Origin: a virus
Virus record (IMG/VR): IMGVR_UViG_3300046507_000773
Span: 1 to 64,000 of that record
DNA: 64,000 bases
Strand: one strand, 5' to 3'
Positions 1-64,000 of this stretch are shown piece by piece; positions within the stretch are counted from its first letter, which is position 1, and each line of letters opens with the position of its first letter. A program made the position numbers and the translations under genes. Below the pieces are notes generated by a model, which was given only the letters and a program-made list of their open reading frames with translations, had not been told where the DNA came from and made no database searches.

Positions 1-1
1 T

Positions 2-229
2 GGCAATAACATCGGCGACGATAGGATCGGTTACTACAGTGCTAGCTGGACCTGTCGAGTCACTAAAACAACAACCACCGTGATTGGTTACACGCCAACG
101 GAAACCCATTATTACACGGATTACTACTACCAAGCGTATTCGGTGAACTTTGCCGGAAACGGATCTGTTGTTCAAGACAAAATCACAGCGCTTAACATTC
201 GGGCCGTTCGCCTAGTGAAGGTCGCTTAA
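2..229 (+). CDS. C-terminal end of a tail-fibre/DUF1566-like protein (partial)
   Basis: The reading frame is open from the left edge and stops at TAA 227-229, giving the last 75 residues. The tail is rich in Tyr/Thr and ends 'NIRAVRLVKVA'. An ending of the type 'xxRAVRxVK' is common in DUF1566/formylglycine-generating-enzyme-like, C-type-lectin-fold domains that tip phage fibres. A glycine-rich adhesin-like gene follows 14 bp downstream, which fits a host-recognition cluster. The family assignment rests on the short C-terminus only and is inference; the upstream part lies outside the window. Confidence 0.55.
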   Translation, partial: GNNIGDDRIGYYSASWTCRVTKTTTTVIGYTPTETHYYTDYYYQAYSVNFAGNGSVVQDKITALNIRAVRLVKVA

Positions 230-243
230 CGAAGGAAACTACC

Positions 244-1059
244 ATGCCTCTGATGTCCGCACGACCAAGGCGCAAACTCAGTAGTCCCAACACGCTCACA
301 CTGGGCAACGAAAACTCAGTTGACGTGTACGCGCGCGCCATTGCAAATGGCTGGGACAAGGTTTCTCCATTGTCTGTTATCGTCACTGGCGATATCGGCT
401 CCAATTCAACGGCAACTCCCGCCCTGCTGTTTAGTGGCTCGTATCCCGACGTTACGCTTACCATCAACGCAGGTGTCTATGTTTGTGGTCGCGGCGGTTT
501 GGGCGGTGCCGTGGGTCAGGCTGGTCAGGTTGGTGGCAATGCTATCCAAACAACCGGCAAAATCAAGATCGATAACAAAGGCGTCATTGGTGCCGGTGGA
601 GGTGGTGGCGCCGGTAACTGGACTAACTCCTATTCGGCCAGCGGCGTAACTTACGGTGGTGATGGAGCTGGTTTGCCAGTCTTGGTTCCTCGTACTGGTG
701 CTGCCACGCCTTCTGCGACTAAGACCAATGGCGGTACTGGCACGCGCGGTTATTCATCCGGCGGTGGCGGTTACGTCAACGGCGGTGTAGGCGGCGCTCC
801 TGGTTCGGTCGGCGGTACGGGTCCAAGTGGAGGCGGAGGCGGTCTCGGTGGTAACGGTGCTGCAAGTCAGGGTGTGGGTCCTGGTACCACCTTTACTGAC
901 CCAGGCGGCAATGGACAAAATGGTCCAGGTACGACTGACAGTGATCCGACGTACAACGACTATGGAAGCTGGGCAGGTGGCGTATCTGGTAAATCCATCG
1001 TCGGCATTGCTAACGTGACCTACGTCACGCAAGGCACCATCTACGGACCTACGTCATGA
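244..1059 (+). CDS. glycine-rich tail adhesin-like protein
   Basis: This 271-aa protein has an N-terminal ~80-residue beta-type region, then a long Gly-rich part (about residues 80-235) with repeated GGxGG, 'GAGGGGGAG' and 'SGGGGGLGGNG' runs. It ends in a short Tyr/Val-rich tail. Gly-rich motif arrays of this kind form polyglycine-II sandwiches in T4-like gp38 receptor-binding adhesins, so a tip adhesin at the end of a fibre is the likely role. The gene follows a fibre-like C-terminus and overlaps the oxygenase-like gene by 4 bp (ATGA). Ribosome site GAAGGAAA lies just upstream of ATG 244. Receptor and exact fold cannot be read from the sequence. Confidence 0.6.
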   Translation: MPLMSARPRRKLSSPNTLTLGNENSVDVYARAIANGWDKVSPLSVIVTGDIGSNSTATPALLFSGSYPDVTLTINAGVYVCGRGGLGGAVGQAGQVGGNAIQTTGKIKIDNKGVIGAGGGGGAGNWTNSYSASGVTYGGDGAGLPVLVPRTGAATPSATKTNGGTGTRGYSSGGGGYVNGGVGGAPGSVGGTGPSGGGGGLGGNGAASQGVGPGTTFTDPGGNGQNGPGTTDSDPTYNDYGSWAGGVSGKSIVGIANVTYVTQGTIYGPTS

Positions 1060-1691
1060 GAAAAGTTCCTACCCTCATTACCGTCGATGACTTCTACGAC
1101 AATCCAATGGGAGTGCGAGAACTTGCGCTCTCTCTGGAGTTTGCTAAGTCGCCCCGTACGAACTATCCTGGTTCCCGTACGGGGCACTTGCAAGAAGTCG
1201 CACCAGAGTTCTACCAGATGTGGGAGGAGAAGTTCTTCGATATCTTTGGTGGCATGCATAACGGCGAATGGCGTTTCTCGACGCAATTCCAACTCATCCC
1301 GGCTGATCTTGAAGACCCTGAGATCAACGAGGGTTGGACACATTGCGACGATACGCAAGACATCGGTGGCGTGATCTACCTGAATCCTGAACCAGACTAC
1401 GAAGCGGGTACCAGCTTCATGCGTCCAAAGGCTGGCCTGAACCCTCAGGTTAATGCTCACCTTCGTTTTCGTAACGATTACTATGGCGGACGCAACAACA
1501 TCACGAAGGAAGAGTTCATTCGTGCCAAAGCCTTTCACAATGGCAAGTACGAAAACGATATCGTCGTGTCCAATGATTTCAATCGCATGATTGCTTTCAA
1601 CTCCCTTAAACCGCATAAGCAAAGCAAGTTTGGCCGCCCAGGTGAACTTCGCCTGACTCAAGTCTTCTTTGCGAAAATGATCAAGGAATGA
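1056..1691 (+). CDS. 2OG-Fe(II) oxygenase-like protein
   Basis: This 211-aa protein carries the iron-ligand signature of the 2-oxoglutarate/Fe(II) dioxygenase fold: H96-C-D98 in 'GWTHCDDTQD', followed by the strand 'GGVIYLN' and 'AGTSF', a distal H187 in 'LKPHKQSKFG', and R199 in 'ELRLTQVFF' as candidate 2OG-binding Arg. Spacing H-x-D...~89...H...~12...R fits the prolyl-4-hydroxylase-like group. It is translationally coupled to the adhesin (4-bp overlap) and to the next gene (4-bp overlap). Such genes beside phage fibre genes may hydroxylate the fibre or act as assembly factors. The substrate is unknown. Confidence 0.65.
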   Translation: MRKVPTLITVDDFYDNPMGVRELALSLEFAKSPRTNYPGSRTGHLQEVAPEFYQMWEEKFFDIFGGMHNGEWRFSTQFQLIPADLEDPEINEGWTHCDDTQDIGGVIYLNPEPDYEAGTSFMRPKAGLNPQVNAHLRFRNDYYGGRNNITKEEFIRAKAFHNGKYENDIVVSNDFNRMIAFNSLKPHKQSKFGRPGELRLTQVFFAKMIKE

Positions 1692-2008
1692 AAATGGCTG
1701 AAGAAGTATCGAAAGAATTGATTCGTTTTGCCATCGAATCGAAGGATGAGTCCGCAGGCACCATTGTCGTGTGTTACTGGATGGTGGGACAGAACTTCCT
1801 GTTCCGCAGCAACATCCAGTTACCCATCGATCCGGACACGAGTGCGATTCCTTCGGGCCAAGCACTCATTGATCTCATCTTGCTGCATGCGCCGGTAGAG
1901 TACTTCACCGACCAGCTCAAGCGTTACAAAGCGGCAGTCTTTGTTGACTACAGCGAGATCGATCGTTTGATCGCTGAGGGCAAAGGAAAAATCCCTACCG
2001 GCAACTAA
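1688..2008 (+). CDS. small protein of the fibre/adhesin operon, unknown function
   Basis: This 106-aa acidic protein overlaps the preceding gene by 4 bp. An alternative ATG at 1694 is also usable. It contains 'GQALIDLILLHAPVEYFTDQL' type alternating hydrophobics but no motif I recognise. Being last in the adhesin/oxygenase unit and immediately before a terminator, it could be a fibre-assembly chaperone; that is inference from position only. Confidence 0.7.
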   Translation: MKMAEEVSKELIRFAIESKDESAGTIVVCYWMVGQNFLFRSNIQLPIDPDTSAIPSGQALIDLILLHAPVEYFTDQLKRYKAAVFVDYSEIDRLIAEGKGKIPTGN

Positions 2009-2016
2009 CCGGCATA

Positions 2017-2047
2017 ACGCCCACCCTGAAAGGGGTGGGCTTTTATG
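2017..2047 (+). terminator. terminator after the adhesin operon
   Basis: Stem GCCCACCC/GGGTGGGC (2019-2040) with TGAAA loop, followed by TTTTATGATG. The 5' side is flanked by CGGCATAA, the reverse complement of the TTATGCCG tail seen at other terminators in this window, so it may work in both directions. Confidence 0.75.
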
Positions 2048-2081
2048 ATGTTCTTTTTATTCGATTCCAAGTTATTATAGG

Positions 2082-2110
2082 CACATATTCTGCTAGTGAG
2101 ATTGACCTAA
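2082..2110 (+). promoter_or_regulatory. variant CACATAT promoter-like element
   Basis: CACATATTCTG at 2082-2092 resembles the recurrent CACATATCACG element. It lies in the intergenic region after a terminator and about 45 bp before the next start codon. TTGACC at about 2102 is also present. Weaker match than the other copies. Confidence 0.35.
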
Positions 2111-2135
2111 TCTCGTTATCCTAGGAGAAATTTTC

Positions 2136-2228
2136 ATGTGTCAAAAACTGAAGGAATCAGTGGCCTTTCACTTGCTCGTCCAGGGTGCAGTTGCCTGGTG
2201 CATCTGCGCTAGCTTCGTCTACCGCTAA
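2136..2228 (+). CDS. 30-residue hydrophobic micropeptide
   Basis: A short frame with a strong ribosome site (TAGGAGA, 8 nt before ATG) encodes 30 residues, 'MCQKLKESVAFHLLVQG' then a Cys/Val/Ala-rich hydrophobic stretch ending 'SFVYR'. It could be a single-pass membrane peptide or a translated leader for the membrane genes that follow. Support is the ribosome site and position only. Confidence 0.45.
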   Translation: MCQKLKESVAFHLLVQGAVAWCICASFVYR

Positions 2229-2296
2229 TTCCAACTATCGCCGCTGCCCTCGGAAAGAGGGCTTGTATGACGCTTATTCACAAAAAGAAAGGTTTT

Positions 2297-2752
2297 ATGA
2301 AATCCGTACTCAACTTCATCAAGTTCGTCCTCGTCCTCGTGGTTCTGTTCTTCGCGACGATCCTGGCGTTCTTTTTCCGCTTGACTATGTTCGTTGGCGT
2401 GGGGCAAGGACCCTACCTCTCGATCGTCACGTGGATGCAGTCACTCATTCCACTGAACATCGTGGAGTGCCAGCCATACCAGTATCCGGTCACCCCTGAA
2501 TTCAAGAGTCAAGGTCACATCCGCTTTACCGCCAAGCGAACCCATGACAAGAAAGGGAATCCGCTCAAGATCGAAGAAGTCGATGCGATGCTCTACATTG
2601 CCCGCGTGAACTTCCCGCATCGTCTCCTGGACCCATCTGAAGCATCCTTGCGTCAACTGCGTTACGCTTTGCAAAAGCGCAGTCTCATGACGCAGCGTCT
2701 GTACGTGTACACCGCAGAAAACGATCAAATGGATCGCACCATCGACATCTGA
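2297..2752 (+). CDS. membrane-anchored protein, unknown function
   Basis: This 151-aa protein begins 'MKSVLNFIKFVLVLVVLFFA', a strong N-terminal membrane segment (about residues 5-30), followed by a soluble domain with a basic, Arg/Leu-rich C-terminal half. Start 2297 has AAAGAAAGG five bases upstream; ATG 2267 (10 residues longer) also has a good site (AAAGAGGG), so the start is uncertain. It is followed by a second small membrane protein, suggesting a pair acting at the host inner membrane. No family recognised. Confidence 0.7.
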   Translation: MKSVLNFIKFVLVLVVLFFATILAFFFRLTMFVGVGQGPYLSIVTWMQSLIPLNIVECQPYQYPVTPEFKSQGHIRFTAKRTHDKKGNPLKIEEVDAMLYIARVNFPHRLLDPSEASLRQLRYALQKRSLMTQRLYVYTAENDQMDRTIDI

Positions 2753-2769
2753 AACAAGGACCGCTGCAA

Positions 2770-3003
2770 ATGAAACACCTCCGCGCTTTTCTCTTTTACA
2801 TCGTTCTTTTCAGCTTCATGCTGCTTGCCGTATTCATGGTGACGATTGGTCTGTGGATACTTGCCCTGGGCTGGTGGTTCGGGGAATGGATAGGTGCACT
2901 CAACCCTGGGACCGATACCGAAAAGAGATATGCGCTGACTAGGCTTACCGATGCTTTCCACAAGTATCTTGAACTCAACCCATTTATCAAAGACAAAGAC
3001 TAA
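2770..3003 (+). CDS. small membrane protein
   Basis: This 77-aa protein has a hydrophobic N-terminal half (about residues 5-45, enough for one long or two short membrane segments, 'FMVTIGLWILALGWWFGEW') and a charged C-terminus ending 'FIKDKD'. It lies 17 bp after the preceding membrane protein and 9 bp before the next gene. Holin-like or envelope-modifying roles are possible, but nothing diagnostic is visible. Confidence 0.7.
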   Translation: MKHLRAFLFYIVLFSFMLLAVFMVTIGLWILALGWWFGEWIGALNPGTDTEKRYALTRLTDAFHKYLELNPFIKDKD

Positions 3004-3012
3004 GGAGTTATC

Positions 3013-3570
3013 ATGAACAATCAAGCACAAATCGTTGCACTGCGCGGCTTCCTGGACAACATGAACCATCTGGCCATCCAGATCAAGGATGACCTCGAAG
3101 ACCTGGCAGCAAAGGGTACGCCGACCGATGCCCAGCAGGTGAACCTGGCCCTGCTGAAGGAAAACATCGACGAAGCACAGGAATTGCTGAACAAGTTCGA
3201 GAACCCGGACATCACTGACCTGAGCCAGGCCAGCGAAGCACTGAAGGGCATGACTGCCAGTAAGCCGGACGAGCAGCACAACCCTGGCACTCAGCCGCCG
3301 GAAGAAGTCAAGCTGGACCCCGAACTGGCGGCTGAGATCGATCGCGCGACTCCGCGGATTACGGCTGGTAACCGTAACCCCGATCTGAATCGTGGTACGG
3401 TTGAAATCATGATCGTCAAGATCACCGGCAGCGCTGAACGCCTGGAGCATGCAGAAGAAGTGAGCGAGAAAGCCAAGCCCCGTACGGACGGCCTCACCCA
3501 GGCAGACATCGACAACTTCGGTACCGGCATTTTCAGCCTCGATAAGGCCGAGGGTACCGGACTGAACTGA
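3013..3570 (+). CDS. helical acidic protein, unknown function
   Basis: This 185-aa protein uses a strongly biased codon set (CTG, GAA, AAG) like the virion genes of the window, suggesting high expression. Residues 1-85 are helical with heptad-like Leu/Ile spacing, followed by a Pro/Glu linker ('TQPPEEVKLDPELAAEIDRA') and an alpha/beta C-terminal part. Ribosome site AAGGAG is 6 nt upstream of ATG. No known family recognised. Confidence 0.75.
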   Translation: MNNQAQIVALRGFLDNMNHLAIQIKDDLEDLAAKGTPTDAQQVNLALLKENIDEAQELLNKFENPDITDLSQASEALKGMTASKPDEQHNPGTQPPEEVKLDPELAAEIDRATPRITAGNRNPDLNRGTVEIMIVKITGSAERLEHAEEVSEKAKPRTDGLTQADIDNFGTGIFSLDKAEGTGLN

Positions 3571-3662
3571 TCAATTTCTAAGCAGAAAGAGGCAAAAATA
3601 CTGCGATCTCTTCTGTTATAGAAACCCCTCAAAAACTGTCCAGCTAAATGCCTGTCAGTCCA

Positions 3663-3711
3663 GGAGTATGACTCTGTATTTGATTATAAGGACTTATACA
3701 AGTCAAACTCC
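3663..3711 (+). promoter_or_regulatory. nested dyad upstream of the 1005-aa gene
   Basis: The 180-bp gap 3571-3750 holds an imperfect nested palindrome: GGAGT (3663)/ACTCC (3707), TTTGA (3679)/TCAAA (3703), TATAAG (3685)/CTTATA (3693). It lies 40 bp before the ribosome site of the next gene and lacks a T-run, so an operator or a 5'-leader hairpin is more likely than a terminator. Confidence 0.4.
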
Positions 3712-3750
3712 TATCCTAGTTATTCCATCAAAAGAAAGAAGGAGAAACAC

Positions 3751-6700
3751 ATGAACATCATCTACACTCCGGAAATGCAAGCCGCAATCACGCTGTTCCA
3801 TCGTCGCTATGCAAAAGCGATGATGCTGGTGCATGACGATTACAACGTCAAGATGCTCGAAGGCATCCGTGAACACTTCGCAACCGTCGTCGGCAACAGC
3901 GCGCAGGCGTTCAACGAGCACGCGCACAAGAACATCGCGCAGATCACCGAGGAACTGCGCAACGGCGCAGAACCGACTCGTCCGAATAACTTGCTGTTCC
4001 GCCTGCTGGATCAGTTCTACCTGATGCTGAAGGAAAATGCTGAACTGGAAGTGGCGGCCGTCTTGTCGCCGGAACCGGTCAACGGCGTCATGCTCAAGAT
4101 TGTCGACGAAGCGGTTCGTGCCCTGATGGGTACGTTCCAGGATCGTGAGCAGGTCAAGGTGCTGCTCGATACCATCATCGCAAGTCCACTCATGGCCAAG
4201 CGGATTTTCGAGAGGATCGCAGCCACGTATTGGGCCCGCACCGAAAGCAACCTGGCTGATGCCTTGAAGCAGCAGGTCTACGGGGGCGATCGCACCGGCA
4301 TGCGCGGTCAGTTCTCCACGGCAGTGGCGCACGATGCTCAGGCGCTGCACAGGAAGGCAGAAGCCCAAGACCACCTGAACACGGTGGCTGATGCCATCCA
4401 GGGTGAAGACGAACTGCACGCTGCAGCACGTCTGTTCGACGGCACTGTCCTGGTCCATGTGATCGGAATCGGTCATCCGGCAGCAATCGAGGACATCGGT
4501 CAGCGCGTGCAAATGGCTGCCCCGAATGCAACCCGCGTACATGCTTTGGTCTATCATGGCGTAACGATCGACCGCGTCCGTCAGTTCTATCGCACCACCA
4601 TGGACGATGGCGCCAGTACCTTCCTGAAAGATGAACTGGCCAAGGAATCCCCGAAGATCATGAACCTGATCGTGCATCCGTATCCGCTCGGCGACGGTGC
4701 GGCCGAACAGGAACACGACAATAACGTCGGCTATTCGAACATCATCCAGCAAGCGGTGTTCGAACTGGGCGGTACTGTCTACCACATCGGCATGAATCAG
4801 ATTGATGACCTGAGGAAACTGACGGAAGCCGTGGGTGCAGCGGCAGGTGGTGTAAAGTCGGCCCGTGAAGTAAAGCCGGAAACGAAAGCGAACATGGTCG
4901 AGATCCAGCAAACCATCGATAACTACGATGGCTCTGTTGTGTTGCATTTCGTGGGCGAATCCGATCCGACCATCATCAGCGAAAAAATGCTGAAGTTCCA
5001 TGAAGTGATGAAAGATCGCCCAGTCTACCTGATCGATTACCAGGGTACGGATGTGGTGCGCTCGCACCAGCACCTCATGAACCAGATGGACTACCTGACC
5101 GATGTGTTGCTTAAGCATCCGAATGTTGTTCATTACATTATCGCTCCAGCCGGTATTGTCGTGAAGGACACTGCGGCGCGCGGCGGTGTGGATTCGTTCG
5201 AGGGTGAACTGTCCGTGCGGGTGTATCTGCAAGCTGTTGCTGTTGGCTTGAACAACTTGTGCGTTCCGGTCACTGTGCTGGATGATCGACGCCTGAACGA
5301 GCCATCGATGTTCCTCGGCAACCTCGCATGGACCATCAAGGCACGCAAACGCAGCGTTAACTTGCATGTGAGCCAGGCCGAAGTCGGTAGCTACAGTGCC
5401 GAACCGAAGTTTGGTCCGGAAACGCCGATGTCGGTGCGACTGGCTTTCGACGGCGTGCTGGTGGCACACGCTGCCGGTGTGACCGATCCCGATGAGCTAC
5501 AGGTGTTGCAAAGCCGTTTGGAGAAGACCATCCCCAATGGCCGCGTGATGGTGGTGAGCTATCCGTGTTCCGATGTTCAGGATGACCAGCAGAGCTTCAT
5601 CAATCTGATGGAAAACCTGAGCCGCAGTATCATCGAGGGCCAGATGGACATGGTCAACATCGTGGTGCCTAACAAAGAGGTGACCATGGCGGACGTTTCT
5701 GCAATCGGTCACGCACAGGCGCTCAGCAAGATCATCAACACGGCCGGTGTTCCGGCAGTGATTGTGATCATCAACGACGATGTGAGCGACCGCAAGCTCG
5801 AGGCCGACGTGGCATTCGTCATCAAGCAGGGTAAGTTCGTCCTGCAACCTACCTCGCGTGAGAAGAGCTTCGGCGTTCTGTCGCTGATCGCGCAGGGTTC
5901 GGGTAAGCAAGGCGAACGTGTCATGCCGGACAAGTCGCAAGGCGAACCTGAAGTGGGTCGGCCGGGCTGGTATGATCGTCCGGCTCCTGCTTTGACTCCG
6001 GTTGACGAGCGGCTCAATCCTCGTACTCTCGGCGAAGTGGAGCGTCGTGAGCCCGACTTTTCGCAGGCCGTGGTTTCGTTCGATGGTGTCGTTGTTTTGC
6101 ATACCTACAGCAACGGCAAACTCCAACTGCTGAGTGAACGGGTGCATGTCATTCGTGACACGCTGCAGCAAGCGCGCCTGTACACGCTCCCCTACGACGG
6201 CTATGCCTCGTCTGAAATTCTGGACAGGGTGAACGAAAACTTCCACACGGGCGAGCCGATCTGGACAGAAGGGAAAGACGGCGTCAAGGTGGCACACGTC
6301 ATTCTTTTCAACGGCAAACTCGAGCCGGCCCGCATTAGCTCACCGACGACGATGGTAGAACTGGAGTTGCACCATCTGCTCCAGGGCGTCCACATGCATG
6401 ACCGTCGCGCCATGTTCTTCGATGACGAAGACTTCACTTCGCACGAGAAGCTCGTCGAAGCGTTGAACAAGGTCGTCGAATATGCCATGGAAAAGTCCGT
6501 GCAAGATCCTGCTGCAGCCGAACAAGCTGCCCAGGTCGCCGAAGCCATCGGCGATGCTCGGACCGAACAGGCGAATCCCGGCCTCCAGAAGTTCATGGAA
6601 AACTCCGCGAACCTTGAAGAGAACATCGCAGGCGTCATTAAGCAGTTCCTCGATTCGTTGCCGGAAGAAGAACGGTCCCAGTTGGTTGGCACCATGAATG

Positions 6701-6768
6701 ATGGCATATTGGTGTCGAGCGCACTCGATCGCCTGATTAACATGGGCGTGATCGAAAACCGTCAGTAA
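3751..6768 (+). CDS. 1005-aa protein with four repeated alpha/beta units
   Basis: After a helical N-terminal ~220 residues, the sequence shows four related beta-alpha-beta-alpha-beta units whose first strands begin at about residues 231 ('GTVLVHVIGIG'), 394 ('GSVVLHFVGES'), 568 ('GVLVAHAAGV') and 779 ('GVVVLHTYSNG'). Each is followed by a helix, a second strand ('VHALVYHG', 'VYLIDYQG', 'VMVVSYPC', 'LYTLPYDG'), another helix and a third hydrophobic strand. The last ~120 residues are helical and acidic. Biased codons suggest abundant expression. The gene has a long leader with a dyad and ends at a hairpin, so it is probably its own unit. No enzyme motif is visible; the repeats may be binding modules. 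Not recognised as a known family. Confidence 0.8.
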   Translation: MNIIYTPEMQAAITLFHRRYAKAMMLVHDDYNVKMLEGIREHFATVVGNSAQAFNEHAHKNIAQITEELRNGAEPTRPNNLLFRLLDQFYLMLKENAELEVAAVLSPEPVNGVMLKIVDEAVRALMGTFQDREQVKVLLDTIIASPLMAKRIFERIAATYWARTESNLADALKQQVYGGDRTGMRGQFSTAVAHDAQALHRKAEAQDHLNTVADAIQGEDELHAAARLFDGTVLVHVIGIGHPAAIEDIGQRVQMAAPNATRVHALVYHGVTIDRVRQFYRTTMDDGASTFLKDELAKESPKIMNLIVHPYPLGDGAAEQEHDNNVGYSNIIQQAVFELGGTVYHIGMNQIDDLRKLTEAVGAAAGGVKSAREVKPETKANMVEIQQTIDNYDGSVVLHFVGESDPTIISEKMLKFHEVMKDRPVYLIDYQGTDVVRSHQHLMNQMDYLTDVLLKHPNVVHYIIAPAGIVVKDTAARGGVDSFEGELSVRVYLQAVAVGLNNLCVPVTVLDDRRLNEPSMFLGNLAWTIKARKRSVNLHVSQAEVGSYSAEPKFGPETPMSVRLAFDGVLVAHAAGVTDPDELQVLQSRLEKTIPNGRVMVVSYPCSDVQDDQQSFINLMENLSRSIIEGQMDMVNIVVPNKEVTMADVSAIGHAQALSKIINTAGVPAVIVIINDDVSDRKLEADVAFVIKQGKFVLQPTSREKSFGVLSLIAQGSGKQGERVMPDKSQGEPEVGRPGWYDRPAPALTPVDERLNPRTLGEVERREPDFSQAVVSFDGVVVLHTYSNGKLQLLSERVHVIRDTLQQARLYTLPYDGYASSEILDRVNENFHTGEPIWTEGKDGVKVAHVILFNGKLEPARISSPTTMVELELHHLLQGVHMHDRRAMFFDDEDFTSHEKLVEALNKVVEYAMEKSVQDPAAAEQAAQVAEAIGDARTEQANPGLQKFMENSANLEENIAGVIKQFLDSLPEEERSQLVGTMNDGILVSSALDRLINMGVIENRQ

Positions 6769-6782
6769 TACCCTGCAGTAAA

Positions 6783-6838
6783 ACCCTACTGGACTCTCAC
6801 ATCCAGTAGGGTGTAGTAAAACCCTCAACTTTTCTTTT
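6783..6838 (+). terminator. hairpin after the four-repeat gene
   Basis: Stem ACCCTACTGGA (6783) / TCCAGTAGGGT with an 8-nt loop. AGTAAAACCCT occurs both at its left edge and just after it, and a T-rich run (TTTTCTTTT) follows at about 6830. The T-tract is distant, so termination efficiency is uncertain. Confidence 0.55.
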
Positions 6839-6851
6839 ACAAGGATTCACC

Positions 6852-7259
6852 ATGGCACTCCAACAATACGTCTTCGCAGCAGCCGGTATCGTTTTCCTCC
6901 TGATCGCTCTTTTCACCATCCGCCGCGGGATGGCAAAAGGCGAGCGTTTCGATTTCAAGATCAAGTTCCACAGTGAAGCCCATCCGATTGGCTGCCACGG
7001 TATGCTCTACGTGGATTGCCCGGCCAAGAACATGAAGGGACAACCGATCGCCTTCGTCCTCATTGGCGTCCCCGCCACCCCGAATCTTTCCATGGGCTTC
7101 ATGAAGAAGCTTTGGACCGAAGCAGAACTCGCAGGCTACGCACCCCTGGCCGTTAAATCCTACGTCGGCGTCGCACCGATCACGGGTCCGAACCGCCCGG
7201 TTGGTGTTCCTGTAAAGCCAACCGCACACGTACCGGTGCAAAATCCTGAAGTGGCCTAA
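6852..7259 (+). CDS. membrane-anchored small protein, unknown function
   Basis: This 135-aa protein has an N-terminal membrane segment at about residues 5-23 ('VFAAAGIVFLLIALFTIRRG'), then a compact soluble domain with two Cys ('GCHGMLYVDCPAKN') and a Pro/Val-rich tail. Arg residues after the segment suggest a signal anchor with the positive side inside. Ribosome site AAGGA is 7 nt before ATG. The next gene follows after 10 bp. Function unknown. Confidence 0.7.
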   Translation: MALQQYVFAAAGIVFLLIALFTIRRGMAKGERFDFKIKFHSEAHPIGCHGMLYVDCPAKNMKGQPIAFVLIGVPATPNLSMGFMKKLWTEAELAGYAPLAVKSYVGVAPITGPNRPVGVPVKPTAHVPVQNPEVA

Positions 7260-7269
7260 GGAATAGGTC

Positions 7270-7584
7270 ATGTTAGGGGCCCTCATCGGTCTACCCGAGC
7301 CGAGCATCAATATCGGTTTCGCTTCCCACATGGAACTACAACACGCCCACGGGCGCGCCTGGTTTCACATGCCAGGTACCGGGCTGGTAGCTAAGCCATT
7401 TGTCGTCGATAAACCCCGCTTGATGAAAAACGCGACACTCGACATCGTTGATCAATTGTTCGAGCAAATCGTCAAACTCGGTGTGGAGCCGCACTCCATC
7501 GAGTTCGTCGATGATAATTATCGTTACGTTTATCATTACGGGAATCGTCGACCCGTTTTTAAACAACGCAGGTTTTCACCATGA
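7270..7584 (+). CDS. hypothetical protein, 104 aa
   Basis: A His/Tyr-rich protein with no motif I recognise; helix 'DIVDQLFEQIVKLGVEPH' precedes a Tyr-rich strand and a basic C-terminus. It overlaps the next gene by 4 bp (ATGA), and follows the membrane protein by 10 bp, so the three are one unit. Confidence 0.65.
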   Translation: MLGALIGLPEPSINIGFASHMELQHAHGRAWFHMPGTGLVAKPFVVDKPRLMKNATLDIVDQLFEQIVKLGVEPHSIEFVDDNYRYVYHYGNRRPVFKQRRFSP

Positions 7585-8228
7585 ATAGCGAAATCAAACC
7601 TGACTTTACTTTTGAAGGAATCAAAGTTGATGAGGAAGGAAAGATGTTCGCTACTGGAGTAAAGTTTCGCGAACCGCTCTGGGAACAACATCCAAACCCT
7701 AGCAAAGGAATTGACATGGGTAACAACATTTTGAGTGCGCGTTTCCGGGACAGCATACCGGGTTCGCGTGTGACGGAAGGGACAAAGGGTTTTTCGCCGC
7801 CCGATCCGCAAGGAATGGTATCGAAGAGCTTTCCGCTGCGACCTTATCAGGAAGATGTCGCTAAGCGGATAGCTGCGGAAGGACGTCGCTTTGGCGACTT
7901 CATGGCGCGCAATGGCACTTTCGGTGCACGGCCCTCGAGCCGGTTTTCATACAACGCCTACGAGTTGCCAAAGCTCATCGTGGACTTTGAGGCGAATGTA
8001 CTGGACGGAAGAGACCTGAACATTCTGGCTCAGTACATCAATCAAGATACGGAATACGTTTCGAACATGTTCCCGATTTCCAATCCGAAACGTCATCTGC
8101 AAATCTCGATGCACCACATGCGTAATGCGCTGGGTAAAGCCGAGGCACTCTACTCCATGGCCCGGCCAATGCCAAAACTGCGACTGTTGACCGTTGCGAT
8201 GAAAGCTGCCTTCCCTGTAAAGGGGTAG
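7581..8228 (+). CDS. hypothetical protein, 215 aa
   Basis: A basic, mostly helical protein, coupled to the previous gene by ATGA overlap and ending 13 bp before a strong terminator. Residues 70-215 include 'PYQEDVAKRIAAEGRRFGDF' and an Arg/Met-rich helical C-terminus. No recognised family or catalytic pattern. Confidence 0.75.
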   Translation: MNSEIKPDFTFEGIKVDEEGKMFATGVKFREPLWEQHPNPSKGIDMGNNILSARFRDSIPGSRVTEGTKGFSPPDPQGMVSKSFPLRPYQEDVAKRIAAEGRRFGDFMARNGTFGARPSSRFSYNAYELPKLIVDFEANVLDGRDLNILAQYINQDTEYVSNMFPISNPKRHLQISMHHMRNALGKAEALYSMARPMPKLRLLTVAMKAAFPVKG

Positions 8229-8229
8229 G

Positions 8230-8270
8230 GCAGCATAAGGGGGAGGCTTCGCGGCCTCCTTCTTTTTTTT
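8230..8270 (+). terminator. strong intrinsic terminator
   Basis: Stem GGAGGC (8242-8247) / GCCTCC (8254-8259), loop TTCGCG, then TTCTTTTTTTT. The 5' flank CAGCATAAG is the recurrent terminator-flank motif of this genome. Confidence 0.85.
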
Positions 8271-8333
8271 GCCCGATTACCTTTAATAGTGTTTTTTATA
8301 CAGGACACGAAGTTTATGTAACCAAATTTCAAC

Positions 8334-8344
8334 CACATATCACG
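8334..8344 (+). promoter_or_regulatory. CACATATCACG element (probable phage promoter)
   Basis: Exact CACATATCACG, within the 18-mer TTTCAACCACATATCACG that is also present at 49498-49515. It lies between a strong terminator and the start of the gene at 8390. Confidence 0.6.
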
Positions 8345-8389
8345 GTTACGAGAGCTCACCAGAGTTCCAACACTAGGAAAGGAAACATC

Positions 8390-9379
8390 ATGCAATGGCA
8401 ATATTGGGCAGCAATTGGTTTGACTGCAGTCCTTTACATCAGTCTTTATCGCTCCGGGTTCTTCAGGTTCTCTAAAGAGCCGCAATTCAATGACATCCTC
8501 TACCAGCGAGGCGATGTCGCCTACGTGTCGCCCACGGCAATCATGCGTGCGCCCTTGCCCAAGTTCGATCCCGAGCGCGTCAAGGAAGACAACGTCGATC
8601 GCCTGGTTCGTCTTCGCATGGTCGAAGTCGCTCAGTCGCTTCTCGATCCTGCGTCCAACATCAAGGACGAAGAAGACCGCAAGCAATTGCGGCGCTACGC
8701 TACGGTGCAGTCGGCAATCCTTGGCCTGTCGATTCCGAAGTCGTTCATTCTGATCGACAAGGAAACCAAGCATCTCTTCATGTCGGTGCTGTCGCGTCTG
8801 GAACTGGTGAGTGTCGAGCGCGTTCCCGTGGGCTCGGACAAAGTCGACGATACCCATGAGCTTGCCTGGATCAACGTGGACATGCATAACGCAATCCTCG
8901 AACGAGAGCGTAAAGCACTCCTGGCCCAGTACAGCAGCGTCGATCATCTGGTCCAGCAAGAGTTCTTGCGCCAAATGGGAAGGAACGAGTACGATTACTT
9001 CCACATGTTTGCTACTCGCTGCCGGCGGCGCTTTAGCCCGCAGCAAAAGCAAAAGGTCGACGACGCAGGCATCAAGTCCGTCATCACTGCCTACGCTGCT
9101 CGCACGGGACTGAAGATTCCGCGCAGCTACGTCTCGTACGATCCGATCTCGGTTCTCTTGATGAACTGGGATGATCTTCCGAAACCGGAAGCGCAGGTCT
9201 ACGACTTCCGTAAGGGAGCAAATGTTCCGCGCTGCGAATGCGGCAACATGATGGGCCTCATGTACACTGGCTTGGTTTGCGATGCCTGTGATACATCAGT
9301 AATGCCTCCTATGGAGGGTTTCAAACCAGTTCCAGCAATCTGGCAATCCTACCCAAAAGCAGAAGGAAAGAATGGCTAA
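8390..9379 (+). CDS. membrane-anchored protein with an RNAP beta'-type zinc-binding motif
   Basis: This 329-aa protein has an N-terminal membrane segment (residues 5-20), a helical body, and near the C-terminus the cluster C282-x-C284-x12-C297-x2-C300 ('CECGNMMG' ... 'GLVCDACDTSV'). The zinc-binding domain of bacterial RNA polymerase beta' has exactly the C-x-C-x12-C-x2-C spacing, and local residues also agree (G after the second Cys, G-[LV]-[VI]-C before the third). Whether it is a true relative, a mimic or chance is open. The gene follows a promoter-like element and overlaps the thymidylate kinase gene by 8 bp. Alternative: a generic zinc ribbon of unknown role. Confidence 0.65.
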   Translation: MQWQYWAAIGLTAVLYISLYRSGFFRFSKEPQFNDILYQRGDVAYVSPTAIMRAPLPKFDPERVKEDNVDRLVRLRMVEVAQSLLDPASNIKDEEDRKQLRRYATVQSAILGLSIPKSFILIDKETKHLFMSVLSRLELVSVERVPVGSDKVDDTHELAWINVDMHNAILERERKALLAQYSSVDHLVQQEFLRQMGRNEYDYFHMFATRCRRRFSPQQKQKVDDAGIKSVITAYAARTGLKIPRSYVSYDPISVLLMNWDDLPKPEAQVYDFRKGANVPRCECGNMMGLMYTGLVCDACDTSVMPPMEGFKPVPAIWQSYPKAEGKNG

Positions 9380-10028
9380 GCTTAAAGAGGGCGTCTTCAT
9401 TTCGTTTGAAGGCGCTGATGCTTCCGGTAAGACAACCAATACGTTCTTCTTCATTGAAGAACTAAGGCGTCGCGGGTATGAGGTAGTGCACACCCGCGAA
9501 CCGGGTGGTAGTCCAGTCGGTGAACAAATTCGTGCGTTGCTTCTTACCACGAAGATGGACAAAGATTCGGAAGCACTTCTTTTTGCTGCAAGCCGTCGTT
9601 GTAACATCATGCAAACGATCCTGCCCAATGTAGAAGAGGGCAGGGTTGTTGTGTGCGAGCGCTTTGCTGATTCGTCTTTCGCGTATCAGGGAGTCGCTCG
9701 TGATAATCGGGAACGTATCCTCGCACTGGAGCAATGGACAGTCGAGAACTACAAACCGAAGTACACGATCTTCTTGGATATCACTGAAGAAGAAAGTGAA
9801 CGGCGCTTGGCACTTCGCCGTAATACCACAGAGCTTGACATCTTCGAACTGGAAGCACAGAAGTTTCGTCAAGCTGTGTACAAGGGCTATCAGGAGCGGG
9901 TAGCCCAATTCCCAGAGCGTATCGTAAAGATTGACGCAATGGGTGCTTTAGACGTGGTCCAGGCTAACTTGGTCACCTGGATCGATACCGTGTTTGTACC
10001 AAACCATCCTCTCGCAGAAGAAAAATGA
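9372..10028 (+). CDS. tmk: thymidylate kinase
   Basis: Phosphorylates dTMP to dTDP with ATP in the cytoplasm. The 218-aa length fits the family. Visible motifs: P-loop 'FEGADASGKTT' (residues 12-22), the TMP-binding 'TREPGGSPVGEQIR', the 'CERFADSSFAYQG' segment (family DR[YF] region, here ERF), and the LID region 'DITEEESERRLALRR'. It overlaps the preceding and following genes, and sits in the same region as thymidylate synthase and nrdB, so the phage can drive dTTP synthesis. Confidence 0.93.
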   Translation: MAKLKEGVFISFEGADASGKTTNTFFFIEELRRRGYEVVHTREPGGSPVGEQIRALLLTTKMDKDSEALLFAASRRCNIMQTILPNVEEGRVVVCERFADSSFAYQGVARDNRERILALEQWTVENYKPKYTIFLDITEEESERRLALRRNTTELDIFELEAQKFRQAVYKGYQERVAQFPERIVKIDAMGALDVVQANLVTWIDTVFVPNHPLAEEK

Positions 10029-10441
10029 AATCGTCCTTTAAGACCGGCCGTCAGCGCCGTACCAACCAACAGAAACTGAAACGCAGCAAAGCAGCGCTGG
10101 CGAGTCGCAAAGCAAACCGTGAGATGGAGCAGAAGAACACCATCCACATCAAGGGTAGCGTGACGAAGGGTGTCACTCGTTACCGCACCCAGTCCCGCTG
10201 GTCGGCTTTCAAAGCGTGGGCTGGCGAAAAGCTGTCCAAGTTCCGTGGCCTCTTCAAGACGAAGAAACAAAAGGAACAGGACCGTCTGTGGGAAATGCAC
10301 ATGGGTCAAGGACTGGGCCTGAATCGTTTCCTCAAGGAAGAAAACAAACCGGCATCGCCCGGTGGTGGTAGTGACGGTCGTTACTATCGTGAAGCCATCG
10401 ATCCGCCGCCGGTACCACACATCGAAGGCATCTACGGATGA
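10025..10441 (+). CDS. highly basic protein, 138 aa
   Basis: Lys/Arg-rich throughout ('KTGRQRRTNQQKLKRSK', 'FKTKKQKEQDR'), consistent with nucleic-acid binding, with a Gly/Pro-rich C-terminus. It overlaps tmk by 4 bp and the next frame by 4 bp. No recognised family. Confidence 0.7.
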   Translation: MKSSFKTGRQRRTNQQKLKRSKAALASRKANREMEQKNTIHIKGSVTKGVTRYRTQSRWSAFKAWAGEKLSKFRGLFKTKKQKEQDRLWEMHMGQGLGLNRFLKEENKPASPGGGSDGRYYREAIDPPPVPHIEGIYG

Positions 10442-10695
10442 CGACCGATTACACTGGCGGGCGCACCCAAGCGTGGGCCTGTCCTGGTAGCTGTGCAATG
10501 GAACTCGTAGCGGGGGTGTGCTGCGCATCCTCCTGCGAGTATTACGACAACTTCGTGAAGCAACAAAGGGAGGCTTCAAATGGCATCGAAGGCACAACTG
10601 GAACGGGAACACCTGGAAGAGATGAAACGCATGGCAAAGGAGTGCGGGATCAAGTTCGTGACCCCCAAAGCTCCGCCGATGGCGCCTCGTCCTAA
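10438..10695 (+). CDS. possible Cys-rich small protein overlapping the next gene
   Basis: The frame starts with ATG overlapping the previous stop (ATGA) and encodes a Cys-rich N-terminus ('CPGSCAMELVAGVCCASSC'). Its second half (from 10580) overlaps another frame with a better ribosome site and is low-complexity (Gly/Thr/Asp). Either the protein is real and the genes overlap by 116 bp, or only the N-terminal part matters. Low confidence. Confidence 0.4.
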   Translation: MTTDYTGGRTQAWACPGSCAMELVAGVCCASSCEYYDNFVKQQREASNGIEGTTGTGTPGRDETHGKGVRDQVRDPQSSADGASS

Positions 10696-10765
10696 CTGGC
10701 TGCCCAAGCCCACGATGGTTATCGTGGATTACATCACGAAGCTGCTTCCTGAGCGTCGTGTATAG
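10580..10765 (+). CDS. hypothetical protein, 61 aa
   Basis: A 61-aa protein with a clear ribosome site (AAAGGGAGG, 6 nt before ATG). It has a charged N-terminal helix ('LEREHLEEMKRMAKECG') and a Pro-rich middle. Its last 8 bp overlap the GTG-started ParB-like gene. It overlaps the Cys-rich frame beginning at 10438 in another phase. Confidence 0.6.
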   Translation: MASKAQLEREHLEEMKRMAKECGIKFVTPKAPPMAPRPNWLPKPTMVIVDYITKLLPERRV

Positions 10766-11117
10766 CGTTTATCAAGAAGAGCCGGGTGGCACCTTTGAAG
10801 CCGATGGCGTGCTCTACGATTTGAATGGCATTTTGCGAGACACCGCAAGACTCCCAGTCAATCACATTGCACTGTCGAAGGTAGCATGGGCTTTAAATAG
10901 CCGCCCGCTCGACCCACAACGTGTTGAGGATGCGGACTACAGTGTCCCCGTCCTCATTACCCTTTATGCTGGCCGAAATCCGAAGTATAAAGGCAAGCCG
11001 CTTGTAGTTGACGGAGAACATCGCTGTGTCAAAGCGATCCGTGACAAACGAGTTACGATCGGATACCGTTTGGTGTCCGAAGCAATCATGAAGCGCCACA
11101 TCGTTAAGAAAGCTTGA
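10758..11117 (+). CDS. ParB/sulfiredoxin-like domain protein
   Basis: This 119-aa protein starts at GTG inside the end of the preceding gene. The pattern 'LPVNHIALSKVAW', '...SVPVLITLY', and especially 'LVVDGEHRCVKAIRD' (family core xDGxHR) matches the ParB N-terminal/sulfiredoxin-like nuclease fold found in many phage proteins. Those act in DNA binding, CTP binding or DNA modification; which applies here is unknown. No C-terminal helix-turn-helix is present, so this is a single-domain version. Confidence 0.6.
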   Translation: MYSVYQEEPGGTFEADGVLYDLNGILRDTARLPVNHIALSKVAWALNSRPLDPQRVEDADYSVPVLITLYAGRNPKYKGKPLVVDGEHRCVKAIRDKRVTIGYRLVSEAIMKRHIVKKA

Positions 11118-11118
11118 A

Positions 11119-11451
11119 ATGGATGTCACCCGTTTGTTCGTAACAAAAGAAACAGGAAAAACTGGCCGTTACCGTTACCGCCGTGGTTGGTTCGGTAAAG
11201 TCATTTTGCAAATCGAAGTGGGCATCCATCGTCATCCAATCGGAATTGATTCGAAGACGCTTTACCCGGTCGAAACGAAGTGGCGCGATGCAAGGCAGGA
11301 AGAAGTTGGGCTCTTCCATCCGCACGCAAATGCAGGCATGCAGTATCAGGATTACACCACACACTTTTTCATGCGCCTGACAGCAGCGGGCGTTCATGCA
11401 GTTAGCGAAGGACGCGAAGAACGCGCCTTGGCCACCGAGAGGAAAGAATGA
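11119..11451 (+). CDS. hypothetical protein, 110 aa
   Basis: One base after the previous stop; overlaps the next gene by 4 bp. Basic N-terminal half ('GKTGRYRYRRGWFGKV'), His-rich middle. Not recognised. Confidence 0.65.
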   Translation: MDVTRLFVTKETGKTGRYRYRRGWFGKVILQIEVGIHRHPIGIDSKTLYPVETKWRDARQEEVGLFHPHANAGMQYQDYTTHFFMRLTAAGVHAVSEGREERALATERKE

Positions 11452-12080
11452 AGTTTATCGCACAACACGTATTTGACGCCGGCATGCGTGCCGACGTACT
11501 GTATTCCGAAGTCCGGCACATGAATGATCCGGCTGGTCGTTTGACCATCCAGTCGTACGGTAGTCGTACCAGCAGTCAAGGCATGCGTGCCACGGCATTC
11601 GATCTGAACGGCCCGGCAGACTTCCTCGACATGAAGCGAGGCGAAGTCGTCTTTGCCATGCAAGAAGCGCTCACGCGCCTTCTGAACAAGAGCCTGGACC
11701 GTTTGTCGATCCACGGCCTGAAAACGATCCAGTTGGAAGACTTCGGCCAACACACCGTTACCGAAGACAAGGTCTACGCGATCTGGGATTCGATCGACTT
11801 CGAACTGCTGCGTACCCGTCTGGAGCAATACGCCGCCATCGAAAACAAGCCGCGTGCTTACCTGGAGAAGAAACCAAAACTCTTCATCTGGACGCCGATC
11901 CGTGATACGAACCACACCGTCGGCATCGTGCACAACACGAAAGAAGAAGCGTTTGCCGTCGCAAGCGAGCTCGTGAAGAACTACCGCGGCGAGGGCAATC
12001 CGTTCGTCGGTTGGGGAACTGACGACTACACCTTGACCACGAAAGACATGGGTCAAGCTTTCGTGATCCAGTACGAATAG
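11448..12080 (+). CDS. hypothetical protein, 210 aa
   Basis: Coupled to the preceding gene by ATGA. Biased, GC-richer codons suggest good expression. An N-terminal beta-rich part is followed by helices ('VVFAMQEALTRLLNKSLDRL') and a C-terminal alpha/beta segment with 'FIWTPIRDTNHTVGIVHNT'. No catalytic motif or family recognised. Confidence 0.75.
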   Translation: MKFIAQHVFDAGMRADVLYSEVRHMNDPAGRLTIQSYGSRTSSQGMRATAFDLNGPADFLDMKRGEVVFAMQEALTRLLNKSLDRLSIHGLKTIQLEDFGQHTVTEDKVYAIWDSIDFELLRTRLEQYAAIENKPRAYLEKKPKLFIWTPIRDTNHTVGIVHNTKEEAFAVASELVKNYRGEGNPFVGWGTDDYTLTTKDMGQAFVIQYE

Positions 12081-12088
12081 GAAAAAAC

Positions 12089-12301
12089 ATGAAGCACTTT
12101 GTCTATTTCATCTCTGGTGTTCTTGTCGCCAGTTTCGTGCAACTCGGCATTCCGGCTGCTAAAGCCTGGGGCCTGCAGGAGCAACTCAAGAAAGACCGTG
12201 CCAAGTACCAGCTCTATCTGGACTGCCGCGACAAAGAAAAAACCAAGTACGCCACTTACGAGTGTCTGCGTCTGAACAACCTGGGCTTCGAACAGCTCTA
12301 A
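12089..12301 (+). CDS. small exported or membrane-anchored protein
   Basis: This 70-aa protein begins 'MKHFVYFISGVLVASFVQLG' with possible signal-peptidase site after 'PAAKA', followed by a charged helix with two Cys ('LYLDCRDKEK', 'YECLRLNN'). This could be a periplasmic peptide with one disulfide, or an anchored spanin-like component; neither is proven. It lies between an unknown gene and thymidylate synthase. Confidence 0.6.
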   Translation: MKHFVYFISGVLVASFVQLGIPAAKAWGLQEQLKKDRAKYQLYLDCRDKEKTKYATYECLRLNNLGFEQL

Positions 12302-12312
12302 GGAAAAAGAAC

Positions 12313-13359
12313 ATGAAACAGTACTACGACACCGTGAACTTCATTCGCGAAACCGGTGACCAGCTGGAAAACCGTACCGGTATCGATGCGATCACGGTAC
12401 CGGGCGTTGCAATGTATTTCCGCATGAAGGACGGCTTCCCGATGCTGGGTGGTCGCTTTACGCCCTTCAAGTCCATGATCGGTGAACTGTGTGCATTCTA
12501 TCGCGCTTGCACCAGCGCTGCTCAATTCCGTGAGCTGGGCAGCAAGGTCTGGGATAAGAACGCCAATGATCTTGGCGTCGACAATTCGAACGCCTGGCTG
12601 CGTAACCCGTTCCGTGAAGGCGAAGACCACCTGGGCCCGATCTACGGTGACATGTGGCGCGCATGGCCCGGCTACAAAGTTATCGGCCGTCCTTCGATCG
12701 ATGAACCCGATGAAGCACATATGCGCTATGACGAGATCATAGCGCAGATCGAAAAGGACGGCTGGGAGCACATCGGTTACGCCGAGGTCGGCTCACCCGG
12801 TACACCGAAAGGTCTTCTGTATTACAAAAAGATCGATCAACTGGGTGACGCGATCCGTACCGTCATCAAGAACCCGAACAGCCGCCGCATCCTGTTCCAT
12901 GCCTGGAATCCGGCCGTGCTGGACGAAGTCTCGCTGCCTGCCTGTCACCTGCTGTATCAGCTGCTGCCGAATCCGAAAACGAAGGTGCTGAACCTGTGCG
13001 TGTACCTGCGCTCCAACGACATCGGCCTGGGTGCTCCGTACAACATCTCGCAAGCTGCGGCTCAGTTGCACTTCATCTCTCGTCTGACCGGCTATACGCC
13101 TGGCACTATTTCGTACTTCGCTGCTGATGCCCACGTCTACGTCAATCAGCTTGAATGGCTGGACGAACAGCTGGAACTGTGGAATGCGGGTCAGCGTTAC
13201 GAACTGCCGCGCATCGAAATCAGCGACCGGGTGCCGGACTGTAGTCATGATGCAGAAAAAGCAGTGGCCTGGCTTACTGAAGTAGAACCATCGGACTTCA
13301 TCCTGCACGACTACCAGTACCACACCCTGAAAACCCCAACCCCTCCCATGGCGGTGTGA
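12313..13359 (+). CDS. thyA: thymidylate synthase (ThyA type)
   Basis: Converts dUMP to dTMP using methylene-tetrahydrofolate. This 348-aa protein shows the dUMP Arg region 'DAITVPGVAMYFRM', 'GPIYGDMWRAW', the catalytic Cys211 in 'LPACHLLYQ' (usual PxCH), the 'RSNDIGLGAPYNI' block (usual RSxDxxLGxPFNI) and 'DAHVYVNQLEW' near the C-terminus. It is longer than the ~264-aa E. coli enzyme because of an insertion around residues 125-190. ATG 12313 has TAAGGAAA upstream. It lies with tmk and nrdB in the dNTP region. Confidence 0.93.
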   Translation: MKQYYDTVNFIRETGDQLENRTGIDAITVPGVAMYFRMKDGFPMLGGRFTPFKSMIGELCAFYRACTSAAQFRELGSKVWDKNANDLGVDNSNAWLRNPFREGEDHLGPIYGDMWRAWPGYKVIGRPSIDEPDEAHMRYDEIIAQIEKDGWEHIGYAEVGSPGTPKGLLYYKKIDQLGDAIRTVIKNPNSRRILFHAWNPAVLDEVSLPACHLLYQLLPNPKTKVLNLCVYLRSNDIGLGAPYNISQAAAQLHFISRLTGYTPGTISYFAADAHVYVNQLEWLDEQLELWNAGQRYELPRIEISDRVPDCSHDAEKAVAWLTEVEPSDFILHDYQYHTLKTPTPPMAV

Positions 13360-13360
13360 C

Positions 13361-13603
13361 ATGATTGGACACGATCGTACGATTAACCCTATCATCGCCG
13401 GCGTGGAGCGTTTCTGGGGAGAAATCAGGCAAGCGACTCTCGAAGCGGTGCAAGAGGGCATCTTGAATGACAAGCGTGATCGTGCACACATGTCGACCAA
13501 ACGGCACAAGTGCGAAGTCATTCCCCGAAAGCGCAAAAGCAAAGTTAAAGCATCTCCTTTGCTTGTAAAGCTTGTGACCGCCAATACCAAAAAGGAGCAC
13601 TAG
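13361..13603 (+). CDS. small basic protein, paralogue of the next gene
   Basis: This 80-aa protein has a Lys-rich C-terminal half ('STKRHKCEVIPRKRKSKV', then 'KASPLLVKLV') which parallels 'SKKGHKKKVFHKSDKPDV' and 'KTSSLLTRMM' in the next gene. The two adjacent genes look like a duplication. Function unknown; nucleic-acid binding is plausible from charge. Confidence 0.6.
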   Translation: MIGHDRTINPIIAGVERFWGEIRQATLEAVQEGILNDKRDRAHMSTKRHKCEVIPRKRKSKVKASPLLVKLVTANTKKEH

Positions 13604-13604
13604 C

Positions 13605-13910
13605 ATGGGTATCGTCACGTTTGGTATGCAAAGGTTTAGCGATCCTTTTCCACGTCGTTCCGAACGCATTGACTTTGAGGCGCAAGCAGAAGCCGTGGAA
13701 GAAGTGCAGGAAACGGAAAAGCGTCGGGCGGCCCAAGTATCGAAGAAAGGACACAAGAAAAAGGTCTTTCACAAGAGCGACAAGCCCGACGTGAAGACCT
13801 CTTCTTTGCTCACCCGCATGATGGAACCGGTGGTTGATCCGCACAAGAAAGAGCGTGACGCGGAGTTCCGCAAGAACCCTTTCCGAGGGCTCGATAGGGG
13901 ACGCTGGTAA
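13605..13910 (+). CDS. small basic protein, paralogue of the preceding gene
   Basis: This 101-aa protein shares the HK-rich block and the K[AT]S[PS]LL motif with the gene just upstream, but has a different N-terminus and an extra basic tail ('FRKNPFRGLDRGRW'). Start ATG 13605 lies one base after the previous stop with AAGGAG upstream. Confidence 0.6.
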   Translation: MGIVTFGMQRFSDPFPRRSERIDFEAQAEAVEEVQETEKRRAAQVSKKGHKKKVFHKSDKPDVKTSSLLTRMMEPVVDPHKKERDAEFRKNPFRGLDRGRW

Positions 13911-13973
13911 GGAAATAATTGCACTCTCATCCTACGTAGCGGTAAGAACTTTTAACCAAACGAAGGATGAGAG

Positions 13974-15071
13974 ATGCAGTTGAATTTCGATGACGAGGAC
14001 ACCCTCGTCACCAACCAAGCAGCACCGGAAGGTGCTTCCGCAGCAGACGTCGCTAAGCGTGTGAACGTCAGCGAGAAGCGCATCATCAACGGTAAAACGG
14101 ACGTGAACCAGCTGGTTCCGTTCAAGCACAAGTGGGCCTGGGACAAGTATCTGGCAGGTTGCGCAAACCACTGGATGCCGCAAGAAGTGAACATGCAGCG
14201 CGATATCGAACTGTGGAAAGATCCGAAAGGTCTGTCCGATGACGAACGTCGCCTGGTCAAGCGCAACCTCGGCTTCTTCGTGACCGCCGACTCGCTGGCA
14301 GCCAACAACATCGTGCTGGGCACCTATCGCCACATCACGTCGCCGGAATGCCGCCAGTACCTGCTGCGTCAAGCTTTCGAAGAAGCGATCCACACCCACG
14401 CCTACCAGTACATCGTCGAGTCGCTCGGCCTGGACGAGAAGGAAGTCTTCAACGCGTACAACGAGATCCCGTCGATCCGTAATAAGGACCAGTTCCTGAT
14501 TCCGTTCATCGACGTTTTGACCAACCCGGAATTCAAAACCGGCACGATCGAAGCGGATCAGACGCTCCTGAAGTCCCTGATCGTTTTCGCCTGCATGATG
14601 GAAGGCCTGTTCTTCTACGTGGGCTTCACGCAGATCCTGGCACTGGGTCGTCAAAACAAGATGGTCGGCGCCGCCGAGCAGTATCAATACATCTTGCGCG
14701 ACGAATCGATGCACTGCAACTTCGGCATCGACCTGATCAACTCGATCAAGGCAGAAGACGATCGCCTGTTCACGCCGGCATTCCAGGAAGAGATCAAAGC
14801 CCTGTTCCATCAGGCTGTTGAACTCGAATGCGCTTACGCTGACGACACCATGCCGCGTGGCGTGCTGGGTCTGAATGCAGGCATGTTCAAAGCGTACCTG
14901 CGCTTCATCGCCAACCGTCGTGCTGTGCAGATCGGCTTGCCGCCGCTCTTCGCACAGGAAGAAAACCCGTTCCCGTGGATGGCCGAGATGATCGACCTGA
15001 AGAAGGAGCGTAACTTCTTCGAAACCCGTGTTACCGAATATCAAACCGGTGGCGCACTGAACTGGGATTAA
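13974..15071 (+). CDS. nrdB: class I ribonucleotide reductase beta subunit
   Basis: The small subunit houses the di-iron/tyrosyl radical used by NrdA to reduce NDPs. Of 365 residues, all metal ligands can be placed: Asp in 'TADSLAANN', E137 and H140 in '[10 protein letters not shown]' with the radical Tyr144, Glu in '[11 protein letters not shown]', and Glu/His in 'RDESMHCNF'. The C-terminal tail ends 'GGALNWD'. The alpha subunit is not in this window. Strongly biased codons indicate high expression. A strong terminator follows. Confidence 0.95.
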
Positions 15072-15082
15072 ACCCTGCTAAG

Positions 15083-15122
15083 GCACCGGCTCTCTCACGG
15101 GGGCTGGTGCTTTTTTATGCCG
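15083..15122 (+). terminator. terminator after nrdB
   Basis: Stem GCACCGGC (15083) / GCTGGTGC (15103-15110), then TTTTTTATGCCG, the recurrent 3' flank. Confidence 0.85.
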
Positions 15123-15139
15123 CAACAGGAGGTTATGAA

Positions 15140-15445
15140 ATGGATGACAACAAAAGGGTAGAGCTTCTTACCAAAGTCACTCTTGGTATTACGGAAAAGG
15201 TCTTGGAAACCAATCCGGAATTGGAAGAGAAGATCTGGGCTAACCTTAATGCTGGCCAGAATCTTCGCTTTACCATCAAGGTCGGTAATAATAAAGCCCA
15301 CTTTGAAATCGATGACAAACAAATCGAGGTCTGCTATGATCTCGTGACAATGGAATGGGCGTGTCCTTTTTACGATCCGATCGAGAAGATCGACGACGTA
15401 ATCGCAACTGCTGCAGCATGGCTCGCTAAACAAAGTTTTAAATAG
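15140..15445 (+). CDS. hypothetical protein, 101 aa
   Basis: Start ATG 15140 is chosen because AGGAGG lies 7 nt upstream. The acidic protein has a helical N-terminus ('VELLTKVTLGITEKVL') and beta-rich C-terminal half. Not recognised. First gene after the nrdB terminator. Confidence 0.7.
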   Translation: MDDNKRVELLTKVTLGITEKVLETNPELEEKIWANLNAGQNLRFTIKVGNNKAHFEIDDKQIEVCYDLVTMEWACPFYDPIEKIDDVIATAAAWLAKQSFK

Positions 15446-15454
15446 GAGAGTAGC

Positions 15455-15772
15455 ATGTGGAAGAAGGATTATGAAGAAACCGAGAAAGTACAAATGAAAA
15501 CGCTGACCAAATGTCTGTATGTTTTCCTGGGAGCTGCTGGAGCTCTCGGTATCGCTGCAGGAATACTTGCGACGCAGTCCAATGCAAAGGCCGCTGTCAC
15601 GGACATTGCTCAACCAAGGGACATCGAGCAATTCATTTTCAAGACCATCGACGGTCGTAAGGTCCAGGTAAATTCTTGGAGAGACGGCAATAACAAATGT
15701 ACTGCTCTTACCGCTGAGTCAGGTTCGAACACGTATGCGCCGGCCGTTGCTCTTTCATGTGTTAAACTGTAG
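15455..15772 (+). CDS. probable secreted small protein
   Basis: This 105-aa protein has a hydrophobic segment ('CLYVFLGAAGALGIAAGIL') followed by 'NAKAAV', a plausible signal-peptidase I site. The mature part (~65 aa) has two Cys, could form one disulfide and be periplasmic. ATG 15455 has AGGAGAG upstream; a second in-frame ATG 13 codons later gives a more standard signal peptide. Role unknown. Confidence 0.65.
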   Translation: MWKKDYEETEKVQMKTLTKCLYVFLGAAGALGIAAGILATQSNAKAAVTDIAQPRDIEQFIFKTIDGRKVQVNSWRDGNNKCTALTAESGSNTYAPAVALSCVKL

Positions 15773-15782
15773 AGGATAAAAA

Positions 15783-16526
15783 ATGTCGTGGCTTAACGGA
15801 CAAATTCTGGGACCGAAAGATCTTCTCAAGAAGGGATTCGATATCGGTTCTAAATTCAAATTCATGGAAGATGTGAAACTGTGGGTCGACCACGGTAACG
15901 TCTACCAATCCATTCCGGCGAAAGTAGTCGGTGTCTTCCTGGGGGCAGAAGGGCGCACGCATTACAAGTTGGCACTGGAAATCGAAGGCACTGGTCTTTA
16001 CAGTGTTATCGAAGCACCGTCGGCAGATATCTCGGATAAGAACGTCATGAACTGGACGGGACCCGACTGGGAAGCAGATGCTGAAGCCGTCAAACAGCAC
16101 TTGGGAGTGACGGAGTCTAAGCTCTCCTTAGCTCCTGTGATAACCGATATCGGCAGGAAGATCGCTCTGGCCCGCACTTACATGGGTACGGTAACAACTC
16201 TTGCCCTGTTGTCTACTAAGGACGAGAATTACGCTTTCGTTATTGCACGGGTCTTAGCAGAAGCTGAAGCGTCCGATCACTACCCGGAGCGCATCGCGTA
16301 CGAGTGCGAGGATCGTCAGTTGCGCGATTGGTCTCTCACGTTTTTGGGGCGCAGAGTAGATCTCACTACCCGCGGGCCTGAAGATCGACTTCTGCGGGTG
16401 ACTTACCAAAGTCCATCAGGTCGACCTGTTGAAGAAAGTCGAACCTACCTGAAACCCAGTCAGGGCGACAAGATTGTCAAAGAAATCTACACTTACTTGT
16501 CAACGGGTAATCTTCCCAGCGAGTAA
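15783..16526 (+). CDS. hypothetical protein, 247 aa
   Basis: Mixed alpha/beta protein with no motif recognised. Two halves are visible: a beta-rich N-terminal part ('YKLALEIEGTGLYSVIE') and a C-terminal part with 'ARTYMGTVTTLALLSTKD' and a basic strand region. It lies 10 bp after the secreted small protein. Confidence 0.75.
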   Translation: MSWLNGQILGPKDLLKKGFDIGSKFKFMEDVKLWVDHGNVYQSIPAKVVGVFLGAEGRTHYKLALEIEGTGLYSVIEAPSADISDKNVMNWTGPDWEADAEAVKQHLGVTESKLSLAPVITDIGRKIALARTYMGTVTTLALLSTKDENYAFVIARVLAEAEASDHYPERIAYECEDRQLRDWSLTFLGRRVDLTTRGPEDRLLRVTYQSPSGRPVEESRTYLKPSQGDKIVKEIYTYLSTGNLPSE

Positions 16527-16590
16527 CCATGCTTATCCCATGAGTAGTTGCCAATAGGCACTTTGACTAACTAACCAAAACAGGATTGGC

Positions 16591-17121
16591 ATGGCCTGGG
16601 AAGCAACACACGGGTATTCGAAGCACCCGCACTACAAGCGTTGGGATGACATGATCCAGCGCTGCTATAATTCGAAAGATGTAAAGTTCGAGCTCTACGG
16701 CGCTAAAGGCATTATTGTCGCCGCAATCTGGGATCGTCGTAATCCCTTAGGTGTAGGCAACTTCATCACCTGGCTCGAACAGCAATTGGCAAAGCGTCCC
16801 GAAGAAGAAAAGGACAAACCTTTCAAGGTCGCCCGCCGCAAGGTCACGGATATCTATTCGCCGGAAACTTGCTACATTACGACCAATGTGGATGCATGCC
16901 AAAAACGTAGTACCTGTATCCTCACTTTCGAAAAGGTAGTCGAACTTCGTCGCTTCAAGAAAGCAAACCCAAGCATGACTTTGATTGACATGTGCATCAA
17001 GTTCGGTATCACGCACAAGTACACTCTGAGCCGCTGCTTGAAAGGTATTTCGTGGCCCAATGTTGATTCGGTGGAACCGCCCATCGCTGATCTTGGGGGC
17101 AACGGGAAAAAGAAAGCATAA
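16591..17121 (+). CDS. HNH/AP2-like free-standing endonuclease candidate
   Basis: The 176-aa protein opens 'HGYSKHPHYKRWDDMIQRCY' with 'FELYGAKGIIVAAIWD', the pattern of phage HNH-type nucleases with an AP2-like N-terminal region (family: HGxSxxPxYxxWxxMxxRCYN...YGxxGIxVxxxW). 'YSPETCYITT' matches the family's YxPxNCRWxT block. The C-terminal ~45 residues ('LIDMCIKFGITHKYTLSRCL') look like a helix-turn-helix. Flanking 64-bp gap and own terminator suggest a mobile cassette. The catalytic His-Asn-His are not clearly placed, so it may be a degenerate or regulatory member. Confidence 0.65.
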   Translation: MAWEATHGYSKHPHYKRWDDMIQRCYNSKDVKFELYGAKGIIVAAIWDRRNPLGVGNFITWLEQQLAKRPEEEKDKPFKVARRKVTDIYSPETCYITTNVDACQKRSTCILTFEKVVELRRFKKANPSMTLIDMCIKFGITHKYTLSRCLKGISWPNVDSVEPPIADLGGNGKKKA

Positions 17122-17155
17122 GACGAGGGACTTCGGTCCCTCTTCTTTTTTTTTG
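17112..17155 (+). terminator. strong intrinsic terminator
   Basis: Stem GAGGGA/TCCCTC (17125-17142) with CTTCGG loop, then TTCTTTTTTTTT. Preceded by AAAGCATAAGA. Confidence 0.85.
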
Positions 17156-17210
17156 TTTCCGTGACAATGAATGATATGTGTTGTCAATTAAAAACACACC
17201 GCATTCGACA

Positions 17211-17226
17211 CCATATGTCGTAACCC
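17211..17226 (+). promoter_or_regulatory. variant CATATnnCG promoter-like element
   Basis: CCATATGTCG (17211-17220) directly followed by TAACCCA. Matches the promoter-like element in its CATAT core and in the downstream TAACCC also seen near 18202 and 26812. It precedes the Acb2/Tad1-like gene. Confidence 0.35.
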
Positions 17227-17284
17227 ACGAAGGATGCTCGAAAGCATCTCTAACCTAATTCTGCCCGCCAAACCAGGAATGCCC

Positions 17285-17665
17285 ATGTCCTCCGAACTTA
17301 ACCTCATTGATGTCAACTCCCCGCACCTCATCGAGGTCTCGGACGAGCAGGCGCGCCGTTTCGATGTCACGGGTTTCGACACCGCAAACAATCCGCACAA
17401 CGCCGATCGCCAGGGTTTTCAGGCCCGCTTCGGTCGCACCACCCTCGTCTTCCAAAGTCACGTACCCAAGGAAGGCGAAACTCCCGACGGCATTACCGAT
17501 GAAGTGCTGTTTGCCATCCTGGAAAAGCGTCTGGAGTCGTACAACTGCGTGATCGAGAAATGCCCGATCAACAGTGAAGCTTTGCTGCACCTGCAGCTGG
17601 CCCATGGCCTCATTCGTCAACGCACTTTGCGCGACGAAACGCTGGTCACTGGCCCCAAGTATTAA
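17285..17665 (+). CDS. Acb2/Tad1-like cyclic-nucleotide sponge (anti-CBASS/anti-Thoeris candidate)
   Basis: Proteins of this family are phage anti-defence sponges that bind cyclic oligonucleotides (Acb2) or gcADPR (Tad1). The 126-aa product ends in the family-type hairpin domain: 'LVFQSHVPKEG' (family FQxGPxxExG), 'GITDEVLFAILEKRLESYN' (GVTxExLLxIxxxRLxxFQ), 'CPINSEALLHLQLA' (C.ENxxALxxLxxA), 'LIRQRTLRDETLVTG' (LxxRTxxRxxRGVxGT). Start 17285 is preferred (AGGA 6 nt upstream); ATG 17279 and 17234 are possible. It stands as a short unit behind a promoter-like element and before a terminator, as expected for an early anti-defence gene. Assignment is from pattern memory; ligand unknown. Confidence 0.6.
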   Translation: MSSELNLIDVNSPHLIEVSDEQARRFDVTGFDTANNPHNADRQGFQARFGRTTLVFQSHVPKEGETPDGITDEVLFAILEKRLESYNCVIEKCPINSEALLHLQLAHGLIRQRTLRDETLVTGPKY

Positions 17666-17695
17666 TCGTAAGTAAGAACTACCTTTCCAATAATT

Positions 17696-17731
17696 ACTCC
17701 TCACTCTAATGGAGTGAGGAGTTTTATGCCC
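17696..17731 (+). terminator. terminator after the Acb2/Tad1-like gene
   Basis: Near-perfect 11-bp stem ACTCCTCACTC / GAGTGAGGAGT with a short loop, followed by TTTTATGCCC. Confidence 0.8.
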
Positions 17732-17748
17732 ACTTGAAGGAATTATCA

Positions 17749-18168
17749 ATGAATCAACTCGAACGCCCAATCGTCATCAAACACTTTGTGACGGAAGAAC
17801 AGCCCTTTAACATGATGCAGAAAGCTGCCATGATGGAAGTCGGCAACATGCTGACCAAGTTCATCAAGAAAGCTTGGGCTGAAGGTTTTTACTTCACCGT
17901 TACGCCGTTCCGTGACCACGTCAAGGGCGTCATGATCTACCACGGCTTGCGTGCCTACGTCCTCAAACCTGTCGTTGGCGTAGCGAAGTTCAAGCAAGCA
18001 GAACGCATCCAACAACTGGGGAAAGACCTGCACCACTATCTGCAAACGGCAGTGCAATTCAACCTGATCGTTGAGATCGAATCGGACACCAGCCAAGTCT
18101 ACTTCCGCCACGTAGACCGTCCGATTGTGATTCACTTCCGTTCGTCGACCGCGATCAAGCCCGACTGA
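17749..18168 (+). CDS. hypothetical protein, 139 aa
   Basis: Start ATG 17749 has GAAGGAA upstream. An alpha/beta protein with a helical segment ('QKAAMMEVGNMLTKFIKKA') and beta strands at the C-terminus ('VYFRHVDRPIVIHFR'). No recognised family. It is followed by a promoter-like element before the next gene. Confidence 0.75.
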   Translation: MNQLERPIVIKHFVTEEQPFNMMQKAAMMEVGNMLTKFIKKAWAEGFYFTVTPFRDHVKGVMIYHGLRAYVLKPVVGVAKFKQAERIQQLGKDLHHYLQTAVQFNLIVEIESDTSQVYFRHVDRPIVIHFRSSTAIKPD

Positions 18169-18181
18169 AAAGAAATTTGGG

Positions 18182-18206
18182 CACATATCACGTTGGTGTA
18201 GTAACC
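18182..18206 (+). promoter_or_regulatory. CACATATCACG element (probable phage promoter)
   Basis: Exact CACATATCACG at 18182-18192 followed after 6 bp by TAGTAACCCA. Lies 48 bp before the ATG at 18240, in a 71-bp intergenic region. Confidence 0.6.
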
Positions 18207-18239
18207 CAAATAAAAGAAACTTTGAAAGGAAATGCCGCA

Positions 18240-18887
18240 ATGAACCGCAATGATAAGTTCAACATCGAGATCGGAAATCTCAACTACAAGCCTGTCGGTA
18301 CGAGCTTTCTGAACGAACACATCTGGTCGCGTCAGAACCCGGCCTTCGGTCCGATGCACGTTCTCGTCGTCGGCTACCTGGCTGACATGCAAGGTCACCC
18401 GATCCTGCAAACCGGCTACGGCGCCTACGTCAATGATAACCAGCACAGCGAAACGATGTCGCTGTCGTTCGGCGACATGAAGATTCTCCAGGTGGAGTTC
18501 TTCGAAGATCCGAACCTGGCTGTCGATACGACCGGCGCCCACGTGATGGCACTGAACGACATCCTCGCACTCTTCGACGAGTTCGCACTCTCCCACAAGA
18601 ACGTGATGTACGCTAACGACACCCGTGAATTCACGGCGCAGACCATCACCTTCCCGGTGCGTCACCTGCTGCGTACCTTCTTGCAAGCCGCCGAAAAGCA
18701 AGAAGCGAAGAATTGCGTGTCGGTCTACCGCGAGATCAACCGCACGATCTTCGAAGTGAGCGTGCTGCCGCAAGAAGGCGGCCTGGCTGTTCGCTTCCAA
18801 CTGGTGGCGCCGCCGACTGACCGGGAAGCGCCGGAACAAGAAGCACCGGAGCAGGAACCGAAGCCGATCGAAACTGAAACCGAGTAA
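18240..18887 (+). CDS. hypothetical protein, 215 aa, with acidic PEQEA tail
   Basis: Start ATG 18240 lies 9 nt after AAAGGA. A mixed alpha/beta body is followed by a C-terminal tail with two copies of 'EAPEQ' and many Glu/Pro, likely unstructured. Strong codon bias suggests high expression, as for the downstream Nudix-like gene with which it probably forms an operon (25-bp gap). Function unknown. Confidence 0.78.
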   Translation: MNRNDKFNIEIGNLNYKPVGTSFLNEHIWSRQNPAFGPMHVLVVGYLADMQGHPILQTGYGAYVNDNQHSETMSLSFGDMKILQVEFFEDPNLAVDTTGAHVMALNDILALFDEFALSHKNVMYANDTREFTAQTITFPVRHLLRTFLQAAEKQEAKNCVSVYREINRTIFEVSVLPQEGGLAVRFQLVAPPTDREAPEQEAPEQEPKPIETETE

Positions 18888-18912
18888 TTACCCACAGCCT
18901 GAAAGGAACCCC

Positions 18913-20583
18913 GTGAACACCGCAACCCAACCTAATCAGTTCCCGCCCAAGCATCCCCAGTTTATTCTGGCCGCTGACAAGTCCTTCTTCGAAGACTTCC
19001 GTTTCGGTCAGAACAAGGACCAGCGCCTGGGCGAAGGCATTACCCGTGTCGAGGCGATCAGCTTCTACCAGGGCATTGCCGGCCACACCGTCCTGCGTCG
19101 CCGCTACGAACTGGACCTGGCCACCACCACCCTGCCGTACCGCCAATACCTGCCGTACGACGTGTTCGGCCGCATGAACCGCCAGTTCAAGCGCGAGTAC
19201 TTCGCCTATCGTCGCACCCCGCAAGCTGGCGAATCGGAACTGCATGGCAAAGTATCGGTCGGCATCGGCGGCCACATCGATGGTCATCGTACCTTCTTCA
19301 GTGAAGTCGGCGCCCTGGACCTGTTCAACACCGTCGCTGGCTCGGCTCTGGCTGAACGCGTGGAAGAACTGAAGGTCTACAAGAAGCAAGGACCGGAAAC
19401 CCTGGAACTGACCGGCGGCGAGAAAGCCCAGCAGCTGGCCATGTGGGCCAAGCCGAACCCGAACGTCAACATCCTGGTCGACAACGGCGACAACGTCGGC
19501 CAGCGCCACTTCGCCATCGTCAACTTCATCAACGTGCCGGAGGAATACGAACTGGACATCGCTGAAGAAGAACTGGAAGCCCTGGGCTTCTTGACTTACG
19601 ATGAACTGACGAGCAAGAACGCCGACGGCTCGGCCAAGTACAACCTCGAAGGCTGGACCAAGATCTGCCTGGAATACTTCGAGAAGGGTGCTTCCGGCAA
19701 GACCGGCGTGCAAGCCGACATGACCGACATCCAGCGCGGCCTGCAAGCCCAGCAACTGTCCTCAGCCACCAAGCAAGACCAGCAAGCGGCAATCGAAGCG
19801 CGTCGCGAACGTGCGGACAAGATCCGTACCGGCAGCTACGATGGTGAAGGCGAAGCCATCGGTCGCGACCAGATCGAGCAGCAAGCCCACGCAATGGGCG
19901 TCGATAGCCATACCGCCCTGACCGACAATCCGAACGTCGGCGAAGATGGTGTCGTGAAACCCTACGTGGATGTCCAGGACGCGGGCGTCGCTACCCGTAC
20001 CGTTCCGGCCAGCAACAACGTACCGGTCGGCGACAATCGCGCTGTGACAGCAGCGCAAGTCATCCAGGGCGACACGGGGGCAACCAAGCAGTTCGAAGAA
20101 GCCGTGAGCACGCCGATTCCGGCAACGGGTGAACTGGGTGCCAATCCGGAAAACCAGCCTGGCGGCGCCGGTTCGCTCACGCTGGAAGGTCACGGTGAAG
20201 AAGTCGATACCGGCCAAGGTCAATCGAACGAACCGCACGGCGGCTGGCTGAATCACCAGCAGGCAGGCCAAGTGGCGGACGCGCTGACGGCAAGCAACAC
20301 CGAAGACTTCAAGGATGGTGTCAACACCTTGCTGCCCTCGACCGGCGACCTGGTGCCCGATCCTGCCCATCAACCGGGTGGTTCGGGTTCCCTGACCCTG
20401 CACAACGAAGACGCTGACAAAGCAACTTCGAACATGCCGGGCCAGATCAACACCGAAGCAAACAAGTCCGACACGCCGCAGACTGGCCTGCCGGTGCAAG
20501 ACCCGCTGGTCGACAATGATCCGAACAAGGAACTGATCACCGATCCTTCGACGATCCCGACGAGCGACAAACCGGCCGAGTAA
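18913..20583 (+). CDS. Nudix-like protein with disordered repeat-containing C-terminal half
   Basis: Residues ~1-260 resemble Nudix hydrolases of the type with 'SVGIGGHIDGH' (family GxGGHI), a degenerate Nudix box ('ALAERVEELK', versus RExxEExG: Glu-x-x-Glu-Glu kept, Arg shifted), and the strand 'NVGQRHFAIVNFINV' (family VGxVHxGxxF) with 'ALGFLTYDELTSK'. Residues ~280-556 are Gln/Pro/Asp-rich and contain two copies of a block with core 'QPGGxGSLTL' (in 'ENQPGGAGSLTLEG' and 'AHQPGGSGSLTLHN'). Codon use is strongly biased (GC-rich, CTG). Whether the Nudix domain is active is doubtful from the altered box; RNA 5'-end, NAD or nucleotide cleavage are family possibilities. GTG start. Confidence 0.65.
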   Translation: MNTATQPNQFPPKHPQFILAADKSFFEDFRFGQNKDQRLGEGITRVEAISFYQGIAGHTVLRRRYELDLATTTLPYRQYLPYDVFGRMNRQFKREYFAYRRTPQAGESELHGKVSVGIGGHIDGHRTFFSEVGALDLFNTVAGSALAERVEELKVYKKQGPETLELTGGEKAQQLAMWAKPNPNVNILVDNGDNVGQRHFAIVNFINVPEEYELDIAEEELEALGFLTYDELTSKNADGSAKYNLEGWTKICLEYFEKGASGKTGVQADMTDIQRGLQAQQLSSATKQDQQAAIEARRERADKIRTGSYDGEGEAIGRDQIEQQAHAMGVDSHTALTDNPNVGEDGVVKPYVDVQDAGVATRTVPASNNVPVGDNRAVTAAQVIQGDTGATKQFEEAVSTPIPATGELGANPENQPGGAGSLTLEGHGEEVDTGQGQSNEPHGGWLNHQQAGQVADALTASNTEDFKDGVNTLLPSTGDLVPDPAHQPGGSGSLTLHNEDADKATSNMPGQINTEANKSDTPQTGLPVQDPLVDNDPNKELITDPSTIPTSDKPAE

Positions 20584-20590
20584 TTCGGCA

Positions 20591-20625
20591 CAGCCCCACT
20601 TCCATTTCGGGAGTGGGGCGTATGA
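20591..20625 (+). terminator. hairpin after the Nudix-like gene
   Basis: Stem GCCCCACT (20593-20600) / AGTGGGGC (20612-20619), followed by GTATGAACG rather than a T-run; upstream CGGCACAG. Resembles the other terminators but without T-tract. Confidence 0.55.
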
Positions 20626-20702
20626 ACGTATTAAGGATAGGTAACATGGTGCAAAACAAGAAGACTGCCTTTGAAGAAGGAGTCAAAAACTAGGGAAAGA
20701 AA

Positions 20703-21044
20703 ATGAATGCGCGTGTGATTTCGAACCGATGCAAGATCGCAACTAGCGGCTACCTATTAGAAGGCTTTCATGATGATCCAGACATCTTGGAAGGTGGTAC
20801 CGTGACTATCAGTAATCTGCTACATCTGGATGGCAGTCCTGTGACGATTGATTTGCCCCGATTCGAATTAGCACCCGAACAAAAGGAAGAAATCGGCCGT
20901 TGGTTTCTTCTCACGTTAAAGCGTTCTGATTTGAAAAATCCCTTCGAACATTATTTCAACGGATTCCGTGTTTCCACTACGGTCTTAACGACGCCGCGAG
21001 TTGTTGAGAAACCGTGGAGACTTTACGACGTAAGCATTAACTGA
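20703..21044 (+). CDS. hypothetical protein, 113 aa
   Basis: Ordinary (not strongly biased) codons. Beta-rich N-terminal half and a helix 'EQKEEIGRWFLLTLKR'. Preceded by a possible 15-codon mini-frame at 20646. Not recognised. Confidence 0.65.
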   Translation: MNARVISNRCKIATSGYLLEGFHDDPDILEGGTVTISNLLHLDGSPVTIDLPRFELAPEQKEEIGRWFLLTLKRSDLKNPFEHYFNGFRVSTTVLTTPRVVEKPWRLYDVSIN

Positions 21045-21056
21045 AAGGAAAGTGTC

Positions 21057-22400
21057 GTGAGTAATGACAATGTTTTGGGTACCAATAAAAAGCTGGAACT
21101 GTGGCGCAGTCGTTTGATCGATCTGCTGAAAGATGCAGCGGCCGATGACGTGTTTCTGTCGATGTCCACCGTCGCGGAAGGTCAACCCATCACCTATCCG
21201 TTTGACCGCGCCGCAGTTCAGGCGATGAGTGAAGACGGCCAGTGCAGCTACGAATCGATTTCCTTGCTCGATCAGGAACCGGTTGTCATCGACGAGGAAC
21301 GTGCAGTGGTTGCCAATGTTTTCGTGGTGGCCACGGAAATGCAGAAGTTCGAGAACAAAGAGCGCGTACCCCTGGACCGTGAAGAACTGCACGCCAAGCC
21401 GTCGATAAATGTGATGGTGTACTCGACCGGCACCGGTACTGGCGTCGCTTACGTGACCCACCAGATCGCCGAGTTCCTCTCGTACCGCGGCTGGGACGAA
21501 GTGTATCTGCACGCCACCCACACCATCGACGCCGTTCGCACCATGATGAAGAGCGGCAGTGGTCCGTACACCCATCCCCGCAAAGGCGATGATTCGGCAA
21601 CCTGGGACATCCCGATTACGGTCGCGATGGACGAAGGTGCCAAGAACGAGAACCGAGACCTGCACGAAGTCGTGGTGCGTGAAGCAGTACCGGAATGGCT
21701 CAATGACATCATGCCGGGCTCGCATGCTGATGCAGTCCAGCAGGTCAACGGCCGCTTCCAAACCGACGGACACTTCGGCAAGGAAGCGGTGATCTTCAAC
21801 ATGAATCCGGGCGAACCGTTCTTCATCGTCTTGGGTCGTGATCCGCAAGCGCCGTACCTGGTCGAGCAGTGGGCAACTGACCGCCAACAGATCGAACCGG
21901 AAGATCCGAAGATCCTCAATGCACTGAACATCGCTTCCATGATGCGTCAGTACAAAGACGATAATCCGACGATCGGCATGCCCAAGCTGAAGTTCGAGCA
22001 GTACCTGGAAAAAGAACTGATCATTATCCCGAACCGTGAAAAGCCGTACACGGAAGAAGAGATCCTGATCATGGTGCAAGAAGTTTTGCATCGTGCAGTT
22101 CTGTCGGGGGTGAACGTGCACATCCAGCACAACACGGCGATCATCCACCTGGCCGTCGAAAACGCAGTCGAGCAGCAACTGGCAAACGTCAGCAAGCTCT
22201 CGGCCGCAGCTGGCAAGGATGTGCTCATCATCATCTACGAAGAGGACATGCCGGTGAAAGCCTGGGGGAGCCATGACCTTCTGTATTCGCACTTCGGTAA
22301 GGACGTGGCCGACAAGATCACGTACTACCGTCCTGGTGAATACGAGGACATGCGGGCAGCGGATGAACTGATCGTACCGGATGCTCCGGCTACGCATTAA
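21057..22400 (+). CDS. 447-aa protein with P-loop-like and repeat-type alpha/beta units
   Basis: GTG start with GAAAGGAAAG upstream. Residues 117-195 ('INVMVYSTGTGTG', helix, 'GWDEVYLHATH' ... 'WDIPITVAMDE') match the beta-alpha-beta plus closing-strand pattern of the decayed P-loop family encoded at 55237-59367. Here the loop reads STGTGTG without Lys. The C-terminal part ('NTAIIHLAV', helix, 'KDVLIIIYEED') resembles one unit of the four-repeat protein at 3751. GC-rich biased codons. The combination links two otherwise separate unknown families of this phage. Enzymatic function not apparent. Confidence 0.7.
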   Translation: MSNDNVLGTNKKLELWRSRLIDLLKDAAADDVFLSMSTVAEGQPITYPFDRAAVQAMSEDGQCSYESISLLDQEPVVIDEERAVVANVFVVATEMQKFENKERVPLDREELHAKPSINVMVYSTGTGTGVAYVTHQIAEFLSYRGWDEVYLHATHTIDAVRTMMKSGSGPYTHPRKGDDSATWDIPITVAMDEGAKNENRDLHEVVVREAVPEWLNDIMPGSHADAVQQVNGRFQTDGHFGKEAVIFNMNPGEPFFIVLGRDPQAPYLVEQWATDRQQIEPEDPKILNALNIASMMRQYKDDNPTIGMPKLKFEQYLEKELIIIPNREKPYTEEEILIMVQEVLHRAVLSGVNVHIQHNTAIIHLAVENAVEQQLANVSKLSAAAGKDVLIIIYEEDMPVKAWGSHDLLYSHFGKDVADKITYYRPGEYEDMRAADELIVPDAPATH

Positions 22401-22626
22401 TTTTTCATCGTTGTACCTATTGTTATGTACGAGAATGTCGCTATCCTTCGTCGTTGGAGGTGGTTGCTATCTAGTGCTCCTAATCCAGACCTGATCCGTC
22501 TGAAGAGCCGTTAAAGTCGGCAGCGGTTTCCTTAAAGATATCGCTTGGGCTTGGACCCACGAAAGTTGGGGGAGGTACGCCATTACTTCCCCCTTCTAAC
22601 GGACATTTTTCTAAAGGAGAATCGAA
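22401..22626. other. 226-bp intergenic leader
   Basis: No coding frame supported. It contains a hairpin with GGGGGAGGT (22568) / ACTTCCCCC ending about 30 bp before the next GTG, and no match to the CACATATCACG element. It may be the 5' leader of the 62-aa gene. Confidence 0.4.
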
Positions 22627-22815
22627 GTGGCCGAAGATGCAAAGAAGGAAAAGAAACTGTTTGAAGGTCGACAGGCTGACACAGTTCAACGCGGCGTGTG
22701 TGCCAACCTGGCAAACATGCGTGCCAAAGATATCGTGATTGCACTCTCCATCGCACGGGAGCACAATCCAGAAGTACAAAAGGCGCTCGACGAAATTTCT
22801 GCAGTCAAGCGCTAA
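22627..22815 (+). CDS. small basic protein, 62 aa
   Basis: GTG start with AAAGGAG 9 nt upstream. The protein is helical: Lys-rich N-terminus ('EDAKKEKKLFEGR'), then 'AKDIVIALSIAREHNP'. Together with the following structured non-coding stretch it forms an isolated unit between two intergenic regions. Not recognised. Confidence 0.65.
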   Translation: MAEDAKKEKKLFEGRQADTVQRGVCANLANMRAKDIVIALSIAREHNPEVQKALDEISAVKR

Positions 22816-23098
22816 CAGTCTTTGAAGTTGAGAGTTGAGCCGTACGGGTGCCCTTCCCCGCACTGGAGCCTCTTAATGGAAGAGAGTCTCACTCGTTTTC
22901 TCTAAGGTGCTGGCTTCCTTGCGGCGGTCGCTGGTAACTTGGCCTGAAAGGTCTCCTTTCCCTCCCCCAGGTCCTAGATGAGAAGACGAGTGCCCATGCT
23001 CACGGCCCAACCGTGAGAGAGACAGGGAGGTAACTTGGATAACTCCCACCTATAACCAATGGGTCCCTCGGTCTTCGGATCGAGGGGTCTTTATGCCG
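22816..23098 (+). ncRNA. structured RNA candidate with terminal hairpin
   Basis: About 280 bp with no supported frame but several compact hairpins: CTCTT/AAGAG near 22870-22885, GGCC-TGAAA-GGTC near 22941-22953, a perfect CTCACGG/CCGTGAG (about 23000-23018), GGGAG/CTCCC (about 23025-23047), and a terminator stem CCCTCGGTC/GATCGAGGG with TTCG loop followed by TCTTTATGCCG. No tRNA-like T-arm (GTTCGA) or CCA end seen. It could be a stable small RNA or a long structured 3' UTR of the 62-aa gene. Confidence 0.45.
23075..23098 (+). terminator. terminator of the structured region
   Basis: 9-bp stem CCCTCGGTC / GATCGAGGG closed by TTCG, followed by GTCTTTATGCCG. Confidence 0.75.
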
Positions 23099-23109
23099 AA
23101 TTTTTTTGT

Positions 23110-23152
23110 TTGCAGCATAAAAACCCCCACCAGACGGTGGGGGAATATGCCG
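23110..23152 (-). terminator. terminator serving the - strand
   Basis: Stem CCCCCACC (23124-23131) / GGTGGGGG (23136-23143). On the - strand it is followed by TTTTTATGCTGC, a proper T-tract. On the + strand it is followed only by AATATGCCG. It is the natural end of the - strand transcript of the DUF6527-like gene, which would run antisense through the gene at 23222. Confidence 0.65.
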
Positions 23153-23184
23153 TACATTTACAAGATGCGTTTTATACCAGGCAT

Positions 23185-23194
23185 CCATATCACT
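23185..23194 (+). promoter_or_regulatory. CATATCAC promoter-like element
   Basis: CCATATCACT lies 28 bp before the ATG at 23222, in a 70-bp gap after a terminator. It is embedded in a CATCC/GGATG dyad. Confidence 0.45.
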
Positions 23195-23221
23195 TGGATG
23201 TGGCAAAGGAAAGAACAGCAG

Positions 23222-23707
23222 ATGACTAACACAAAAAACTATCCACCTATGGTGGTGCTCGAACTTGAGCGTACGTTCCCGTGGTTGCTGGACATTGCGG
23301 CAGACTTAGAAGGTCAGTGCACCGTTGATGAGTTGCTCAATCATCTCTTTGAATTTCTGCGAGATGAGATCAACATTACGGATGCTACCAAAATGCTCAG
23401 ACTGGGATATCGTTTCCCAGAGCACGGCGAGAACGAGGAAGAGCAAAAGAAAAAGGATGAAGAGCAGATCAAAACGTTTGTCAACGTACTGCGTGAAATC
23501 AAAGATGCGCTTGTCAGAGCACAAGTCATCACGGCGTTCGAGACGACGCCTTATCGTTTCCACCGAGCTTTTGGTAATGGCTCCATAGTGCTTGTGCGTG
23601 CTGACCTAGCACCACTCAAGGGGAAGCTTATGGAAACGCCACCACGGCCCGTAGAAAGGGTGTGGGAGACTACATTTGGTCGAGATATGGAGTATCGGAT
23701 TGCTTAG
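23222..23707 (+). CDS. hypothetical protein, 161 aa
   Basis: ATG 23222 is chosen because AAAGGAAAG precedes it and a promoter-like element and hairpin lie just upstream. Helical, acidic protein with a Glu/Lys-rich segment around residues 70-85 (likely a coiled coil) and a basic C-terminal part. It converges with the - strand DUF6527-like gene, their ends overlapping by 38 bp. Not recognised. Confidence 0.65.
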   Translation: MTNTKNYPPMVVLELERTFPWLLDIAADLEGQCTVDELLNHLFEFLRDEINITDATKMLRLGYRFPEHGENEEEQKKKDEEQIKTFVNVLREIKDALVRAQVITAFETTPYRFHRAFGNGSIVLVRADLAPLKGKLMETPPRPVERVWETTFGRDMEYRIA

Positions 23708-23984
23708 GGATGTTGGGGAGTTCCGCGTCCCAGTTACCCAAGAGATGATGGCAATCGGCGGCAAACTTAATGATGCCGTTTGTCACAGTGTAGTGGCAAA
23801 GTGCTGACGGGCGAAGTGCTGGTTCAAACGTCGGCGCATCTACACTACCATTCCAATTCCACATCTGACCGAAGTGGTTGGGACGGTTAATAAAGACTGG
23901 ATGATATCTGTCGCAAGCAGGACACCAGTGGAGCAGCAAATCGTCGCCGACTTGATGCAGCTTACTTGAAAGTGCGCGAATCAT
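23670..23984 (-). CDS. DUF6527-like zinc-binding protein
   Basis: A 104-aa reading from ATG 23984 (GAGG 8 nt upstream) contains 'HWCPACDRYHPVF', 'WNWNGSVDAPTFEPAL', 'ALCHYTVTNGIIKFAADCHH' and 'GNWDAELPNIP'. This is the pattern of DUF6527 proteins frequent in phages (CPxCxxxH, W-W-N-G, PTFxPS, CHxxxxxGxIxF, LP). The Cys/His set suggests a metal site. It is one of only three - strand genes in the window and overlaps the 3' end of its + strand neighbour. Function of the family is unknown to me. Confidence 0.75.
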   Translation of the reverse strand: MIRALSSKLHQVGDDLLLHWCPACDRYHPVFINRPNHFGQMWNWNGSVDAPTFEPALRPSALCHYTVTNGIIKFAADCHHLLGNWDAELPNIPKQSDTPYLDQM

Positions 23985-24057
23985 GGAGTGGCCTCGATGG
24001 AGGTAATACAGCTGTTGGGGATAGAGCACCGATCTCCTTTTAAAAGAATTTTGACGA

Positions 24058-24084
24058 CATATCACGACAGTGTCAAGTAAGTAG
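24058..24084 (+). promoter_or_regulatory. CATATCACG element (probable phage promoter)
   Basis: ACATATCACG at 24057-24066, followed by AAGTAGTAAAACCCC, about 95 bp before the ATG at 24160, in the divergent gap between the DUF6527-like gene and the next + gene. Confidence 0.5.
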
Positions 24085-24159
24085 TAAAACCCCTGACCAA
24101 TTACAAGAGGGATATATTCCCCCTCCATAGAATTTGAACAAAAAGTTGAAGATTTCTCG

Positions 24160-24753
24160 ATGCCAACAATACTTTCCTTAATGCAAGACGACGCGCGGTT
24201 TGCCATCAGCTACATGCGGATGGTAGCAGCCCTGTCAGTCTTTGCTTTGACGGGTCGCAACCCGCTTGATCAACTTCATGAACTTGTCGCCTACACTGTA
24301 AGAAACGGTGTTCGCGCAGTCCCTTCTCGCATTGATCCGGAGCGTCTTCGGTTTCACTGGGAGAAAGATCCACTTCTTTTTGCCCGTGGTCGTATTCAGA
24401 TCACGGTGTATTACCGCATCACGGATGAGGGACCGGATGCTATCCAGCATGAGGATACACCTTGGCCCGATGTCTACTGCGGCGAGTTCTTCTTAATCGT
24501 CGAGAAGACGCGCGAACACTACGGCATTAAAGCGATTACGTTACAAGACGTAGAGGAATTTGAAATGCCAGTTCCTAATAATCGCTGGAGAATAACGAAC
24601 CATGCTGAATTTGCAGACAGCTGGGAAGAAGCACAGGCAAAGATGCGACATCAAGTCTTAGAGTTGCCTGGAACGAATGTGCCTCGAGAAGAGGCAACAG
24701 AAGCGATATTTGAAACGCTTCGAATGAACCTGCCTAGCAAGCAGCTCTTTTAG
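24160..24753 (+). CDS. hypothetical protein, 197 aa
   Basis: ATG 24160 with weak ribosome site. Helical N-terminus, beta-rich middle with 'RIQITVYYRITDEGPD' and 'VYCGEFFLIVEKTREHYG', and a helical C-terminus. Ordinary codons, lower GC than the virion genes. Not recognised. Confidence 0.7.
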   Translation: MPTILSLMQDDARFAISYMRMVAALSVFALTGRNPLDQLHELVAYTVRNGVRAVPSRIDPERLRFHWEKDPLLFARGRIQITVYYRITDEGPDAIQHEDTPWPDVYCGEFFLIVEKTREHYGIKAITLQDVEEFEMPVPNNRWRITNHAEFADSWEEAQAKMRHQVLELPGTNVPREEATEAIFETLRMNLPSKQLF

Positions 24754-24763
24754 GGAGATGTAG

Positions 24764-25045
24764 ATGAGTACGATGGATAGCTTTCACTTTACGTGCTTGC
24801 GTTTCCCTAGCAAGGAAAAGCGTGACGGCGTGCGTAAAACCATGGTCGTCTTTGGTTCTGATTCAAAGCCTGTTCCCAATGAAGACGACTACATCGCAAC
24901 AGGTACAGATGAAGAAGGTTTCTATTTCGTGATGTTCCGTGATAAGGAACAAACGGAAGACACCGTTTTCACGTACTTGTCCGATGGTGCAATTCTGAAG
25001 AACAACGTCAATCCCAAGTCCTACAAGGACATTTTCAATCAGTAG
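24764..25045 (+). CDS. hypothetical protein, 93 aa
   Basis: Start 10 bp after the previous stop with GGGAG upstream. Small beta-rich acidic protein ('DEEGFYFVMFRDKEQTED'). Followed by a weak hairpin (25047-25073). Not recognised. Confidence 0.65.
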   Translation: MSTMDSFHFTCLRFPSKEKRDGVRKTMVVFGSDSKPVPNEDDYIATGTDEEGFYFVMFRDKEQTEDTVFTYLSDGAILKNNVNPKSYKDIFNQ

Positions 25046-25102
25046 TACCGGTAAGGTTGAAGGGCCCTACCGTTTCATAAACCCACAGAAGAAGGAATTA
25101 GC

Positions 25103-26308
25103 ATGAACAGCAATAACGTCAAAGAACTCGCTTTCGTCACCATCACCATGCGCCCGCTGGACAGCACCGATGCGACGAAGGCTGACTTCGAAGTCCAGAT
25201 GACCAACACCAACACCGCTGGCATCAAGGTTGTCAAGTTCGACTTCAAGCCCGATCCGCGCCTGGGTCGCAAAGATTTCCCGATCAACCGCGACCGCGCC
25301 GAAAGCCTCGTCATCCACGCCATGGAAGAACTGATCGGCGGCCTGCCGGACGACGTACGCAACGAGTATGACGTGCACTTCGCTACCGCTGACGTGTTCG
25401 ATCGCTTGCTCGTCGTGGCCAGCGTCAAGGTCAAGGATTTCTCGATGCTGCCCGATCCGATCGAATCGCCCTTCGGCAAGATCGAGTTCATCGCCAAGCC
25501 GACCAAAGAAACCTTCACGTCGCTTTCCGATCTTCCCAGCATGGCTTTCACGGCGATGCGCAAGTCGACCTGCGACGTCATGCCGATCTACATCCGTCTG
25601 ACTCCGGTGACCGATATCCCGGCAATGTCTGATGGTTTCGGCATGGGCTACGGTCGGATGGGTAATATCCCTGAAGGCAAGAAGGTGGTCGATCGTACCC
25701 AGGCCATCTTGAAAATGGCCGGTCAGCTGAAGGACGCACTCGATCCGTACGACATGGAAATCACGCCGGAAAATACGGCGCCCAGGGCCCGCTTCGACGG
25801 CAGCAATCCGCAGCCGGAACCGGATCGTCGCACGTTCGTGCAGGCTGCATATGCTCAGTTGGCAGAGAACATCGTTCAGCGCATGTACGAGATCGACTAC
25901 GGCAATGATGTGGCCGACTTCACCATGAGCAAGGGCGGCCGCATTCAGCGCGAGGAAGACAAGGACCATAGCTTCGTCATGTCCCTGCATCTGGGCGGCT
26001 ACTATGTCCTGCACATCCTGTCGGGTGAATACCTCAAGACCCGCCGTCCTGTGCAACACAGCTACGCCGGCTACCCGCGCGGCGATGTCCATGGCAACCT
26101 GCTCTTCAACGGCGAGAAGCGCGGCTTCAGCATCGGTTTCGCAGCGCACAATCGCTACGCTGTGCCGATGAATCTGAAGGAACTGATGGACCCGCCAAAA
26201 CTGCTGGCCGTCATCAACAAGGCAGTCGAGCGTCATCTGCAACCGCTGAACCTGGCGCAGTTCATCGATACCTCGACCATCCAGTTCGACCAGGACGACG
26301 GCAAGTAA
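25103..26308 (+). CDS. 401-aa protein, unknown function, highly expressed by codon bias
   Basis: Ribosome site GAAGGAA and strong GC-rich codon bias. N-terminal half is beta-rich ('LAFVTITMRPL', 'IKVVKFDFKPDPRLG'); residues ~190-245 are Pro/Asp/Arg-rich; the C-terminal half has 'HSFVMSLHLGGYYVLHILSG'. Monocistronic between a weak hairpin and a strong terminator. Abundant unknown proteins of this kind in jumbo phages include virion and nuclear-shell proteins, but I see nothing to pick between them. Confidence 0.75.
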   Translation: MNSNNVKELAFVTITMRPLDSTDATKADFEVQMTNTNTAGIKVVKFDFKPDPRLGRKDFPINRDRAESLVIHAMEELIGGLPDDVRNEYDVHFATADVFDRLLVVASVKVKDFSMLPDPIESPFGKIEFIAKPTKETFTSLSDLPSMAFTAMRKSTCDVMPIYIRLTPVTDIPAMSDGFGMGYGRMGNIPEGKKVVDRTQAILKMAGQLKDALDPYDMEITPENTAPRARFDGSNPQPEPDRRTFVQAAYAQLAENIVQRMYEIDYGNDVADFTMSKGGRIQREEDKDHSFVMSLHLGGYYVLHILSGEYLKTRRPVQHSYAGYPRGDVHGNLLFNGEKRGFSIGFAAHNRYAVPMNLKELMDPPKLLAVINKAVERHLQPLNLAQFIDTSTIQFDQDDGK

Positions 26309-26321
26309 TTGCTGCATGAAA

Positions 26322-26355
26322 AATAGGGGGCCTTCGGGCTCTCTATTTTTTTTTG
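26322..26355 (+). terminator. strong intrinsic terminator
   Basis: Stem AATAGGGGGCC / GGGCTCTCTATT (with G-T pairs), then a run of nine or ten T. Nearly the same stem would serve the - strand less well. Confidence 0.8.
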
Positions 26356-26408
26356 TTTCTTCAGGTGAAATATATGTAGCAATAATAACCATTCCTGAAG
26401 GGACAGCC

Positions 26409-26690
26409 GTGGACCAGAAACTCATCACCGATACCGTCGTGGTATCTGCCTATGTACAAATCGTGGGCAGCAAAAGCAAGAAGCGTTTGACCACTTCGGA
26501 GATCTTCCGAGCAGTGGTGAAAGTGCCCAAGGGTTTTAGTGAGCACGACAAGAAAATGTGGATCGAGACTGAAGCGACCAGTCAGTTCCACGAAGAGTTC
26601 CGTAAGCGCCTCGCAGCGCAACCGACACTCAAGCATCAGATCGGTTCGACGAAATGGGAAGTCAATTTGCTCTCGTACAGTCACGAGTAA
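26409..26690 (+). CDS. hypothetical protein, 93 aa
   Basis: GTG 26409 is chosen because GAAGGGA lies just upstream; the longer reading from 26316 would translate the upstream terminator. Basic beta-rich N-terminal half and a helix ('DKKMWIETEATSQFHEEFR'). Not recognised. Confidence 0.6.
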   Translation: MDQKLITDTVVVSAYVQIVGSKSKKRLTTSEIFRAVVKVPKGFSEHDKKMWIETEATSQFHEEFRKRLAAQPTLKHQIGSTKWEVNLLSYSHE

Positions 26691-26693
26691 TAG

Positions 26694-26721
26694 GGGAGGC
26701 CAGTTGGCCTCTCTTATGCCG
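26694..26721 (+). terminator. intrinsic terminator
   Basis: Stem GAGGCC/GGCCTC with AGTT loop, then TCTTATGCCG and a T-rich stretch. Confidence 0.7.
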
Positions 26722-26790
26722 TTCTTTCTATTTTTAACAAGAGCATCTAATGTAGTGAGTAAGCCGCCGTAGAAGCAATCGAGATAAAAC

Positions 26791-26817
26791 CACATATCAC
26801 GAACTTGATGCTAACCC
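26791..26817 (+). promoter_or_regulatory. CACATATCACG element (probable phage promoter)
   Basis: Exact CACATATCACG (26791-26801), followed after 10 bp by TAACCCA. Lies 53 bp before ATG 26854 after a terminator. Confidence 0.6.
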
Positions 26818-26853
26818 ACAAGTGTCAAGAATCAACTAACAATAGGAATGAGA

Positions 26854-27129
26854 ATGTCCAGGACTTGCCCGCACGTACAGATGAACATCACGGTCATCGA
26901 CAACGTTACCAAACTGCCGCTCGCAGATTCGTTTGATTGTCAGGTGGATGTGGAAATTCCGCCTTACGCTTACGGTCATCCGGTACTCAAGCGCGTGTAC
27001 ACGGAAGCAGCTGCGCAATTGATGTTCCTCACGAGGTTCATCAATCGAGGTAACGACGAGAACTTCAGGGACAAGGATTGGGGACTCGACATCAAGTACA
27101 CGGATATTCAGTATCCGGAAAGGAATTGA
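26854..27129 (+). CDS. hypothetical protein, 91 aa
   Basis: ATG 26854 (AGGAA upstream) preferred over ATG 26848. Beta-rich N-terminal half with 'NITVIDNVTKLPLAD', Tyr-rich middle, helix 'TEAAAQLMFLTRFINRG'. First gene of a long + strand run starting at a promoter-like element. Confidence 0.65.
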   Translation: MSRTCPHVQMNITVIDNVTKLPLADSFDCQVDVEIPPYAYGHPVLKRVYTEAAAQLMFLTRFINRGNDENFRDKDWGLDIKYTDIQYPERN

Positions 27130-27130
27130 A

Positions 27131-27748
27131 ATGGAGAAGAAAGATTTCCCGAAGCTGAGCGATATGCTCGAAGGAAGTCTCAAGGGTCGTGGCGAAGTCG
27201 AGCGCATCCACTTCGAAAGCACGCCGGGAAAGGGTGAAGGTCTGTGGCCGCCGCGCGTTTGGGGACATCCGGTGATTGTTGATTCGGGTCCGCTCCTGGA
27301 TATCAGCAATCTGATGCGTGTCCAGGAAATGCTCAACGGCGGTTTCCGTCGCGGGGACCTGTCAGTGATGGTCGCACATCACCGCCCTTTCAGAGAATCG
27401 AAGACTGACATGACTTCGTTCATGGCACTTTGCAGTCCTGATCCCGAACTGTTCATGGAACGTCTCATGGAGCAGCGCATGAAGGACGGCCTCTACGATT
27501 TCGAGCACTTTGACGAGAAGGGGTTCAAGGAATCGCTCGAGCGAATGATGGAACGCCTCAACGCAGGTGATACCAAAAACTTCATTACGATCGATTCGTT
27601 GGGCGAATTCGAACCAGGCGATGAAGTTACTGTTAGCTACCAGGCTATCGGTGGTAAGCGCCGCAAGAGCAAGAAAGACAAGAACGTCAGCAAGAAAAAG
27701 AAACTCAAGGCCAGCCGTTTGGCCAAGGGTTTGATCAGCAAACTCTGA
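27131..27748 (+). CDS. hypothetical protein, 205 aa, Lys-rich tail
   Basis: One base after the previous stop. Contains 'WGHPVIVDSGPLLDISNLMR', a helical Met/Glu-rich centre, and a Lys-rich C-terminal tail ('KRRKSKKDKNVSKKKKLKAS') likely to bind nucleic acid or membrane phosphates. Not recognised. Confidence 0.72.
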   Translation: MEKKDFPKLSDMLEGSLKGRGEVERIHFESTPGKGEGLWPPRVWGHPVIVDSGPLLDISNLMRVQEMLNGGFRRGDLSVMVAHHRPFRESKTDMTSFMALCSPDPELFMERLMEQRMKDGLYDFEHFDEKGFKESLERMMERLNAGDTKNFITIDSLGEFEPGDEVTVSYQAIGGKRRKSKKDKNVSKKKKLKASRLAKGLISKL

Positions 27749-27760
27749 AAGGAATTCAGG

Positions 27761-28231
27761 ATGGAAAATCTCCAACCCATTAAAGTCGTGCTCGCTACCG
27801 CAGGTGTGCCGACAGCCGCTGGCCACATCTACACCCAAAAGGCTCTGGAAAACGTTGTCAAGGGCCAGAAGAAGTTCTACCACGGCGAAGACAAGACTGG
27901 TGGCTACAACCTCCAGGACAAGGCCAAGACGCCGGTCCAGGCCATTTTGAGTATGGGTGAAAAGGAAGAGAAGCTCGCCCAACTTCTGTCCATCAACATC
28001 GGTAATGTCACGCATCGCGTGAGCAATCTCGAGATGGACGGGAATAAGCTCGTGGGCAAGATCGAGTACTGCGGAGCAAAAGGCGACGATGTGATCCGCG
28101 CCATGCTGGACAACGAACAACGTCCCGTCTTCGGTATCCGGGCACTGTGCGACAAACAGCCCAACGGCGTGCTGAATAACATCAGCGTCATCTCTTTTGA
28201 TCTCGTCAACTTCGAGGATAAACATGCCTAG
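27761..28231 (+). CDS. prohead-protease-fold (T4 gp21-like) protein, possibly non-catalytic
   Basis: The 156-aa sequence follows the order of T4 gp21-type prohead proteases: 'GHIYTQKALENVV' (family NGRxYPxxxLxxAV), 'INIGNVTHRVSNLEMDGN' (xxLxNVSHxVxxLxxxG), 'GKIEYCGAKGDDVIRAML', 'FGIRAL' at the family's SSR site, and 'NISVISFDLVN' at the end. His in NVTH could be catalytic, but the usual Ser before Arg is Ile here. It is shorter than gp21 (~212 aa). It may be a dead copy used in assembly or an unrelated beta-barrel. Moderate confidence. Confidence 0.45.
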   Translation: MENLQPIKVVLATAGVPTAAGHIYTQKALENVVKGQKKFYHGEDKTGGYNLQDKAKTPVQAILSMGEKEEKLAQLLSINIGNVTHRVSNLEMDGNKLVGKIEYCGAKGDDVIRAMLDNEQRPVFGIRALCDKQPNGVLNNISVISFDLVNFEDKHA

Positions 28232-28457
28232 GGCCAATCTTCCCCAGCCCGACTACCTGGATCTGTGTCGCCTCCTAGGGCCATATCAGCCCATTGAACC
28301 TCTGGACAAGATCATGGAAGGTCCGGTCATGAGAGTGGTGGGCGTCGATCCGGGTAGCGATAGCTTTTCCATCACCGCAGTTTCTTACAACAGCAAAACG
28401 GGGACCGTGACCGACGTCACGAGCTTTACCGAAATCAAAAATAACGAAGGACAGTAA
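28224..28457 (+). CDS. 77-aa protein with an RNase H-like first hairpin
   Basis: Start ATG 28224 has GAGGA upstream and overlaps the preceding gene by 8 bp. After a Pro/Leu-rich N-terminus it shows 'VVGVDPGSDSFSITAVSYN', the sort of beta-hairpin with leading Asp that opens RuvC/RNase H-fold domains, but the rest of the fold is absent. It may be a remnant or an independent small protein. It overlaps the next gene by one base (TAATG). Confidence 0.55.
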   Translation: MPRANLPQPDYLDLCRLLGPYQPIEPLDKIMEGPVMRVVGVDPGSDSFSITAVSYNSKTGTVTDVTSFTEIKNNEGQ

Positions 28458-28834
28458 TGTACCGCGACCGCTATAGCTACCATGACGATCAACCCAAGGT
28501 CGTCATGATTGAAAACGACGAACTGGGCGAAGCACGTTTCACGAAACTCAAGGAAGAGTTCAAGAACGTAAAGCTCACGCCTGAAATGCAACGTCGTTAC
28601 GACAACATCGTCACGGTGTTCTCGTACCGCCTCGACCTGTCCAAGCAGGCGAAGTTCCCGCGTCAGTTCCAAGGTGCCGCTCAGCGCCTGGAAAAGTTCA
28701 AGTCCGTCGCTTTCTTCATGGATGCTTTCCAAGCACTCCTGGACGAATCGAAGAAGGCAGCAGCCGATGAACTGGAACGCAAGCGCACGCAGCGCAAAGC
28801 GCGTGAAAGCAAACCACGTTCCTGGGGCTGGTAA
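28457..28834 (+). CDS. hypothetical protein, 125 aa
   Basis: Starts on the last base of the previous stop. Basic, helical, with C-terminal Lys/Arg-rich stretch ('ELERKRTQRKARESKPR') ending in 'SWGW'. Likely nucleic-acid-binding by charge only. Confidence 0.68.
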   Translation: MYRDRYSYHDDQPKVVMIENDELGEARFTKLKEEFKNVKLTPEMQRRYDNIVTVFSYRLDLSKQAKFPRQFQGAAQRLEKFKSVAFFMDAFQALLDESKKAAADELERKRTQRKARESKPRSWGW

Positions 28835-29253
28835 TGATCGTCCAAGGAGAAGCCTGCCTATCCAAAGAGATTCCCTTGACATTACTCGCTCAAGCCGAGT
28901 TGATGAACAAGGAGTTCGTGGGTTCGACAGATTACAAGGTCGAACCTTACGAGCACAAGGATCGCCGTCCGCACAGTGTCGAATGGCGTTTCAAAATCGT
29001 GCACAAGCTCACCGGAGAATGCTTGACTCGCAACCTGGTGCCTGAAGGGGCCGACGCACACACGTACATGCTTTTCATCCATGCGGCAAAGGAACATGGT
29101 AATCGCATGCATGACGAAGGTGAAGCAGATTGCCTGAACCTTCTGTACCAGCACTTCGCCAAGGTTTTGGCTATCAAGCCACACTTGCAGCTTCGGACCA
29201 AAGAACGTGCCATCGCGGAATTTAAGGCTGACAATCCGCACCTTTTCAAATAG
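28834..29253 (+). CDS. hypothetical protein, 139 aa
   Basis: Starts at the last base of the previous stop codon. Helical with His/Glu-rich centre ('FIHAAKEHGNRMHDEGEADC'). No recognised family. Confidence 0.68.
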   Translation: MIVQGEACLSKEIPLTLLAQAELMNKEFVGSTDYKVEPYEHKDRRPHSVEWRFKIVHKLTGECLTRNLVPEGADAHTYMLFIHAAKEHGNRMHDEGEADCLNLLYQHFAKVLAIKPHLQLRTKERAIAEFKADNPHLFK

Positions 29254-29262
29254 GAGACAGTC

Positions 29263-29652
29263 ATGTTCATCAGTACGCCTGCAATTCAAAAGCTGAGGGA
29301 CGAATGCGAAAATCCGGAAATTGCCAAGTTCATTGGCGTTCCGGTTTGGTTCTTCACGCTGATCGACGGTAAGGGTGGGGTGGCAAGTGTCAATGCTGTC
29401 ATTACTCGCATCCAGCCTGGTGACGATCCCAACGGTGCTTTCACGGTGGACCTGGGGATCGATACCTCGGTCGAAGGTATCTACCTGGTGCTGACCGATC
29501 TCGTCGTCAAGAGCTTGGTCCTCGAGAATCGCAAGGATGGTGGCCCGATGGAGCGCTCTGCCCTTGCACTCGAAGCAGACCTCGAAGAAGTAAGTGACAT
29601 CATCAATGCCCCGCGCTATGGTGAACTGTCACTCGTACAGAAACCCGAATAA
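29263..29652 (+). CDS. hypothetical protein, 129 aa
   Basis: Ribosome site AGGAGA. A beta-rich core ('FIGVPVWFFTLIDGKGG', 'FTVDLGIDTSVEGIYLVL') suggests a small barrel, followed by an acidic C-terminal part. Upstream neighbour of the dCTP deaminase-like gene (12-bp gap). Confidence 0.68.
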   Translation: MFISTPAIQKLRDECENPEIAKFIGVPVWFFTLIDGKGGVASVNAVITRIQPGDDPNGAFTVDLGIDTSVEGIYLVLTDLVVKSLVLENRKDGGPMERSALALEADLEEVSDIINAPRYGELSLVQKPE

Positions 29653-29664
29653 CGAAGGAAAGCA

Positions 29665-30546
29665 ATGATTAAGAGCGATAAGTGGATCAAGTCCAAGTGC
29701 ATGTTGCCCTTGGCGGTTGCGCATTACATGGTGCGTGGTTCGGCCTTCGATGGTCCGTTCCGAAAGCACGAATTTATCTACGGCGATGCGACCACCGACA
29801 TCGACGCGGAGTTCGACAAAATCGTCAACCGTGTTTCGCAGGAGAACAACGTCATCAGCGGTTCGACGCAACTGGAATACGTTGGCGACATCCAGGTCAA
29901 CGACTTCCAGCCGATGATCGAACCTTTCGTGCCGACGCAAATCCGGACTGCTGGCCATGACCGACATGTCCGCATGCTGGCGATGCCGCGCAATACGCCG
30001 CAAGAAATGCTGGCCCGCACGCTCCTGGATTTCGATGGCGACGACGAATTCGAAAAGCGTAAGATCATCTCGCGTGGTCTGACGAGCTTCGGTTACGATG
30101 TGACGCTGGCTGAAGAAGCTGCAATCTTCACCAACGTCAACTGCGCCGTCATCGATCCGCTGAACTTTACGGAAGACACGCTGCAGCGCGTCATTGCGAA
30201 AGACGGCTACTTCCTCATGCCGCCCAACAGCTACCTGCTGGGTTACACGAAGGAGTACTTCCGCATGCCGCGTAATGTCATTGCCGTCGCGCTGGGCAAG
30301 TCGACTTACGCTCGTGCCGGCGCCATCGTGAACGTCACACCGATCGAACCGGGCTTTGAAGGTACCGTCGTCATCGAGATCGCCAACGCGACCAGCCTGC
30401 CGATGAAGGTCTACGCCAACCAGGGTATCGCACAGTTCCTCTTCTTCGAATCCGACGAAGACTGTGAAACCTCCTACGCTGACCGTAATGGTGGCGAAGG
30501 TGGCAAGTACCAGGGCCAACGCGGCCTGGTGACTCCGCGGGGCTAA
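29665..30546 (+). CDS. dcd: dCTP deaminase-like protein with N-terminal extension
   Basis: Dcd converts dCTP to dUTP, feeding dUMP to thymidylate synthase. Residues ~125-293 carry the family blocks: '[11 protein letters not shown]', '[12 protein letters not shown]', '[20 protein letters not shown]' with S213/R217, '[13 protein letters not shown]' with E238 as the probable catalytic Glu, and the nucleotide-binding tail '[17 protein letters not shown]'. The ~120-residue N-terminal extension is not part of the usual ~190-aa enzyme. A dUTPase-type activity is possible, as the families share the fold. Confidence 0.85.
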
Positions 30547-30547
30547 T

Positions 30548-30958
30548 GTGAAAGCGCTCAAGATTGCTCTTGAAGGCGTCGCTCTTAATGAACTGCGTGT
30601 CTCTCTTGAAGAGCTGGCCGAAGTTCACGAGGGTGGCGTCGTGGCGTTCGATCTGGACGGTACCCTGGCAGAGTACGATGGCTGGAAAGGCGAGATGCAT
30701 ATCGGAGCTCCAGTTCCGAAGATGGTCGCGCGCTGGAAAGAATATCGTGCCAAGGAAGTCGTCTGCGTGATCTTCACGGCACGTTGGTCGGACGATCCTG
30801 CGAAAGAAATGGCGATGAAGCAAATCCAGGCCTGGGCTCTCCAGAACCTGGACGAGATTCCGCCGATCACCAACGAGAAGACCCCGAACATCGTTCGCAT
30901 CTACGATGACCGGGCACGACAGGTTCTCGAAAACGAAGGCGTCGTAGTCGGCGAGTAA
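30548..30958 (+). CDS. HAD-family phosphatase-like protein
   Basis: GTG start 1 bp after the deaminase gene. The 136-aa protein contains the HAD motif I 'VVAFDLDGTLAEYDGW' (nucleophile Asp in FDLDGT), motif II-like 'VCVIFTARW', and a C-terminal acidic motif 'VRIYDDRA'. Size and arrangement fit small cytosolic nucleotidase/polynucleotide-phosphatase-like HADs. Position after the dCTP deaminase suggests nucleotide salvage. Confidence 0.8.
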   Translation: MKALKIALEGVALNELRVSLEELAEVHEGGVVAFDLDGTLAEYDGWKGEMHIGAPVPKMVARWKEYRAKEVVCVIFTARWSDDPAKEMAMKQIQAWALQNLDEIPPITNEKTPNIVRIYDDRARQVLENEGVVVGE

Positions 30959-30964
30959 GTAACC

Positions 30965-31001
30965 ACGGGGAGTGCTGTTGGGCAGCGCTTCCCGTTTTAT
31001 G
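30965..31001 (+). terminator. terminator after deaminase/HAD genes
   Basis: Stem CGGGGAGTGCT / AGCGCTTCCCG with GTTGGGC loop, followed by TTTTATGATG. Confidence 0.75.
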
Positions 31002-31018
31002 ATGAAAGGAAAAGTAAC

Positions 31019-31285
31019 ATGAACATGCGTCCTGATCAAATCCAGGATTTCTTCAAGAATTTCCTGCGTCATTTGCAGTACGAAGGAGAATTGCCAACTG
31101 AGCTGCGTGAACAACTTCACGGCGCTACGCAGGTCGGACTGCTTACGTCTCCTACGCTCTTTGTCATCCGGTTTCTCGATAGTAATCATCATCCGGTGGC
31201 TTATCAGTACAAAATCCGCGATCCTAACACGCCCGCACCGGAAGTGGAACGTGCTCAGGGTAACTGGGAACTGGTGCCGGAATGA
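31019..31285 (+). CDS. hypothetical protein, 88 aa
   Basis: Helical N-terminus ('QDFFKNFLRHLQYEG') and beta strand 'LFVIRFLDSNHHPVAYQYK'. Overlaps the next gene by 4 bp. Not recognised. Confidence 0.62.
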   Translation: MNMRPDQIQDFFKNFLRHLQYEGELPTELREQLHGATQVGLLTSPTLFVIRFLDSNHHPVAYQYKIRDPNTPAPEVERAQGNWELVPE

Positions 31286-31467
31286 GTAACGGTTCTTTTA
31301 ATCGAGCAGAGCCTACTGCCACAGGTGGCGAGCTCAAGAAGTACCAGGGTGATTTATCTCCCAATACTGATCCCAACTACGACGCTGAAATGGAAACGAC
31401 CATGCAGCAAGCCGAGGCTCGTGGTGAATACAATCCGTGGAACAAAGGAGAAGAAAAAGATGACTGA
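31282..31467 (+). CDS. small acidic protein, 61 aa
   Basis: ATGA overlap with the preceding gene and 8-bp overlap with the next. Hydrophilic, probably disordered ('YQGDLSPNTDPNYDAEMETT'). Not recognised. Confidence 0.58.
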   Translation: MSNGSFNRAEPTATGGELKKYQGDLSPNTDPNYDAEMETTMQQAEARGEYNPWNKGEEKDD

Positions 31468-31897
31468 AGAAAAGAAACGTGAACGCCTGTATCTGCGTTC
31501 CAAGTCGATCAAGATTACTGCCGGGTCGGATTTCACGAAAACCGTTCTCGACGCAGCTTGCTACCTGACCAAGCAGCTGAACGATCTGTCCTCCATCACG
31601 GAGCAGCCCAGTATCGAAACCATGCGCGCAGCCATCATGCCGGCGTACACGATGATCGCTTCGCAGCTGGGCGACTTCCTGAACATCCCGGACATGACTG
31701 AAGCTCGCTTGACGGGCCTGTCGGTGGACATGAACCCGTGCTTGGGTACGTACAGCTTCGACGTGAACTACAAACTCGATAGCGGCAAGTACCAGCCCTA
31801 CAGCGTCAAGGTATCGTCGCCCGATGGCAACGTCTTCTTGCGTGTCCGTGAAGCAAAAGGCGTCGAGGCAGCTTTCGAATTCATGCAGCAGATCTAA
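31460..31897 (+). CDS. hypothetical protein, 145 aa
   Basis: Start ATG 31460 has AAAGGAG upstream; biased codons. Helical first half ('TKTVLDAACYLTKQLNDL') and beta-rich second half. Not recognised. Confidence 0.72.
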   Translation: MTEEKKRERLYLRSKSIKITAGSDFTKTVLDAACYLTKQLNDLSSITEQPSIETMRAAIMPAYTMIASQLGDFLNIPDMTEARLTGLSVDMNPCLGTYSFDVNYKLDSGKYQPYSVKVSSPDGNVFLRVREAKGVEAAFEFMQQI

Positions 31898-31945
31898 TTT
31901 TTATCATGTTGCCGTATTAAATAGATAACGCCTTTGTCGCGTAGT

Positions 31946-31972
31946 GCACTCCAGTGGGGAGTGCCTTTTTTA
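31946..31972 (+). terminator. intrinsic terminator
   Basis: Stem GCACTCC / GGAGTGC with AGTGG loop and CTTTTTT. The ribosome site of the next gene (AGGAG) starts right after the T-run. Confidence 0.8.
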
Positions 31973-31983
31973 GGAGAAGTGCC

Positions 31984-32730
31984 ATGAGTACCAACGTAAT
32001 TGCAACGATCCCTTTCCTCCAAGGTCAAATGGAGATCATTGATTTTCCGACGGACGTGAAGAAATTTGCGGAGTTTCCCGATGGTCGCTTCCTCGTGCTC
32101 GATGGCACCGGTCGCAACATGGGGCCTCAGCACTTTATCCGTATCGACACGTTAGCACACCACTCGACGGTATCGTCGCTTGCGGGTAAGAAAATCCTTG
32201 ATGCCAATATTCAGCTGCTGGCCTGGGTAAAAGACAAATACGGCTTCGAAGCTTCTATTGGAGGTAAGAGTTTGGAGCGTGCTTTAGTTCGCACGATCCA
32301 CCCAGCAAAAGCAAAGGGTCGTCCAAGCGTGCCCAATGCCATTTATGGCGTAAGTCGTCCGAATGCAGGTTCTATCATCGAAATGCGCATGCCGCGTGGT
32401 ATTTCGATGTTGGCATATGGCACCGGGGAACAAATCCCGGAGATCGAAGACACGAAAAAGAACTTTGTCGGTAATTTGAAGTTTGTAGGACGTAAGCAGC
32501 GTTTTCGTATCGGCCACAACAACCAATTTGATTGGTGTGATCAGATTCTTGCTCAACCTGGCGACAAGCTGGATGAACGAGTTGAAGAGGCTTCTCGCTA
32601 TCTCCCTACGCTCATTTCGCCGGCAGATACAATCAGTGAAATGCGCTACTATTTCGAACAAGCGTTCCCCTGGGCCGCAACCTTGTTGGGAGACATCACC
32701 ATCGATTCTCCCTTGACGCTTGTGAAGTAA
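31984..32730 (+). CDS. hypothetical protein, 248 aa
   Basis: ATG 31984 with TTAGGAGAAG upstream. Mixed alpha/beta, moderately basic; 'RFLVLDGTGRNMGPQHFIRI' and 'KFVGRKQRFRIGHNNQFDW' are visible segments without known motif. Next gene follows after 18 bp. Confidence 0.72.
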   Translation: MSTNVIATIPFLQGQMEIIDFPTDVKKFAEFPDGRFLVLDGTGRNMGPQHFIRIDTLAHHSTVSSLAGKKILDANIQLLAWVKDKYGFEASIGGKSLERALVRTIHPAKAKGRPSVPNAIYGVSRPNAGSIIEMRMPRGISMLAYGTGEQIPEIEDTKKNFVGNLKFVGRKQRFRIGHNNQFDWCDQILAQPGDKLDERVEEASRYLPTLISPADTISEMRYYFEQAFPWAATLLGDITIDSPLTLVK

Positions 32731-32748
32731 CCTTTACCGAAGGATATC

Positions 32749-33327
32749 ATGACTCCGCTTATTCCCATTTACAGTGACGAGAGCAAGAAGTTTTTCGTCG
32801 ATCCGGCTCTCCATAAGCCCTACGAGCGCCAGGTGTCGGGCGACATCAGCGTGACCACGAACTTCCTCAAGTTCGGCGAACGTTTCGACCTGATGGATAT
32901 CTCGAGCGCAACCGAGATGTTCGTGACCGGCATCCGTGACGTGACCGATACGATCGATCCGGCGGTGACACTGGAAAAGATCCTGGTGTCGTTCGGTGAC
33001 CTGGGTACTGCAATTTTCGATGTACGCAACCAAGTGTTCGCATCCATGCACTTTCCGCAGGGGGCCAGTTTCGATACCGTCAATCTCGATTTCAGTACCA
33101 CGAAGAAGTTCGAGAACATCGACATTATCCCGAACCCGCCGGTGGGTGACACGTTCCGCATCAAAGTCACGGGCCATGTGAACCTGCGGACTGGCGACAC
33201 GTTCCTGACGGCCATTCTGGAAGCGATGCCGGCCGGTGTGAATATTCCGCGACCCAGTCTCGAAGGGTACACCCTGCAAGCAAATGCGACCAACATCGCG
33301 CGTTTGGCGACGCCGCTGACTGCCTAG
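32749..33327 (+). CDS. hypothetical beta-rich protein, 192 aa
   Basis: Strongly beta-rich with many Thr/Val/Ile/Asp ('ILVSFGDLGTAIFDVRNQV', 'TFRIKVTGHVNLRTGD') and biased codons; this composition suits a virion or barrel protein. Not recognised. A strong terminator follows directly. Confidence 0.72.
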   Translation: MTPLIPIYSDESKKFFVDPALHKPYERQVSGDISVTTNFLKFGERFDLMDISSATEMFVTGIRDVTDTIDPAVTLEKILVSFGDLGTAIFDVRNQVFASMHFPQGASFDTVNLDFSTTKKFENIDIIPNPPVGDTFRIKVTGHVNLRTGDTFLTAILEAMPAGVNIPRPSLEGYTLQANATNIARLATPLTA

Positions 33328-33329
33328 TC

Positions 33330-33360
33330 GCAAGGGGGCTTCGGCCCCCGTTTATGCCGG
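33330..33360 (+). terminator. strong intrinsic terminator
   Basis: Stem GGGGGC/GCCCCC with TTCG loop, then GTTTATGCCGG. Confidence 0.8.
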
Positions 33361-33425
33361 GAAATTCTTGGCCCTTTTTACCTATGGCTGGTATCGAATG
33401 TAGTACCAACCAACAAGGAGAAAAC

Positions 33426-33875
33426 ATGAGTACTTACGACAATGGCTTGACTGTCATCGTCAAGGGCGGCACCGCTTCCGGCAAAACGACTGTGGCAGCT
33501 TTCATCGGGCAGAAACTGCAAGAAGCTGGCTTTTCTCACATCGAGTACGACTGGCAAGAACAGCTCGTTCCTGGTGCGATCGAAGACAAGCTGGAGTCGC
33601 TTGCCGCTCGTCGTTCTGACGACAAGTTCTTCCAGAAGCCGATTCGTATCATCGAAGAACAAGAGCATCGCCGGCCCGTTCACAATGAAGAAAAGTTCAG
33701 TGAATACACTTACGAGCCACTCGTGACGCCCTCGGATTATGCAGCCGAAGCCGTACTCGACAGTCTGCGCGCTCGTAAAGGCGTGGGCAGTGAACTCGAC
33801 GGATACGACCAGGAAACCCTGGGTAGCATCTGTAAGGACATCAAGGAGATTATCTCCGAGTCCATGGGCAAGTAA
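33426..33875 (+). CDS. P-loop kinase-like protein
   Basis: ATG 33426 has AAGGAGA upstream. Residues 8-35 ('LTVIVKGGTASGKTTVAAFI') give an intact Walker A (GxxxxGKT), followed by a helix ending 'EAGFSHIEYDW' and a closing strand 'FFQKPIRIIEEQEH'. The order strand-P-loop-helix-GF-strand...closing strand matches the decayed family at 55237-59367, of which this is the only member here with a full P-loop. No LID Arg cluster of NMP kinases is evident, so substrate is unknown (149 aa). Confidence 0.65.
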   Translation: MSTYDNGLTVIVKGGTASGKTTVAAFIGQKLQEAGFSHIEYDWQEQLVPGAIEDKLESLAARRSDDKFFQKPIRIIEEQEHRRPVHNEEKFSEYTYEPLVTPSDYAAEAVLDSLRARKGVGSELDGYDQETLGSICKDIKEIISESMGK

Positions 33876-33912
33876 AGCAGCATAAGACGGGGGCCGAGTG
33901 CCCCCGCTTTCT
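33876..33912 (+). terminator. intrinsic terminator
   Basis: Stem CGGGGGC/GCCCCCG with CGAGT loop, then CTTTCTGCCCG. Preceded by TAAAGCAGCATAAG, a block also found at 59417 and 59941. Confidence 0.75.
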
Positions 33913-34035
33913 GCCCGTAGTAAATACAAAAATATATCGACTACCCGAAGTATATTCAGTTCCTTAAAACAGATGTTTGAAACGTTCCAAGAGATCGTAG
34001 CTTAGTACCCACCATCTAGTCAAAAGGAGTGAGCA

Positions 34036-34422
34036 ATGAAGCTTCAGGGTGAAAGTGAATTAAAGAACGTTGAAGTTGTAAAACTCAATGAAGGAGAACA
34101 TTTTGCCGGGGTCGTACTCGGCAATGGAGAAGGACCCGATTACTACCTCGTGTTGCTACCGCATGAACTTCACGATGCCACGTGGGCAGATGCCTTAGAG
34201 TGGGCCGCAAGCTTCGAAGGAACGTTGCCCAATAGGCGCGAGCTTTCGCTTCTGAAAGCCAACTTGGCCGAAAAGTTCGAGCCCGTTCAGTACTGGTCTT
34301 CGGAGAAGAATGAGCACCGTAAGCGAGAAGTGTGGATACAGCACTTCCGCAACGGTAATCAAACTTCCTATGGCCAGTGCTTCCGTGGATCGGCGCGCGC
34401 TGTTCGCCGGGTGCTGATGTAA
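34036..34422 (+). CDS. DUF1566-like lectin-fold protein
   Basis: This 128-aa protein contains 'TWADALEWAASFEGTLPNRR' with 'ELSLLKAN', then 'YWSSEKNE', 'VWIQHFRNGNQTSYG' and 'GSARAVRRVLM'. This is the order of DUF1566-type C-type-lectin-like domains (WxxAxxxAxxLPTRxEL...YWSSTE...A.RxVR). It could be a small virion decoration or sugar-binding protein. No reverse transcriptase or template repeat of a diversity-generating system is seen nearby. It stands alone between terminators. Confidence 0.7.
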   Translation: MKLQGESELKNVEVVKLNEGEHFAGVVLGNGEGPDYYLVLLPHELHDATWADALEWAASFEGTLPNRRELSLLKANLAEKFEPVQYWSSEKNEHRKREVWIQHFRNGNQTSYGQCFRGSARAVRRVLM

Positions 34423-34432
34423 TATCGGTACC

Positions 34433-34470
34433 AAAAAAGAGAGTTTGGGGATACTCTCTTTTTTTTTGTT
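34433..34470 (+). terminator. strong bidirectional terminator
   Basis: Stem AAAAAAGAGAGT / ACTCTCTTTTTT with TTGGGGAT loop and more T after it; A-run on the left gives a T-run on the - strand. Confidence 0.85.
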
Positions 34471-34487
34471 TGAAAGAATTTATAACG

Positions 34488-34518
34488 CCATATTACGCGC
34501 TTGAGATGTAACCAATGT
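34488..34518 (+). promoter_or_regulatory. variant CATATTACG promoter-like element
   Basis: CCATATTACG (34488-34497) followed after 11 bp by TAACCAA; one-base variant of the recurrent element. Lies 58 bp before ATG 34556. Confidence 0.45.
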
Positions 34519-34555
34519 TTCTTCTATAAACCGCTTTTGATAGGAAATCAAAATC

Positions 34556-35872
34556 ATGAAACGTCCAGTTAAACGCAAGTCCCATTTCAAGATCAAAGTC
34601 ACGCGCCGTGACTTGGCTCGTGCAGAGCTGAAGAAGTTGACGCAATACATGCGCGCAAGCTTCCACTCCCCACAGGGTCTCAAGATGGGCATTATCGAGT
34701 CGATGACGATCTATCGTTCGAAGTCGGTGCGATCCCTGGCCAACATCAGCAACTTCGCAGGTTCGATGCGTGCTCGCCGCCGACTGATCGTTCGTGCGAA
34801 GATGCACAGTGCTGTTGTCGGTGAGACTCGCCCGCGTATCGATATCGCCCCCGTGACCGGTAGTCGCCGCCGCAAGAATCGTTCGGTGCTCAAGACGCGT
34901 CTCAAAGACCAGCAAACGATCATGACCAACATGAATACCGAGCTGGAAGCTGCACGCGAGCGACACCTCAAGCTTCCCAGGGGGTTTGGCGATATTGATA
35001 CCGAACTCTTCAGTGCTCCTATTTCACGCGGCTACGCCATTGACGTAGATACGATCGCGGCGCGCCAACAGGTCAAGAGTGAAATCAAAGACGGTACTCG
35101 TCCGATGCCGACGCCGGAAGAGATGGACGCGATGCAGCGTCGAGGTTCTCCTCACTTCAGTTTCCGCGGCGTGATCAACTCGATCAAGAATGATCCGTCA
35201 AGTATCTCCACCATGGAGCAGAATCTTCGTACTCGCAGAAAGGTGATCGAGAATCTGGACAAGGGCATGCCGCTGACCGAAGCGTATAAGGACGCTATCG
35301 GTGCCAATGGCAAGATTACCAGTATCGAAGAACCGGCAAAGGAATACAAGTACGGCGTAGAGCTGAACATGAACATGTCGGCGATGCCCCAGGTGCAGGA
35401 AGATGAGATCTTCATCAACCAGCGCCAGGCCGATACGCTCGGAGAAGTGAAGAAATCGCTCGAAGACAAGAACCCTCTTCCGATCACCCGCGGGCACTAT
35501 GGTGACCTGATGGCGGCATCGCAGTATCCGGGTATGAGGCGCATTGCTGACGAGCTCTTCAAGAACGGTGTCGAGTTCATCGAAGCTTCTGATCCACGCG
35601 CCAAGCTGGCCGACTACTCAGTGTGCTTCATGTACCCGCACACCATCACTGCTCTCGACATATCGAAAGACACGACGCAAAGCGAGATCGACAAGTTCAA
35701 ACCTTTTGACGATATCGCGAACTGGCCCAGTCTGGAGGACCAATTGCAGCAGTTGCGTCTGAACAGTCTGAAGCATCTCGATCCCCAAAACGTCGTCAAT
35801 AGCGTCCAAAAATGGATGGATGGCGACAACAATAAAGAGGAAGGAAATCCGAACAATGAAGACCAAGACTAA
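34556..35872 (+). CDS. 438-aa protein, basic N-terminus, acidic C-terminus
   Basis: First ~120 residues are very basic and helical ('KRKSHFKIKVTRRDLARAEL', 'RRRKNRSVLKTRLKD'), the middle is acidic/Pro-rich, and the end is Asp/Asn-rich ('EEGNPNNEDQD'). The N-terminal part could bind nucleic acid. The last 17 bp overlap the next gene. First gene of a unit starting at a promoter-like element. Not recognised. Confidence 0.75.
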   Translation: MKRPVKRKSHFKIKVTRRDLARAELKKLTQYMRASFHSPQGLKMGIIESMTIYRSKSVRSLANISNFAGSMRARRRLIVRAKMHSAVVGETRPRIDIAPVTGSRRRKNRSVLKTRLKDQQTIMTNMNTELEAARERHLKLPRGFGDIDTELFSAPISRGYAIDVDTIAARQQVKSEIKDGTRPMPTPEEMDAMQRRGSPHFSFRGVINSIKNDPSSISTMEQNLRTRRKVIENLDKGMPLTEAYKDAIGANGKITSIEEPAKEYKYGVELNMNMSAMPQVQEDEIFINQRQADTLGEVKKSLEDKNPLPITRGHYGDLMAASQYPGMRRIADELFKNGVEFIEASDPRAKLADYSVCFMYPHTITALDISKDTTQSEIDKFKPFDDIANWPSLEDQLQQLRLNSLKHLDPQNVVNSVQKWMDGDNNKEEGNPNNEDQD

Positions 35873-36644
35873 AGAACATGCCATTGGCTACTTAGCGTCC
35901 CTGCTTAGCCAATCTGGCAAGAACGATCTGGAGGCCAAGAATACGGCGGGAGACCTCGTCTTTAAACTGGCCCCGGTACTGATCGTTAAAGATGTGACTG
36001 CCAGTTACGTTAAAGGACTGTGCCACCGCGTTAGTACGGCCAACGCGGAACTGAGCACGGTGCTGAGTTATCACAACTACCTGCAAGCTGCCGCTATCAT
36101 CCTCGGCTACGACGGCTGGCATCCACTCATGAAGGCTGTCGATAAGAGCGATCTTATCCCGGTGGACGTTGAACGCGATGTTGTTCCTTTGACGCACCGG
36201 AACAAGGCCAGTCAAGTGCGCGGTGGCTTGCATGCCCTGGCCAAGGGTACTCACATCACCTGGAAAGACATGCGCGACACCTTGCGTAAGTTGGCAAGTC
36301 ACGACATGCATTCCATGATTGATGCCGTCATGATGGAAATGCAGATGAAAGTCGGCATTACCTCGGCAAGTGATGAGCGGGGCGACATGCTTTTCGCGAT
36401 CTTCCCTGATCCGAGTTCGGACATGGGTGACGACTGGTTCATGATCCTTGGCGAGAAGTACCGCCCGCCGCAGGAACGTGATGGCGAATACAAGACGGCA
36501 ATGATCGCTGTCCAAACGTATCCGCTTTCCAACCGCATCGCTCACATCGAAGGCGGCAAGATCGACGAGTACTCGTCGGTATCGATCAAGGAAATGGTCG
36601 AGGCTACCCGTAAAGCCCGTCAAGCACAAAAACAAACTGCATAA
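35856..36644 (+). CDS. hypothetical protein, 262 aa
   Basis: ATG 35856 is preferred (GAGGAAGG upstream). Residues ~70-95 read 'LQAAAIILGYDGWHPLMKAV', similar to the short 'ALELVARALGYRDWNxL' motif seen in small bacterial domains of unknown role. The rest is alpha/beta with Met-rich helix ('IDAVMMEMQMKVG'). Function unknown. Confidence 0.7.
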   Translation: MKTKTKEHAIGYLASLLSQSGKNDLEAKNTAGDLVFKLAPVLIVKDVTASYVKGLCHRVSTANAELSTVLSYHNYLQAAAIILGYDGWHPLMKAVDKSDLIPVDVERDVVPLTHRNKASQVRGGLHALAKGTHITWKDMRDTLRKLASHDMHSMIDAVMMEMQMKVGITSASDERGDMLFAIFPDPSSDMGDDWFMILGEKYRPPQERDGEYKTAMIAVQTYPLSNRIAHIEGGKIDEYSSVSIKEMVEATRKARQAQKQTA

Positions 36645-36667
36645 CTTCACTAGGAAAGTGAGAAGCT

Positions 36668-37072
36668 GTGAAACAAGAAGACATCGATAAGCTCAAACTG
36701 AACGCCTCCCTGGTCTTGGAACAACTGGGGGAAATTTTCGAAGAGCGCAATGAACTGCCCAATAAAGCAGTCACGTTGGAAAGTGCAGAAATCGGTACTC
36801 ACGTCATTATGCGCATGACGATGCACGATGTTCGTGATGGCAAGATGGTGCCTACGCCTGAGCATCCGGGTAAGCCCATGTGCCTGCTCGGCAAGCCGCC
36901 CTATGTCCATCCCACTAAAACGTTCTCTGGGGCGCTTTGTTTCGTCGGGGACCGTGTGGACCAGTACCACCTGCTAGAGCTCCCTGAGGGCTCGTATCGT
37001 GCCATGGCGGAGATATTCTACGACTTCCTCGTGCACGGTGAAAAGCCTGGTACTGATTTGCCGAAAGCATAA
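36668..37072 (+). CDS. hypothetical protein, 134 aa
   Basis: GTG start with AGGAAAG upstream. Helical ends with a beta-rich centre ('VIMRMTMHDVRDGKMV'). Not recognised. 'GAAAGCATAAGCTGTTTT' just after the stop carries the GCATAAG terminator-flank motif but only a 3-4 bp stem. Confidence 0.65.
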   Translation: MKQEDIDKLKLNASLVLEQLGEIFEERNELPNKAVTLESAEIGTHVIMRMTMHDVRDGKMVPTPEHPGKPMCLLGKPPYVHPTKTFSGALCFVGDRVDQYHLLELPEGSYRAMAEIFYDFLVHGEKPGTDLPKA

Positions 37073-37141
37073 GCTGTTTTTACCGCATCATCTTATCAAC
37101 TGAGTAGGCGAAGCCTCTCAACAATTAATTGGAAGAACACC

Positions 37142-37852
37142 ATGACCGCAGTCAAGAAGACCGCTCATCTGACCGATGCACAGCTCAAGCGCGAGCGTCA
37201 ATCGGAGTACAATGCAATTCTTTCAGGTCGCTTTATTAAGACCGTGTATTACGAAACCCCAGATAAGAAGAAGAGCACCAAGAAAAACCGTTCTCTCTAC
37301 ATGCGTACTGCCGTGTCGAACGTCATGAAAAACATGGCGCAAAACCGTCACGACTCGCTGTGGGCTGAAGTGTGGAACGATTTGACTGGCGAACTCATCG
37401 CTACCGTCGGTCGAGACATCATGGGTAAGGTCGAAGCAACTCAGTACTTCGATCCGGTCACCGGCAAGAAGCTGCGTGCTCAAGCCCGTAAGGTTTCGGT
37501 TGTCGCTGTCGGCATCACTGCAGAGCAGACCGAGAAAGTCAACCAGCTGATCTTGATGCTGCATTTGTTCGAGAGCAGCCCGGCAGCACAGGTGTTCGTG
37601 CAGGATGGTGTGTTCTACGCCGACGAACTGGGCACCATGGCGCTGAACGAAGTCTATCGCAACGTCATCGAAGACTTGCTCGAACAGATCGACACCACGA
37701 TCTTCATGGGCGAAACCAGCTTCTTCGATAAGAAGGTATTGAAGTACTTCGAAGAAGCAAGTTCGTACAAAATTGTCCAAACTACTGAAGGTTACGATGT
37801 CACTCTGTCGGAAACCTTTGCTATCCGTCGCCGCATTTTTCAACGCTCCTAG
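37142..37852 (+). CDS. hypothetical protein, 236 aa
   Basis: Biased codons. Basic N-terminal ~60 residues ('YYETPDKKKSTKKNRSLYMR'), an alpha/beta middle, and helix-rich C-terminal half ('LNEVYRNVIEDLLEQI'). Followed after 14 bp by the next gene. Not recognised. Confidence 0.75.
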   Translation: MTAVKKTAHLTDAQLKRERQSEYNAILSGRFIKTVYYETPDKKKSTKKNRSLYMRTAVSNVMKNMAQNRHDSLWAEVWNDLTGELIATVGRDIMGKVEATQYFDPVTGKKLRAQARKVSVVAVGITAEQTEKVNQLILMLHLFESSPAAQVFVQDGVFYADELGTMALNEVYRNVIEDLLEQIDTTIFMGETSFFDKKVLKYFEEASSYKIVQTTEGYDVTLSETFAIRRRIFQRS

Positions 37853-37866
37853 GAAAGAGGGCTAAC

Positions 37867-38370
37867 ATGAAGGTTTATACCCCGGCGGGTTATTTCGAAA
37901 ACCGTCCATTGTTTTCCAATCTGCTCGACGTCGTGATGGGCGTGAATCGGCAGATGTATCGGTTTCACAACAATGGCATTACCGTGCCCTATAAGCTTCG
38001 CATCACTGAAGAAGAAACGATGATCGACGGCGAGCACTGCGTTGGCTACCGCTTCACCTTCAAGGAAACGGGATTCACGGTGCTCCTGATGGTGGAGAGC
38101 TACATCGTGACGGATAATGTACCGCATCCGCAGTTCTCGCTTCGCATGAGTGCTGTCGAGGCTTTGCCGGTCATTGCTCGCAAGGTTCCCGGCTTGGGCA
38201 TGGTTGGTGTTTCTGTATTTGACACTACGCGTCCGCCCGACCACATGTTCACGATGGAAGAACGTGAATACATCCACAACGTCATTCTCGACTACCTGTA
38301 CGAGGGCAAAACGCCTGCAGACATTCGTCGCGAGAATTCTCCCCTGAAACTCGTTACCAACAACTCCTAG
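37867..38370 (+). CDS. hypothetical protein, 167 aa
   Basis: ATG preceded by GGAAAGAGGG. Beta-rich centre ('GYRFTFKETGFTVLLMVES') and a helical C-terminus ('EEREYIHNVILDYLYEG'). Part of a tightly spaced run 37142-38669. Not recognised. Confidence 0.7.
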   Translation: MKVYTPAGYFENRPLFSNLLDVVMGVNRQMYRFHNNGITVPYKLRITEEETMIDGEHCVGYRFTFKETGFTVLLMVESYIVTDNVPHPQFSLRMSAVEALPVIARKVPGLGMVGVSVFDTTRPPDHMFTMEEREYIHNVILDYLYEGKTPADIRRENSPLKLVTNNS

Positions 38371-38381
38371 GAAAGAGAGTT

Positions 38382-38669
38382 ATGCGCCTTACTACTCCTG
38401 TGCTTTACAATGGCCGCACCGTCGAATTGGCCATGGGTTTTGACAACCACAACCAGGGTTACTTCATGACCGTCGCCCCCACTGACGAAGATGAAGACAA
38501 CCCGGACGCTGACGAAGAAACCGGCATGATCTACAGCAACCTCGACGACAAGGCGCTGAAGTTCCCGGCAGTCACCGAAGACCTGTCGCACTACAAGAAG
38601 GTTCTGCGTGACATGAACATCGACGTGCCGTCCGAGTTCTTTGGCAAAGTTCTGGCAGCATGTGACTGA
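38382..38669 (+). CDS. acidic hypothetical protein, 95 aa
   Basis: Middle is a run of Asp/Glu ('APTDEDEDNPDADEETG'), C-terminus helical. Biased codons. DNA-mimic-like charge is notable but the protein is otherwise unrecognised. Confidence 0.68.
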   Translation: MRLTTPVLYNGRTVELAMGFDNHNQGYFMTVAPTDEDEDNPDADEETGMIYSNLDDKALKFPAVTEDLSHYKKVLRDMNIDVPSEFFGKVLAACD

Positions 38670-38679
38670 GTTCCGTTTG

Positions 38680-38720
38680 AAAGGGAGTTGGCTTGCGAGG
38701 CCGCTCCCTTTCTTTTTTAT
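38680..38720 (+). terminator. intrinsic terminator
   Basis: Stem AAAGGGAG (38680) / CTCCCTTT (38704-38711) with an inner GGC..GCC, then CTTTTTT. Confidence 0.8.
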
Positions 38721-38735
38721 TTGGGAGAAAAAGAA

Positions 38736-39308
38736 ATGCTGATTCAAATGCAGCGCAAACTGGTCAACGGTTTGCATCATATCGGGCTGGGTTCGTTGGG
38801 TCAGCTCGTCATGCCGAAGGAAGACAAAGAAAAGCTGGCCGAATTGGTAAAGGGTGTCAAGACGGCCCACGACTTTGTGAAGGGCATGGAAAAGACCGCA
38901 CTCGAGAAGTATCCAGATACCGCTATCTGGTTCGTGGAAGCGAAGGTAAAGACCCTGCCTGGCGCCATGCTTATCTTTAACGACGCGATCTACAACTTGT
39001 TCACGGTATTGAAAACGGAAGAACGTTTCTTCGACTTCTTCCGCAAATTCGTACTGAACGATGAATCGTACAAGGCCATCGTGCTCTTTTTCGCTACGAT
39101 TCAGACGCTCCTGGAAAATTACGGTGCGCTCGATGATGATGGTGGCCCTAAGCTTACCAAGGAAGAAGACGAGGCCCTCGATCTCATGGTGGTGCGTACG
39201 CTAGTGGGTAAGCTCGGTACTTCGCTGTCGAGCAGGTACACCGGCGAACAACTGACTTACGCCCTGATCGAGGCCCTTGACGACGACGTGAAAGGTCAGC
39301 CGGCATGA
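38736..39308 (+). CDS. helical hypothetical protein, 190 aa
   Basis: ATG 38736 has GGGAGAAAA upstream. Almost entirely helical ('LAELVKGVKTAHDFVKGMEK', 'FNDAIYNLFTVLKTE'). Overlaps the next gene by 4 bp. Not recognised. Confidence 0.7.
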   Translation: MLIQMQRKLVNGLHHIGLGSLGQLVMPKEDKEKLAELVKGVKTAHDFVKGMEKTALEKYPDTAIWFVEAKVKTLPGAMLIFNDAIYNLFTVLKTEERFFDFFRKFVLNDESYKAIVLFFATIQTLLENYGALDDDGGPKLTKEEDEALDLMVVRTLVGKLGTSLSSRYTGEQLTYALIEALDDDVKGQPA

Positions 39309-39649
39309 ACCTGCGTCACATGAAGGAGCACATCGCAGCAGTGGTGGCGCAAATTGCTAAGGATCGTGGTGTTGAAACGAACATCATCGTGTCCCACAAT
39401 GTCGTTCATCGCGACATGGCTTTGCTGCGCTACCAAACCCCGGACAATAAGAAAGATGTCCGGTTTGTGAAGGTGGAAGCCAATCCCCAGGGTAAGCGCT
39501 GGACCCTGACGTTTTGCTTTAACTTGCAAGGCGCTAGCGATGGCTCAAACCGCATTGAAGTGGCGGGTGATGAGATTGTACCCATTACCGCTGTTGTTAT
39601 CCGCAAATACCTCGACGACGGCGTGGTACCTGAAGAACAAACCCTTTAA
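39305..39649 (+). CDS. hypothetical protein, 114 aa
   Basis: ATGA-coupled to the previous gene. Helical N-terminus with His/Val residues, then beta strands ('KRWTLTFCFNLQGASDG'). Not recognised. Confidence 0.65.
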   Translation: MNLRHMKEHIAAVVAQIAKDRGVETNIIVSHNVVHRDMALLRYQTPDNKKDVRFVKVEANPQGKRWTLTFCFNLQGASDGSNRIEVAGDEIVPITAVVIRKYLDDGVVPEEQTL

Positions 39650-39663
39650 GAAGGAGGAACCAA

Positions 39664-40155
39664 ATGGCAGAGAAAACTCAATTGCAATACAGTGGCGATA
39701 TCCGTCTCATGCACGAGCGCGTGGGCTTCGGAATGAATCACGAGATCCTGCGTGAAATCATTCGTTCGCTTTGCCGCGGCATTGATGTGTTCGCCGCCAC
39801 TATGGGTAAGGTCGAATCCATGGTGCGTGAAATGCCCGACTACGAATCGAAGGTCGGTATTTCCGGTTACGTCTTCCGTATCCTGCCCTCGTGCAATCCG
39901 AATGATACGTTCGGCTATCGACTGTACGTTCGTTCCAATCGTGAACGCATCCCGACCATGCGCTTCATCCCGATAAGCTTTTCTCCACTCGATGGAAAAA
40001 TCAATACCGTCGGACCGGCTGAAGAACTGACGATGGGCGAGATGGACCTGCATGCTGCTGTCAATGACTTCAATCGTCGTCGTTCTGCCGCGTTAATGGA
40101 TCGTGTCGTCGCAGCGGCCGAGAAACAAAGCGAGCGATCGCCCAACACGAAATAA
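39664..40155 (+). CDS. hypothetical protein, 163 aa
   Basis: Ribosome site AAGGAGG. Helix-rich N-terminal half ('NHEILREIIRSLCRGIDVF'), beta-rich middle, basic C-terminal helix. Next gene starts 10 bp later. Not recognised. Confidence 0.7.
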   Translation: MAEKTQLQYSGDIRLMHERVGFGMNHEILREIIRSLCRGIDVFAATMGKVESMVREMPDYESKVGISGYVFRILPSCNPNDTFGYRLYVRSNRERIPTMRFIPISFSPLDGKINTVGPAEELTMGEMDLHAAVNDFNRRRSAALMDRVVAAAEKQSERSPNTK

Positions 40156-40165
40156 AGGAACTGTA

Positions 40166-40693
40166 GTGTCCACAAGAAAGAAAGCGGGTACGCTCGGCAA
40201 GAAGCCGGAAACTACGCCAGCAGTAGAAGGTCAGCGTCAATTACCACCAGGTTTGACGACGATGTTCACGGACCATTCGTTTGAACGAGCAGACGCTCTG
40301 AAAGAGATCCCCAAGAAAAGCCTTGAAAAGCTGGGGAAGCACAAAGGTTCTTTGCGTGATTGGGCCAACATTCAGTTTCGTTTGGCATTCGGACTGTTTC
40401 TTGTCAAAGCAGTTCTCGAAATGGAAGACGAAGCAGCGTCTGTTGTGCTCCCGCTTAACGAAGCAGTACTCGTTAATCGTGCCGTCATGCATCGTGCAAA
40501 GATGCGTATCGCCAATAAGCACGAGTGGGCAGCAACGCCGATGGAAGTTGAGATGATCGATGAAGGACTCGATTACATCAACCAAATCCAGGATCAGGTT
40601 ACGCCTGAAGAAATCAAGACGGCATTTGAAAATGCCAAGCAGGGCTTCGAGACGTCCATGTTGACCATGGCGATTCGAATGAACAAACGGTAA
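40166..40693 (+). CDS. hypothetical protein, 175 aa
   Basis: GTG 40166 is chosen for AAAGGA upstream. Basic disordered N-terminus, then helices ('SLRDWANIQFRLAFGLFLVK', 'IDEGLDYINQIQDQV'). Not recognised. A 56-bp gap separates it from the Ntn/alpha-CTD gene. Confidence 0.68.
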   Translation: MSTRKKAGTLGKKPETTPAVEGQRQLPPGLTTMFTDHSFERADALKEIPKKSLEKLGKHKGSLRDWANIQFRLAFGLFLVKAVLEMEDEAASVVLPLNEAVLVNRAVMHRAKMRIANKHEWAATPMEVEMIDEGLDYINQIQDQVTPEEIKTAFENAKQGFETSMLTMAIRMNKR

Positions 40694-40749
40694 TTCAATT
40701 AAGGCCTCATTCCCACAGTGGGGCAACTATCTAGGAAGGATAAAAAGAA

Positions 40750-41703
40750 ATGACTCTCGTAGTTTTCAAGAACGGAATTCTCGCCACCGATTCGCGCCGC
40801 ACGCACGTGTGTTCCAGAACCCACTCGAACAAGTGTCCTTACTGCGAAAAGCCCGCTGTCTCGGTAAAGGACGATGCGGACAAACTTTTCGTCGTTCGAA
40901 AGAAAGGTTCCATCAAGTTTCGTAACGTCACCATTCTCGCGTACGCGTGTGCTGGCGATGTCGAGATGATTAACCGCATTAAAGGGGTCCTTCGTCTGCA
41001 CGATGATCTCGAAGCGGTGTACAAGAGCTACCTCGCTATTCATGGTACGCATACCAAGAACGAGCGCACCTGCACTGTCATGCTCATCGGCGTGGAACAC
41101 AACTTCATCGTTCGCATCCCCGAACAAGGCAGTCTGGATGTGAAGGTTTTCGAGAAGGACAAGTTCCTCGCCATCGGTTCCGGCACGCAGGGGGCACGCT
41201 GGATCAATAAGCTCATGCCTGAAGCATGGGCACCGCTCATTATCAACATGGTGATGGAGGACGACATTGGCGTTGGCGGTACGATCTCGTACGTGGATCT
41301 GAATGAAGAGATAGAGGAAGGCAGTCTGCGTCCTCCAGTCATGCTTCATGTCCCGAACGATCCGAAAGCCATGATTGAACGCGCCAACAAGGTCTTCAGC
41401 ATGGGTGAAGCTGTCGAAGCGGAAAATGAAGTGGTCAAGGTTCGCAAGGAAGCAGGTTATCCTGAAGTCTGGGATTTGCCGATCTCCGACCTGGGGCTGA
41501 AAGTGCATACGCTCAACAACTTGATGACTGAAGGCGGCATTACCCATGTCGCTGAACTCATCATGTTCACGCCGCAAACGCTCCTGAAGATCCCCAAGAT
41601 CGGCAAGGTGGCACTGCAAGAAGTCCACGCCCGCCTGAAAGATCGTAAGCTCACCCTGGGCACCGATACCAACAGCTGGCCGAATCACAAGAAGGCAAAG
41701 TAA
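40750..41703 (+). CDS. fusion of a proteasome-like Ntn-hydrolase domain and an RNAP alpha-CTD-like domain
   Basis: The N-terminal ~200 of 317 residues look like a proteasome-beta/HslV-type Ntn hydrolase: Thr2 exposed after Met removal ('TLVVFKNGILATDSRRT', with Asp14 in the ADxR-type motif), a Cys insert (C21-x7-C29-x2-C32), 'ILAYACAGD', 'FLAIGSGTQGARW' and 'DDIGVGGTISYVDL'. Residues 241-308 ('DLPISDLGLKVHTLNNL' ... 'LLKIPKIGKVALQEVHARL' ... 'KLTLG') align along their length with the E. coli RNA polymerase alpha C-terminal domain. Equivalents of Asn268, Gly296 and Glu302 are kept, while Arg265, Lys298 and Ser299 are His, Val and Ala. A transcription-targeting role is inferred. I know of no described protein with this pairing. 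Confidence 0.7.
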   Translation: MTLVVFKNGILATDSRRTHVCSRTHSNKCPYCEKPAVSVKDDADKLFVVRKKGSIKFRNVTILAYACAGDVEMINRIKGVLRLHDDLEAVYKSYLAIHGTHTKNERTCTVMLIGVEHNFIVRIPEQGSLDVKVFEKDKFLAIGSGTQGARWINKLMPEAWAPLIINMVMEDDIGVGGTISYVDLNEEIEEGSLRPPVMLHVPNDPKAMIERANKVFSMGEAVEAENEVVKVRKEAGYPEVWDLPISDLGLKVHTLNNLMTEGGITHVAELIMFTPQTLLKIPKIGKVALQEVHARLKDRKLTLGTDTNSWPNHKKAK

Positions 41704-41705
41704 CA

Positions 41706-42044
41706 GTGGATCGACTTATCGACGTCGACGTGGTTAGTCGCATGTATCCGGGTCAGATGGTGCAGCTTTACCTGATGGCTTCGTGGCTCTATTACTGGCA
41801 GGATGATTCTGTCATGACGGATCATGCGTTTGACTACATGTGCAAATGCTTGTTGGCTGAGTTCGATAACTTCGAGCACATTCACAAGCATTTAATCGAC
41901 AAGGAAAGCTTAGAAGCTGGAACGTGTCTTTTAGCCAAAGATGCGTTTCCTCAGCGCGTCAGGCATGCTGCTGATGGTTTGTTGCGCTCCATTGCAACAG
42001 ATGGCTTCTGGGACGATGTCGAGCCCCGGTTAAAACCAGCATAA
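41706..42044 (+). CDS. small protein resembling DNA ligase A domain Ia
   Basis: GTG start 2 bp after the previous stop. The segment 'LYLMASWLYYWQDDSVMTDH' followed by 'AFDYMCKCLLAEF' resembles the NMN-binding Ia domain of NAD-dependent ligase (YYxxDxPxIsDxEYDxLxxxL). The following 'HKHLIDKESLEAGTCL' is not from ligase. No adenylation domain follows, so it is either a free-standing Ia-like domain or a convergent helical protein. Confidence 0.5.
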   Translation: MDRLIDVDVVSRMYPGQMVQLYLMASWLYYWQDDSVMTDHAFDYMCKCLLAEFDNFEHIHKHLIDKESLEAGTCLLAKDAFPQRVRHAADGLLRSIATDGFWDDVEPRLKPA

Positions 42045-42076
42045 AGAAAGGGGGCGTCAAGCTCCCTTTTTTTCTT
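42038..42076 (+). terminator. intrinsic terminator
   Basis: Stem AAAGGGGGC / GCTCCCTTT with GTCAA loop, followed by TTTTTC; flanked on the left by CCAGCATAAAG. Confidence 0.75.
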
Positions 42077-42147
42077 TGGAAAAAAGAAATTACAAGACAA
42101 ATATTACTGTAGGGTTATTATGCCCGATTTACAGTGAAAGAAAATAA

Positions 42148-42627
42148 ATGAAACTCATCCCATCCAAAACGAAGGAAACGATCGAAAGCGGCGTCGGTCG
42201 TTTTGCTACAAAGACACTACGAGCGATGCATCCTGACGAAGCAATGCAGTTCCTGGGCGCTTACTGCGTCTTCCCGGAGCTCTATCAGGACATCTGCAAT
42301 GCCGTCAACCACGCAATTGAGAACGAGAAGCGCCGTGACAAGTACTTTGTCTATGTTCGCGATGATCGCGTGCCGTACTTCAGCGTCCATTGCAGCATGG
42401 TCGCCAGCCACAAAGTCATCAAGGTAACGATCACCCGTCATCTGCCTGCGCCTGCATCCCGCTTCAAGTGGGCCAGCTACGAACACCAGAGCAAGGTCGC
42501 CGATATCTTCCTGCGCATCACGAATGACGGCTTGATTGCCGACATCTGCGATCGCAATGAAGTGCCGAAATACAATCCGGCCAACCTCATCACGATTCTG
42601 GATCGAAGCGAGGCTTCCTACCACTAA
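42148..42627 (+). CDS. hypothetical protein, 159 aa
   Basis: GAAAGAAA precedes ATG. Mixed alpha/beta with basic central strands ('VIKVTITRHLPAPASRFKW'). First gene of a four-gene cluster (42148-43806). Not recognised. Confidence 0.7.
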   Translation: MKLIPSKTKETIESGVGRFATKTLRAMHPDEAMQFLGAYCVFPELYQDICNAVNHAIENEKRRDKYFVYVRDDRVPYFSVHCSMVASHKVIKVTITRHLPAPASRFKWASYEHQSKVADIFLRITNDGLIADICDRNEVPKYNPANLITILDRSEASYH

Positions 42628-42636
42628 GGAGTCTTC

Positions 42637-43011
42637 ATGTATCGTTGGGTCATTCTGGATACCAAGGAGCAGGTCGAGAAGCTTACCCGCAAAGTACAAG
42701 CGGTGCCAAGTCACGATCTGTCGATAGAAGAAATTGTGTCCACCGTTGTGGCTTGTGCCATGAACGACGTGTCCCTCGAAGAAGACTTCTTTGATTACAA
42801 GCTAGCGCTAGGTAAGCGACTCGTTAAGTTGCCCTTGCCTGAGGTACACCGGATTGTAAGGGCGATAGAGAAGTTTGCGAGTTTCCTTTTCAAGAAGATT
42901 CGGGAACTCCATCTTCATTCCAAACACGGCGTTTTGTGGTACGAGTTCGCAGACTTGTTTCACGGCAGTATCGTTCTCAAAAGCATTGTCACCATGGAGG
43001 AACGCTTATGA
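42637..43011 (+). CDS. member 1 of a three-gene tandem family
   Basis: The 124-aa protein opens 'MYRWVILDTKEQVEKL' and ends with 'LFHGSIVLKSIVT'. The next two genes open and close with similar strands ('YEVLILD'/'LGYNVVLRKM', 'IVVLDFHDD'/'LGDGIVMRLKA'), suggesting tandem duplication and strong divergence. It overlaps the next gene by 4 bp. Function unknown. Confidence 0.6.
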   Translation: MYRWVILDTKEQVEKLTRKVQAVPSHDLSIEEIVSTVVACAMNDVSLEEDFFDYKLALGKRLVKLPLPEVHRIVRAIEKFASFLFKKIRELHLHSKHGVLWYEFADLFHGSIVLKSIVTMEERL

Positions 43012-43421
43012 GGTACGAAGTTTTAATCTTGGATATCCAAGAACCCTTGGAGCGCTTTGTCGATTTGGTCGAAGCGCATCAAGTGGATATCCTTCCTGAC
43101 TTTGCCACAGAAGTCATTGAATCGGTGTTGGACTACGGGGCGGACAAGAAGACTGCCTGGGGTTCGATCGAAGAATACATCCGCGACACAGTCGAAGTGT
43201 ATTACCCGAACGAAGGGCTCGACAAGGATACTTTTCGAAGGCACATCACGACGCTTTGCCGAAGCGTGCACGATGGACTAAAACGCAGTAAAGCGTACGA
43301 CAACACCGGGGCGTTAGAAGCTACCTTTCTGCGCTACTTAGGCTACAACGTTGTTTTAAGGAAGATGACCGCCGATGAACTCAATGCTGTTAAACCACCT
43401 TACCGAGATCGTGGTCCTTGA
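43008..43421 (+). CDS. member 2 of a three-gene tandem family
   Basis: ATGA overlap with the previous gene fixes the start at 43008. 137 aa; begins 'MRYEVLILDIQEPLERF' and ends with 'FLRYLGYNVVLRKMTAD' plus a short tail. The helical middle differs from its neighbours. It overlaps the next gene by 47 bp. Confidence 0.6.
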   Translation: MRYEVLILDIQEPLERFVDLVEAHQVDILPDFATEVIESVLDYGADKKTAWGSIEEYIRDTVEVYYPNEGLDKDTFRRHITTLCRSVHDGLKRSKAYDNTGALEATFLRYLGYNVVLRKMTADELNAVKPPYRDRGP

Positions 43422-43806
43422 CTTTCATGACGATGCAGTCGAGTTCAAGGCCGCAGTCGGTGATGTTTCGAAACACTTAAAGACGCAAACTAAGGACGTT
43501 CTCAACGATCCTTACAACATCATCATTGGCATGATGCCTTGTTTCGATAACCTCTTTGCCGCAGAAACCTTCTTTAATGCTGCGGTGTACGAGTTCTGGA
43601 CCAAGCATCAGCATGTTGATGTGGCGTGGATGGAAAAGTACACGGACCAGATTTTGAAACTCTGTGGGAAAGTGCTGAACAAGATGCAAGTCTTGAACAT
43701 GTATAACCAGGAAGGTGAACTCCTGTACACGTTTGAATCACGCCTGGGTGACGGGATTGTGATGCGTCTGAAAGCGTTAAAGCCTGACCAATACCAACTC
43801 TTCTAG
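43375..43806 (+). CDS. member 3 of a three-gene tandem family
   Basis: ATG 43375 has AAGGAAG 11 nt upstream. 143 aa; opens 'LTEIVVLDFHDDAVEF', helical middle, and closes with 'YTFESRLGDGIVMRLKALK'. Last gene before the convergent terminators facing the helicase. Function unknown. Confidence 0.6.
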   Translation: MNSMLLNHLTEIVVLDFHDDAVEFKAAVGDVSKHLKTQTKDVLNDPYNIIIGMMPCFDNLFAAETFFNAAVYEFWTKHQHVDVAWMEKYTDQILKLCGKVLNKMQVLNMYNQEGELLYTFESRLGDGIVMRLKALKPDQYQLF

Positions 43807-43809
43807 CGC

Positions 43810-43877
43810 GGCATACGGCCCTCTACCGACCTTACTCCATTACGGGGTAGGGACGGTAGAGGGCTGGTTTTATGCCG
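43810..43877 (+). terminator. terminator with long stem, + strand
   Basis: Stem GCCCTCTACCG (43818-43828) / CGGTAGAGGGC (43854-43864) enclosing a second CCTTACTCC/GGGGTAGGG stem, then GGTTTTATGCCG. Confidence 0.8.
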
Positions 43878-43903
43878 TACTTCTTTTTTTTTGCTTGAAG
43901 AGG

Positions 43904-43944
43904 CGGCATAAAAAAGAACTAGCCCAGCGCACGCACCGGACTAG
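43904..43944 (-). terminator. terminator of the helicase gene
   Basis: On the - strand: stem CTAGTCC / GGGCTAG followed by TTCTTTTTTATGCCGC, i.e. the same 3' flank as + strand terminators, which shows that the TTTATGCCG tail follows transcript polarity. Confidence 0.8.
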
Positions 43945-43972
43945 CCCTCTCAACTACTATACAATGATGGAA

Positions 43973-45535
43973 TTAAAATGCCATTGCCATTTCACCGACT
44001 GGAGTATCGAGCTCCCAGTCAGGGATTTCGTTACTGGAGCCAATCGGACCACCACCAACTTTGCTACGGCTACTGTCAGGGCCGTTCAAGTCATCCCGGA
44101 TTGCCCCGACAGGATAGAAGGGCAGCACGAGGTACTTGTACTTTTCTGGCAGGATGCCATTGACGCGATGCTTGCCACGTTGCAGCGTCAGGAAGGCGTC
44201 GCCATTGACGATTTCCTTGTGGATGTAGAGTTCCCAGTCCACTTCGTTGTCAAGCGACTGACACAAAGCGTACATGCCTTTGTTCTCGATTTGCTTCACG
44301 AAGTCCGTGGCGCCATCACGGGTCAAACGTTTAGCTTCAGTCGAGAGCTGGTGCGGAGTGATGAAAGCGATCTTACGCGGCGAGCAGAACGCACGAATGC
44401 GCTGGTACATGTTGCGAACGTCCGTACCAGTTGGGCCCACGGTACAGCCAGTCGTTGGTACCTGAGTCAGGTAGTCGACCATGCACAGGTGCACTTCGTA
44501 ACCTTGCGATTCGAATTCCAGCAGTTTGTCGCAGATGTGGCGGTAAGTCCAGAGCGTCGGGTTGACACTGATGATCTTGATGTGGTACCCGTTGACCCGG
44601 AGCTTCTCTTTGACGTACTGTGCGATGTACTTGGGATCGAGGCCAATCGTAACGGCTTTCTTGGTTGGGTCCTCGTTTTCCTTCAAGCTCATGTAGAGGA
44701 ACTCCATGTTCTTCTCGGCCGAGTCTTCGAACGTGAAACGAACGAGGAGTGGCTTCTTGAGCGGATTGATCATGTACGGTACGTTGTACAGAGCGATCTG
44801 CTTGAACATGGTCAGCGTAAAGCCAGTCTTGAAGTTGTGTTGCAGCGCGCCGATGACCCCTTCGTCACCACGACGGATGCCCCCTTGCAGCATTCGGTTC
44901 ACGCCCTGCCAGCCAGTCCTCATGATCGACTCACCCACTTCACTTGCCTGAACCTGGACGTAAGTCTGTGCGACAGCTTCTTCGTCATCGATGTCCAGCT
45001 CGTTAATAATAGCTGGGTCACGGATTACCGAGACGACGTTGCTTTCCTCGAGCTTTTGGGCAAGCTCAGCGAAAAACTTGTGGGTATCCTGAATTTCGTT
45101 CTTCTTGAACTTCATCCTGTACATAGCCTCTTCCATGATCTGGAAGGAGGTGGCTTCCCGCAAAGCCTCCTGCAGCGTGCGGCGCAGGTTCAATACGGTA
45201 CGCTTCAATGCGTTCTCATCGAGTTCGACGACCATGCTATCGTACAGGGCGTCGTAAGCACTCGTGTCTTCTCCGGTATCCACACGGAGGCGCTGCATGA
45301 GTTCGTTCAGTTCGTAGATGTGACCGTGTGGTGCGGAACACATCTGCATGGTGGTTTGACGAAGGCAGTCGATGATGTCATGTTCCTGCCCAACTCCCAA
45401 ATTCGACTCCAGGGCGGTGAACTTCATCTTACTAATTAAGTTACGGATGAGGTCACTGGAGCGTTCCGCATCATTCATTTGGCTCTCGCGGTAGAGCAAA
45501 GTGATGCTAGTGATAAGCAAAAGTTTGTTATTCAT
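43973..45535 (-). CDS. DnaB-like replicative helicase with unusual P-loop
   Basis: RecA-fold hexameric helicase that unwinds the replication fork. The 520-aa sequence has a helical N-terminal half and a RecA-like C-terminal half: 'TGWQGVNRMLQGGIRRG' (DnaB TGxxxLDxxxGGxxxG), the P-loop region 'GALQHNFKTGFTLTM' where Lys-Thr is kept but the glycine before Lys is Phe, Walker B 'VHLCMVDYLTQ', then 'FITPHQLS' and an Arg/Gly-rich segment near 'LQRGKHR'. Start is uncertain: ATG 45535 has no clear ribosome site, ATG 45478 is an alternative. It is transcribed against its neighbours and ends at its own terminator. Confidence 0.82.
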   Translation of the reverse strand: MNNKLLLITSITLLYRESQMNDAERSSDLIRNLISKMKFTALESNLGVGQEHDIIDCLRQTTMQMCSAPHGHIYELNELMQRLRVDTGEDTSAYDALYDSMVVELDENALKRTVLNLRRTLQEALREATSFQIMEEAMYRMKFKKNEIQDTHKFFAELAQKLEESNVVSVIRDPAIINELDIDDEEAVAQTYVQVQASEVGESIMRTGWQGVNRMLQGGIRRGDEGVIGALQHNFKTGFTLTMFKQIALYNVPYMINPLKKPLLVRFTFEDSAEKNMEFLYMSLKENEDPTKKAVTIGLDPKYIAQYVKEKLRVNGYHIKIISVNPTLWTYRHICDKLLEFESQGYEVHLCMVDYLTQVPTTGCTVGPTGTDVRNMYQRIRAFCSPRKIAFITPHQLSTEAKRLTRDGATDFVKQIENKGMYALCQSLDNEVDWELYIHKEIVNGDAFLTLQRGKHRVNGILPEKYKYLVLPFYPVGAIRDDLNGPDSSRSKVGGGPIGSSNEIPDWELDTPVGEMAMAF

Positions 45536-45658
45536 CGTGGGATTTATTCGTTATTTAATGACGCTAAGATTTCGTACAACAAGTTCTCTCTGTTGTTCGT
45601 TCATAGATAGAAGGCACTCTGATTTTAATTTAATCGCCTTACCTAAAGGAGCCCGGAT

Positions 45659-46237
45659 GTGAGTGTGAAAAGTAAAGTCATCGTGATCCCGCACTGGATT
45701 GCAGAATCCTTGAAGCGGGCTCAGATGCAGCCCAAAGAGTGCATCGACTATCGAAAAGTCAAACAAGTCGTCTCCACCGACGATCTGCTGACCCTGATAG
45801 CTGCACAGCAATTGACCCAAACGCTCATCGGCTCCCAGTGGAATCCGACGTCCGAGTGGGATCTCTGCGAACTCTGGCAACAGAGTATGAATGGTGGTAC
45901 GGAATCGGAGAAGTCCGAAGCCAACGCCCTGTTCGAATTGAGCCGCGCAGGCTACCTGGAAGAAGTGAAGGCTCGCTTGTTCACGGCCGGAACCAACGGC
46001 GATACTTATCGTCCCGACTACGACAAACCCTTTATTATCTATGACCTGATGCCCGACGTCATCGGTATCGTGGTGCATCCGGGTTTCTTTTCGGAAAACC
46101 CAGCCAAGGAATTGAAGCTTTCCCTGGTTGAAGCAGTAATAAAAGTATTGTATGTGTACAATACTGCGTATCACGAGTTGGCTGCTACGCTCTGGTACAA
46201 ACGTTTCCTCGAACTGTTGGCGCCGAACGGCCGCTAA
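45659..46237 (+). CDS. hypothetical protein, 192 aa
   Basis: GTG 45659 with AAAGGAG upstream. Mixed alpha/beta with 'FIIYDLMPDVIGIVVHPGFF' and a helical C-terminus. It lies 59 bp before the capsid gene and diverges from the helicase gene. Not recognised. Confidence 0.7.
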   Translation: MSVKSKVIVIPHWIAESLKRAQMQPKECIDYRKVKQVVSTDDLLTLIAAQQLTQTLIGSQWNPTSEWDLCELWQQSMNGGTESEKSEANALFELSRAGYLEEVKARLFTAGTNGDTYRPDYDKPFIIYDLMPDVIGIVVHPGFFSENPAKELKLSLVEAVIKVLYVYNTAYHELAATLWYKRFLELLAPNGR

Positions 46238-46296
46238 CGACGAGGGTCACTTGCCCCAAAAGCAAATTTTTCACAAACTGAAATAAGGTAGATTCC

Positions 46297-48474
46297 ATGA
46301 ATCCGTTCCAAAACAAAACCAAGAAGCCGGCACTGCCGGATTCGCAAACCGCGGTCATGCTGCGCTCCACCCTGAGCCAGCTGAACAAGAACAGCTCGCT
46401 GCTGAGCTCGCAAGTTGCCCGCGGCGCCTTCGCCCTGGAAGGTCTGGACGACGAAACCGTCCTGGCCATGGACAACGCAGCTGAAGGCCTGAACGTCGCC
46501 CTGGAACAGATCTTCCAGGAAGCCGGCTTCAAAGCAACCCCGCAGCAGAAGCAGTCGGCAATGATCGCCGGCATGATGGGCGGCGACGTGGGCGCCTACC
46601 TGGGCCACGCTGTTTCCCTGGAAGGTTTCCAGGCCAAGAACACCGACGTCGTGATCGTCGGCGCCGCTGACGCAATCGCCTCGCGTCCGGCAATGGAAGC
46701 GTACGACGAGAAGGAACTGAAGAACTCGATCGCCTACTCGGTCGCGTACAACATGAACTCGCCGCGTCAAGACGCGTTCGGCGAAGCCTTCTTCCCGACC
46801 GTCGTCGTGAACCCGGACCAGGTCGGCTACCAGATCTCGATCCGCCTGACCTACGTCTACCCGGAAGTCCGCCGCAACATCGACGGCTCCGTCAACGACT
46901 TCAAGAAGCGCAACATCATCCAGGCAATCGTCGACCCGTCGATCCTGAAGACCGAGCAGCTGAAGGTCGTGCCGGTGTTCCGTAACGAATCGAAGGCCAA
47001 CTTCGTCGACGAAACCCTGCTGCCGCCGAAGAACATCACCTTCGAAGGCGAGACCATCACCACCAGCGCCCTGCGCTTCGACAACAAGTTCTCGCTGCTG
47101 GGCATCTCCCAGACCCCGGCCCTGCTGGAAACCGGCGTCATGGACAGCACCGACGCGCTGGACGCGGCGATCACGCTGAGCAACGTCTACATGTCGGTCG
47201 CCGGCAAAGTGGGCGGCGTCGACAAGACCGAGGTGTTCAAGTTCATGACGGCCAACATGCCGCTGTCGAACTTCATCTCGATGCAGCAAGACGACTACCG
47301 CATGATGCAAGTCACCTTCATGACCGAAGGCCTGCTGATGACCGGTAACACCAAGACCGTCGCTGGCGCCGCTTCGGGCGTGCTGGCCGACATCGCTGCA
47401 CAGAAGGTCTCGGTCCGTCTGGAACTGACCGTGAACGGCACCGTGAACGTCGAACTGGGTACCACCAACCTGATGGCATCGAAAGTGCGCGTCAAGTCGG
47501 TCACCGACGAAGACGGCAACCTGCTGTCGCTGACCTCGCCGGGCGTCGGCAAGGACATCGCGGACCTGTTCGCAACGGCTGAAGCCATCGGCTACGACCT
47601 GCAAGCGCAGCGTACCAACAGCAACCGTCGTCAGCGCGGCACCCTGCTGGGCCAGACGATCCAGAACCAGGTGTACAACGTGCCCCTGCGCTCGCCGATC
47701 ACCATCCCGCGTCCGCAAACCGTTGGCGATGCCAACGACGCCTCGGACCTGGCTGCACTGATCTCGACGACCCGCATCCGCATCTCGAACGCGGCCGTCG
47801 ACAAGCTGCTGGAAACCGCTGACCAGCTGAAAGAGCTGGTTGCCCAGAACGACCTGCTGGAAAACAACCTGCCGATCCTGGGTATCGCCCGTCACCTGGT
47901 GACCGCCTTCTACGACGAGTTCACCGTCGACGTGCAAGCGTCGATGAACAACCTGACCTCGTCCGAGAAGTACGACGACATCAGCGCCACGCTGATCAAC
48001 CAACTGCGCGACCTCGTGTATCGCATGCTGGTGAAATCGGCCTACCAGGCTGCTGCTGACGCGCTGGCTGGCGGCATCGCTCCGATGCCTGACGTCATCA
48101 TCGGTACCGATCCGAAGACCGCTCGCTACCTGATGGTTTCGGGCGACCTGCGCACCCTCGGCACCGAAGTGAACATCAAGCTGGTCACCACGCTGAACCT
48201 GCAGATGCGCGACACCATCATCGTCGCCTTCGGCCAGCCGAACGCCGGCGACGGTACGCCGAACCCGCTGCACTACGGCAACATGGTCTGGAAACCGGAA
48301 ATGACCCTGATCATGCCGACCCAGCGTAACGGCTCGAACTCGAAAGAGATCACCGTCACCCCGTCGTTCAACCACATCGTGAACGTGCCGATCATGGCCC
48401 GTATCTACGTGAAGGGCATCAGCGACGCGGTGGGCAGCAAAAGCACTGTTGCCTTCGAACAGGTCGGTCCGTAA
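46297..48474 (+). CDS. probable major capsid protein
   Basis: The 725-aa product has the most strongly biased, GC-rich codons of the window, expected for the most abundant virion protein. Its size is near the ~747-aa capsid protein of phiKZ. N-terminal ~70 residues are helical and could be a cleaved delta-like domain. The rest alternates beta-rich and helical parts, with 'FYDEFTVDVQASMNNLTSSE' and 'MPDVIIGTDPKTARYLMV' and a final beta-rich 'FNHIVNVPIMARIYVKG', compatible with an HK97-type fold in which 'PDVIIGTD' is a typical A-domain strand. Monocistronic with hairpins after it. Alternative: another abundant structural protein such as tail sheath. Confidence 0.65.
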   Translation: MNPFQNKTKKPALPDSQTAVMLRSTLSQLNKNSSLLSSQVARGAFALEGLDDETVLAMDNAAEGLNVALEQIFQEAGFKATPQQKQSAMIAGMMGGDVGAYLGHAVSLEGFQAKNTDVVIVGAADAIASRPAMEAYDEKELKNSIAYSVAYNMNSPRQDAFGEAFFPTVVVNPDQVGYQISIRLTYVYPEVRRNIDGSVNDFKKRNIIQAIVDPSILKTEQLKVVPVFRNESKANFVDETLLPPKNITFEGETITTSALRFDNKFSLLGISQTPALLETGVMDSTDALDAAITLSNVYMSVAGKVGGVDKTEVFKFMTANMPLSNFISMQQDDYRMMQVTFMTEGLLMTGNTKTVAGAASGVLADIAAQKVSVRLELTVNGTVNVELGTTNLMASKVRVKSVTDEDGNLLSLTSPGVGKDIADLFATAEAIGYDLQAQRTNSNRRQRGTLLGQTIQNQVYNVPLRSPITIPRPQTVGDANDASDLAALISTTRIRISNAAVDKLLETADQLKELVAQNDLLENNLPILGIARHLVTAFYDEFTVDVQASMNNLTSSEKYDDISATLINQLRDLVYRMLVKSAYQAAADALAGGIAPMPDVIIGTDPKTARYLMVSGDLRTLGTEVNIKLVTTLNLQMRDTIIVAFGQPNAGDGTPNPLHYGNMVWKPEMTLIMPTQRNGSNSKEITVTPSFNHIVNVPIMARIYVKGISDAVGSKSTVAFEQVGP

Positions 48475-48640
48475 TCCAGTACCGATAGTGATGGTACAGC
48501 TCTTGGATGGATTTGCAATCTTCCATCCTTGAGCAAAGGAGACTTCCCCAAGGAGTCTCCTGTACCTGATCTAGTGAAAGCTTTTGGGGCTTGTTGCTCT
48601 CACTCTGGGGAAACCTGGGGTGAGAGCAATTTATGCCGCC
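48475..48640 (+). terminator. three successive hairpins after the capsid gene, last one a terminator
   Basis: TGGATGG/CCATCC (about 48505-48530), AGGAGACT/AGTCTCCT (48537-48562), and TTGCTCTCAC/GTGAGAGCAA (48594-48630) followed by TTTATGCCG. The first two have no T-run and could protect the 3' end of the abundant capsid mRNA. Confidence 0.7.
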
Positions 48641-48702
48641 TATGCTCTTTTTACAGTAGCATGCTATCTAGTAGACACTACTCCACATGGAAGGACTATT
48701 AG

Positions 48703-49446
48703 ATGGATACTCTGGTTTATACGCTGTTTCCCCCAGTACCGGTTATCGCTGAGGGCGCCACACAAGAACAACGTGAGAGCATCAAGATCGGCGCAGGCAT
48801 CGTTTTAGAGAAGGCCAAGTCAATGGCAAATACCGTGGAGCGTATTCGCGTCCACAACGATGCAATCGGTAAGATCATCGAAGTGAAGGAAAACCTTCAA
48901 AGGTACATCGGCCAACTTCAAGCCGCGTTTGAAGAAGGCTTTGTCAATAAGGTTGCACTTCGTCCTTACTACGCACAAGAAACGGTCATCATTAAACAGA
49001 GCATGGAAATGTTCTTACTGACCGATAGCTTCATCCGCTCGGTCAAGGACCTCGTTGAGAAAACGCGCCCCAAGGATGCCGAGGAATGGAATCCGCGGAT
49101 AGCGGCAGTGACGGACCCTGTGATTCGTCGCGCCCTTCTGGCTAACGAGATGATTCGTGGCATGGAGAACGTAACGATTCTCGATAGCCCCCACATCCGT
49201 GTTCGCGGCCAGATCTTTATGACGGTTGCTAATCCGCCTAAAGAAGCAGGTGTCGCCGATCCAGCCACCTTCGGTATGTTCCTCTTTGCCCCGCAGCAAA
49301 TCAAGGATCTTACGCCGGAAGAGTTCCCCATCGTTCATCCGTTTTTCAAGGACAGCCCAGAGCCTGCTCGGGAGTTCTCGTTCAACTACGATCTGATGGT
49401 GAACCAGTCAGTGATGAAGTACTTTCGCGTCGAAGGACTGATGTGA
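48703..49446 (+). CDS. hypothetical protein, 247 aa
   Basis: Helical first half ('IGAGIVLEKAKSMANTVERI', 'IIEVKENLQRYIGQLQAAF', likely coiled coil) and a mixed second half ending 'MKYFRVEGLM'. Between the capsid gene and the RNAP-like gene; a virion role is plausible by position only. Confidence 0.7.
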   Translation: MDTLVYTLFPPVPVIAEGATQEQRESIKIGAGIVLEKAKSMANTVERIRVHNDAIGKIIEVKENLQRYIGQLQAAFEEGFVNKVALRPYYAQETVIIKQSMEMFLLTDSFIRSVKDLVEKTRPKDAEEWNPRIAAVTDPVIRRALLANEMIRGMENVTILDSPHIRVRGQIFMTVANPPKEAGVADPATFGMFLFAPQQIKDLTPEEFPIVHPFFKDSPEPAREFSFNYDLMVNQSVMKYFRVEGLM

Positions 49447-49486
49447 CATAAGGCCCGCACCCTTAATAGGTGCGGGCTGTATGCCG
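49446..49486 (+). terminator. intrinsic terminator-like hairpin
   Basis: Stem GCCCGCACC / GGTGCGGGC with CTTAATA loop, flanked by GACATAAG and TGTATGCCGG. The T-run is missing, only the conserved tail is present. Confidence 0.6.
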
Positions 49487-49497
49487 GATGGAAGATT

Positions 49498-49515
49498 TTT
49501 CAACCACATATCACG
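49498..49515 (+). promoter_or_regulatory. CACATATCACG element (probable phage promoter)
   Basis: TTTCAACCACATATCACG, identical over 18 bases to the copy ending at 8344. Lies 87 bp before ATG 49602, immediately after a terminator-like hairpin. Confidence 0.6.
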
Positions 49516-49601
49516 TACTTGCTATCGGGATTGATAGAGATTAGTAAGCAATAATAACAGATCCTAGAATGAACTCTTAGATAGTGGTTTGCGAGAGCGT
49601 C

Positions 49602-50771
49602 ATGATGAATCAAACGGAGTCCATCCTTAACTCCCACTTCGGTGCACCGGTCCTGCATCAAGTGGGGTTTCGAAAAACTGCACAGGCTTTTGCAAGTCCT
49701 GTTGAAATCACGGAGTCTTACTTTAACTACACCAGGTCACCTTTGACCATTGTGAAACGAAACGGGCTAGTCATTCCGCTCGATCCGGAACCCAGCCTAG
49801 GTTTTGATGAGAACCTAGTCATCCGGATTGAGATCGTTATTCGTAACGGAACGATTCCCGCACTCAAGAAACAATTAAGTGTCCTGGAAGAAGCAGATGA
49901 AAAGGCGATGCACTTGCTTCGGCAAGCCGTCGAGAACACAACAATCAGCCCAGTAAATGGAGGAATCCGCGTAACCCTCGACTATCCGCTGGCTCTGGCG
50001 GAGTTAAAAAAATATGGGGGTACAGTCTATTATGGAGAGCTGGACATAGTCGCCTCGCTCGATCCTCCCGAAACCGTCATCCCGCACCCTTACAGCGAGC
50101 GTGGCAGGCGGGAGAACATTGCGGCCGCGTCAGTGGCTGATGATAAAGGGGAATCCTTCGGGTACTCTGTATTTATCATTGATAACGAGGGGAAGTACGG
50201 ACCACGTTATCTCAACATCGGGGGAAGTGTCTACAAGGTTACGCCAACTCGGGACTTCACAAAACGAGACGGCATCTATGTTGCCTCCACAAGACCGGTG
50301 GAAGGCGATATGCTCGTAACAGGTGTCGAGGTGACCCGACATGCGTTCGAGGGTGCAGAAGACAGCGTAGGCTTGTATAGGACGTATGACGAAGCACTAA
50401 ACCTTGGAGATTTGACAACGGCGCGGAAGAATTCGTTGGCTCAGCTTGAGCACGACAATTTGACATTGCAGCGAGAGATCGCTAACATGAAATCTGCGCA
50501 GAGTCAAGAGGCAGCTGAAAACGATCGAGTCATGCGGGACCTAACAAGCCAGCATGAACGAGAGAAACTAGCTCTTGAAGAGAAACGACTGAAGTCCGAG
50601 TCAGAAGCAAAAGAGCGCGAAGCAGTGCTTGAACGCCAACGACAAGAAATGAAGGACTACTACGAGCAGCGGTCGCTTAACCGGAAAGACAATAGTGAGG
50701 TGGTGAAAGTCCTGCCAGCCATTATTGTTGGAATCGGTGCAGCAATTGCAGTATTGATGAAGATTTTTTAA
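49602..50771 (+). CDS. 389-aa protein with coiled coil and C-terminal membrane anchor
   Basis: Residues 1-265 form a mixed alpha/beta domain; residues ~270-355 are a long charged helix ('LAQLEHDNLTLQREIANMKS', then many Glu/Lys/Arg) that should form a coiled coil; the last ~20 residues 'VLPAIIVGIGAAIAVLMKIF' form a tail anchor. Codons are less biased than in neighbouring virion genes. A C-terminally anchored coiled-coil protein could tether a phage complex to the membrane. ATGATG at 49602 or 49605. Not recognised. Confidence 0.72.
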   Translation: MMNQTESILNSHFGAPVLHQVGFRKTAQAFASPVEITESYFNYTRSPLTIVKRNGLVIPLDPEPSLGFDENLVIRIEIVIRNGTIPALKKQLSVLEEADEKAMHLLRQAVENTTISPVNGGIRVTLDYPLALAELKKYGGTVYYGELDIVASLDPPETVIPHPYSERGRRENIAAASVADDKGESFGYSVFIIDNEGKYGPRYLNIGGSVYKVTPTRDFTKRDGIYVASTRPVEGDMLVTGVEVTRHAFEGAEDSVGLYRTYDEALNLGDLTTARKNSLAQLEHDNLTLQREIANMKSAQSQEAAENDRVMRDLTSQHEREKLALEEKRLKSESEAKEREAVLERQRQEMKDYYEQRSLNRKDNSEVVKVLPAIIVGIGAAIAVLMKIF

Positions 50772-50785
50772 GTAAGGGAGTGAGC

Positions 50786-52426
50786 ATGGGAGATAGAGAG
50801 CTAGGGCGTCTCATCGATTTACATACGCCTAAGCTGAATCCTCGCACTGCCAAAGGCCTTGCTGTGGAGCATTTGCAGAAACCTGAACTGTACATCGATC
50901 AGGTGATGCGCTCCGCAGCAAAAGGTTTCCCTGTTGGGTTGCACTACCTCGGCTTTTCCCACACGACGCCGATGGAAGAGTTCAACGAGCAAAAGCGTCG
51001 ACCCAGCAGTAACCGTGGCAATAAGAAGCAGTACGACATTGCGCGCTCGGACGTGTACATGGTGAAGTTCCACTTCCGCTGGCAACCACCGGGCTTACCC
51101 CCGGAAGACTTGCCGCCGCGGTATATCTCTTTGCCGTTTGTCGGCGAAGCAGGTACGATCTATATCAGTGGAAGCCGGTTTGTCATCTCGCCAATCATGG
51201 CAGACCGGGTGATCTCTGTGGGCGAATCGGATGTCTTTGTGCGGTTGCTCCGTGCGAAGCTGACGTTCAAACGCATGGGTCACCACTACCGCATCAACGG
51301 TCAGATCGAGACCGTCAACGTGGTGTGGTCGGAAATCCATAACGGCCGTAGCAAAACAAAGGGGACCAGCGGGGCAGGCAAAGCAAAAACGACGATGATG
51401 CATTACTTGTTGGGCAAGTACGGCTTCACCGAAACGTTTGCTCGCTTCGGGAAATGTTATCCGGTTATTGGTGGACCGGAGATCAACGCCAACAATTACC
51501 CGGCATCGGAATGGACCATCTGTTCCAGCAGCGAAGTCAAACCGCGCAATGCATCGCGTGGCAGCTATGCGCCTTCCACCGTGCGCCTGGCAATTCGCAA
51601 TGAAGAGTTCACCCCAACCGTCAAGTCGATGGTGGCTGGATTCTTCTACATCGCCGACTACTTCCCGCATCGCGTGATTCCCGAGACGCGCTATGTGGAC
51701 TCGCAGCGTCTGTGGATGATCCTGATGGGTCACATTCTGTTCTCTTCGCTTTCCATGGAAGGACAGTTGTACGACAACATCGCGGACCATTACCATTCGC
51801 TTGACTACTACATCGACATCATCGTCGATCAGCAGTTGCGAGAAATCGGTATCGCAGTCGATAACGTGTACCACCTGTTCCATGTCATCATCGAGAATTT
51901 CGACAAGTGGGTTGTGAACTCCGGTGACAAGATGACGAGTGTGTACGACAAGGAGCTGAACGTTCGTCACTTCTTGTTGCACGATATCACTTCGTCGATC
52001 ATGAACATGAACTTCCGTCTGAATGCAGCGGCCAAGAAGGAGCTGACCAAGAAGGAAATCATCAAGATCATGGACGCTACCTTGCGTTCTGGCACGATCT
52101 TCCTGATCACGAAGAAGCACGGCGAAGTGTCAACCCTGTCGTCTCCGGGTGACAACATGGCATTCAAGATGACGGCCATGCTGATCCCGCAGTCGGAATC
52201 GAACAAGCAGTCCAAACGTAATGATCGAGGCATCCTCACCGATCCCTCGAAGCGGTTCCACGTATCGGTGATCGAGATCTGCTGTTACTCGAACCTACCG
52301 AAGAGTGGACCAGACGGCCGCCAACGTCTCAATCATTGCGCTCGTCTTGACGATCGTAATGTGGTGCAAAGGAATCCTGTATTCGTGCCTATTCTGGATG
52401 AAGTGCAGGAACTCATTAAGCGGTGA
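50786..52426 (+). CDS. RNA polymerase beta-subunit N-terminal-like fragment
   Basis: phiKZ-type phages encode split beta/beta' subunits for virion and non-virion RNA polymerases. In this 546-aa protein residues 117-134 ('PFVGEAGTIYISGSRFVI') resemble the beta-subunit protrusion motif (GTFIINGxERVI). The C-terminal block, residues 490-522 ('RFHVSVIEICCYSNLPKSG', then 'GRQRLNHCARLD') lies where bacterial beta has its HxGRxCPxETPEGxNxGL segment and resembles phage variants with LPKSxPxGxxxLN. The remainder of beta would be on another gene. ATG 50786 has AAGGGAG upstream. Assignment is from remembered motifs. Confidence 0.6.
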   Translation: MGDRELGRLIDLHTPKLNPRTAKGLAVEHLQKPELYIDQVMRSAAKGFPVGLHYLGFSHTTPMEEFNEQKRRPSSNRGNKKQYDIARSDVYMVKFHFRWQPPGLPPEDLPPRYISLPFVGEAGTIYISGSRFVISPIMADRVISVGESDVFVRLLRAKLTFKRMGHHYRINGQIETVNVVWSEIHNGRSKTKGTSGAGKAKTTMMHYLLGKYGFTETFARFGKCYPVIGGPEINANNYPASEWTICSSSEVKPRNASRGSYAPSTVRLAIRNEEFTPTVKSMVAGFFYIADYFPHRVIPETRYVDSQRLWMILMGHILFSSLSMEGQLYDNIADHYHSLDYYIDIIVDQQLREIGIAVDNVYHLFHVIIENFDKWVVNSGDKMTSVYDKELNVRHFLLHDITSSIMNMNFRLNAAAKKELTKKEIIKIMDATLRSGTIFLITKKHGEVSTLSSPGDNMAFKMTAMLIPQSESNKQSKRNDRGILTDPSKRFHVSVIEICCYSNLPKSGPDGRQRLNHCARLDDRNVVQRNPVFVPILDEVQELIKR

Positions 52427-52465
52427 CCCACGCCGTAAAGTAGTTAATGATAAGGAAAAGAAACC

Positions 52466-54511
52466 ATGATGTTCAATCAATCGAATGACCTGCCGTTCGA
52501 TCCCGTCAACCTGCAAGTCCAGCCGATCAACTTCAGCTTGCAGAATCCGCCGTACGTGCCGAACAACGTGAATACCCACGAAGCGTTGTACGATTACGTT
52601 CCGGCGATCTGCGCGCTGCTGGCCAACGAAATCCAAACCAAGGCCACGGCAAGCAATACGAACTTCCTCCGGGTGTTCATGTACAACCAGTGCGCTCCGA
52701 ACAACTTCGCTACCGAAGCGTTCGACCAGCTGGTGCATGCAACCCTGGACTTCGTCGTCTACATCCTGACCCCGCCGGTATCCATCCAGAACCCGTCGGT
52801 CGAAGCGGCTATCGAGTACGCCGTCCCCGAGATGGTGTACATGATGGCTGCCTACAACTGCCAGCAATACCCGCGTCTGGGTAGCGAGGTGCCGCAGCAA
52901 CTCGTTGGTACGCTGAAGGCGCTGATCGAACAGTACCACTTCGTCAGCAAGGAAATCGAGAACCTCAAGCGCGGCGGTCAGAAGTCGAACAACGCCAGCA
53001 TGGGTAATCGCTCGGCGTTCGGTGGTCGTGGTTCGTTCGGTGGTGGTCAAGCCAACAACAACAACCGCGGCTCGTTCGGCGGTGGTGGACAGCAGCAGCA
53101 AAGCAGCTTCGGTGGCTTCGGCAATCGCAACAACAACCAGAACGCCAACACCAATCGCAGCTTCGGCGCCAGCTCGGGTCTGTTCAGCAATACCAGCAGC
53201 ACCCCGATGGGCTTTGGCAAGCAAACCAATTCGTTCGGTGGCGGCGCGTCGCAGCCTGCTACCCAAATCGAAACCAAGCAAACCACCGGCAGCAAGTATC
53301 CGCAGCCGAACTTCAGCAAAGGAACCAACATGCAGCCTGCAGCACAAGCACCGCAGCAATCGCTGGCCGAAGAGCTGTCGTTCGAATCGCCGGCCGGCCC
53401 GTCGAACGAGGACTACACCGCCACCGACTGGGTACCGTCCAAGCGTTACCCGTACTTCCCGGCGTTTAACCCCGCTACCATGACCCTGTCGTACGAAATC
53501 CAGGCCGACGGGACCACTCATCCGATCTTGAAGAAAAGGGACCCGAATATGGAATACGACCGCCACGCTTTGCCGAGTGTTTTCGGTAACGCGCCGGAAA
53601 GCTACGACCTGAGCCGCACGGCTCAATCGCTGCAACGTATCCAGAAGGGCACGCTTGCCATCAACAGCGAAGCAGCCCTGGCTGCAGCGCCGGTCGAAGA
53701 AGGTCAGGAAGAGCCGAAAACGGTTCTGAATCACCCGGAATGGTTCATCGAGACGTCGCTGACCGGCGCCTGGCTCGTGACCCAGCTGGCTCGTCTGGAA
53801 CTGGACCAGTCCCCGGACGTGTTCCGTGCCAACGCGATGGTGACTTCCCCGATCATCGTGACCCCGGCCGAGAAGGAAACCGTCTCGATCCTGTCCAAGT
53901 GCATGACCTACAAGGGCCTGCGCGAACAGATGGAAGCTGCGTACACCCGGATGACCCCGGAACTGTACCAGGCTCTGAACACCCGGATCACCCGGATCGT
54001 GAACCAGAGCATCCGTCTGGAGATGGGCATTCCGAAGCTGTCGATGACGGACTTCCGTACCGACATCGTCGAAGTGCTCGAGTACATGGAAGAGCGTTAC
54101 GGCAAGGACGTGCTCAACGCGTTCACCTCGCGTCAGGAAGCGCACATCAAAGAAGCGATGGCAACCCTGGACGACGAAGCCTCGGCCAAGATGGTCGACA
54201 GCTTCCTGGCTGGCAAGAAGTTCCCGAACGACATCGCGCCGACGATGCTCTGCCTGGCAACCAACTTCAGCCTGACCGTCGTGAACGTGCGTTCGTTCGA
54301 CCTCGAGCTGGAACTGGGCAACGATGGCCTGGGTTCGGCAGTCACGCCGGAAGCTGTACCGGAAATCCATGAGCTGGTCAAGGGTCTGTTCACGGCGCCG
54401 CACGCCGAGATGGTGCATCGTCACCTGATCCGCACGCAAGACGGCCGCGTCATGGAAGCTGCGCAAGGTGCGCTGGGTGACGGTTACTACACCCTGTCGC
54501 TGGTCGAGTAA
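52466..54511 (+). CDS. 681-aa protein with an FG-rich low-complexity segment
   Basis: A helical N-terminal ~170 residues is followed at residues 179-262 by a low-complexity segment of Gly, Asn, Gln, Ser and Phe with many FG pairs ('AFGGRGSFGGGQANNNN', 'SSFGGFGNRNNNQ', 'FGASSGLFSN', 'MGFGKQTNSFGGG'), then a linker and a helical C-terminal ~330 residues. Strong codon bias. FG/prion-like segments drive condensates in other systems; here that is inference. It directly follows the RNAP-like gene and ends with a terminator. Not recognised as a known family. Confidence 0.78.
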   Translation: MMFNQSNDLPFDPVNLQVQPINFSLQNPPYVPNNVNTHEALYDYVPAICALLANEIQTKATASNTNFLRVFMYNQCAPNNFATEAFDQLVHATLDFVVYILTPPVSIQNPSVEAAIEYAVPEMVYMMAAYNCQQYPRLGSEVPQQLVGTLKALIEQYHFVSKEIENLKRGGQKSNNASMGNRSAFGGRGSFGGGQANNNNRGSFGGGGQQQQSSFGGFGNRNNNQNANTNRSFGASSGLFSNTSSTPMGFGKQTNSFGGGASQPATQIETKQTTGSKYPQPNFSKGTNMQPAAQAPQQSLAEELSFESPAGPSNEDYTATDWVPSKRYPYFPAFNPATMTLSYEIQADGTTHPILKKRDPNMEYDRHALPSVFGNAPESYDLSRTAQSLQRIQKGTLAINSEAALAAAPVEEGQEEPKTVLNHPEWFIETSLTGAWLVTQLARLELDQSPDVFRANAMVTSPIIVTPAEKETVSILSKCMTYKGLREQMEAAYTRMTPELYQALNTRITRIVNQSIRLEMGIPKLSMTDFRTDIVEVLEYMEERYGKDVLNAFTSRQEAHIKEAMATLDDEASAKMVDSFLAGKKFPNDIAPTMLCLATNFSLTVVNVRSFDLELELGNDGLGSAVTPEAVPEIHELVKGLFTAPHAEMVHRHLIRTQDGRVMEAAQGALGDGYYTLSLVE

Positions 54512-54514
54512 TCG

Positions 54515-54556
54515 ACATACGAGCCCACTCCCGAATCTGGGGGTGGGCTTTTCTTT
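54515..54556 (+). terminator. intrinsic terminator
   Basis: Stem GCCCAC.CC / GG.GTGGGC with a CCGAATC loop and TTTTCTTTTC; left flank CGACATACGAG. Confidence 0.75.
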
Positions 54557-54612
54557 TCTGCTTTGTAGAAAGTTGCTTTTTCTGCAAGGAAATATTTATT
54601 AGAGGAAACAAA

Positions 54613-55224
54613 ATGAGTCAATCGCCGCAAGAATGCCATGGTCTGCAACGTCACCTGTGGGACCAAGTTGTTAAAGCCCACGGTTACCCGGAAGGCTACG
54701 AAGGCAAAGACACTGACGCTACCTTCAACCAGCCGCATCATCACAGCATTTCGCTCTTCCACGCTTTGCAGAAGATCGTGGACGGCGACACCAAGTACGC
54801 CGGTACCAAAATCGAGATGGCGCGTGATCCGGTCTATCTTCGCGATGCATTCAAGCTCGTGAGCACGGGCTACGTTGGCGTCGAAGACGAGAAAAACCCC
54901 AACGTGCGTCGTGTCGAAATCTCGGCAATGGTCTATCCGGAAGACACTTCGTTCATCTCGGCCGCCAAGAAGAGCGATGAGAGCGAAGAAGAACGAAAGA
55001 GCTCGAAGATGGCTGTGAAGACGGAAGCGCGCATTCCCGTCATGTTCATGACCAATATCAACAAGAAGGAACTGAAAGACCTTTCGGTGACTCGCCACTA
55101 CCAGGCCGACAAACCGTCGCGTGTCTACGCCGGCATGACCAACCGCGTACTGGAAACGCTGCCGCAAGATATCGTCAACTTCCTGTACGACGGCACTTTG
55201 CCGGCGGAACCCAAGCTCAACTAA
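54613..55224 (+). CDS. hypothetical protein, 203 aa
   Basis: Biased codons and GAGGAAAC ribosome site. N-terminal His-rich stretch ('TFNQPHHHSISLFHALQK'), a charged insert ('SDESEEERKSSK') and a beta/helix C-terminus ('PQDIVNFLYDGTLP'). Precedes the decayed P-loop family array. Not recognised. Confidence 0.72.
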   Translation: MSQSPQECHGLQRHLWDQVVKAHGYPEGYEGKDTDATFNQPHHHSISLFHALQKIVDGDTKYAGTKIEMARDPVYLRDAFKLVSTGYVGVEDEKNPNVRRVEISAMVYPEDTSFISAAKKSDESEEERKSSKMAVKTEARIPVMFMTNINKKELKDLSVTRHYQADKPSRVYAGMTNRVLETLPQDIVNFLYDGTLPAEPKLN

Positions 55225-55236
55225 AGGGGGGCTGTC

Positions 55237-56763
55237 ATGGCTAAGAAAGAGAAGGGTAGCGTCAACGAGCCGACGCGCGAGGTGTTGGATCTCCGAGATC
55301 AAGGCGGGATTGACATTCGCACCAGCGTTGGCGACGAGGGACCTGTTCCCATTACCGGTAGCGTGGGCGTGGTGGTGCTAGGTAAAGATCCCGAGCGTTC
55401 GGCTATCATGGCGGACGTCATCCACAGCCAGCTGCAAAAGCTCGGCTTGCCGATGGTGGAGCGTCACGAGTTTCACGATGTGGGCAAGAGCCACACGATC
55501 GAATACGATGAACCGTCGGTCATGGACATCATTGGTCGTCGTGATCCCAAGCTTTACGGGACGGCAGTTGTGGTTGCACATGACAACTTCGGCCACAGAC
55601 TGGTGGGTAGCCAGCAAAATCAAATCGTCGGCGATATGGTCAAGCGTTCGGACCTGGTCGCCAACAATGAAAGCAAGGTGAGTCGTATCGGACATATCGA
55701 AGAATCGGACGACACTCGTCGTATCTTCGGTAAAAAGGTCGACAAAACCATCACCGATCTTGCTGACCGGGCGCACAACGAAATCTCGGAAGCCGTCACC
55801 AACATTCTGATCGATGGCGTTTATCGTCTCGAACCGAATGTGGCACCGATCAATCGTCTGCTCGCTGTCCAGGCTTTCGTCAGCCGGACAGGTGTGGGTG
55901 CGGCAGCTTACGATGGCTATCGCCGTGTGGAAAACATGCTGATGGCCGCAGAGCGCGTCGAGAACCATATCGACGAACGGGCGGATTCGGGCTTGTTTGA
56001 ACTTTCCTCGTACGGACTGGATCATCAGTTGCGTTCGAATCTGAAACTGGAAAACCAGATCTCGCATCCGAACCCGACGGAAGAAGACGATGAAATGAAT
56101 GCTCGTGTCTATGACGAGCTGGGGCATCTGATGTGTTCTTACCTGGATGTGCATCAGGACAACACGATGCGTCAAGTGAAAGGTCAGTTCCCGTACGACG
56201 GTAGCCTGATCAATCCAGCCTCCGTCGGCCTGCCGAGCGAAATCGACGGCAAGAAAGTCGAAGCGCGTTTCGTCTCGCACCCGGACGAACTGCGCTACAT
56301 CCTCGACCAGAGCAACGTCAACCTGAACGAGGTGGCGAAGAACAAGATCATCGATACGTTCTTCGCACGCGAGAATGCCAATCCGCCGATCTCGGGTGCT
56401 CGCACCTTTGCGCCGGGCCAGGGCTTCAATCGCGATTTGGCAAAGCTCGAAGGCATCGTCGAGGATCTGCGCAAGATGAACGAAAAGCGTATCGATCCTG
56501 CGGCAACCCTGGAAAAGCATCTCCAGAATCCCAAGGAGCCGAGTGCGGCAGAAAATGCCTGGGCCCAGGGCGTGGTTGACCGTGTGAACAAGAAGATCGC
56601 GGAAGACGCAGCCACGACCTCGGAGACGATCGAAGATCTGCTGGAAGATGCATCCGAACTTCCGATCAACGTTACCGTTCATGAGAATGGCATCAGCATG
56701 ACCAATACGAAAGATGGACCCATGCTCACGCTTCGTAATGGCGTGAAGGTCGGACGTTTCTAG
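55237..56763 (+). CDS. 508-aa protein with N-terminal decayed P-loop-like unit
   Basis: Residues 41-116 show 'GVVVLGKDPERSAIM', helix, 'LGLPMVERHEF', then the family core 'PSVMDIIGRRDPKLYGTAVV', shared with the five small genes at 57306-59367. The remaining ~390 residues are helical and acidic with 'NPTEEDDEMNARVYDELGHL' and end in a beta-type tail. So this is the large, multidomain member. Biased codons; 12 bp after the preceding gene. Catalytic Lys of a P-loop is absent (G-K-D-P-E-R). Function unknown. Confidence 0.72.
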   Translation: MAKKEKGSVNEPTREVLDLRDQGGIDIRTSVGDEGPVPITGSVGVVVLGKDPERSAIMADVIHSQLQKLGLPMVERHEFHDVGKSHTIEYDEPSVMDIIGRRDPKLYGTAVVVAHDNFGHRLVGSQQNQIVGDMVKRSDLVANNESKVSRIGHIEESDDTRRIFGKKVDKTITDLADRAHNEISEAVTNILIDGVYRLEPNVAPINRLLAVQAFVSRTGVGAAAYDGYRRVENMLMAAERVENHIDERADSGLFELSSYGLDHQLRSNLKLENQISHPNPTEEDDEMNARVYDELGHLMCSYLDVHQDNTMRQVKGQFPYDGSLINPASVGLPSEIDGKKVEARFVSHPDELRYILDQSNVNLNEVAKNKIIDTFFARENANPPISGARTFAPGQGFNRDLAKLEGIVEDLRKMNEKRIDPAATLEKHLQNPKEPSAAENAWAQGVVDRVNKKIAEDAATTSETIEDLLEDASELPINVTVHENGISMTNTKDGPMLTLRNGVKVGRF

Positions 56764-56783
56764 TTCAGTAACTAATGGTAAAA

Positions 56784-56819
56784 AAGCTAGCCTCTATTCA
56801 TCTTACGTAGAGGCTAGCA
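56784..56819 (-). terminator. perfect hairpin with T-run only on the - strand
   Basis: 11-bp stem GCTAGCCTCTA / TAGAGGCTAGC. On the - strand it is followed by TTTTTTACC; on the + strand by AGTTGGG. No - strand gene lies nearby upstream (next is the portal-like gene ending at 60037), so it may block antisense transcription or act as an RNA element. Confidence 0.55.
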
Positions 56820-56859
56820 GTTGGGCCTGTCGTACATCTAAACGCTGGAAGGAATCCAC

Positions 56860-57183
56860 ATGCTGCACTTGAATCGCCCCATCGCCCAAACAATCGCGAT
56901 GATGGTCGACTTTACTGTGCTTTCACCTGAATACCACGGCACCGACATCCATGTTGTCCCAGACGCCCTGCAGGGAAGGCCTGTATCGATCTTTACTGCA
57001 CCAACTGCATCACCGAATAAAAGTGTCGTGATTTACGAGCCGACATTTGATGAAACCGTCTACGATGGCATCAATGTTTCGTTCATCAAGAATCATGCCA
57101 GTCTTCTGGATGATAATTTCAGAGGACCAGACGTAGCGAATATTGCCAGGCAACTCGTGGAATTCCTTGCACATTCTGCGTAA
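56860..57183 (+). CDS. hypothetical protein, 107 aa
   Basis: GGAAGGAA precedes ATG. Beta-rich with His/Thr/Pro ('GTDIHVVPDALQGRPVSIF') and ordinary codons. It interrupts the array between the large and small P-loop-like members and does not belong to that family. Followed by a 122-bp A/T-rich gap. Confidence 0.65.
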   Translation: MLHLNRPIAQTIAMMVDFTVLSPEYHGTDIHVVPDALQGRPVSIFTAPTASPNKSVVIYEPTFDETVYDGINVSFIKNHASLLDDNFRGPDVANIARQLVEFLAHSA

Positions 57184-57305
57184 TGTTTGCTGTTTGTTAA
57201 TAAAATGCTATGTTAAAATTATTGACCACGCTATTTTAATGAAAGGAATAATTACTTCACCAGTTTTGTTTTACTTTACAGTAACTTAGAGAAGGAAGAA
57301 AACAA

Positions 57306-57626
57306 ATGACAGCAGTTCCAGGAAACATTCACGTCAACATCAGCGGCCAGGACAAGGATGCCCGCGATGTGGTGGCGACCATCGTCAACGATGCACTGAC
57401 CAAAGAAGGGTTCACGAATACCGCAATCGTGAACTCGCACGGCGAACCCATGGCTGGCGTGCACGCGCCGTCGGTGCTCGACGTGCTGAAAAGCCGTGAC
57501 CCGGAGTTCTTCGCAACCCCGGTGCAGATCTGGGCTGACTCGCCCGTCGCAGAAGCGATCGTGAATGCGATCGTGCCTACCGTCGTCGAAGCCGACGTTA
57601 CCATCAACGAAATCGACCCGAAATAA
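57306..57626 (+). CDS. decayed P-loop-like family member A, 106 aa
   Basis: Begins with strand 'IHVNISGQDKDARDVVATIV', helix, 'EGFTNTAIVNSHGE', then the family core 'PSVLDVLKSRDPEFFATPV'. The loop SGQDKDARD replaces Walker A. Strong codon bias. One base separates it from member B. The role may be binding of a nucleotide or another subunit, but no direct evidence exists. Confidence 0.7.
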   Translation: MTAVPGNIHVNISGQDKDARDVVATIVNDALTKEGFTNTAIVNSHGEPMAGVHAPSVLDVLKSRDPEFFATPVQIWADSPVAEAIVNAIVPTVVEADVTINEIDPK

Positions 57627-57627
57627 A

Positions 57628-58155
57628 ATGACTTTCGAAAAATCCGAAGAAACTCCCAAGCAAGCTCCGCGTCCAGCATCGAGCACGATCCACATCAACA
57701 GCAACAGCCGCATCGGCGAGCGCGTGATCACCAACATCGTCGCTGAAGCGCTGAAGGAAAAGGGCTTCACCAACGTGGACGTGCGCAAGTCCCATGGCGA
57801 AACCCACGTCGTCAAGAACGGTATGGAACCGCTGTCGGATGATCCGACGACCGTCATGGACGCCCTGATCGCCCGCAACCCGTCGTTCATGAACAGCCGC
57901 GTGACCGTGCAGCCGAACGGCTACCATTACGGTGGCGACATCCCGCCGGACAGCGAATACCCGGCCGCCGGCCTGCCGATCGTCGGCTACAAGACCGCGC
58001 AGTACGCCGACACGAACATCATCGCTGTCGACGAAAAGGGCGGTGAGCAATACATCGCCCACGCCAATTCGCCGGAAGTTGCCAAGGCACTGATCCAAGT
58101 GCTGGAAAAGTCCGACGTCAAGATCCCGGTCGACGCCATCCAGGCGCCGTTCTAA
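57628..58155 (+). CDS. decayed P-loop-like family member B, 175 aa
   Basis: ATG 57628 follows the previous stop by one base. After a Pro/Glu-rich 20-residue N-terminus: 'IHINSNSRIGERVITNIV', 'KGFTNVDVRKSHGE', and core 'TTVMDALIARNPSFMNSRV'. It has a unique C-terminal extension with Tyr/Gly-rich and beta/helix segments ('YIAHANSPEVAKALIQVLE'). Strong codon bias. Followed by hairpins and a terminator. Confidence 0.7.
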   Translation: MTFEKSEETPKQAPRPASSTIHINSNSRIGERVITNIVAEALKEKGFTNVDVRKSHGETHVVKNGMEPLSDDPTTVMDALIARNPSFMNSRVTVQPNGYHYGGDIPPDSEYPAAGLPIVGYKTAQYADTNIIAVDEKGGEQYIAHANSPEVAKALIQVLEKSDVKIPVDAIQAPF

Positions 58156-58163
58156 TACCAGAT

Positions 58164-58232
58164 CGCGCTCTCCGCTACGAACACTCCCCGTAGCGTCTTG
58201 GAGCGCCCATAACTAGGGCGCTCCTTTTTTTG
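58164..58232 (+). terminator. double hairpin, second a strong terminator
   Basis: First stem GCTACG/CGTAGC inside CGCTC/GAGCG (58164-58205); second GAGCGCCC/GGGCGCTC (58201-58223) followed by CTTTTTTT. The two share GAGCG and are mutually exclusive, an attenuator-like arrangement. Confidence 0.65.
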
Positions 58233-58248
58233 TTAAGGAAGGACTATA

Positions 58249-58671
58249 GTGAACGTCCAAAAGCAAGCAAACGGTATCGACATCGTTATCGAAGGTGGTA
58301 GCGATTACAACAACCACATGGTAGCGATGGTAGCTACCAGAGCCCTGCACGATGCAGGCTTTACCAATGCGCACCGCGTTTTCACTCCGACCGGTACCAG
58401 CGAAGTGCATCGCCTGGCGAATACTGATCAGTACGTTCCCTCGGTGCTGGACGTTATTCGTAAGCAAGACCCGTCGGTGTTCCGTACGCCGGTCGTCATG
58501 GCTGCGCATGATCCGAAACCTTTCCCCAAAGAGCGTCGGCGCCACGATCGCGCGCTCTTGCAAGCAGATTCCATCGCCGAAGCCCTGAGCGTGAGCGATG
58601 ACCCGGATGAAATCTGGGCAAACCTGCAAGACGGAGACAAGCACAGAATCGTGCGTGAACTGGTGCGTTAA
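58249..58671 (+). CDS. decayed P-loop-like family member C, 140 aa
   Basis: GTG start with AAGGAAGGA upstream. 'IDIVIEGGSDYNNHMVAMV', 'AGFTNAHRVFTPTG', core 'PSVLDVIRKQDPSVFRTPVV', then a charged helical tail ('DKHRIVRELVR'). No Walker Lys. Confidence 0.7.
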   Translation: MNVQKQANGIDIVIEGGSDYNNHMVAMVATRALHDAGFTNAHRVFTPTGTSEVHRLANTDQYVPSVLDVIRKQDPSVFRTPVVMAAHDPKPFPKERRRHDRALLQADSIAEALSVSDDPDEIWANLQDGDKHRIVRELVR

Positions 58672-58701
58672 TCCAGGGATCAACTAAAGTGAGGTAACAC
58701 A

Positions 58702-59016
58702 ATGATGAATCGAGACCATCTGAGCATCGCAGTCAAAAGCCCGGCTGTCGTGGCTAATGATCTCATTGGCCGAATCATTAAAGACGCCCTGAAAGGTGGC
58801 GGCTTCAAGTCCGTTGAAGTCTACGACCAAAAAGGCGATCCCGTCCCGCCAAAACCCCTGGTGACGATGCTCGATGCAGTACGTTCGCTCAGCCCGAAAA
58901 CTTTTCAAACGCGTGTCGCTATTCGCACGAAGGATGAAGACCATACGGAGTTGACATTCACCGAACAACTGCAAGGCGTCGAACTGGAAACTGGTGAAAC
59001 TGTGGAACAAGACTAA
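58702..59016 (+). CDS. decayed P-loop-like family member D, 104 aa
   Basis: ATGATG start (58702 or 58705) with GAGGTAA upstream. 'LSIAVKSPAVVANDLIGRI', 'GGFKSVEVYDQKGD', core 'VTMLDAVRSLSPKTFQTRV', acidic tail. The most diverged loop of the set (KSPAVVAND). Confidence 0.68.
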   Translation: MMNRDHLSIAVKSPAVVANDLIGRIIKDALKGGGFKSVEVYDQKGDPVPPKPLVTMLDAVRSLSPKTFQTRVAIRTKDEDHTELTFTEQLQGVELETGETVEQD

Positions 59017-59058
59017 CGGCCTATTCAATGGAGTAGCGTTAGCATATGGAGGTTTAAA

Positions 59059-59367
59059 ATGGTTGAAGATGACATCAACATCCTCATTACTGGAGGACCT
59101 GATTCGGGCAAGGCTGTTGCTGCTGTACTCATCAACAAAGCTTTGGCCGACAATGGCTTTTCAGACGTCATCATGCTTTCGGATAGTGGCAAAGCCATTT
59201 CCCCGATTGAAGCAGTACCGTCCATTCTGGACGTAATTAAGAACGGCACTCCAAGGCTGTTCGAAACTCCCGTGATTGTCCAGGAGATCAGAACGAAGGC
59301 ACCTTACTTTCAGCGTCCCGCACGACGATTAGAGCCCTCAGGGCCAATTCTGGAAGTAGAAGGGTAA
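59059..59367 (+). CDS. decayed P-loop-like family member E with near-intact Walker A
   Basis: 'INILITGGPDSGKAVAAVLI' keeps GGxxSGK but has Ala for the Thr/Ser after Lys. Then 'NGFSDVIMLSDSGK', core 'PSILDVIKNGTPRLFETPV' and a basic Pro-rich tail (102 aa). It bridges the decayed members and the intact P-loop protein at 33426, which supports common descent. Confidence 0.7.
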   Translation: MVEDDINILITGGPDSGKAVAAVLINKALADNGFSDVIMLSDSGKAISPIEAVPSILDVIKNGTPRLFETPVIVQEIRTKAPYFQRPARRLEPSGPILEVEG

Positions 59368-59416
59368 TCCCGGTGTTCCGGGAACTTCGCACTAGGGAAA
59401 GAATAAAGAGTCTGCT

Positions 59417-59462
59417 AAAGCAGCATAAGAAGCCAGTGGAGGAAACTCCACTGGCCAGTATG
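59417..59462 (+). terminator. hairpin after member E
   Basis: Stem GCCAGTGGA/TCCACTGGC with GGAAAC loop, flanked by TAAAGCAGCATAAG and AGTATGACA; no T-run. Confidence 0.55.
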
Positions 59463-59485
59463 ACATCGATTAAGAGGGCTATGGA

Positions 59486-59941
59486 ATGACCGTCAAGTTC
59501 GAGATTACTAGTGAAGCAACATCAGCTGTGTGCGCAGAGTTTCAACAAGAGATCGTCCAAAAGATCCAGTACTGCTTGGTCCATACGCCGGATGCTATTA
59601 CCCGTGAGAATCTGCATCAGATTGCATGGAAGACGAACATTGCCGTTCGTAAGAATGATACCGCATCGCTCATTACGATCCACCGTTTTGTTAATGAGAG
59701 TTACGACAAGCTTGCAGAAGCTGAACATGTTTCGCTTTCGATGAAAGTGCAACAGAGAATGAACGTGATCAATACCCTGGTCAACGGCATGCTCAAAGAC
59801 CACCCAACAGATCAACGCCTTCAAGAGCGCATCTTGACAATCGTGTACCCAATTGAGCAAGTCAAGTCCGATCCCGAGAAGTTTATTCGTTTAGCCAATG
59901 TCGCCATCACCCAGCTGACTACGTTAAGCCGTTCATTGTAA
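59486..59941 (+). CDS. helical hypothetical protein, 151 aa
   Basis: Entirely helical pattern ('FQQEIVQKIQYCLVHTPDAI', 'MNVINTLVNGMLKDH'), ordinary codons. Sits between two hairpins and converges on the portal-like gene. Not recognised. Confidence 0.68.
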   Translation: MTVKFEITSEATSAVCAEFQQEIVQKIQYCLVHTPDAITRENLHQIAWKTNIAVRKNDTASLITIHRFVNESYDKLAEAEHVSLSMKVQQRMNVINTLVNGMLKDHPTDQRLQERILTIVYPIEQVKSDPEKFIRLANVAITQLTTLSRSL

Positions 59942-60012
59942 AGCAGCATAAGCCCCGCTACGCCACCTTTCCTATTATAGGATTGGTTGGCGTAGCGGGG
60001 GCCTTTATGCCG
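59941..60012 (+). terminator. bidirectional terminator between convergent genes
   Basis: Stem GCCCCGCTACGCCA / TGGCGTAGCGGGG (13 bp) flanked by CAGCATAAG and CCTTTATGCCGG; GCATAAG/CTTTATGC extends the stem. Serves both the gene at 59486 and the - strand portal-like gene. Confidence 0.8.
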
Positions 60013-60036
60013 GACTACTTCTTTTTTGCTTTGATA

Positions 60037-62874
60037 TCAGCTTGCCTGCTCGTCATCAGTCTTGCCTTTATCGTCGCCGTCCTTTGGTGGTTCTTCGCCT
60101 TCTGGTTTCGCTGCAGCTTCGTCTGCTGCCGGTTCACCTTCAGCACCACCTGCTGCGTCAGGAGTCGCAGGTTCAGCAGTTGCATCAGCGCCGTCATTCA
60201 GACCGCCACCGAGGTCACTGCCCAAGTCAAACCCATCATTCCCGCCACCGCCACCGAACTCATCGTCCGTAGTGCTACCGCCACCGCTCTGGTCATCGGT
60301 GCTACCGCCACCAGATGCTTCCATGTCGCCAACCTTCGCTTGCAGCACTTCATTGGATGCACGCTTGATTGGTTGCAGGTTGACCATGAACGAAGTCAGG
60401 TGCTTAGTGAGGGACTCGATGTGTTCCATCGCGCCGTTGTACAGTTCCATCGTCGGCGAACCGTCTTCGTTGGTTTCCGTGATGGAGGACAGTTCAGGCA
60501 AGATGCCGTTGTCTGCCATGTACTTCTGCATGAAGCGTGCCTTGACGATTGCACGAACCATGCCGGTCTGGTTTGCCACGTCGCCACCGGACTCGCTCGT
60601 GTAGAACGCGTCAGCAATGATGTGGTCCAGTGCAGCATCCAGCGCTTTGCCATAGACTTCCATGGCTGCCAGTTGGTTTTCCAGCGTGACCGAATTCGGA
60701 CGCGGCAGGTTTGCTTCGAAGCCAGCGATGAATTGCTTCAGGAATTCCGTGATGATGAACATCTCCACTTCTTCCTTCTTGACACTCTCGGACATCTGCT
60801 TGTCCTTCATGTACTCTTCGATGCGGGTTTCCAGCTTGTCCTTGTTCTTGACGAGGATTTCCAGCAGCGCTTTCCACAGGTTTTCCGAAGCACCCATGTA
60901 TTTGCGCATGTGGTCAGACAGTTGCGGCGTGAAGACGTCCTGGATGTTGATCACCTGCTTACTCAGCAGGATGTTGTTCGACACCGCAGTGGTTGCGAAC
61001 TCGATGGGAATGCCCGAGTCCACGAGTTCCGGCGGAACGCCCGAACTCATGATGCTGTCTTTACGCAGGCTGTCGGCCAGGTCCGTGTCGGGCTTGACGT
61101 ACTGGTTCGACTTTTCACCGAAGTCCACACGAACGTCCGGCATGCCGGGGTGACCTTCCGTGATGAATTCCAGGGAGGCCAGGTTCAGGTGGTCGACGAT
61201 GTCAGTCGGACTCGTCATGCCAACAGGTGGCAGCGTCTTCTGACGGGAACGCACGACTTCGTGACGGATGATTTCTTCGCTCCTGAACGGGTCAGGATCT
61301 TTCTCATCGAGTTTGATCTTGACTTCGGTGCGGCCGATGGAATTTTTGATACCGGCCATGACGTTCGAGAACAGAAGCGCCGAACGCAGACCGTTCGTCA
61401 CCTTCATCTGGTCCAGCATGGATTCACCCACGCCGTTCTCGTCGTATTCAAAAGCGATGTACGTCACGAGTTCAGCTGGCAGGAACACCAGCTGCGTATG
61501 TTGCTTAGCCAGAGCGCGGGCGAACATGATGCGGTAGATCGATTCGCGCTTGGCAATCGACGCACCTTCACCATACGCACCGTTACGAAGACGCGCCAGC
61601 AGTTCTTGCTCGACCATTTCACCGAACACACGAGCCGAGAAGTCCAGGTGTTGCTGGTTCATCGGATCGAACCCGTTCATCTCGCCCTTGACCTTATTGA
61701 GCATGACAGACGGGAAGGACGATGCACTCGACAGACGCGAACCCATGTCCAAGTTCTGCTGGTATTCAGAAGCGTTGGTAACTGGATTACCTTCGCCGTC
61801 CGTGATCATGAAGTAACCCAGGTGCTGCGAGACGTTACCGGGCATGAAGACCGGCAGCAGTGCTTGCGGTGGGATATGCATGACCAAAGGTTCGCCAACA
61901 GCACGGCGATTCAATTGGTCTTGCGTCTTCAGGGTCGTGATCGGATTGTACTTGAACGCACGGTTCTTGTAGATCAGATCGACCAGCTGACGATCGTTCA
62001 TCATCGGGTTCTTGTGCGACTCCATGGCAGCACGATGGCCACCACTACCCAAAGCCTGCTGGATCTTCTGTTCACGCAAGCGCTGGTTCAAGCGCGGCAC
62101 GTTCAGGATAGCAGGGTTGTCGCAGACGGTGATGAACGTCTCTTGTGCTTTACCTTCGAACGCCAGGGAGAGCGTGACGTTCTGATCGATGTTCTGGTGC
62201 TTGGTATAGCCACCAAAACTCTCGAGCGAAATACTCGACATCGAAGTCGGTGTCGGCGCTTCTTTAACAACCGGGCCCAGGATCGACAGCGGACGGATGT
62301 TGCCTTTGTCGTCGAAATGATCCTTGATCATCTCCATCGAAATCTGGCGACCACCATTGATTACGTCGTCCAGAGTGTTCTCCGGAATAACAGCAATGGG
62401 ATAAGCGCCTTCGTCGAAAATTGCTTTACCGAGGATATCGGCGAGCTTCGGCGTTATTTTATAGTCCTTTTCCAGATGGGCTTTAATCGCAGCCATCATT
62501 TCGGAGGAAACCTCCGGCGGTAAGAGCCCTTCTGCCGATGTGTAATTCAGCTCGACAGTAACCATGTCTTTCGGTGCCAGGACGGAGCTCACCAGGATTT
62601 GCTTGGTGCGTTTCAGGTCCGGCAATACCTGAAGGACGGTTTTAGCATCGATGATGTCTTGTGCTTTCCGCTGGCCAATTTGTTTCAACTGGCTGACATC
62701 TGGGGTGTGCGGCGAAAGGTTCCCTTTGTCGTCGTACGTTGCAGAATTATTGCCACGGATTGTCTTACTCAGGATGGCCGCCATTTCCGGGTTTTGTCGC
62801 GTGAGCTTCATCACCGGGAAATGTTCACCCTGGTTGGCACTCTGTAAGGCCTGTTTGAAAGTTTCACCAGCCAT
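60037..62874 (-). CDS. portal-like virion protein
   Basis: The portal is the dodecameric DNA channel at the capsid vertex. The 945-aa protein is in the size range of jumbo-phage portals. Residues ~75-170 read 'QDIIDAKTVLQVLPDLKRTK', 'SSVLAPKDMVTVELNY', helix, and 'GKAIFDEGAYPIAVIPENTL', which matches portal order (helix, strand, xx[FY]xxGxxxxxVxP). Long helices follow in the centre; the C-terminal ~60 residues are Gly/Asp/Glu/Ala-rich and disordered ('GGGSTDDQSGGGS'). ATG 62874 has AAAGAGG 8 nt upstream and is divergent from the next + gene by 32 bp. Identification is from size, context and partial pattern; other large structural proteins are possible. Confidence 0.55.
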   Translation of the reverse strand: MAGETFKQALQSANQGEHFPVMKLTRQNPEMAAILSKTIRGNNSATYDDKGNLSPHTPDVSQLKQIGQRKAQDIIDAKTVLQVLPDLKRTKQILVSSVLAPKDMVTVELNYTSAEGLLPPEVSSEMMAAIKAHLEKDYKITPKLADILGKAIFDEGAYPIAVIPENTLDDVINGGRQISMEMIKDHFDDKGNIRPLSILGPVVKEAPTPTSMSSISLESFGGYTKHQNIDQNVTLSLAFEGKAQETFITVCDNPAILNVPRLNQRLREQKIQQALGSGGHRAAMESHKNPMMNDRQLVDLIYKNRAFKYNPITTLKTQDQLNRRAVGEPLVMHIPPQALLPVFMPGNVSQHLGYFMITDGEGNPVTNASEYQQNLDMGSRLSSASSFPSVMLNKVKGEMNGFDPMNQQHLDFSARVFGEMVEQELLARLRNGAYGEGASIAKRESIYRIMFARALAKQHTQLVFLPAELVTYIAFEYDENGVGESMLDQMKVTNGLRSALLFSNVMAGIKNSIGRTEVKIKLDEKDPDPFRSEEIIRHEVVRSRQKTLPPVGMTSPTDIVDHLNLASLEFITEGHPGMPDVRVDFGEKSNQYVKPDTDLADSLRKDSIMSSGVPPELVDSGIPIEFATTAVSNNILLSKQVINIQDVFTPQLSDHMRKYMGASENLWKALLEILVKNKDKLETRIEEYMKDKQMSESVKKEEVEMFIITEFLKQFIAGFEANLPRPNSVTLENQLAAMEVYGKALDAALDHIIADAFYTSESGGDVANQTGMVRAIVKARFMQKYMADNGILPELSSITETNEDGSPTMELYNGAMEHIESLTKHLTSFMVNLQPIKRASNEVLQAKVGDMEASGGGSTDDQSGGGSTTDDEFGGGGGNDGFDLGSDLGGGLNDGADATAEPATPDAAGGAEGEPAADEAAAKPEGEEPPKDGDDKGKTDDEQAS

Positions 62875-62906
62875 TATTACAACCTCTTTAGTTTTTAGGG
62901 ATAGTC

Positions 62907-64000
62907 GTGACTACCAACAACAGCTATCAAGACTACATGGATTCGGTGCTACAGTTGGCAGAGACGATTGTTATCAAATCGTCCGCTGCTGCTGAAGCGC
63001 TTAATCAGAAATTGGTAGAAGATTACGGGGCAAGTGTTGTTGACTCCCGCTACCCCTCTACCTGGAAGTATTACCTGAATCTTGCAGGTGAGTACCACCC
63101 CACCGATACCGTAATGACGGTCGTGTCAATGGATACATTGGAAAAAATAACTTTTTCCAAGACGAACCTCAAATTGCACCGAGCGACGGCTCGCGGCTAT
63201 GCGTTCGGTACCCGTCAATACAATTTGTTGGTATCCCAATACCCGGAACAATCTCTGCTCATCAAGGGCATCTTGAACCCGGTGGATATCGACGATGCCA
63301 TCGCAGCCGATGATGGCAAGATCCTTGGATACCCAGTAGGACTCGTAGAAGAAAACGAGTACTCCTTAATTGCCAAACTCCAGACGTGGGTAAATGGTTT
63401 TCGTGCCCGTTACGTGAACGAGCAGTTTAGTATCTCTGATTCCCTCTACACTTCATCGTGGATGGGCATCATGTACATGAACTTACCTGGCGCAATTGCA
63501 GGCTTGCGAAAGGAAGCTTGTCACACGAACGAAGCGCACAGCTACCACGTTAAACAGTACCTGGCAAGTCACGGACACCTGGACCAGTACATGGACCAGC
63601 TGACCACGAAGCAAGCTTTGTGGCTCTACCGTAACATCAGATACCTGCGCAACAACACGGGTAAGCAAGAGAACTTCGAGTGGCTCATAGAGCATATCAT
63701 GACCGAGCGTAACCTGCCCTTGGCAGAGTACAACATGCATCACGATGTCTCGGTAATGGCGGGTCACAGCGATTCGTCCATGATGCGCATGATGGCACTT
63801 GAGGCGCCGGTGGAAACTGGCTCACTCTATCCGGACATCAAATTTAAGAAGGTGCCGCTTAACCTCGGCTACAACTTGACTGACGATGATCCGGTGACGC
63901 TTGGCACCGTACTGGCGAAAGAAGATCGTTTTGCCAGGATGAACGCGAAGATCCGTTCAGTTGCACAGCCCCAGATTCAAGAGGCCATGGAGAACTCGCT
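62907..64000 (+). CDS. virion-type protein, 5' part (runs off the window)
   Basis: GTG 62907 (TAGGGA upstream) opens a frame that continues uninterrupted to the end, 364 residues so far. Alpha/beta N-terminal part ('YHPTDTVMTVVSMDTLEKI'), helical middle ('LTTKQALWLYRNIRYLRNN'), and Met/His-rich segment ('MAGHSDSSMMRMMALEAP'). It diverges from the portal-like gene, so a structural head or neck role is plausible. Not recognised; C-terminus outside the window. Confidence 0.7.
   Translation, partial: MTTNNSYQDYMDSVLQLAETIVIKSSAAAEALNQKLVEDYGASVVDSRYPSTWKYYLNLAGEYHPTDTVMTVVSMDTLEKITFSKTNLKLHRATARGYAFGTRQYNLLVSQYPEQSLLIKGILNPVDIDDAIAADDGKILGYPVGLVEENEYSLIAKLQTWVNGFRARYVNEQFSISDSLYTSSWMGIMYMNLPGAIAGLRKEACHTNEAHSYHVKQYLASHGHLDQYMDQLTTKQALWLYRNIRYLRNNTGKQENFEWLIEHIMTERNLPLAEYNMHHDVSVMAGHSDSSMMRMMALEAPVETGSLYPDIKFKKVPLNLGYNLTDDDPVTLGTVLAKEDRFARMNAKIRSVAQPQIQEAMENS

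Follow-up and report, generated by a model that had tools for sequence, protein, structure and literature searches.

Peptidases of the HslV (ClpQ) type, the phage family PHROG 1040 and the group I homologs AAH, PPH and RPC have a common Ntn fold, an N-terminal threonine and equivalents of proteasome Asp17, Lys33 and Gly47 (PMC8665760). As a general statement for this superfamily, the C-termini face outwards. PPH and RPC are devoid of helix H2, PPH comprises ~140 residues, and RPC carries a C-terminal extension that matches no known structure (PMC8665760). An HslV-like protein in a phage without an HslU partner has been described for Salmonella phage pSal-SNUABM-04 (PMC7823757).

Bacillus phage vB_BmeM-Goe8 encodes a protein, Goe8_c00050, annotated 'RNA polymerase subunit alpha', with an α C-terminal domain (α-CTD) at its C-terminus and no match to the α N-terminal domain. 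The gene for this 210-aa protein (L175:1560-2192, PF03118 4e-22) is one of the first in a Herelleviridae genome. T4 ADP-ribosylates the host α-CTD. Rac of the phiKMV-like phages is also α-CTD-centred, and triggers cleavage of the host α linker (PMC7552054).

The protein analysed here is encoded by a phage genome assembled from metagenomic data (IMGVR_UViG_3300046507_000773, 226,810 bp), the first 64 kb of which constitute the window. It shares the Ntn fold, the N-terminal Thr and the three equivalent residues with the HslV-type peptidases, and is distinguished by a shortened first hairpin, a CxxC insertion and a C-terminal α-CTD. Unlike PPH and RPC, its Ntn domain of ~190 residues is predicted to contain both H1 and H2 (residues 71-82 and 87-97), and its C-terminal extension, in contrast to that of RPC, is an α-CTD. 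Goe8_c00050 resembles the fusion in its domain content at the C-terminus but has no peptidase, belongs to an unrelated phage family and keeps R265, N268, G296 and S299 intact. Whereas T4 modifies the host α-CTD and Rac causes host α to be cleaved, the present phage encodes its own copy of the domain.

The phage and the fusion gene

The major head protein, DnaB and virion proteins of the genome gave phiKZ-like matches; related phiKZ-like records and their loci are referred to below by G and L numbers. The genome encodes, at ~161.3-163.4 kb, a nuclear shell protein (phrog_4795, 7.9e-74), together with several pieces of multisubunit RNA polymerase (phrog_2987, phrog_3295, phrog_3015), among them split β/β′-like subunits; the phage is therefore of the nucleus-forming (phiKZ-like) jumbo type and brings its own enzymes for transcription. 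For the same reason, dependence on the host RNA polymerase as in T4 is the wrong frame. Among isolates, the head proteins of Burkholderia phage FLC9 (50%) and Xanthomonas phage LucasX (36%) are closest.

The fusion gene belongs to a run of small ORFs on the plus strand, with a dCTP deaminase gene (29665-30546) on one side and the DnaB and major head genes on the other.

40733..40739, plus strand: Shine-Dalgarno-like AGGAAGG, read from the sequence, which supports the ATG at 40750
40750..41703, plus strand: fusion gene, 317 aa, from ORF calls, in a single frame with no internal stop

Just 2 bp past its end begins a GTG-start ORF (window:41706-42044) of phrog_19233, a homolog of which (L162:5396-5806) is a few kb away from the HslV-like gene of G007. 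Elsewhere in the window, an ORF (window:32749-33327) shares 36% identity with residues 224-306 of the major head protein of the same phage and is a partial capsid paralogue.

The N-terminal peptidase domain

The N-terminal half of the protein matched PHROG 1040 ('peptidase HslV family') with an E-value of 2.9e-10. Against the PDB, the full-length model gave proteasome subunits for each of its top 50 fold matches (E from 5e-7, TM ~0.5 to the target). When the HslV-like proteins of related phages were aligned, Met1, Asp14 and Gly69 were invariant, Thr2 and Lys45 nearly so, and the GSG motif was present. The features of the domain are as follows.

40750..41319, plus strand: proteasome/HslV-type Ntn-hydrolase domain, residues 1-190 (phrog_1040, the G017 ortholog, proteasome fold)
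40753..40755, plus strand: Thr2, the nucleophile Thr1 once Met is removed (alignments of phage homologs)
40789..40791, plus strand: Asp14, equivalent of proteasome Asp17 (invariant in phage homolog alignments)
40834..40845, plus strand: CxxC knuckle (Cys29, Cys32), an insertion ahead of the catalytic Lys (alignments)
40882..40884, plus strand: Lys45, equivalent of proteasome Lys33 (alignments)
40954..40956, plus strand: Gly69, the oxyanion-hole Gly (proteasome Gly47; invariant in alignments)

The serine expected at the Ser169 position is a Val, both in the fusion and in the G017 ortholog; the peptidase triad is therefore intact and one auxiliary residue is not. The fusion protein is probably an active peptidase.

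The CxxC insertion is limited to the HslV-like proteins of the present phage, G003 (two copies), G015, G017 and G045. In this subset the knuckle adjoins the active site (window:40834-40845; L032, L172, L163, L135). It may be half of a zinc site that is completed by the neighbouring subunit.

Searches of the same five genomes for an HslU/ClpX-type AAA_2 ATPase (PF07724) gave no match, and the present genome contains no HslU-like P-loop ORF; use of a host HslU is possible. Since no such ATPase was found in these phages, another means of targeting the peptidase is plausible. HslV-like genes are present in 21 of the 50 phiKZ-like records. Many jumbo-phage HslV-like proteins (L134, L138-L141, L145, L035) have C-terminal tails that are coiled-coil or very basic, and variable C-terminal modules therefore seem common in this peptidase family.

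The C-terminal α-CTD

41470..41685, plus strand: RNA polymerase α-CTD, residues 241-312, with the helix-hairpin-helix LLKIPKIGKVALQEV and the tail LGTDTNSWPN (profile searches, phmmer, AlphaFold/Foldseek)

Pfam RNA_pol_A_CTD (PF03118) matched this region with E=5e-7 and 29.8 bits (33.2 bits in another search), against a curated cut-off of 23.8. NCBIfam RpoA models matched with E-values down to 1.4e-9, the match being confined to the C-terminal half of the fusion, and phmmer against PDB chains retrieved RNAP α chains from 2.8e-7. The structures of the peptidase and of the α-CTD were predicted in separate runs, the first of them on an alignment without three rows from named phage records. The AlphaFold model of the isolated α-CTD was built on ten phage sequences and reached a pLDDT of 94-95 in its core. 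The best folds found by Foldseek in the PDB with the α-CTD model were RNAP α-CTDs, with 3k4g_B at 0.9 Å rmsd and a TM of 0.85. In the full-length model the α-CTD part is of low confidence because no relatives were aligned to that part there.

A profile made from the phage copies only found RNAP α at 1e-22, best in proteobacteria, and RAD51C (8e-4) as the sole other match, a result that is partly circular because the phage copies had been found with the Pfam model. The Trp-Pro tail lies beyond the Pfam model and thus provides independent support for descent from α. It reads LGTDTNSWPN in the fusion, LGMKLPNWKRP, LGTDLKGWKPP and FSMNTQGWMPP in other phages, and LGMRLENWPP in E. coli. By sequence and predicted fold, residues 241-312 are a true RNA-polymerase α-CTD, alike over the whole domain. 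A generic helix-hairpin-helix identity was rejected, as HHH_5 scored 0.076 on the C-terminal half, the best folds were α-CTDs and the phage profile recovers RNAP α.

The initial annotation, made from the letters of the gene, had read it as an Ntn hydrolase with a free N-terminal Thr fused to an α-CTD. Profile matches to both halves, the RpoA models, the predicted proteasome and α-CTD folds, the Met-Thr start and the alignment of T2, D14, K45 and G69 with Thr1, Asp17, Lys33 and the oxyanion Gly all bear this out. Neither a C-terminal half matching generic helix-hairpin-helix families only nor an N-terminal half devoid of an Ntn fold was found.

The α N-terminal dimerisation domain is absent from the fusion, and HslV/proteasome matches take its place. 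A chimeric assembly with a host rpoA is unlikely: the identity of the α-CTD to RpoA is about one third, both halves of the gene have a GC content similar to that of the window, and the corresponding gene pair is adjacent in G003.

Fusion boundary and modular history

41356..41469, plus strand: C-terminal helix that the G017 ortholog also has (as far as residue ~222), and linker to the α-CTD (end of the G017 ortholog; model)

The closest homolog comes from G017 (322,570 bp); it aligns with residues 1-222 at 41% identity (E=4e-50) and stops where the α-CTD part of the fusion begins. The full-length model has a long helix at residues 205-235. G017 also has a separate tandem α-CTD gene (L156:9623-10567), ~100 kb from the peptidase ortholog. 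In G003, 35 bp separate a CxxC-type HslV gene (L032:5874-6545) from a downstream tandem α-CTD gene of 245 aa (L032:6580-7317), and another HslV gene lies 1.7 kb further on. In both G003 and the present genome, the HslV/α-CTD unit has the dCTP deaminase gene on one side and DnaB on the other. The fused architecture is near certain.

The two modules are thus found separate, adjacent and fused, which suggests a functional link, the adjacent and fused states being seen in one genome each. The α-CTD and HslV genes are far apart in G015, G017 and G042, and the link therefore rests on two genomes. A CxxC-type HslV and an α-CTD occur together in four of five genomes (Fisher p=0.001, without control for phylogeny, for which independent tree pairs are too few). 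No ortholog of the full fusion was found in IMG/VR or prokaryote genomes by single-sequence or pair searches, which as pattern scans miss distant relatives. The fusion is known from one metagenomic contig.

The phage α-CTD family

ORFs resembling the α-CTD occur in seven of the 50 phiKZ-like records: G001 (two genes), G003, G015, G016, G017, G042 and, more weakly, G051. The trait is patchy on the head-protein tree, with at least 5 changes. FLC9 and LucasX have HslV-like genes and gave no α-CTD match. Among isolated phages, the only matches to the α-CTD proteins were rpoA itself, Goe8 and short records without annotation. We found no description of phage α-CTD proteins in the open-access literature, and those of the phiKZ-like phages are apparently an undescribed family. 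Both domains of the fusion are already known; their combination and, save for the single-gene annotation in Goe8, the phage α-CTD family turned up neither in that literature nor among annotated phage records, and it is in these two that the novelty resides.

The two α-CTD-like ORFs of G001 (L033:7995-8405, L033:9089-9526) are small, have a helical N-terminal part and are separated by two small ORFs; one of them ends in LGMKLPNWKRP like proteobacterial RpoA and has lost the GKKS of the helix-hairpin-helix. In G016 (L155:9872-10621) and G042 (L158:9752-10540) the α-CTD-like gene is convergent with a DNA polymerase gene (phrog_3011). This conserved position suggests a replication- or genome-linked role.

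Contact residues and proposed function of the fused α-CTD

We consider the protein to be a proteasome-type (HslV-like) N-terminal-threonine peptidase with a bacterial α-CTD as docking module, and give this reading a probability of about 0.45. In its favour are the α-CTD identity, the Ntn fold with its conserved catalytic residues, the modular history of the two parts, their co-occurrence and the lack of any HslU-type match. For the contact surfaces of the α-CTD we take the DNA, activator and sigma assignments of E. coli α positions as established knowledge. Of five DNA contacts, the fusion keeps N268 and G296; R265, K298 and S299 are replaced by H253, V287 and A288, as the initial annotation had correctly noted. 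K297 is also kept. Among the sigma and activator contacts, E261G, E286P, V287Q and R317D are replacements, and T285, D259 and G315 are kept. Of 11 further phage copies, 7 retain R265, 8 N268 and 8 G296, as opposed to 0 for V287, 2 for R317 and 1 for E261; mean retention is 4.3/11 for DNA contacts versus 2.3/11 for activator/sigma contacts. On this pattern the family as a whole seems closer to a DNA binder than to an activator mimic; the fused copy has lost part of both surfaces.

The α-CTD could accordingly act as a tether that binds the AT-rich minor groove, as at UP elements, and so fastens the peptidase to the nucleoid of the host or to the phage genome. The retention of R265, N268 and G296 above the protein contacts and the proximity of α-CTD genes to the DNA polymerase gene in G016 and G042 favour this reading, as does the preservation of R265 in one copy of the tandem proteins of G003 (L032:6580-7317) and G017 (L156:9623-10567), the other copy having lost it. 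However, few positions were counted, N268 and G296 may be structural, and the fused copy itself carries R265H, K298V and S299A. We regard such a tether as unlikely.

Polymerases of the phiKZ type lack α, and split β/β′-like subunits are encoded here, so that the family might supply phage promoters or transcription factors of the phage with the α-CTD-like contact that is missing from the phage polymerase. Seven of 50 related phages have such proteins, but these showed no linkage to polymerase genes, and 43 of the 50 records (some incomplete) are without an α-CTD match, which makes a core polymerase factor unlikely; the reading as a whole is improbable.

From the loss of DNA contacts the initial annotation had preferred a protein-interaction decoy. 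Such a decoy would mimic host α and sequester host activators or sigma, with the peptidase part secondary. The fold and core are indeed those of an α-CTD, and phages do attack the host domain, as in the Rac-induced cleavage (PMC7552054). This preference is not supported, since the 287 and 261 determinants of CRP-type activator and sigma contact are lost as well, with E286 and R317, while most sister copies keep the DNA-contact core; moreover, the phage is equipped with RNA polymerases of its own. Activator contacts vary between bacterial lineages, so their loss is not decisive but lowers the likelihood of the decoy, which we find hardly probable. Finally, an incidental joining of neighbouring genes without shared role, the α-CTD decaying, would agree with its occurrence in one genome and the replaced DNA- and protein-contact residues, but is very improbable given the intact core, Trp-Pro tail and frame and the confidently predicted fold.

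If the α-CTD is a docking module, the fusion protein would, after removal of Met, form a ring as its homologs do, the C-termini facing outwards, and one particle would therefore display several α-CTDs. These would keep the peptidase at targets associated with DNA or transcription, candidates being the host nucleoid, host transcription factors and the phage's own expression machinery, and the docked peptidase would trim or remove proteins locally during takeover. With R265, K298 and S299 lost, tight monomeric DNA binding is unlikely, and docking would proceed via avidity or another surface. Delivery of the peptidase to promoters or transcription-associated targets is possible; the initial annotation had named promoters or activators. 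Against the docking module stand the confinement of the fusion to a single contig, the Val at the Ser169 position, the alteration of every known functional surface of the α-CTD, and an HslV/α-CTD link that rests on two genomes, with too few phylogeny-controlled pairs for significance.

A proteasome-type peptidase and a part of the bacterial transcription apparatus are joined here in a single polypeptide, in phages that use their own polymerases. The recurring α-CTD-like family, single or tandem, poses the question of what role an α-CTD has where the phage polymerase has no α subunit. Nucleus-forming jumbo phages may, quite tentatively, have captured bacterial α-CTDs as addressing modules, which in this case would steer a compartmental, proteasome-like peptidase to transcription- or DNA-bound targets without an unfoldase. 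If the α-CTD is such an address, the fusion would represent ATPase-independent targeted proteolysis by a virus.

Follow-up and report, generated by a model that had tools for sequence, protein, structure and literature searches.

The closest named counterpart of the locus described here lies in Burkholderia phage FLC9 (LC667451), which comes closest of the named relatives found (polymerase-type gene, 48%). Its products gp82-gp85 and gp88, listed as hypothetical proteins, share with our genes a common domain (profile E 1.6e-8 to 7.6e-17), the locus and the neighbouring genes. Members of FLC9 and of the window are about 20-32% identical, and the FLC9-type array, unlike that of the window, also contains gp81 (intact P-loop), gp86 and gp87 (a capsid-protein paralogue). 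A second point of reference are the P-loop nucleotide and APS kinases (Pfam APS_kinase, AAA_18; PDB MobB, thymidylate kinase), which display the order beta1-loop-alpha1-beta2-alpha2-beta3 and a Walker A motif, as does one outlying relative of the array (gene 33426, see below). However, their similarity to our family stays below threshold, the array lacks Walker A, and the family domain has about half the usual size.

The window, i.e. the whole stretch of DNA analysed, comprises the first 64 kb of a virus record of 226,810 bp (226.8 kb). We describe an array of six small genes in this window, together with its relatives in other phages. In our tentative reading, for which the chances fall somewhat short of even, the array products are non-catalytic, non-interchangeable subunits of a hetero-oligomer, possibly associated with the phage head.

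Six paralogous genes in a jumbo phage

The source record is a phiKZ-like jumbo phage. It carries the phiKZ-type marks (major capsid, divergent polymerase, DnaB-like helicase), with matches to phrog_3231, 2943, 3213 and 3004 at E 1e-150 or better and to PF25620 at E 8e-195. The array and its surroundings are composed as follows:

43973-45535, minus strand: DnaB-like helicase (phiKZ-type family match)
46297..48474, plus strand: major head protein, a landmark gene (phrog_3231, E 1.7e-187)
50780..52426, plus strand: polymerase-annotated gene, left landmark (phrog_2943, E 1.4e-151; FLC9 homologue 48%); its FLC6 homologue is labelled putative RNA polymerase beta subunit
52466..54511, plus strand: left flank of the array, homologous to FLC9 gp89 (phrog_36323, E 6e-25; gp89, E 2.6e-64)
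55237..56763, plus strand: array member of 508 aa, loop LGKDPERSA (leave-one-out E 8.9e-7)
57306..57626, plus strand: array member, loop SGQDKDARD (leave-one-out E 1.3e-18)
57628..58155, plus strand: array member, loop NSNSRIGER (leave-one-out E 9.7e-11)
58249..58671, plus strand: array member with GTG start, loop EGGSDYNNH (leave-one-out E 9.3e-14)
58702..59016, plus strand: array member, loop KSPAVVAND (leave-one-out E 6.4e-11)
59059..59367, plus strand: array member, near-intact loop TGGPDSGKA (leave-one-out E 1e-13)
60037..62874, minus strand: virion structural protein, right flank of the array (phrog_3004, E 2.7e-217; 48% to FLC9 gp80)

A preliminary description had placed six related genes at 55237-59367, and all six reading frames are present there. 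The core pattern it proposed is matched by 6 of the 2,833 ORFs in a six-frame set of the 226,810-bp record, all of them array genes, and by none in 100 residue shuffles. When one member is left out, a profile built from the remaining five picks it up (E 9e-7 to 1e-18); in the controls, all other ORFs and 200 shuffled versions of the left-out protein gave E 0.14 or worse. BLAST with 59059 alone retrieves four of the five other members, missing 57628. The six array genes are, beyond doubt, paralogues. The second listed reading frame opens at 57565, and an in-frame ATG at 57628 agrees with the start given in the preliminary description.

All family members of the window and of FLC9 are acidic (pI 4.1-6.2). 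In the 55237 protein the family domain occupies residues ~40-105 and is followed by a C-terminal part of ~400 aa; Pfam and PHROGs returned no family match above cut-off for this protein, and a Pfam Peptidase_C107 hit (0.002, below cut-off) was taken as chance. A strong terminator at 58200-58224 divides the array, so that equimolar expression of its genes is not assured. The motif TTATGCC is found 11 times versus 4.4 expected, but outside the array, and sigma-70-type promoters display no excess across 52-61 kb.

Distribution, orthology and selection

Inspection of the surroundings of 60037 homologues located the array in FLC9 and in 13 IMG/VR jumbo phages (L019-L028, L030, L062, L066). Copy number in relatives, a check called for at the outset, ranges from 1 to 9 per phage, with seven to nine copies in L026 and in L062/L066, where some genes overlap by one base. 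The position is constant, between the homologue of 52466 (following the RNA-polymerase-like gene) and that of 60037. No array is present at this locus in L065, L063 and Eowyn, and a genome-wide search with the family profile identified no member in SURPRISE13 and Eowyn. The 279,845-bp contig from which L063 comes, probably Ralstonia phage RP12, encodes a single small Walker-less member, probably UniProt A0A1L7N106 (107 aa; family profile E 3.3e-10). It has the domain in common with the array, but is single-copy and unlinked, lying far from the array locus; a member can thus act without an array.

The family is so far unnamed in family libraries and is found in several jumbo phages. Pfam and PHROGs hold no above-cut-off match naming it; FLC9 members weakly match phrog_38013, which we group with the lone RP12-type protein, and a BFVD fold match at E 0.048 belongs to this group. 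Phage records searched with 55237 and 59059, at the DNA and the protein level, gave nothing usable beyond FLC9, and FLC9 gp82 and gp85 as queries returned FLC9 itself only, plus one chance-level match. Searches of cellular genomes with the 57306 pair yielded no relative, and no description of the family was found in the literature.

A tree built from 51 domains places the FLC9-type members in five lineages (gp82, gp83, gp84, gp85, gp88; support 0.90-0.99) with one copy per phage. The window members pair with those of L026, and gene order is kept in L062 and L066. Gene 57306 has the collinear orthologue L026:12135 (44% identity) and counterparts in L062 and L066; 58249 has L026:8794 (support 0.93) and likewise genes in L062 and L066; 59059 has L026:8094 (support 0.89); 58702 is the best match of L062:13373 and L066:13415; and 55237 clusters with L024:12813 (support 0.90). 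As judged from tree and gene order, the array paralogues are ancient, collinear and orthologous across phages. For gp83, gp84, gp85 and gp88, dN/dS amounts to 0.02-0.11 among close relatives of the FLC9-type clade, the window phage not being one of them; these four lineages are under strong purifying selection. In one phage pair, gp82 and its neighbour gp81 have dS values of 0.87 and 0.91 versus 0.24 next door, and the two genes look as if they had been exchanged between phages.

This pattern bears on a first alternative, namely that the array is a set of conflict genes, whose products, as small binders or decoys with targets such as host NTPases or nucleotide signals, would help to take over the host or to counter its defences. 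The varying copy number of a lineage-restricted family, the swapping of gp82 with gp81 among close phages, and acidic products that carry no structural annotation also agree with such genes. However, one-to-one collinear orthology with low dN/dS in most members points the other way, as do flanks of virion structural and polymerase-type genes instead of an obvious early accessory block, and we regard this alternative as doubtful.

Relation of the array to P-loop proteins

Two further genes of the window had been counted as relatives. One of them, 33426, is a true relative, recovered by every leave-one-out profile (E 4e-6 to 2e-4). The other, 21057, has to be dropped: leave-one-out profiles gave E 24-45 or no match, hhalign gave a probability of 0.2%, and its loop STGTGTG is a chance resemblance. 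The family list hence comprises seven genes, not eight. The region of 33426 contains:

32749..33327, plus strand: paralogue of part of the phiKZ-type major capsid protein, directly upstream of 33426 (matches positions 145-267 of the Pfam model PF25620, E 2.4e-22)
33426..33875, plus strand: single-copy relative, unlinked to the array, with intact Walker A GGTASGKT (all-six family profile E 1.4e-5)

A capsid-protein paralogue of this kind is absent in G003, which we count against a link of the family to the head.

Orthologues of 33426 are L049:5001 (GPNASGKT) and L067:1465 (GPSASGKT). One intact GxxASGKT copy per phage is present in the window phage, G003 and G013, on the strand of the array and ~22-25 kb upstream of it; a search of G009, the third relative, found none, so that two of the three relatives searched within this clade possess the copy. 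Walker A (GxxxxGK[ST]) occurs in 33426 and its two orthologues only: none of 27 aligned array members has Lys-Ser/Thr in register. A gradient of loop states, from fully altered to almost intact, had been proposed for the array. It is real, but lopsided, the Walker A lysine position being occupied by Lys in 1 of the 27 members, Arg in 13 and Ala in 8. The single Lys is that of 59059, where Thr is replaced by Ala; loss of the ATP site, also proposed earlier, thus applies to nearly all array members, with this one retaining the lysine. At the Walker B position after strand 3, 33426 (RIIEE) and L049 (VVITE) end in Glu, and array copies vary. "Decayed" is not to be read as non-functional, the array genes being intact and constrained.

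Homology of the array to the intact P-loop protein is borne out by profile-profile comparison. Aligned by hhalign, 24 members, all lacking Walker A, match 33426 plus its orthologue L049 over the whole domain (96.6%, E 5e-10, 77 columns). Addition of the third intact orthologue gives 96.7%, and 40 column-shuffled nulls reach at most 0.6%. A thymidylate kinase control scores 0.5%, so that the match is not due to just any P-loop.

Structures were predicted for 33426 and 57306. The AF2 model of 33426 displays strand-loop-helix-strand-helix-strand (pLDDT ~90 over residues 11-40), and most of its structure matches are P-loop enzymes (MobB, APS kinase, thymidylate kinase, MurD), at low Z of 2.2-3.7. 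The AF2 model of 57306 (pLDDT 73.6, pTM 0.44) resembles no PDB structure with a Z of 2 or higher, and Foldseek against PDB returned nothing under E 0.38 for either model, so that fold search carries no weight by itself. Based on homology to 33426, the array members may adopt a P-loop fold, with the intact loop as a putative ancestral state.

A second alternative reverses this polarity: the ancestor would have been a Walker-less beta-alpha-beta-alpha-beta protein (e.g. ferredoxin-like), and GxxxSGKT would have arisen in one clade. Walker-less copies are seen in every clade (the L063 copy being one of them) and intact ones in the window's clade only, a heavy-metal-binding domain and a de novo alpha/beta protein are among the best PDB profile matches of Walker-less members, and the 57306 model is devoid of a P-loop match. 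However, ASGKT is exactly conserved in all three intact orthologues, and the Pfam matches of 33426 and L049, although below threshold, are mainly P-loop families, as are the structures drawn by the 33426 model; Pfam kinase families match the family below cut-off only, and the conversion from a kinase suggested in the preliminary description stays conjectural. In the FLC9-type clade, moreover, a larger P-loop protein adjoins the end of the array, namely gp81, in whose intact GxxxxGKT the GKT is invariant; its colinear similarity to the family is weak (hhalign 9%, E 0.0035) and only suggestive of a homologous N-terminus. On balance, a Walker-less ancestor appears unlikely.

Possible roles of the array products

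The hetero-oligomer of non-catalytic, non-interchangeable subunits proposed above is favoured because the copies are ancient, separately conserved and without the Walker A Lys-Ser/Thr. A multi-subunit role also fits one-to-one collinear lineages under purifying selection, and the products are probably binding or building pieces rather than enzymes. One ~80-residue beta-loop-alpha-beta-alpha-beta domain would underlie one to nine small acidic proteins per phage, and array copies may bind each other as fixed parts of a hetero-oligomer. The intact paralogue 33426 may be its sole nucleotide-binding partner, a role possibly filled by gp81 in FLC9. Head assembly or virion association would be the most likely setting, because of the neighbour genes and the capsid-protein paralogues, one of which, FLC9 gp87, lies within the array and is paralogous to part of the phiKZ-type major capsid protein. 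The lack of a P-loop fold in the AF2 model of an array member counts against this reading, as do the exchange of gp82 and gp81, the varying copy number, the terminator within the array and the lone RP12-type member; virion proteomics provided no dataset tied to any family member. The fuller model, in which up to nine P-loop-derived subunits, at most one with Walker A, join in a capsid-associated hetero-oligomer, with distinct binding subunits arising by duplication and loss of the Walker site, is unlikely to be correct in all its parts.

A role of the products as accessory factors to the phage's RNA polymerase or nucleus, in concert with the polymerase-type gene next to the locus, is improbable: the array always follows this gene and a 52466-type gene, and Ralstonia phage RP12 has a full RNA polymerase subunit set (PMC5468394), but L065, L063, Eowyn and SURPRISE13 possess such polymerase genes and no array there.

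Whether or not a head-associated hetero-oligomer is its product, the array is an unnamed family kept in strict order, in up to nine copies, that lacks the ATP-binding site seen in its relative. The assembly product, once known, would tell how a P-loop fold becomes a non-catalytic part, and also whether giant phage heads use extra lineage-specific components beside capsid-protein paralogues.

Pseudo-NTPase subunits of hetero-oligomeric ATPases are inactive paralogues kept alongside an active one. Their likeness to the array is one of concept alone; here, the proteins are small, of phage origin and encoded in a conserved gene array.

Divergence and possible exchange across gp81-gp88

Between the Burkholderia phage FLC9 locus (L016) and the IMG/VR contig locus L020, synonymous divergence reaches 0.7-2.7 over gp81-gp88, with the exception of gp86 (0.47), as compared with 0.5-0.6 in the flanking genes gp80 and gp89. 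Judging by this jump, gp81-gp88 appears to be a hot spot for exchange.

A P-loop protein lies at the array end:
L016:8032-9897, FLC9 gp81, with homologues in L019-L030

These proteins diverge rapidly, yet their N-terminal GxxxxGKT is invariant and VFxER is conserved; the adjoining gp80, on the other hand, retains 82-96% identity to FLC9 gp80 among FLC9-type phages. In one homologue (L028), a stretch of 37 residues resembles the divergent family B DNA polymerase (3.4e-5).

Unlinked family members

The FLC9-type phages G005 and G001 each carry a single unlinked member that is Walker-less, its loop reading EHGDAGVA/EHGDVGVA and its second helix preceded by a long insert:
L043:3175-3654, G005
L044:3094-3501, G001

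Other features of the window

At 58200-58224, within the array, a strong stem that resembles a terminator, T tract included, lies between genes 57628 and 58249. Elsewhere, the window encodes:
29665-30546, dCTP deaminase-like protein (PF22769, 6e-28)
32749-33327, 192-aa protein matching the phiKZ major capsid protein family at positions 145-267 only (2.4e-22)

Comparable partial capsid paralogues are present in FLC9 (two), G001 (three) and G004.
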